Shown here: positions 1 to 5,240 of the stretch, piece by piece
How positions within the stretch are numbered: position 1 is the first letter of the stretch
Layout: each line of letters starts with the position of its first letter
Assembly (NCBI GenBank): GCA_900313355.1
Contig: OMQZ01000159.1
Coordinates: 1 to 5,240, forward strand
DNA length: 5,240 nucleotides
Direction: 5' to 3'
DNA from: an uncultured Rhodospirillaceae bacterium
GTDB lineage: Bacteria; Pseudomonadota; Alphaproteobacteria; RF32; CAG-239
Notes under the pieces: generated by a model
Told to the model about the DNA's origin: nothing
The model's input: the letters and a program-made list of their open reading frames with translations, nothing else
The model's database searches: none
Made by a program: the position numbers and the translations under genes

Positions 1-38
1 GCAACGATCTTTTTAACGCGATTTGCGGTATCAGTCAT
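1..38 (-). CDS. acpP: acyl carrier protein, N-terminal fragment (runs off left edge)
   Basis: Only the first 12 codons and two further bases are in the window. Read on the minus strand from the ATG at 38-36 they give MTDTANRVKKIV, which matches the typical start of alphaproteobacterial acyl carrier proteins (M-S/T-D-x-A-x-R-V-K-K-I-V). ACP carries growing acyl chains on a phosphopantetheine arm in the cytosol during fatty acid synthesis; the modified serine would lie beyond the window. A Shine-Dalgarno TGAGG sits nine bases upstream of the ATG (complement of 48-51). The gene is transcribed divergently from hpf. The call rests on a 12-residue match plus a good ribosome binding site, so another short protein with a similar start cannot be fully excluded. 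Confidence 0.75.
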   Translation of the reverse strand, partial: MTDTANRVKKIV

Positions 39-47
39 GTATTTAAA

Positions 48-51
48 CCTC
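48..51 (-). promoter_or_regulatory. ribosome binding site of acpP
   Basis: The minus strand reads GAGG here, inside TGAGGTT, nine bases before the ATG at 38. This site supports the truncated leftmost frame being a real gene start. Confidence 0.65.
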
Positions 52-73
52 AAATAAAATTAAAACAAATTTC

Positions 74-90
74 AGACTTTTTTGAAGTCT
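74..90. repeat. short inverted repeat in acpP leader
   Basis: AGACTT at 74-79 and AAGTCT at 85-90 form a perfect 6-bp stem with a 5-base loop. In the acpP transcript it would be a small hairpin about 20 bases upstream of the Shine-Dalgarno. It has no U-run suitable for a terminator. A role in leader stability or regulation is conjecture. Confidence 0.4.
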
Positions 91-108
91 TGATAGATTA
101 GTTATCAA
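90..108. repeat. inverted repeat, possible operator before acpP
   Basis: TTGATA at 90-95 and TATCAA at 103-108 are perfect inverted half-sites separated by seven bases. The right half overlaps the candidate acpP -10 element (101-106), which is where a repressor operator would sit. I do not recognise the site as that of a named regulator. In DNA this AT-rich, 6-bp arms can arise by chance. Confidence 0.35.
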
Positions 109-127
109 ATTTAAGTTCGTTTGACAA
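101..127 (-). promoter_or_regulatory. candidate acpP promoter (weak)
   Basis: On the minus strand TTGTCA (complement of 122-127, five of six bases matching TTGACA) is followed after 15 bases by GATAAC (complement of 101-106, four of six matching TATAAT). The spacing is shorter than the ideal 17. It would give a leader of roughly 55 bases before the ATG at 38. This is the best pair I found on this strand, but it is not strong. Confidence 0.3.
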
Positions 128-287
128 GTGTTTTTTAAAAAATACGCAATAAAAAGACGTTTTTTTGATTTATGTTATTGTTTTTTAATGATTTTGTTTT
201 AGGAATATTTTTCTCTTATTCGTGTATAAAAGAGGGATTTTGAAAAATTTGCTCACAAAAAATTAAATTAAAATGCAGAAAATTGAG

Positions 288-315
288 TTGCTATTTAAAT
301 TAAATGATTTATAAT
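288..315 (+). promoter_or_regulatory. candidate sigma70-type promoter of hpf-ptsN
   Basis: A perfect TATAAT lies at 310-315 and is preceded after 16 bases by TTGCTA at 288-293, four of six bases matching TTGACA. Transcription would start near 322, giving a leader of about 40 bases before the hpf ATG at 363. No sigma54-type GG-N10-GC element was noticed in this region. Confidence 0.5.
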
Positions 316-351
316 CACCATTCGTTTAGTTCTAATAACAATAATAATTTT

Positions 352-356
352 AAGGA
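352..356 (+). promoter_or_regulatory. ribosome binding site of hpf
   Basis: AAGGA lies six bases upstream of the ATG at 363 and fixes that start. Confidence 0.75.
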
Positions 357-362
357 AATAAA

Positions 363-923
363 ATGGATATTACATATACAGGAAAACAAGTTGATATTGG
401 TGACAGATTAAAAAAACATGTTCAAGAAGCGATGGATACAACAGTTATGAAATATTTTAATGCGCCGCTCGGGTGCATTGTCGCTTTTTCAAAAGAAGGG
501 GAAGATTTCAGCGCCGAGGTAACAGTTCGTCCTGCAAAAAATATGGTTTTAAAAGGAACAGGATTGGCCGGCGATCCGTATAGCGCGTTTGATAATGCAC
601 ACGAACATATTGCGACGCGTTTACGCCGCAATAAAAATAAGCTCAATGATCATAAGGGTAAAACAGGATTAACGGAGCTTGCTTATCAAGCGGTTTTGCC
701 TCTTCATGAGACAGAAGATGAGCTTGATGTTGATGAGAGTGCGCCGATTACGATTGCGGAAACAGATGCGAACATTCCTGTTTGTACGGTCAGTGAGGCT
801 GTGATGTATATGGATTTGGCAAATGAATGTGCTTTGATGTTCAGAAATGCTTCAAATAAACATATCAGCATGGTTTATCGCAGAAAAGACGGGAATATCG
901 GTTGGGTTGAGCCTAAGGCTTAA
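363..923 (+). CDS. hpf: long-form ribosome hibernation promoting factor
   Basis: The product is a 186-residue protein with the two-part layout of long HPF. Residues 2-97 form the S30AE domain, starting MDITYTGKQVDIGDRLKKHV and ending in the basic helix that includes RLRRNKNKLNDH. A variable acidic linker follows at about 100-136. Residues 138-184 form the C-terminal dimerisation domain with the family hallmarks EAVMYMDL, ALMFRNA and MVYRRKDGNIGWVEP. In known long HPFs the N-domain binds the 30S decoding region and the C-domain pairs two 70S particles into inactive 100S dimers during stress or stationary phase. Length is normal for the long form. It is the first gene of a pair with ptsN. In many Proteobacteria rpoN precedes hpf; here acpP, facing away, takes that place. 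Confidence 0.95.
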   Translation: MDITYTGKQVDIGDRLKKHVQEAMDTTVMKYFNAPLGCIVAFSKEGEDFSAEVTVRPAKNMVLKGTGLAGDPYSAFDNAHEHIATRLRRNKNKLNDHKGKTGLTELAYQAVLPLHETEDELDVDESAPITIAETDANIPVCTVSEAVMYMDLANECALMFRNASNKHISMVYRRKDGNIGWVEPKA

Positions 924-931
924 AAAAATAC

Positions 932-935
932 GAGG
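932..935 (+). promoter_or_regulatory. ribosome binding site that fixes the ptsN start
   Basis: GAGG lies seven bases before the ATG at 943. The same frame stays open upstream to an ATG at 847 inside hpf, but that part is a shadow of the hpf C-terminus; this site and the homology both point to 943. Confidence 0.75.
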
Positions 936-942
936 TTTTTTG

Positions 943-1386
943 ATGAAAATTTCTGATATTTTATCTCAGAACACGATTGTTACTTCTATTAAAGCGACAA
1001 ATAAGCGTCAGCTTTTGGAAGAGATGTCGGCAAAGTTAGCGCGTCATGAAAATATTGATTTTCATATGGTTGAAGATGCAATGATTGAGCGCGAAAATTT
1101 GGGGTCAACGGCTTATGGCGGAGGAATCGCCTTTCCGCATGCTCGTCTTGAGGGCGCTAAGCGAGTTAAGGCTTATTTTACAAAGCTTTCTGCGCCGATT
1201 GATTTCGGGGCTGTTGACGGAGAAAAAGTTGATTTGGTCTTTATGCTTGTTTCGCCGGAAAACAGCGGGGCTGATCATTTGGAAGCACTGGCCACGCTTT
1301 CGAAAGCTATGCGCAACAAAACAATGTGTGCTAAGCTCAGAAAAGCGACGACAAAAGATGAAATCTATAAGATTTTAACGCGCTGA
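943..1386 (+). CDS. ptsN: PTS IIA-like nitrogen regulatory protein (EIIA-Ntr)
   Basis: The 147-residue product has the length and motifs of the EIIA fructose/Ntr family. The phosphorylated histidine is His66 in the sequence GIAFPHARLEG. A second conserved histidine, His112, lies in SGADHLEALATLSK. The N-terminus MKISDILSQNTIV is typical of PtsN. In the nitrogen PTS this cytosolic protein receives phosphate from EI-Ntr through NPr and regulates other proteins by binding, for example potassium transport and nutrient-stress responses, rather than moving sugar. It starts 19 bases after the hpf stop with no terminator between, so the two genes are almost certainly cotranscribed. The frame extends upstream to 847 without a stop, but residues from there overlap hpf and match nothing in the family, so 943 is the start. 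Its stop codon is one base from the stop of the convergent gene. Confidence 0.95.
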   Translation: MKISDILSQNTIVTSIKATNKRQLLEEMSAKLARHENIDFHMVEDAMIERENLGSTAYGGGIAFPHARLEGAKRVKAYFTKLSAPIDFGAVDGEKVDLVFMLVSPENSGADHLEALATLSKAMRNKTMCAKLRKATTKDEIYKILTR

Positions 1387-1387
1387 T

Positions 1388-2509
1388 TTATTCTAAAACA
1401 TATTCATGCCCTTGAAATTTGTAGAAAGCATATTTCAAGGGTTTTTTAATGTTTCCGTTGTTGAAAAATGTTTCGCCCCATGAGGTTTGAAAACCGTGTT
1501 TTTTAATTTTTGAGGCAAGTTTTGTATAATTCGTCGTTTTTGCGGATTTAGCCAATTCAGCCCACATTTTAACGGCAGTGTATCCATAAATATTGAGCCC
1601 CTTGAATTCGATGCCTTTTAAGCGAAGATTTGCAAATTCTTTTGCCATTTGAGGTTTGTCTTCAAGCTCGGATAAGGCTATAAAATGGGTGGTATCAAGA
1701 TAATTTAAGGCATGTTTGAAAAAATCAGGCGTGGCAATGTAGCGGCTTGTGATAAAAGTTGCATCTTCGTTGATTTGTTTTAGCTTTTTGATGATTTTGC
1801 CTGTGCGTTTTGGTGTATCGAAAATTAAGATAATGTTTTCATTTGCGTCATTCAAGGCGCTCACCAAATCATTTACGGATTCATAATTTTGGGGATCGTA
1901 GGTTTTTATTAAGCTTGATTTTCCGTGATTTTTGAAGACTTCTAAAATGATGTCGTTGAAATTTTTGTTTTCAGGACTTGAGATGACGGCGACATTTTTT
2001 CCGGCATAATGATCATTATAGAATGAAAATAAGTCAGCGGCTGCCTGATCAATGCTTCCGAACATTTTAATCATTCCAAAAGAATTCGGTGTGCGGTTTT
2101 GAGCGTTAAGAAGTGATGGAACGATGTGGAAAATTTTTGCTTTTTGATATGTTTTTGCGATGTTTTCAAGGCCTTCGGAGCAATATGGGCCGATAACGAG
2201 TGCGGGCTTGTCTTCCTTTTTTAAGGCGAGCATTTGCGCCGTTGAAAGAGCGAGCGTTTCGCTGCAAGGGTCATCAATGCTGATAAGATTTAGTTTTTCG
2301 CCGTTTAAGCCGCCTTTTTGATTAATTTCATCGATGGCGATTTTGGCGCCTTCGTTCAGTTCATCGCCCCATACTTTATATGCACCCGATTTTGGCATCA
2401 CGGTTGCAACTCGGATGTCGGCGATGCAGACAGCAGGAATCAAGATTAAGCCAAAACAGAGGCCTATTAATGTTTTTGAATACGACATTATTTTAATTTT
2501 TCTGTTCAT
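1388..2509 (-). CDS. periplasmic solute-binding protein, LivJ/LivK-like (type 1 periplasmic-binding fold)
   Basis: The 373-residue product begins with a Sec signal peptide: basic start MNRKIKIMSYSK, hydrophobic core at about 13-27, likely cleavage after Ala30 before DIRVATVMPKSG. The mature part follows the branched-chain amino-acid ABC transporter binding-protein pattern. It has an opening beta strand and SG loop (about 31-43), GDELNEGAKIAIDEINQKGG at 48-67, Cys82 and Cys110 placed like the first-lobe disulfide of Leu/Ile/Val-binding proteins, VIGPYCSEG at 105-113, and a second lobe starting near KNVAVISSPE (171-180). The start at 2509 is chosen because a GGAAAGG-type Shine-Dalgarno lies directly upstream. 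In-frame ATGs at 2569, 2530 and 2488 lack one, and the first two would lengthen the n-region before the signal peptide. No permease or ATPase gene is adjacent, so the ligand and transporter are unknown. It might serve as an orphan transporter subunit or as a sensor domain partner. Confidence 0.85.
   Translation of the reverse strand: MNRKIKIMSYSKTLIGLCFGLILIPAVCIADIRVATVMPKSGAYKVWGDELNEGAKIAIDEINQKGGLNGEKLNLISIDDPCSETLALSTAQMLALKKEDKPALVIGPYCSEGLENIAKTYQKAKIFHIVPSLLNAQNRTPNSFGMIKMFGSIDQAAADLFSFYNDHYAGKNVAVISSPENKNFNDIILEVFKNHGKSSLIKTYDPQNYESVNDLVSALNDANENIILIFDTPKRTGKIIKKLKQINEDATFITSRYIATPDFFKHALNYLDTTHFIALSELEDKPQMAKEFANLRLKGIEFKGLNIYGYTAVKMWAELAKSAKTTNYTKLASKIKKHGFQTSWGETFFNNGNIKKPLKYAFYKFQGHEYVLE
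1409..1447 (+). terminator. rho-independent terminator of hpf-ptsN, inside the convergent gene
   Basis: A perfect 10-bp stem is formed by 1409-1418 (CCCTTGAAAT) and 1432-1441 (ATTTCAAGGG) around a 13-base loop, followed at once by six T residues at 1442-1447. It begins 23 bases after the ptsN stop. It works only for plus-strand transcripts, since no T-run follows the stem on the other strand. The stem lies entirely within the C-terminal coding part of the convergent binding-protein gene, where it encodes residues 357-367. Confidence 0.85.
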
Positions 2510-2519
2510 CCTTTCCTTT
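2510..2519 (-). promoter_or_regulatory. ribosome binding site deciding the binding-protein start
   Basis: The minus strand reads GAAAGGAAAGG immediately before the ATG at 2509. The distal AAAGGA gives an acceptable spacing of about four bases. No comparable site precedes the other in-frame ATGs at 2530 and 2488. Confidence 0.6.
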
Positions 2520-2643
2520 CGATAATTCATTTTTTTGATGAAATCAACTATTTTATCCAAAGCGTTCACATTGGGCGCATTCTTAAGTTAAATAAGCGAA
2601 TTAAATTCTTGCACATTGTCACAAATATTTCATAAAAAAATAA

Positions 2644-2672
2644 TTGATTAGTGTAAAAAACGAATGTATAAT
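2644..2672 (+). promoter_or_regulatory. candidate sigma70-type promoter of the cysteine-rich gene
   Basis: TTGATT at 2644-2649 (four of six bases matching TTGACA) is followed after the ideal 17 bases by a perfect TATAAT at 2667-2672. Transcription would start near 2679, giving a leader of about 35 bases before the ATG at 2714. The gene therefore probably has its own promoter, divergent from the binding-protein gene. I found no convincing minus-strand promoter in 2510-2713; GTGACA (complement of 2616-2621) is a possible -35 but lacks a good -10. Confidence 0.6.
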
Positions 2673-2704
2673 ATGTTTCATGTACAGTTTTAATTATTTT
2701 TTTT

Positions 2705-2708
2705 GAGG
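2705..2708 (+). promoter_or_regulatory. ribosome binding site of the cysteine-rich gene
   Basis: GAGG lies five bases before the ATG at 2714, within TGAGGCTTCAATG. Confidence 0.7.
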
Positions 2709-2713
2709 CTTCA

Positions 2714-5240
2714 ATGAAAAAAATTCTTGTTTTAGCACTGTTACTTTTTGTTCCAGCTGCAATTGCTTATGATGAAACATGTGGCGACGGATGTGCGGAT
2801 TTGCCCAGTTGTGCTGATTTGGGCTATAAACAGGGGCTGTATTGCCCCGAGGGGTATATCACGTGTCCGTTCGATCAAGATTATATATGGTGTAAGAGTT
2901 ATACCTGTAATATGGGCGGATTGTATGCGAGAGCAGATGTTGCTGCAAAACAAGAACAGGGTTATAAATGCCGCAAGGTAACTTATCACGGCTTAGAGTG
3001 TTATAACTGTGACGAAGTAGATGAGCGTTGTCGTTGGAATGATGCTAACAAAGGTGAAGGTGAGCTGTCAGGCAATCCTTGTCCGAACGGAAATTATCCG
3101 GAATGTATCCGAAAGTGTGCTGAAAAAGATAAAAGCGCTGAAATTCCGACGGGTGACGAAGTGGTTGCGGTTAAGGAAACATGTGTGAGCTGCGGTGTGC
3201 CTGAAGTTATTGTCGTTGATTATACGTGTGTGGCCGGATATGTGAAAACAGAAACAGGCTGTGAGCCTTCGGCGTGTGAAACACCGACAACGAATCCCGA
3301 AATTGCATTTGAAGCTTCAAACAGAATAGATTGTAGTGATAAAGCGCATCCTGAAGGCTGGATTTTTGAAACAGGCGGAGAAAGCGGAGGTTTGACATGC
3401 AGCCGATGCATTCCAAAGCCTTGTGCTCAACCGGGGTATGTTGCAGGGTTGACAGAATGTGCAAATATTACAGGATACAACTATTTAAGCGACGGGTTCA
3501 GCGGTGATGAAACCTGTGGTTATTGCGAGGCTTTGAGTTGTCGTGCACCGTATAGCACAGATTATCAAAGTGTAGACGACTGCCCGACGGCAAGTCTTGA
3601 GGGTTGGAGTGCAAGCAAAGCTTGGACTTATCAGCAAGACACAACAGGTGCGGGCGATTTGGCTTGCGGAAGGTGTGTGGCAAAGACATGTTCGGGCGGA
3701 TATAGCACAGATTATCAAAGCCTGAGTGATTGTCCGAACCAGACAGGATATACATTTTCTTATAGCACGACGGTTTATGCCGGCGATAAATATTGCGGAA
3801 AATGCGTGAGCTCGGGAAGTTGTACGGAGGGGCAGACAGGTTTGAACGCTGTCGGACAATGTCAAAATGAACCTTATAATTATCCGGGAATTAAAGGCGC
3901 TTCAATCGAAGAAACAGGATATTATAACGGCTCGGATGCATGTAAAAAATGTGTATGCAATCCGACGAGCGAATGCCAATGGACGAGCGGAACCGCTGGG
4001 GCTCATCCGATTGGGACAGGCGGAGCCGGTATCGGTTCGATTTGTTGTGACGGATCATATACGGGTTGTGAAAACAACACATGCGAAGGTGCTTTAGATG
4101 TAAATAATATTGAACACGCGACGGCGACAACGGTTTGCAGTGCTTGCGGACATACTTATACTAAGGTTACGAGCTGTGAAGAAGGCTATAAAAAGAATGA
4201 TGACGGAACAGCCTGTGTCGCAAAAGATTGTTCGGATTACGGATTGAACGAAGGAAACTGTTCAGAAGGCTTTAAAGCTGTTGAATCTACGGCTCATAGC
4301 GGTTGTTATACTTGCGAAGCTAAGGTTTGCGAAGATTATAATGCGGACTGGTTGTTGTATTCTTCCGGAACGAGCTGTAATGAGGGATATAAACTGACGC
4401 AACATCCGAACCAAAAATTGGGTAATGTGACGGGCATTTGTTATGATTGTTTGTCTTGTCAGACGTATTCGGGTTATATTACCGTTAATTCGGAAGCAGA
4501 TATTCCGAGTTATGTTACAAGCCATGTGGGCGGAAAATCATGTGACAAATATCAATATTGTGCGACAGGCTGTGCAGAAGGTTATGAAAAAGTCGGCTGT
4601 GAATGTGTTTCGGCATCTTGCGAAGGCTATGTCGCGATGACAGGATTGACGAAGATTAATGATACAACCTATACAGACGGTATTTTTACTTATGGCGTTT
4701 GTAATAAGGCCGGTGAGAAGCTGTTTAAGGTAAACGGTTGTACAGAAGAATATTCGTCCAGTTCTTGTAATACGGGACTCGGGGAAGTTGCGACGGGTGA
4801 TTCTAAAGACGGGTACGATTGCTATAAGTGCGAATGCACGGCTGCAACGCCGACACTTTGTCCGTATACGACAAATCAGAATGATACAACGAGACAATAC
4901 ATCGGTTCAGGAACGGCTTCCAACCAATGTTGTGATGGCAGTTATAAAAACTGCACAAAAGGGACTGCTTGCTCGGGCTTTACCTTGACATCAATACCCG
5001 AACATGCTCAAACAACAACATCTTGTACGGCTTGCGGTGAAACAAAATATAAAGTTACCAGTTGTGCGGAAGGTTATACGGGAACAGATTGCAGTGATTG
5101 TGATGAAGCAAATGGTTACTATGAATGCAACGGCGAATGTTTGATCAAACCCGAATGCGAAAACGGCGGAACGCCGGAATGCACAGCAAGCGGCTGGAAG
5201 TGCAGTTGTGCAGAAGGATATACGGGTGATGATTGCAGCC
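2714..5240 (+). CDS. large exported cysteine-rich modular protein, 3' end beyond the window
   Basis: The frame is open from the ATG at 2714 to the last base, 842 complete codons without a stop. The first 18 residues (MKKILVLALLLFVPAAIA) are a clear Sec signal peptide, with cleavage expected before Tyr19. By hand count the visible part holds about 86 cysteines, roughly 10%, regularly spaced. Residues 19-187 are an irregular Cys-rich segment. Eight copies of a four-Cys module, C-x(8-18)-C-x(14-27)-C-x2-C, start at Cys188, 237, 276, 326, 370, 506, 539 and 676. Two 12-Cys units occupy 410-501 and 703-793, and an EGF-like motif occupies 815-841. CxEGY/F recurs (for example at 488, 516, 555, 784 and 832). 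No membrane segment is seen after the signal peptide. I do not recognise a named family apart from the EGF-like piece. Such a protein must fold outside the cytoplasm with many disulfides; a surface or secreted adhesive or structural role is inference. It has its own promoter and ribosome binding site. Confidence 0.9.
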   Translation, partial: MKKILVLALLLFVPAAIAYDETCGDGCADLPSCADLGYKQGLYCPEGYITCPFDQDYIWCKSYTCNMGGLYARADVAAKQEQGYKCRKVTYHGLECYNCDEVDERCRWNDANKGEGELSGNPCPNGNYPECIRKCAEKDKSAEIPTGDEVVAVKETCVSCGVPEVIVVDYTCVAGYVKTETGCEPSACETPTTNPEIAFEASNRIDCSDKAHPEGWIFETGGESGGLTCSRCIPKPCAQPGYVAGLTECANITGYNYLSDGFSGDETCGYCEALSCRAPYSTDYQSVDDCPTASLEGWSASKAWTYQQDTTGAGDLACGRCVAKTCSGGYSTDYQSLSDCPNQTGYTFSYSTTVYAGDKYCGKCVSSGSCTEGQTGLNAVGQCQNEPYNYPGIKGASIEETGYYNGSDACKKCVCNPTSECQWTSGTAGAHPIGTGGAGIGSICCDGSYTGCENNTCEGALDVNNIEHATATTVCSACGHTYTKVTSCEEGYKKNDDGTACVAKDCSDYGLNEGNCSEGFKAVESTAHSGCYTCEAKVCEDYNADWLLYSSGTSCNEGYKLTQHPNQKLGNVTGICYDCLSCQTYSGYITVNSEADIPSYVTSHVGGKSCDKYQYCATGCAEGYEKVGCECVSASCEGYVAMTGLTKINDTTYTDGIFTYGVCNKAGEKLFKVNGCTEEYSSSSCNTGLGEVATGDSKDGYDCYKCECTAATPTLCPYTTNQNDTTRQYIGSGTASNQCCDGSYKNCTKGTACSGFTLTSIPEHAQTTTSCTACGETKYKVTSCAEGYTGTDCSDCDEANGYYECNGECLIKPECENGGTPECTASGWKCSCAEGYTGDDCS
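3551..3570 (+). repeat. 20-base exact direct repeat, copy 1
   Basis: This stretch, coding for YSTDYQS within the module starting at Cys276, is identical over 20 bases to 3701-3720. The flanking bases differ at once on both sides. The offset is 150 bases, exactly 50 codons, so the frame is kept. Confidence 0.85.
3701..3720 (+). repeat. 20-base exact direct repeat, copy 2
   Basis: This is the second copy of the repeat at 3551-3570, in the equivalent place in the module starting at Cys326. Both modules have C-x3-YSTDYQS-x3-C. Confidence 0.85.
3941..4216 (+). repeat. 12-cysteine unit, copy 1 (residues 410-501)
   Basis: Cysteines fall at 410, 413, 415, 421, 444, 445, 452, 457, 475, 478, 488 and 501. 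The unit contains the double cysteine in CCDGSYTGC, the motif CSACG, and KVTSCEEGY. It follows directly from, and shares its first two cysteines with, the four-Cys module beginning at Cys370. It matches the unit at 4820-5092 in cysteine number, order and most spacings. Confidence 0.85.
4820..5092 (+). repeat. 12-cysteine unit, copy 2 (residues 703-793)
   Basis: Cysteines fall at 703, 706, 708, 716, 739, 740, 747, 753, 771, 774, 784 and 793. It shares CCDGSY, C-x-ACG and YKVTSCAEGY with copy 1. The intervals x22, x6, x17, x2 and x9 are identical in both copies; only the loops after the third, eighth and last-but-one cysteines (x5/x7, x4/x5, x12/x8) differ. It too is preceded by a four-Cys module, at Cys676. 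Confidence 0.85.
5156..5236 (+). other. EGF-like motif in the cysteine-rich protein
   Basis: Residues 815-841 have cysteines at 815, 823, 830, 832 and 841. The segment CSCAEGYTGDDC satisfies the EGF-like signature C-x-C-x(2)-x-x(2)-G-x-x-C, and CENGGTPEC resembles the usual entry to an EGF domain. The preceding EGYTGTDCSDC at about 785-796 is a partial echo. The next domain lies beyond the window. Confidence 0.7.

Follow-up and report, generated by a model that had tools for sequence, protein, structure and literature searches.

The long cysteine-rich reading frame at this locus raises the question of what kind of protein it encodes, and of how so many cysteines could be handled in a predicted-exported chain by a lineage in which we recognise no DsbB. 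The window, by which we mean the whole stretch of DNA that was analysed, is one entire contig (C139, 5,240 bases) of a 1.24-Mb genome in 219 contigs that is 78% complete. Its source is an alphaproteobacterium that is probably gut-dwelling; RF32 and CAG-239 are among the rumen taxa named in PMC11177756. The window contains the following features.

363-923, plus strand: HPF/YfiA-type ribosome hibernation factor
847-1386, plus strand: PtsN-like protein frame
1388-2569, minus strand: branched-chain-amino-acid-type periplasmic binding protein
2705..2708, plus strand: Shine-Dalgarno-like GAGG, 5 bases upstream of the ATG (from sequence)
2714..5239, plus strand: cysteine-rich ORF, 842 codons, 86 Cys (10.2%), running off the contig end
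2714..2767, plus strand: predicted Sec signal peptide, residues 1-18 (MKKILVLALLLFVPAAIA), read from the sequence
2768..3271, plus strand: N-terminal region rich in cysteine (residues 19-186), containing the CPFD..Y.WC block (alignment, family search, model)
3329..3424, plus strand: copy 1 of the ~45-residue repeat, its profile match beginning at profile position 14 (A1 profile)
3422..3541, plus strand: copy 2 of the ~45-residue repeat (A1 profile)
3539..3691, plus strand: copy 3 of the ~45-residue repeat (A1 profile)
3689..3823, plus strand: copy 4 of the ~45-residue repeat (A1 profile)
3824..5137, plus strand: middle cysteine-rich region, residues 371-808, without a named domain
5138..5236, plus strand: EGF-like unit, residues 809-841 (Cys 809, 815, 823, 830, 832 and 841), from EGF patterns

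The window's three other genes encode 3, 1 and 4 cysteines. Read by eye, the cysteine-rich frame starts with its ATG at 2714, then KK, a hydrophobic core and AIA followed by Y, between which a signal-peptidase-I-like cleavage site is predicted. Its open end is a technical truncation, because the contig ends at position 5,240 and the orthologous frames stop only at 1,636-1,919 aa; the window frame is likely the first, N-terminal half of a giant protein. The original prediction of a very cysteine-rich, predicted-exported protein of at least 842 residues and 86 cysteines, cut by the edge of the window, was thus borne out: the frame is open from 2714 to 5239, its orthologues are intact, and it is the contig itself that ends. 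The regular cysteine spacing that it also described applies to the repeat part (about residues 206-370) and not to the remainder. In the same window, the first ATG of the PtsN-like frame overlaps hpf; PtsN-like proteins of relatives begin MKISDILSQN, and the true ptsN start is probably near 943.

Intact orthologues are found in UBA1254 (L003; 1,699 aa, 170 Cys), in UBA9814 (L004; 1,919 aa, 185 Cys) and in G145 (L101; 1,636 aa). That of a reindeer MAG is split over two contigs (L005/L006), and the proteins P0001-P0004 are orthologues as well. Within the genus, 8 of the 11 genomes give strong matches (G000, G142, G143, G145, G146, G147, G150 and G151); the window protein matches weakly in G148 and G149 and has no match in G144. 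The cysteine-rich gene comes after hpf and ptsN in L003, L087, L101 and L109, and in L004 ptsN lies immediately upstream of it. The binding-protein gene, which stands alone between ptsN and the cysteine-rich gene in the window, intervenes elsewhere only in L003 and L109, and is absent from this position in L004, L087 and L101. These comparisons bear on the suspicion that the frame is an artefact, i.e., eukaryotic contamination, a wrong frame or a decaying gene, which could be entertained given a G+C content mostly above that of the neighbours (0.41-0.48 in the gene vs 0.26-0.42 before it) and an EGF-like unit. The neighbours are nevertheless bacterial, the gene follows ptsN in L003, L004, L087, L101 and L109, and its orthologues are intact, with a dN/dS of 0.18 between the window gene and L003; we regard an artefact as extremely improbable.

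The orthologues are alike at their N-termini and divergent at their C-termini, which suggests a stalk that is conserved and an end that changes. L003 and L004 share 57% identity over the first 150 residues of L003, whereas over the last 199 residues of L003 identity to L004 falls to about 17% (33/190 aligned); nothing in G145 corresponds to the final 269 residues of L004. Further cysteine-rich genes lie in some of these regions. A 476-aa protein with 45 Cys (L004:13356-14786) adjoins the L004 orthologue on its downstream side, and another family (L003:19431-20534 and L005:8591-10483, 44% identity over about the last 250 residues) is encoded near a T2SSE-type ATPase and genes resembling pal, cpoB and tilS.

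The window protein gave no family match in Pfam (at E<=1), NCBIfam or PDB sequences, and none in PHROGs, where a single match had an E-value of 0.097. Among the intact orthologues, L003 and L101 have 0 Pfam families, and L004 reaches 18.2 bits for EGF_laminin vs a cut-off of 21, with cEGF also below its cut-off. Of the other cysteine-rich frames that we collected, L073 exceeds the cut-off of FAINT/DUF529 (E 1e-6), yet no single stretch passes, and BigA_beta stays below; L074, L080, L081, L082, L084 and L110 have minor sub-cut-off Pfam matches. We noticed no paper on these cysteine-rich proteins in the open-licence PMC literature. As far as these searches reach, this is an undescribed protein family, real and intact: modular cysteine-rich surface proteins are already known as a kind, and what is new is the repeat and the DsbB-less setting. 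The search for a characterised full-length family or signs of gene decay, proposed with the original prediction, found neither, and its statement that the protein belongs to no described family holds for nearly all of the chain, leaving aside the EGF-like unit, which it had missed.

The six cysteines of an EGF-like domain are spaced as C-x(3-14)-C-x(3-7)-C-x(4-16)-C-x-C-x(8-23)-C, and residues 809-841 conform to this with gaps of 5, 7, 6, 1 and 8. Two EGF patterns match once each in the window protein, vs means of 0.12 and 0.03 in shuffled sequences, and each gives 1-3 matches in L003, L004, P0003, P0004 and L101 at about this position; shuffles with the cysteines kept fixed average 0.01-0.31 matches. 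There are 0 matches to the patterns in L008, L073 and L075. Another reading of the protein is a secreted or surface ligand that mimics eukaryotic EGF- or TNF-receptor-like modules and binds host or protist cells. With the EGF, laminin-EGF and TNF-receptor domains the protein would share tandem small cysteine-rich beads and perhaps a weak TNFR-like geometry, and this one unit fits the six-cysteine spacing; it differs from them in a repeat of four cysteines with CGxC, and neither it (no Pfam EGF match) nor L004 (below the EGF cut-offs) is recognised by the Pfam EGF models. We consider ligand mimicry quite improbable.

The AlphaFold model of the N-terminal part, which stops short of residue 373, shows beta-hairpin beads strung one after another (pLDDT 88). 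A Foldseek search with this model against PDB and BFVD returned nothing at E<=0.001, a null result that is no evidence for a new fold. The modelled C-terminal domain of L003 weakly resembles Gram-positive pilin and adhesin domains (CnaB-type, Ig-like). The protein differs from the CnaB-type pilins and MSCRAMM adhesins of Gram-positives, to which it has no sequence match, in a stalk that would be of a disulfide type.

Four copies of a repeat, the first partial in its profile match, occupy residues 206-370. The unit has 40-51 residues and reads C-x2-GY...C...G[WY]...G-x2-G...C-G-x-C-x2-K-x-C (alignment A1). Its profile matches 46/152 family genomes (33/109 of the good ones) in 7 of 16 genera, and an order-wide search returned the same 46 genomes of 153; with the window protein itself as the query, 37/152 family genomes match. 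A sample of the class gave 3 matches in 385 genomes, namely the source genome, G001 of the same family and G511, the one match from outside the family, which is weak (E 7.3e-5). The rarity among Gram-negative bacteria that had been claimed for such proteins, which we can judge for the repeat only, is therefore apparent in the class (1 non-family genome in 385) and disappears within the family (46/152). No PDB chain matches the profile at E<=1. All five cysteine columns are kept in 118 of 121 complete copies, the other three lacking column 36 only, although the A1 profile selects for cysteine. The CPFD..Y.WC block of the N-terminus is seen again where other, shorter frames in the family begin, as these match residues 1-70 of the window protein. 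The repeat would found a new domain family, by which probable surface proteins could be recognised in a group about which little is known. The G511 match lies in an ORF that encodes 522 aa or more, 72 of them Cys (13.8%), and meets its contig end (L110:5848-7413); G511 belongs to another family of the class, and the ORF resembles the repeat weakly.

The part homologous to the window holds exactly 86 cysteines in seven sequences (L003, P0004, P0003, L004, G145 [L012/L101], P0001 and the window), which are 39-94% identical to the window at non-cysteine positions. Between the window and L003, 86/86 cysteine columns are common, with 73.7% identity elsewhere; the apparent loss of 3-4 columns among these orthologues corresponds to shifts of one or two residues. 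In six of the sequences, i.e., without the nearly identical P0001, 81/86 cysteines are invariant (94%), vs 6-75% for other residue types (6/8 Trp and 44/97 Gly, for example), and L005, which covers half of the region, has 46/46. More divergent members have 69 vs 85 (G150), 67 vs 65 (G147) and 51 vs 69 (G146) cysteines relative to the window, differences that are all even and fit loss or gain in pairs, in three cases only. Cysteine parity over the 30 ORFs that we collected (16 even, 14 odd) does not favour the disulfide reading and is given no weight, as a crude 25-residue signal-peptide cut removes true mature cysteines (e.g., Cys 23) and incomplete frames are included. The fixed even number in close orthologues suggests, from the sequences, that the cysteines of the window protein are paired as disulfides.

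Alternatively, the cysteines could remain in the thiol state and use their CxxC motifs to hold zinc or iron-sulfur. The 842 residues do contain 14 CxxC and 2 CC, a CxxC ends each of the four repeats, and the lineage has no recognisable DsbB (0/152 genomes) or VKOR (0/12). Against metal binding, the four cysteines of each repeat are spread as C, C and CxxC along a predicted hairpin, the DsbA-like proteins described below are present, and the searches returned neither a family nor a fold of metal proteins, which counts for little. We find metal binding rather improbable, and disulfide-locked beads are our preferred reading of this part of the protein.

Gram-negative oxidative folding is tied to a DsbA-DsbB (or VKOR) pair, and the host of the window protein does not offer what a substrate of that pair presupposes, having DsbA-like proteins without a recognisable DsbB or VKOR. 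The DsbA-like proteins occur in 19 of the 20 relatives tested, including 12/12 within the family, with active sites CGYC (G151) and CTHC (source genome and G151); G000, G148 and G150 have the weaker-scoring type only. DsbB was detected in none of the 152 family genomes (0/109 of the good ones), by a search that was positive in 6/14 control genomes (including those of E. coli and Caulobacter) and in 6/20 relatives: six of the 7 from other orders and 0/13 within the order. VKOR was found in 0/13 genomes of the order, of which 12 are family genomes, vs 1/7 relatives outside it and 3/14 controls. By eye, no obvious DsbB-like partner lies beside either kind of DsbA-like gene. A divergent or novel partner may exist, and the source genome is 78% complete. 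The expectation that the protein leans heavily on the disulfide machinery of the periplasm finds no support in that form (DsbA-like in 12/12, DsbB in 0/152, VKOR in 0/12). The lineage may be anaerobic, going by the name of one MAG and by where the group lives. According to PMC12453122, obligate anaerobes tend to exclude cysteine from exported proteins, and some organisms with DsbA-like proteins have no regenerating partner.

The likely destination of the protein is indicated by its relatives. We gathered 30 cysteine-rich ORFs, some incomplete, around repeat matches and orthologues, and scanned 23 with Pfam. Five (L071, L072, L073, L078 and L079), which come from four genomes (G006, G011 with two, G012 and G014) of genus g3, have an autotransporter barrel (PF03797) over the cut-off (E 7e-11 to 8e-21). 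Their cysteines lie in the N-terminal 1,200-2,600 residues, 93-247 per passenger (L078 has one more beyond), followed by some 360-430 residues that have at most one Cys (counted in 200-residue bins), as does the barrel; by analogy with known autotransporters, the cysteine-rich part would be distal, outside the cell. The window protein resembles these type Va adhesins in its giant size, predicted Sec signal and proposed surface-stalk logic, and the same repeat fills the g3 passengers, whereas its intact orthologues L003, L004 and L101 have no PF03797 match. A surface position of the window protein is suggested by analogy, as the same repeat occurs in g3 autotransporter passengers, although the protein's own orthologues are without a recognised barrel. 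The surface destination originally predicted thus has indirect support, and the C-terminal anchor or secretion signal sought with it is present as a barrel in the five g3 ORFs and not in the intact orthologues. To look for a common C-terminal secretion signal, we also compared the ORFs that we had collected over their final 250 residues: strong matches occur only among the five autotransporters and within the two L003/L005 pairs, and some weak matches (E 1e-3 to 4e-10) link other cysteine-rich ends. The window's genus has autotransporters too (8/11 genomes over the cut-off). In the source genome, the barrel frames (contigs C137 and C216) are separate, without cysteines and cut at their starts by contig ends, and are not shown to be parts of the cysteine-rich gene.

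Other giants accompany this one: besides the repeat in 46/152 genomes, the source genome encodes a second protein of 2,902 aa with 287 Cys (L008, G000:C163:2715-11423), with nine weak-to-clear repeat matches and an N-terminal type of its own. It adjoins a gene resembling aspartyl-tRNA synthetase (by eye), and L103 (G151) and L106 (G148) have starts that look similar to it. Chlamydial cysteine-rich outer-membrane proteins are said to cross-link to one another, and the giants might likewise be cross-linked, either within the periplasm or at the cell's outer surface, into an envelope-strengthening network instead of forming adhesive stalks. The multiplicity of such proteins in some genomes (the 2,902-aa giant here, 47 repeat matches in G031), the genes resembling tilS, cpoB and pal by eye downstream in L003 and L101, and the lack of a recognised anchor in window-type members would suit a network. 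The even, fixed cysteine number of close orthologues points instead to intrachain pairing, the same repeat in g3 makes up autotransporter passengers, and genes resembling mltG, pal and cpoB (by eye) suggest an ordinary murein envelope, so we hold a network to be unlikely. The chlamydial proteins are, like CdeC of C. difficile spores (named in PMC12453122), bacterial cysteine-rich envelope or coat components, but the window protein is much longer and has no sequence family match. Chlamydia also has a DsbA/DsbB pair (PMC6752827), unlike the window's family.

We propose that the window protein is a Sec-exported giant of disulfide-locked beads, a stiff surface stalk with a variable adhesive tip, an overall scenario that we give an even chance of being right. 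The bead-and-disulfide part is probable; for the adhesive stalk, the arguments are about evenly balanced, and the adhesive function is putative. After export by Sec, the cystines would close bead by bead to give a long, stiff, protease-resistant stalk, whose variable C-terminal tip, probably adhesive, would serve attachment. In g3, the protein's own barrel would carry the cysteine-rich passenger across the outer membrane; in the window's genus, another outer-membrane route may operate, or the protein may stay periplasmic. With regard to such a route, a T2SSE-type ATPase is encoded near the cysteine-rich gene in L003, and contig C105 of the source genome carries T2SSF and a sub-cut-off PilS-like pilin. 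Oxidation without DsbB or VKOR could rely on the DsbA-like proteins and some other electron acceptor, or take place after export. A possible tip domain is seen in L074:96-5036 (G031:C13), which combines a window-type N-terminus and nine repeats with an Lcl_C domain (PF07603, E 5e-24); Lcl_C occurs in adhesins.

The interest of the locus lies in giant, predicted-exported proteins of ~10% cysteine, with a fixed number in close orthologues, alongside 152 genomes without a recognisable DsbB: if the cystines are real, there would be an unrecognised oxidation route, and if not, a novel type of surface rich in thiols or metal. That many members of a DsbB-less family are coated in such proteins and make disulfides by a novel route is a tentative idea, which we rather doubt. 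In its simplest form, the chains would be reduced in the periplasm and the disulfides closed outside, in one genus after passengers with up to 247 cysteines have passed through autotransporter barrels. This would, if true, overturn the view that disulfides and autotransport are incompatible. In E. coli, disulfide-bonded segments can hamper passenger export, although the outcome differs from construct to construct (PMC5802855), yet the g3 passengers hold 93-247 cysteines.

A minor observation concerns the 1,617-aa cysteine-rich ORF L103:42-4892 (G151), in which a stretch (residues 1405-1481) matches AMP-binding enzymes (E 5.6e-8). It may reflect a gene fusion, a remnant of a decayed gene or a chimeric assembly.
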